Both the position numbers and the translations under genes were made by a program. From Thermococci archaeon (GTDB taxonomy: Archaea; Hadarchaeota; B88-G9): DNA of 5,918 bases. Where the stretch lies: contig QMUK01000071.1 of assembly GCA_003660555.1 (NCBI GenBank), forward strand, positions 1-5,918. The letters run 5' to 3'. Positions 1 through 5,918 of this stretch are shown in pieces (the first letter of the stretch is position 1; every line of letters begins with the position of its first letter). The notes below the pieces were generated by a model, which worked only from the letters and a program-made list of their open reading frames with translations, was not told the origin of the DNA and made no database searches.

Positions 1-10
1 GGGGAACTAT

Positions 11-862
11 GTGATTCCAGAGTCGTCTTGCGAGATGGAAATTCTCAGTGGAATACTAGAACTTCTAAGGAACAAATCAGAACCGAAACTCATGGAATTG
101 AGGGAGAGGGCAGAAGAATTATATTCAGAGACTGGAGAAACATTGGTGAAAAGTGAAGAGAAACTAAAACATAGTGAGACGAAAACTGAGGAACTGCTAA
201 ATTCTGGGATCAAAGATGAATGGCTAATAGAATATGGGTATGAGTGGATAGTCTTTGAAGAAGAAGGAAAAGGAGAGGTGTTCCGCAGCAGAAGGCCTGA
301 AGTAATACCCGGAGTGTTGATAAGTGAGGAGATAACCAGACCACCGAGAGGACAGCTCCTAGCACTGCTCATAGATGGAAGGAGAAAATACATTCTAGTA
401 AGGAACTACTCCCCCATAGACAAAGGAAGACTCTATGAAATACCCATGGTGAATGTACTCAGGAAATCAATGAATTGGACTAAGATGGATAGGAGTGTGG
501 TACTTTTAGATGAGACTAATGGGAGAAGAGCTGAAATATGCGAATTCGATGCAATAGGAAGTTTAAATAGAACCCTCTACGTTTTCGAAATAAAGAACAG
601 GGAAGTGAGGAAGTTCTCCAAGTTCTTAGACAAGGTCCTGAGATACGTAAAGTATTATCTCGCTTACTTGGAGTCTCTGAGAGTGAGAATAGATAGAGTA
701 GTCCCTCTGTTCTACGTGCGAGAGAGAATCAGAAATATAAATCAAAGAAAGAGAAACGTAATATACTTCGACGAAGTCAAAAAAGGGAGGAGAATCGAGG
801 CTCAGATAAGCTACTTAGTCAGGAGAGAGCTGATTCGTCCTCTTCCACGGAAACAGATGTAG
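11..862 (+). CDS. Coiled-coil protein with C-terminal PD-(D/E)XK-like nuclease domain
   Basis: I do not recognise a named family. Counting from the GTG at 11 it has 283 residues. Residues about 20-65 are rich in E, K and L with heptad-like spacing, suggesting a coiled coil. Residues 70-170 form a mixed, basic middle region. Residues 175-220 look like a PD-(D/E)XK nuclease core: CEFDAIG with Asp180, then a hydrophobic strand ending in Glu193-Ile-Lys195 (VFEIK), then a basic helix ending RYVKYY. This D-x12-ExK pattern resembles the catalytic core of NucS-like, Hjc-like and DUF234-type archaeal nucleases. If it is active it would cut DNA with a divalent metal, but the substrate is unknown. No signal peptide or membrane segment is seen. 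The frame is open to the left edge of the window, so the true start may lie upstream; ATG at 35 is another candidate. The gene converges on the copper-ATPase pseudogene, with 12 bases between the stops. An inactive or structural relative of the fold remains possible. Confidence 0.7.
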   Translation: MIPESSCEMEILSGILELLRNKSEPKLMELRERAEELYSETGETLVKSEEKLKHSETKTEELLNSGIKDEWLIEYGYEWIVFEEEGKGEVFRSRRPEVIPGVLISEEITRPPRGQLLALLIDGRRKYILVRNYSPIDKGRLYEIPMVNVLRKSMNWTKMDRSVVLLDETNGRRAEICEFDAIGSLNRTLYVFEIKNREVRKFSKFLDKVLRYVKYYLAYLESLRVRIDRVVPLFYVRERIRNINQRKRNVIYFDEVKKGRRIEAQISYLVRRELIRPLPRKQM

Positions 863-874
863 GAGACCCATTAA

Positions 875-1702
875 TTACTTCAGATACTTCTCTGGATTTT
901 TCTTGAACCCCTCCTCGCAGAACTTAGAGCAGAAGTTATCTCTTTGCCTTCATACTCCAACGAGCTATAGGCTTCTCTAGGATCTACTTCCATACCATAA
1001 AAACAGGGTCTTTCTTCCTCTCAACAACCAATTCAATCACCTCTTTACTATCTCCTTTCTCAGGGGTCTGACTATTAAGAGCCACTACCACGGTGCTCAG
1101 AGACATTATAAGCGCACCTATTGCTGGACTCAATAATATTCCGTGATTGTATAGCACTCCAGCCGCTAGAGGAATGGCTAGAGCGTTGTAACCGCTAGCC
1201 CAAAGCAGATTCTGTATCATCTTAGAGTAAACCCTCTTGGACACTTCTATAATACGGGACTCTTCCGGAGGTCATTCTTCACCAATATTACGTCAGCACT
1301 CTCTATGGCTAAATCGGTCCCTGCACCTATGGCCACTCCAAGATCGGCCTCGATTAAGGCTGGAGCATCGTTAATTCCGTCTCCTACCATGGCTACCTTA
1401 TTTCCACTTTCTCTTATTCTCCTTATTATCTCGGCTTTCTCCTCTGGTAAAACTCTGGAGAAGTACTTATCTATTCCCCAGCTCCCTACTAACTAATTCA
1501 ACAGCTTCGTCGTCATCTCCAGTGAGCATGTATACCTCTGTGCCCATCTCCTTGAGCTCTCTTATGCCCTCTCTTGATTCAGGCCTCACTTCGTCTCCAA
1601 GTATTATGGCTCCAGCTAAAGAGCCTCCTACTAAAACGAAGACCTTAGTTCCACCATTGATCTCAGGAGGATCTATCCCTAGATCCCTTAGCAAATTGAA
1701 AC
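875..1702 (-). pseudogene. Decayed CopB-type (P1B-3) copper/silver-translocating ATPase, C-terminal half with YHS domain
   Basis: This is the remnant of a heavy-metal P-type ATPase, an inner-membrane pump that exports Cu or Ag using ATP. Read from 1702 downward, the parts fall in several frames. First comes the end of the N domain and the start of the P domain, including VFVLVGG, GDEVRPES and MLTGD (about 1697-1477). Next is [10 protein letters not shown] and the GAGTD region (about 1473-1259). Then come the last two membrane helices, with GYN and MSLSTVVVALNS (MSLST near 1106-1092), which match the P1B-3 CopB signature. Last is a YHS metal-binding tail, GMEVDP...FCSKFC...NPEKYLK, ending at the TAA at 875-877. 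Frame breaks lie near 1474 (one extra base), 1257, 1000 and 944. The first YHS cysteine reads as Tyr. Everything upstream is missing: the N-terminal membrane helices, the CPx motif, the DKTGT phosphorylation site and most of the N domain. Homology fades at about 1700. It cannot make a working pump. Confidence 0.9.
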
Positions 1703-1762
1703 TACTCCAGAAGATACATTTGAAAGCGGAATTAGGAATTTCTTTGTTTTGATCCCACCAAT

Positions 1763-1768
1763 AAAAAA
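1763..1768 (-). terminator. T-run terminator after superoxide reductase
   Basis: Read on the minus strand, an uninterrupted run of six T lies 22 bases past the TAA stop of the superoxide reductase gene, in an A/T-rich stretch. Archaeal RNA polymerase commonly terminates at such runs without a hairpin. It would end the rubrerythrin-superoxide reductase transcript before the copper-ATPase remnant. Confidence 0.5.
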
Positions 1769-1790
1769 TTGTTGGGCATGTACAGAGAGA

Positions 1791-2165
1791 TTACTCGACT
1801 TCAACTCTCATTCTGTTCTCCCAGACCCCATGCAGATTGCAATAGGCTAGAGCATAGATGACTCCGCTTTTTCTTAGAGTCATCCTGAAGGTAACCTCTT
1901 GTTCTGAAATCTCTGGAGACAAATCAGCTCTAGCTACGAAGATTGGGTTAAAGTCTCTTCCATCTTCGCGGAAGTACACTTCTATCCATCTGAAGGAGTG
2001 TTGAACAGTGTTTGGGTGCTCCTCTATGTAAACTCTGACCTGGAAGGGCTCTCCAACTTTGACTTTTTCTGGAACCTCTATCTTCGGTGTATGAGTCTCT
2101 CTTTTAGATATGGCCACTTCTTCTTCCACTTCTGGAGTGTATATAATCTCACCGAATTTTTCCAA
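1791..2165 (-). CDS. Superoxide reductase, neelaredoxin type (1Fe-SOR), lacking the usual active-site lysine
   Basis: It reduces superoxide to hydrogen peroxide in the cytoplasm at a single non-haem iron, taking electrons usually from rubredoxin. At 124 residues it is the normal length for a one-iron SOR, and it lacks the N-terminal desulforedoxin domain of two-iron forms. The Fe(His)4Cys ligands are all visible: His25 in ETHTP, His50 and His56 in EHPNTVQH, Cys109 and His112 in YCNLHG. Glu23, the sixth ligand in the resting oxidised enzyme, is present. The next residue is Thr24, where most family members have the lysine that helps capture superoxide. Lys21 lies nearby. From memory, Ignicoccus hospitalis SOR has the same Glu23/Thr24 pair. 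The TTG start is chosen because a G-rich Shine-Dalgarno lies just upstream and because it gives this matching numbering. The gene follows rubrerythrin by 13 bases, so the two are probably co-transcribed, and the peroxide made here would be the substrate of that enzyme. Confidence 0.95.
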   Translation of the reverse strand: MEKFGEIIYTPEVEEEVAISKRETHTPKIEVPEKVKVGEPFQVRVYIEEHPNTVQHSFRWIEVYFREDGRDFNPIFVARADLSPEISEQEVTFRMTLRKSGVIYALAYCNLHGVWENRMRVEVE

Positions 2166-2169
2166 TTCT

Positions 2170-2177
2170 CTCCCCCC
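2170..2177 (-). promoter_or_regulatory. Ribosome binding site of the superoxide reductase gene
   Basis: Read on the minus strand, GGGGGGAG begins one base after the rubrerythrin stop and ends four bases before the TTG at 2165. It supports translation from a TTG start and independent initiation inside the two-gene operon. Confidence 0.55.
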
Positions 2178-2178
2178 A

Positions 2179-2691
2179 TTAGAATTCTACAAATTCTCCT
2201 TTAGGAGCCCCACATATGGGACAGTACTCAGGTGCCTCGTCCACTGAAGTATATCCGCAGACTGGACAAATACACACTTTCTCTATTTCCAGGTCCTTTC
2301 CCCTCTCAACAGATTCCTTTGCCTTTTTATACAGCGTAGCGTGAATCTTCTCTGCAGATAAAGCGTAATGTGTACTCCTTTCAGCCCCATCCTCTTTCTG
2401 GAACTTAGCTACCTCGTTATACACTGGATACATTTCCTCTGATTCGTAAGTTTCTCCTTCAATAGCAGTCTGAAGGTTATCTACGGTTTTCCCCATCTTC
2501 CCTAGAGAATCGTAGTGATTCCTAGCGTGTACTTGTTCCGCAAAAGCTATTGCCTTGAACAATTTAGCCACGTTTGGAAAACCCTCTTTTTCTGCAACTT
2601 CAGAGAATATCAGATACCTCATGTGGGCCATACTTTCACCACAATACGCATCTTCCAAGAACTTCCTACTCATTTTTCTCTCCACAGGCAA
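2179..2691 (-). CDS. Rubrerythrin
   Basis: Cytoplasmic non-haem diiron peroxidase that reduces hydrogen peroxide to water using electrons passed through its own rubredoxin-like centre. The four-helix ferritin-like domain covers residues about 8-128. Its diiron ligands are Glu19 (GES), Glu52 and His55 (EQVH), Glu80 and Glu83 (GETYE), and Glu114 and His117 (EKIH). The C-terminal rubredoxin domain (about 139-170) has the Fe(Cys)4 pairs Cys142/Cys145 (CPVCG) and Cys157/Cys160 (CPICG). It is 170 residues long from the TTG at 2691. An ATG at 2673 with GGAG just upstream would give 164. I keep the TTG because the six extra residues resemble the N-terminus I remember for Pyrococcus furiosus rubrerythrin, but the ATG is a real alternative. 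It is the first gene of an operon with superoxide reductase, 13 bases downstream, which makes its substrate. Confidence 0.96.
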   Translation of the reverse strand: MPVERKMSRKFLEDAYCGESMAHMRYLIFSEVAEKEGFPNVAKLFKAIAFAEQVHARNHYDSLGKMGKTVDNLQTAIEGETYESEEMYPVYNEVAKFQKEDGAERSTHYALSAEKIHATLYKKAKESVERGKDLEIEKVCICPVCGYTSVDEAPEYCPICGAPKGEFVEF

Positions 2692-2723
2692 GGGACCACC
2701 CTATTGCTGAAAGGAAACTAACG

Positions 2724-2730
2724 AAATAAG
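2724..2730 (-). promoter_or_regulatory. Possible TATA box for the rubrerythrin-superoxide reductase operon
   Basis: The minus strand reads CTTATTT here, centred about 36 bases before the TTG start of rubrerythrin. With the usual archaeal spacing of about 25 bases, transcription would begin near 2702, giving a very short leader. The match is modest and no regulator site is evident. The rest of the interval up to 2886 shows no recognisable gene. Confidence 0.35.
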
Positions 2731-2886
2731 TCTTGTCCCTCACATGTTACGAAAAGTGACACATTAGTTTGTGAATCGACCTCATCGTATGGGCAGTACA
2801 CCAGCCGAAGCTTCTGGGAATCAGAGACTTAGTTCCATGGGAAAAGCATCCTCAATAGCTCATACAAAACTAAGTTCTTGTCGCCG

Positions 2887-4512
2887 TTAGTAGAGTCTTT
2901 TCATTCCCTCGAAGAACACCCCCCAGAATGGATCTTTTTCTGGCATCTTTATCTCCGAGATCTTGCCGTTTAATCTTTTAATTATTTTCTTGTTTTTCTC
3001 TTCTGTTATTTTCCCTATCACGGATGCATTTATTCCCTCCTTCTTTAAATTTCGTATTATCTCGTCAGAGTACTCTTCCTCGGAAGTTATTATCAGCGAA
3101 CCCTCAGAGATGGCCTCTAATGGGTCAATTCCAAAGAAGTCGCATACTGCCCTTACTTCTTCTGGATAGATCATTTGTGATTCATCTACCTCGATGCCAA
3201 CACCACTAGCTTGAGATAGTTCGAAGAGTCCACCGATGACTCCTCCTTCAGTGGCATCGTGCATAGCAGTGACCCCGCCAGTTTCCATAGCAGTTAAGGC
3301 ATCCTTTACCACAGTCATTTGCTTACAGAGACTCTTTGCTCTCTCTACAGTTTTTTCGGGCAATTCTCTCAGCAACTCTTCCTCTCTTAGAACAGATAAA
3401 ATTCCCACAGCTTCTATTGCTGGTCCTTTCGTTAAAATCACATCGTTTCCAGGTTCGGCTCCTTCTGGTGTAACGTATTTCCCCTTCTCGGTTATCCCGA
3501 AAACAGTGACTCCTCCTATAGTAGGGGAAGCGAATCCAGGGTAATACCCAGTATGCCCTCCTATTATGGATATTCCAAGTTCAAGAGCGGCCTCGTGTAT
3601 TGAGTTCACAATCCTTTCGAACTCCTCCTTCTTAGTTTCGGGGGGCATTAGCAAAGTATAACACATGTATTCCGGCTTTACACCCATCACCGCGACATCA
3701 CTAGCTCCTATATGTACTGTGTACCACCCAAACATCTCTGGAGGTTGCTTGGGAATAGAGAATATCGGATCTTCAGCTATTGCTAGAACCTTCCCCCCTC
3801 CGAGGTCTATTATAGCACCATCTACTCCGGACTTCGGAGGGACTAATATCCTATCGTTCCATTTCCCTAGTCTCCTCAATACTATAGACTCAAAGGTATC
3901 TGGGTCTATCTTCCCAATTTTCTCTTCTCTAGACACGTAAAGTTCAGCTATCCTGCACGCCTCATCTACTACTTCTATCGGATCTTTTCCAACTATTACA
4001 GCCACATCTTCTTTCCCTACTGCTCCTGTTTCATAGAAAACCTTTGGAACACTTCCACCAGCAGCTCTTATTGCTTCAGAGACTTTCCATGGCATAGAAG
4101 CACCTTCTTCTTTTTTAAATTCTTCTGGCTCCCTGCTCCTATCTATTACACTGAACACCCATCCTCTAGAGTTACAATAATCTCTTAACCAATCCGCTAG
4201 GTGTTCATCAACTGAAAAGTTTATTCCAGACCTAATCGACGGATCTATCTTGTTTAATTCTACTATTAGTCTCGCCATGTGGCTGGAGGCTCCGAACTTG
4301 GGTCTGCCCACAGCGTATGGTTTTCCATTAACCACTGTTATTCTACCTTCCACGCCCAAGACGTCTTCTGGACCCTTGGGGTTTGGTTTGGAGTACACTA
4401 GATTGCTCCTTACCTCAGGAATGAGACGAGAGAATTCCCTGCAATTCTCTAGCTTTTCTATGGCAAGTATCATTTTCCCAAATAATTCAAGTTCCATTTC
4501 CATTTGGGCCAC
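2887..4512 (-). CDS. Fusion of ThiN-type thiamine-phosphate synthase domain with HypE-like AIR synthase-related domain
   Basis: Predicted cytoplasmic enzyme of 541 residues with two domains. Residues about 35-195 match ThiN, the archaeal domain that joins the pyrimidine and thiazole moieties into thiamine phosphate and, in other proteins, senses it. NLVYSKPNPK (37-46), GRI (56-58) and FGASSH (73-78) are visible. Arg57 and His78 are 21 residues apart, as are the two residues I recall as essential in Pyrobaculum ThiN (Arg320 and His341), so catalysis looks possible. Residues about 205-530 form a PurM/ThiL/HypE-type ATP-binding fold: DGAIID (231-236), SDVAVMG (271-277), GGHTG (318-322) and HDATEGG (418-424). 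This half resembles HypE more than ThiL, yet it lacks the C-terminal cysteine motif through which HypE makes the cyanide ligand, so it is not simply HypE. The substrate is unknown; a thiamine phosphate kinase role is an attractive guess. The GTG at 4512 is chosen because a near-perfect Shine-Dalgarno ends eight bases upstream; a GTG at 4524 would overlap that site. Confidence 0.88.
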   Translation of the reverse strand: MAQMEMELELFGKMILAIEKLENCREFSRLIPEVRSNLVYSKPNPKGPEDVLGVEGRITVVNGKPYAVGRPKFGASSHMARLIVELNKIDPSIRSGINFSVDEHLADWLRDYCNSRGWVFSVIDRSREPEEFKKEEGASMPWKVSEAIRAAGGSVPKVFYETGAVGKEDVAVIVGKDPIEVVDEACRIAELYVSREEKIGKIDPDTFESIVLRRLGKWNDRILVPPKSGVDGAIIDLGGGKVLAIAEDPIFSIPKQPPEMFGWYTVHIGASDVAVMGVKPEYMCYTLLMPPETKKEEFERIVNSIHEAALELGISIIGGHTGYYPGFASPTIGGVTVFGITEKGKYVTPEGAEPGNDVILTKGPAIEAVGILSVLREEELLRELPEKTVERAKSLCKQMTVVKDALTAMETGGVTAMHDATEGGVIGGLFELSQASGVGIEVDESQMIYPEEVRAVCDFFGIDPLEAISEGSLIITSEEEYSDEIIRNLKKEGINASVIGKITEEKNKKIIKRLNGKISEIKMPEKDPFWGVFFEGMKRLY

Positions 4513-4520
4513 CGTACTAC

Positions 4521-4528
4521 TCACCCCC
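4521..4528 (-). promoter_or_regulatory. Strong Shine-Dalgarno that sets the start of the ThiN fusion gene
   Basis: The minus strand reads GGGGGTGA, one base from the ideal complement of the archaeal 16S rRNA tail (GGAGGTGA). It ends eight bases before the GTG at 4512. The longer reading frame beginning with GTG at 4524 starts inside this element, which argues against that start. Confidence 0.7.
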
Positions 4529-4529
4529 T

Positions 4530-4567
4530 AGTAATCACTCAATTCAACACTATTTTTAGTGATTACT
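4530..4567. repeat. Perfect 10-bp inverted repeat framing the ThiN-fusion promoter
   Basis: AGTAATCACT at 4530-4539 is the exact reverse complement of AGTGATTACT at 4558-4567, with an 18-base spacer. On the minus strand the upstream arm touches the TATA-like box and the downstream arm sits at the predicted transcription start. The centres of the arms are 28 bases apart, close to three helical turns. This placement suggests an operator for a dimeric or tetrameric repressor. A stem in the transcript is less likely, because the upstream arm would not be transcribed. Confidence 0.7.
4551..4559 (-). promoter_or_regulatory. TATA-like box for the ThiN fusion gene
   Basis: The minus strand reads CTAAAAATA, centred about 43 bases before the GTG at 4512. 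A start site about 25 bases downstream falls near 4530, leaving a leader of about 18 bases that just contains the Shine-Dalgarno. The box lies between, and slightly overlaps, the arms of the inverted repeat. Confidence 0.55.
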
Positions 4568-4676
4568 GACCACTCCAGTTGGACCTTTACTCTCCTCCTT
4601 GGTTTTCACGAGGCTCGGGAAATTCCAGAATAACTCGTTTACGCCAAACACGCAAGGAAAAAACTCTATCATCTAA

Positions 4677-4698
4677 TTAGACAATCAAATGTGTCTAA
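4677..4698. repeat. Short inverted repeat, TTAGACA / TGTCTAA
   Basis: TTAGACA at 4677-4683 and TGTCTAA at 4692-4698 are exact reverse complements separated by eight bases. They lie 38-59 bases upstream of the ATG of the small broken gene at 4736, the position expected for a promoter or operator. Seven-base arms in A/T-rich DNA can arise by chance, so the function is uncertain. Confidence 0.35.
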
Positions 4699-4735
4699 AT
4701 TGACCGAGAGTCTGATCTGCATTAGGTGGTGACAG

Positions 4736-4996
4736 ATGCCAGAGTGTGTTAAGACGACATTTCAGGAGGGTATGAGCCAACTCCTCGGCCAAGAGGAACT
4801 AAAGCCATATTGAGGGAAGCAGCCCTTAATTCTGCAATGGAACTAGCCTCTGGGAGTAGAATCAATAATTGTAGAACTCAAGAGTTATGTTACTTCGGTT
4901 TCGGCCCATAGAGGCTGTTTCTCCGAGTCAGGAGAGGATATAAAAGTAAAATATCTATCCAGAGAAGAAGGAGCCTGCTTAGAGAAGTGGACTTAG
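4736..4996 (+). pseudogene. Small broken gene of unknown function, two compensating frameshifts
   Basis: An ATG at 4736 follows AGGTGGTGA (4724-4732), a good Shine-Dalgarno though only three bases away. The frame reads MPECVKTTFQEGMSQLLG... and stops at the TGA at 4811. If one base is restored near 4804, the text continues as ELKAILREAALNSAMELASG. If one extra base near 4855 is removed, it continues as GVESIIVELKSYVTSVSAH, RGCFSESGEDIKVKYL and REEGACLEKWT, ending at the TAG at 4994-4996. The second shift returns to the starting frame. Each piece reads like normal protein: charged and hydrophobic residues alternate, with AGA/AGG arginines and ATA isoleucines. The reconstructed product would have about 86 residues, with a helical first half, then a strand-rich part with two late cysteines. 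I do not recognise a family. It lies between the divergent ThiN fusion and larE genes. It could still be non-coding sequence that happens to read well. Confidence 0.45.
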
Positions 4997-5059
4997 ACAC
5001 TCCCTAAAGACCAATTCAAAGTTAGATTATTGAATGTAAATAATTGCGGAATGGTAAAA

Positions 5060-5069
5060 CATAAAAAAA
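5060..5069 (+). promoter_or_regulatory. TATA-like box for larE
   Basis: CATAAAAAAA lies about 45 bases before the TTG start at 5109, in a strongly A-rich tract. The usual archaeal spacing puts the transcription start near 5090, just before the Shine-Dalgarno at 5097-5101. Confidence 0.5.
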
Positions 5070-5096
5070 TAAGAGACACAAGGACTCAACAGTAAC

Positions 5097-5101
5097 AGGT
5101 G
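5097..5101 (+). promoter_or_regulatory. Shine-Dalgarno supporting the TTG start of larE
   Basis: AGGTG is followed by seven bases and then the TTG at 5109. The frame is closed upstream by the TAA at 5070-5072, and no ATG precedes the PP-loop motif in frame, so this site decides the start. Confidence 0.6.
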
Positions 5102-5108
5102 CTCCTCC

Positions 5109-5918
5109 TTGAACGCCGAGGAGAAATTGAGGAGGCTTGAAGAGTGGTTCTCCCTATACGAGAGTGTACTAGTAGCATTTTCTGGAGGAGTAGACAGTGC
5201 AGTAATAGCAGCAGTAGCTAAGAGGAGCTTAGGAAAAGACAGAGTACTTGCTGTCACCATAAACTCTAGTATCATGCCGAAGAGAGAGTTACTGGCCTCG
5301 AAGAAGGTTGCAAGGGAAATAGGAGTAAAACACATGATAGTAGAGGAAGACGAACTCAAAGACGAGAGATTCGCCACCAATCCAGAGAATAGGTGCTACT
5401 ACTGTCGATCCAACTTAGCCAGAGTTCTAAAGAAAATCGCTAGGGAGAGAGGAATCCCCGTTATAGTGGATGGGACTCACTTAGGTGACACTCTAGAGCA
5501 CAGACCCGGACTCAAGGCCTTGAGGGAACACGGAATAAGAAGCCCACTCATGGAACTGGGATATGGGAAGAAGGACGTTAGAGAGATAGCGAAACTAATG
5601 GACTTGTCTGTGAAGGACAAACCTGCAATGGCATGTCTAGCCTCTAGGATACCTTATGGAGAGAGGATAACAACAGATAAGCTAAGGAGAATAGAGAAGG
5701 CGGAAGATTCTCTTCTAGGCATGGGGTTTAGAACAGTCAGAGTGAGAGCACACGGAAACATAGCTAGAATAGAAGTACTCCCAGAGGAACTATCGAGAGC
5801 ACTGGAACTTAGAGAGAAAATAGTCAGGGAATTGAAGGATTTGGGCTTCATCTACATCACATTGGACTTACAAGGCTACAGGCCAGGGAGTATGGATGAG
5901 GAGCTAAACAACAAGAAA
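5109..5918 (+). CDS. larE: LarE-type ATP-dependent sulfur transferase, 3' end beyond the window
   Basis: PP-loop ATPase of the LarE family. LarE adenylates the carboxylates of pyridinium biscarboxylic acid mononucleotide and replaces them with thiocarboxylates, a step in making the nickel-pincer nucleotide cofactor of lactate racemase and related enzymes. From the TTG at 5109, 270 codons are present without a stop. The pyrophosphate-binding SGGVDS is at 25-30. Other family marks are NPENRCYYCR (91-100), RPGLKALR (132-139), KPAMACLASRIPYG (171-184), NIARIEV (217-223) and TLDLQGYRPGSM (251-262). The last is close to the normal C-terminus, so only a few residues should be missing. Cys96, Cys99 and Cys176 are all present. 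Cys176 corresponds to the sacrificial cysteine of Lactobacillus plantarum LarE, while the extra CxxC pair is typical of forms that bind a [4Fe-4S] cluster. No larA, larB or larC is seen in the window, so the acceptor is inferred; another sulfur-modified cofactor is possible. Confidence 0.92.
   Translation, partial: MNAEEKLRRLEEWFSLYESVLVAFSGGVDSAVIAAVAKRSLGKDRVLAVTINSSIMPKRELLASKKVAREIGVKHMIVEEDELKDERFATNPENRCYYCRSNLARVLKKIARERGIPVIVDGTHLGDTLEHRPGLKALREHGIRSPLMELGYGKKDVREIAKLMDLSVKDKPAMACLASRIPYGERITTDKLRRIEKAEDSLLGMGFRTVRVRAHGNIARIEVLPEELSRALELREKIVRELKDLGFIYITLDLQGYRPGSMDEELNNKK

Follow-up and report, generated by a model that had tools for sequence, protein, structure and literature searches.

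What does a protein do in which a ThiN domain, of the thiamine-phosphate synthase type, is joined to a partner of the AIR synthase (AIRS) fold? A gene with this architecture lies on a 5,918-nucleotide stretch of DNA (the window) on contig C85 of an archaeal metagenome-assembled genome (MAG; G000, the source genome) of 1.3 Mb, in 150 contigs and 91% complete. Its features are as follows.

2887..4512, minus strand: ThiN-AIRS fusion gene, 541 aa from GTG 4512 (545 aa from GTG 4524)
4521..4528, minus strand: Shine-Dalgarno-like site GGGGGTGA, read from the sequence
3958..4467, minus strand: ThiN domain (PF10120), from Pfam and model alignment to ThiN structures
4342..4344, minus strand: codon of putative catalytic Arg57 (Arg61 from the 4524 start); Arg in 49/49 AIRS-linked rows and 30/30 other ThiN domains
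4279..4281, minus strand: codon of putative catalytic His78 (His82 from the 4524 start); His in 47/49 AIRS-linked rows and 30/30 other ThiN domains
3493..3825, minus strand: AIRS N-terminal (ATP-binding) domain PF00586 by Pfam, with motifs GVD, EDP, HIGASDVAVMGVKP and GGHTGYY
2980..3456, minus strand: AIRS C-terminal domain PF02769 by Pfam and family motifs, with MHDATEGG
2887..2934, minus strand: DPFWxxFF C-terminal tail and stop codon, in place of the HypE tail DPVPRxC

Reading frame, relatives and the ThiN half

The open reading frame, read from the sequence, extends on the minus strand from a GTG at 4524 to 2887 with no interruption. GTG 4512, the start given in an earlier note on this DNA, appears the likelier initiation codon because the stretch GGGGGTGA lies 8 nt upstream of it. 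Pfam recovered ThiN (181 bits against a cut-off of 25, covering profile positions 4-163 of 165), AIRS (63.7 bits) and AIRS_C (88.6 bits), with cut-offs far exceeded, and found no DNA-binding domain, ThiN and AIRS domains being the only ones in the protein. An AlphaFold2 model of the whole chain had a mean pLDDT of 94.4 and a pTM of 0.76.

Several other genes share the window. Downstream of the fusion, adjoining desulfoferrodoxin and rubrerythrin genes (1791-2691, minus strand) form an oxygen-defence pair, and a decayed copper-type P-type ATPase (984-1694, minus strand) retains P-domain and C-terminal pieces split by stops or a frameshift, its N-terminal part missing. Neither Pfam nor NCBIfam matched an ORF of 286 aa with an open 5' end (2-862, plus strand). 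A sulfur transferase gene of the LarE type (5109-5918, plus strand) runs divergently to the fusion, and in a Methanothrix MAG a LarE-like PP-loop gene (L116, 9393-10229, plus strand) is about 1 kb away from the corresponding AIRS gene, making two LarE cases in all.

We scanned an alignment of the AIRS half against GTDB genomes and recovered at least 587 related loci, the more distant of which may include paralogs. Among the best 80 of these, fusions in the same order occur in Jordarchaeia (L118, L119), Archaeoglobus JdFR-27 (L120) and a Methanomassiliicoccus MAG (L136), with 61-65% identity in the AIRS part. Fusions in the reverse order, AIRS-ThiN, occur among the same 80 in Moorella sulfitireducens (L174), other Firmicutes (L150, L173, L190), a Truepera bin (L179) and a Methanofrustulum MAG (L149). 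Elsewhere the two are adjacent genes, thiN then AIRS and often overlapping in Methanothrix and Methanoregula, AIRS then thiN in Dehalococcoidia, Nitrososphaeria and a Helarchaeon. The N-fused, C-fused and separate states change at least eight times on the tree among 38 scored rows. In the Bacillota genome G485, AIRS copies scoring 336-344 bits lie in open frames of 644 and 761 aa (L254, L255) and are possibly further fusions.

That the source genome is a MAG in 150 contigs could be held to favour an artefact, or a read-through fusion that arose by accident and means nothing for function. This reading is refuted, and its probability negligible, given the same-order fusion in four other genomes, the reverse order in several and the adjacent-gene form in dozens. 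The earlier note had read the locus as a single protein of a ThiN and a HypE-like domain, and the uninterrupted frame, the Pfam matches and the homologous fusions agree with it. Since most relatives from the phylum of the source genome have ThiDN (ThiD fused to ThiN) rather than ThiN-AIRS, the fusion may have entered this genome from outside the phylum. The literature searched yielded neither a published ThiN-AIRS fusion nor a paper linking AIR synthase with a TPP riboswitch. Within that literature, the ThiN and AIRS domains are known, and what is new is their fusion and the tie of the AIRS subfamily to thiamine.

The N-terminal half of the model aligns with the ThiN structures 2pb9 (Z 27.0) and 2php (Z 26.2). 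Arg57 and His78, which we take to be the catalytic positions described for Pyrobaculum ThiN, are both present at the spacing of 21 residues that had been noted earlier. Because this pair is kept and the fusion carries the only ThiN in the source genome, in which no second ThiN and no ThiE was found at 91% completeness, the ThiN half is probably catalytic, and what the earlier note had offered as a possibility becomes the expected case. AIRS-linked ThiN domains have recurrent residues of their own, R39, E89, S143, K147 and V176 (numbered from the 4524 start), against G, T, T, G and R in rows that are mostly of the ThiDN type. Archaeal ThiDN likewise joins a ThiN with the same Arg/His core to a pathway kinase; in the fusion, however, the partner is an AIRS-fold enzyme instead of ThiD, and ThiN comes first.

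Placement of the AIRS half

The partner belongs to the AIRS superfamily of PurM, HypE, SelD and ThiL, both of its domains being over the Pfam cut-offs and the fold appearing in the model. The invariant acidic positions of the superfamily are kept, and the AIRS half and its relatives have motifs of their own: GGHTG, TKGPAIE, MHDATEGG and the DPFWxxFF tail. Among NCBIfam equivalogs none passed its cut-off on the fusion; HypE (TIGR02124) scored 122.3 bits against 251.6, ThiL (TIGR01379) 103 against 184.15 and SelD (TIGR00476) 88.6 against 125. The ThiL motifs DxSDGL, GGEDY and GWDHF are not present in the AIRS half. The protein ends in DPFWGVFFEGMKRLY, with no HypE-type cysteine, whereas the HypE of the same genome ends in DPVPRIC.

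In structure, the AIRS half of the model fits HypE best (Z 36.2, 2.4 A over 322 residues, 23% identity); SelD and ThiL align at Z about 30. The trees, which were quick searches with SH-aLRT as their only support, place the AIRS half within a 48-row clade (SH-aLRT 98) separate from HypE and from the nearest archaeal paralogs. Together, this clade and the paralogs form the sister group of HypE and lie far from ThiL, and in two trees the HypE rows make a clade of their own (SH-aLRT 99-100) with the AIRS half outside it.

By these comparisons the AIRS half is assigned to a distinct subfamily, here called thi-AIRS, that matches no named NCBIfam equivalog; its distant relatives are labelled "AIR synthase family protein" by NCBI. 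It is neither ThiL nor HypE, because the source genome encodes a true ThiL (contig C80, 249.7 bits against a cut-off of 184) and a true HypE (contig C42, 375 bits, ending in PRIC) separately; PurM and PurL are also encoded. HypE is the nearest structure and the sister clade. However, the AIRS half differs from it in the absent C-terminal cysteine, in the HDATEGG and DPFW motifs and in a thiamine instead of a hydrogenase neighbourhood, and membership in HypE is ruled out by score, tail and tree. The description of the partner in the earlier note as HypE-like but lacking the cysteine motif thus holds, and the C-terminal half does not fall inside true HypE, the placement that the note had named as counting against its reading. 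With ThiL, the AIRS half has in common the fold and the pathway, but not the score, the motifs or the place in the genome, since a true ThiL coexists with it.

Thiamine gene context and co-occurring pathway genes

We compared the surroundings of 71 clade loci, mutually related and nearest to the window's sequence, with those of 26 nearest-paralog loci. A thiamine feature was defined as thiN, thiD/thiE, tenA or a thiamine-binding protein gene no more than three genes away and on the same strand, or a TPP riboswitch. It was present at 57/71 clade loci and 0/26 paralog loci (Fisher p 8e-14, a value that overstates independence because the 71 loci are interrelated and riboswitches were sought in a subset of them). 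No thiamine neighbour was found within three genes at the other 14 loci, one of which (L149) is counted there only because its ThiN part fell under the threshold of the test.

Beyond fusions and ThiN neighbours, the layouts include ThiD-AIRS-ThiE (L092, L098), AIRS-ThiE-ThiD-TenA (L139, L142), AIRS-ThiD-ThiE (L155, L161), ThiE-AIRS-ThiDN (L188) and permease-AIRS-ThiDN (L038), in which the permease (PF02133) presumably resembles the HMP transporter CytX. A Thiamine_BP gene (PF01910) lies directly upstream of AIRS at ten loci by similarity, four of them PF01910-confirmed, and at L179 thiM and thiL stand in the same cluster as AIRS-ThiN. TPP riboswitches (RF00059, above the Rfam gathering threshold) directly precede the AIRS gene or operon at 12 loci (L139, L142, L150, L155, L161, L163, L165, L170, L172, L173, L174, L188) and head the thi cluster at L179 and L189. 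Because related pairs are fused or adjacent, often under a riboswitch, across archaea and bacteria, the AIRS half is very probably an enzyme of vitamin B1 metabolism, and the thiamine role suggested for the partner in the earlier note gains strong support from gene context.

At L174 (1467-5309) and L190 (7965-13914) the AIRS-ThiN fusion neighbours methylthioadenosine phosphorylase-like and MtnA-like genes, in an arrangement reminiscent of 5'-deoxyadenosine salvage. In archaeal family f19, an AIRS paralog directly follows an ECF transporter S component (PF07155; L087 6323-7830, L103 4731-6220, L107 4513-5997), which suggests a vitamin-salvage role for AIRS paralogs too. Another paralog (L093, 5857-8549) directly precedes formylmethanofuran dehydrogenase subunit-like genes, detected through a molybdopterin oxidoreductase match.

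Nearly every thi-AIRS genome checked also has ThiL or thiamine pyrophosphokinase (TPK), so that, on gene content, thi-AIRS does not replace the TPP-forming step. Among 16 Bacillota genomes with thi-AIRS (at least 382 bits with the A2 profile), 9 have ThiL, 6 others a full-length TPK, and one, G309, neither. Replacement of ThiL had been suggested by six genomes with no ThiL over the cut-off (G168, G184, G305, G306, G309, G311). It is ruled out in the Sulfolobales-like G168 and G184, where a diverged ThiL is present and groups with ThiL, and in G305, G306 and G311, where TPK is present; of the six only G309, a Clostridia MAG, remains. ThiL and TPK are also missing from G059, a draft of 130 contigs whose congener G037 has ThiL, and from G300, a MAG of 1.5 Mb. 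The ThiL-like role that the earlier note had considered for the partner thus finds no support, given the separate ThiL on C80, the ThiL and TPK genes across genomes and the missing ThiL motifs. The note had held that separate thiN and thiL genes in the same genome would speak against it; the separate thiL was found, a separate thiN was not.

ThiE and thi-AIRS occur together in 14/28 genomes, and ThiM and thi-AIRS in 8/28, of which three have the C-fused and three the Thiamine_BP-AIRS layout, while one is N-fused and one a divergent case. No ThiM occurs in the seven genomes with a ThiD/E or permease-ThiDN layout, in the five with AIRS then ThiN or in five of the six with ThiN first, the source genome included; these are raw counts, ThiM being missing from many genomes anyway. 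It is present in 6/6 sampled genomes with C-fused or Thiamine_BP-AIRS layouts.

Candidate functions of the AIRS half

Our best single guess, and a tentative one, is that the AIRS half acts as a thiazole (HET) kinase in place of ThiM. We infer this from position: the salvage operon of Staphylococcus aureus is tenA-thiM-thiD-thiE (PMC2766623), thi-AIRS occupies the place of ThiM beside ThiD, ThiE and TenA, and ThiM is absent in several layouts. The AIRS half would phosphorylate the thiazole alcohol HET with ATP, and the resulting HET-P would pass to ThiN within the same polypeptide. The ThiN half would join HMP-PP and thiazole phosphate to give thiamine phosphate (TMP), which a separate ThiL would then convert to TPP. 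Our evidence, all of it computational, establishes the fusion, the intact motifs of its two halves, the separate clade, the ties to thiamine genes and riboswitches and the distinct ThiL and HypE genes; activity of the two halves and the HET-kinase assignment are inferences. As a whole, this proposal of a two-domain thiamine enzyme, with an active ThiN fed by an AIRS HET kinase, is one that we advance as possible, short of an even chance. Thi-AIRS is of another protein family than ThiM, and the groups that keep both argue against a single function across the clade, or against the HET-kinase guess. To our knowledge, no AIRS-superfamily enzyme phosphorylates an alcohol.

Could the AIRS half instead act on TMP or thiamine itself? 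No AIRS enzyme other than ThiL is known in the thiamine pathway, AaThiL with TMP aligns to the model at Z 30.1, the partner is fused directly to a TMP synthase and G309 shows neither ThiL nor TPK, all of which would suit a second TMP kinase, a ThiL isozyme taking TMP directly from ThiN to TPP. We disfavour this reading as unlikely, in view of the true ThiL in the source genome, the ThiL or TPK of the other Bacillota genomes, the diverged ThiL found in Sulfolobales-like genomes once thought to lack it, the missing signature motifs and a tree position with HypE, not ThiL. A salvage kinase converting thiamine to TMP, with ThiN or Thiamine_BP binding product or substrate, would explain the pairing with the PF01910 family, the TPP riboswitch control and the need of thiamine-importing ThiL genomes for TMP; but thi-AIRS also occurs in TPK genomes, where thiamine is used directly, and its usual neighbours are the synthesis genes thiD, thiE and thiN, not thiamine transporters, and we consider such a kinase rather improbable.

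ThiN-like domains serve as TMP sensors in ThiR regulators, and AIRS-ThiN fusions occur alongside ThiE in Firmicutes, as would be expected if ThiN sensed TMP and gated an AIRS kinase on another substrate, the second suggestion of the earlier note. ThiR (HTH-ThiN) likewise uses ThiN as a fusion module, but our fusion has no DNA-binding domain and keeps the putative catalytic residues, and their near-invariance in AIRS-linked ThiN disfavours a pure sensor. The fusion is moreover the only ThiN of a genome with no ThiE found, and several groups pair AIRS with ThiE/ThiD where no ThiN adjoins; a sensor is improbable. Coexistence with ThiL, TPK, ThiE, ThiN and sometimes ThiM fits a step outside the known list. 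An unlisted ATP-dependent thiamine reaction in archaea and bacteria, with amide or carbonyl activation as in PurM and HypE and with ThiN or a thiamine-binding protein delivering or receiving the substrate, is conceivable, though unlikely. That such activation would serve an unrecognised step of synthesis, salvage or repair, such as the dehydrative closure of ring-opened thiamine, agrees with the sister relationship and best structural fit to HypE. It is doubtful nonetheless, its substrate being purely conjectural and ring-opened thiamine closing spontaneously near neutral pH.

Bacterial synthesis of vitamin B1 is regarded as largely solved, and the archaeal pathway as a known gene list. The thi-AIRS subfamily is widespread and bound to the pathway by operons, by TPP riboswitches and by fusions in either order. 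If thi-AIRS is truly a HET kinase, it would close gaps in the salvage pathways of many archaea and anaerobes; should it have another activity, it would add a new step to thiamine metabolism. In either case, reconstructions in which it is called HypE, ThiL or "AIR synthase family protein" would be wrong or empty at this point.
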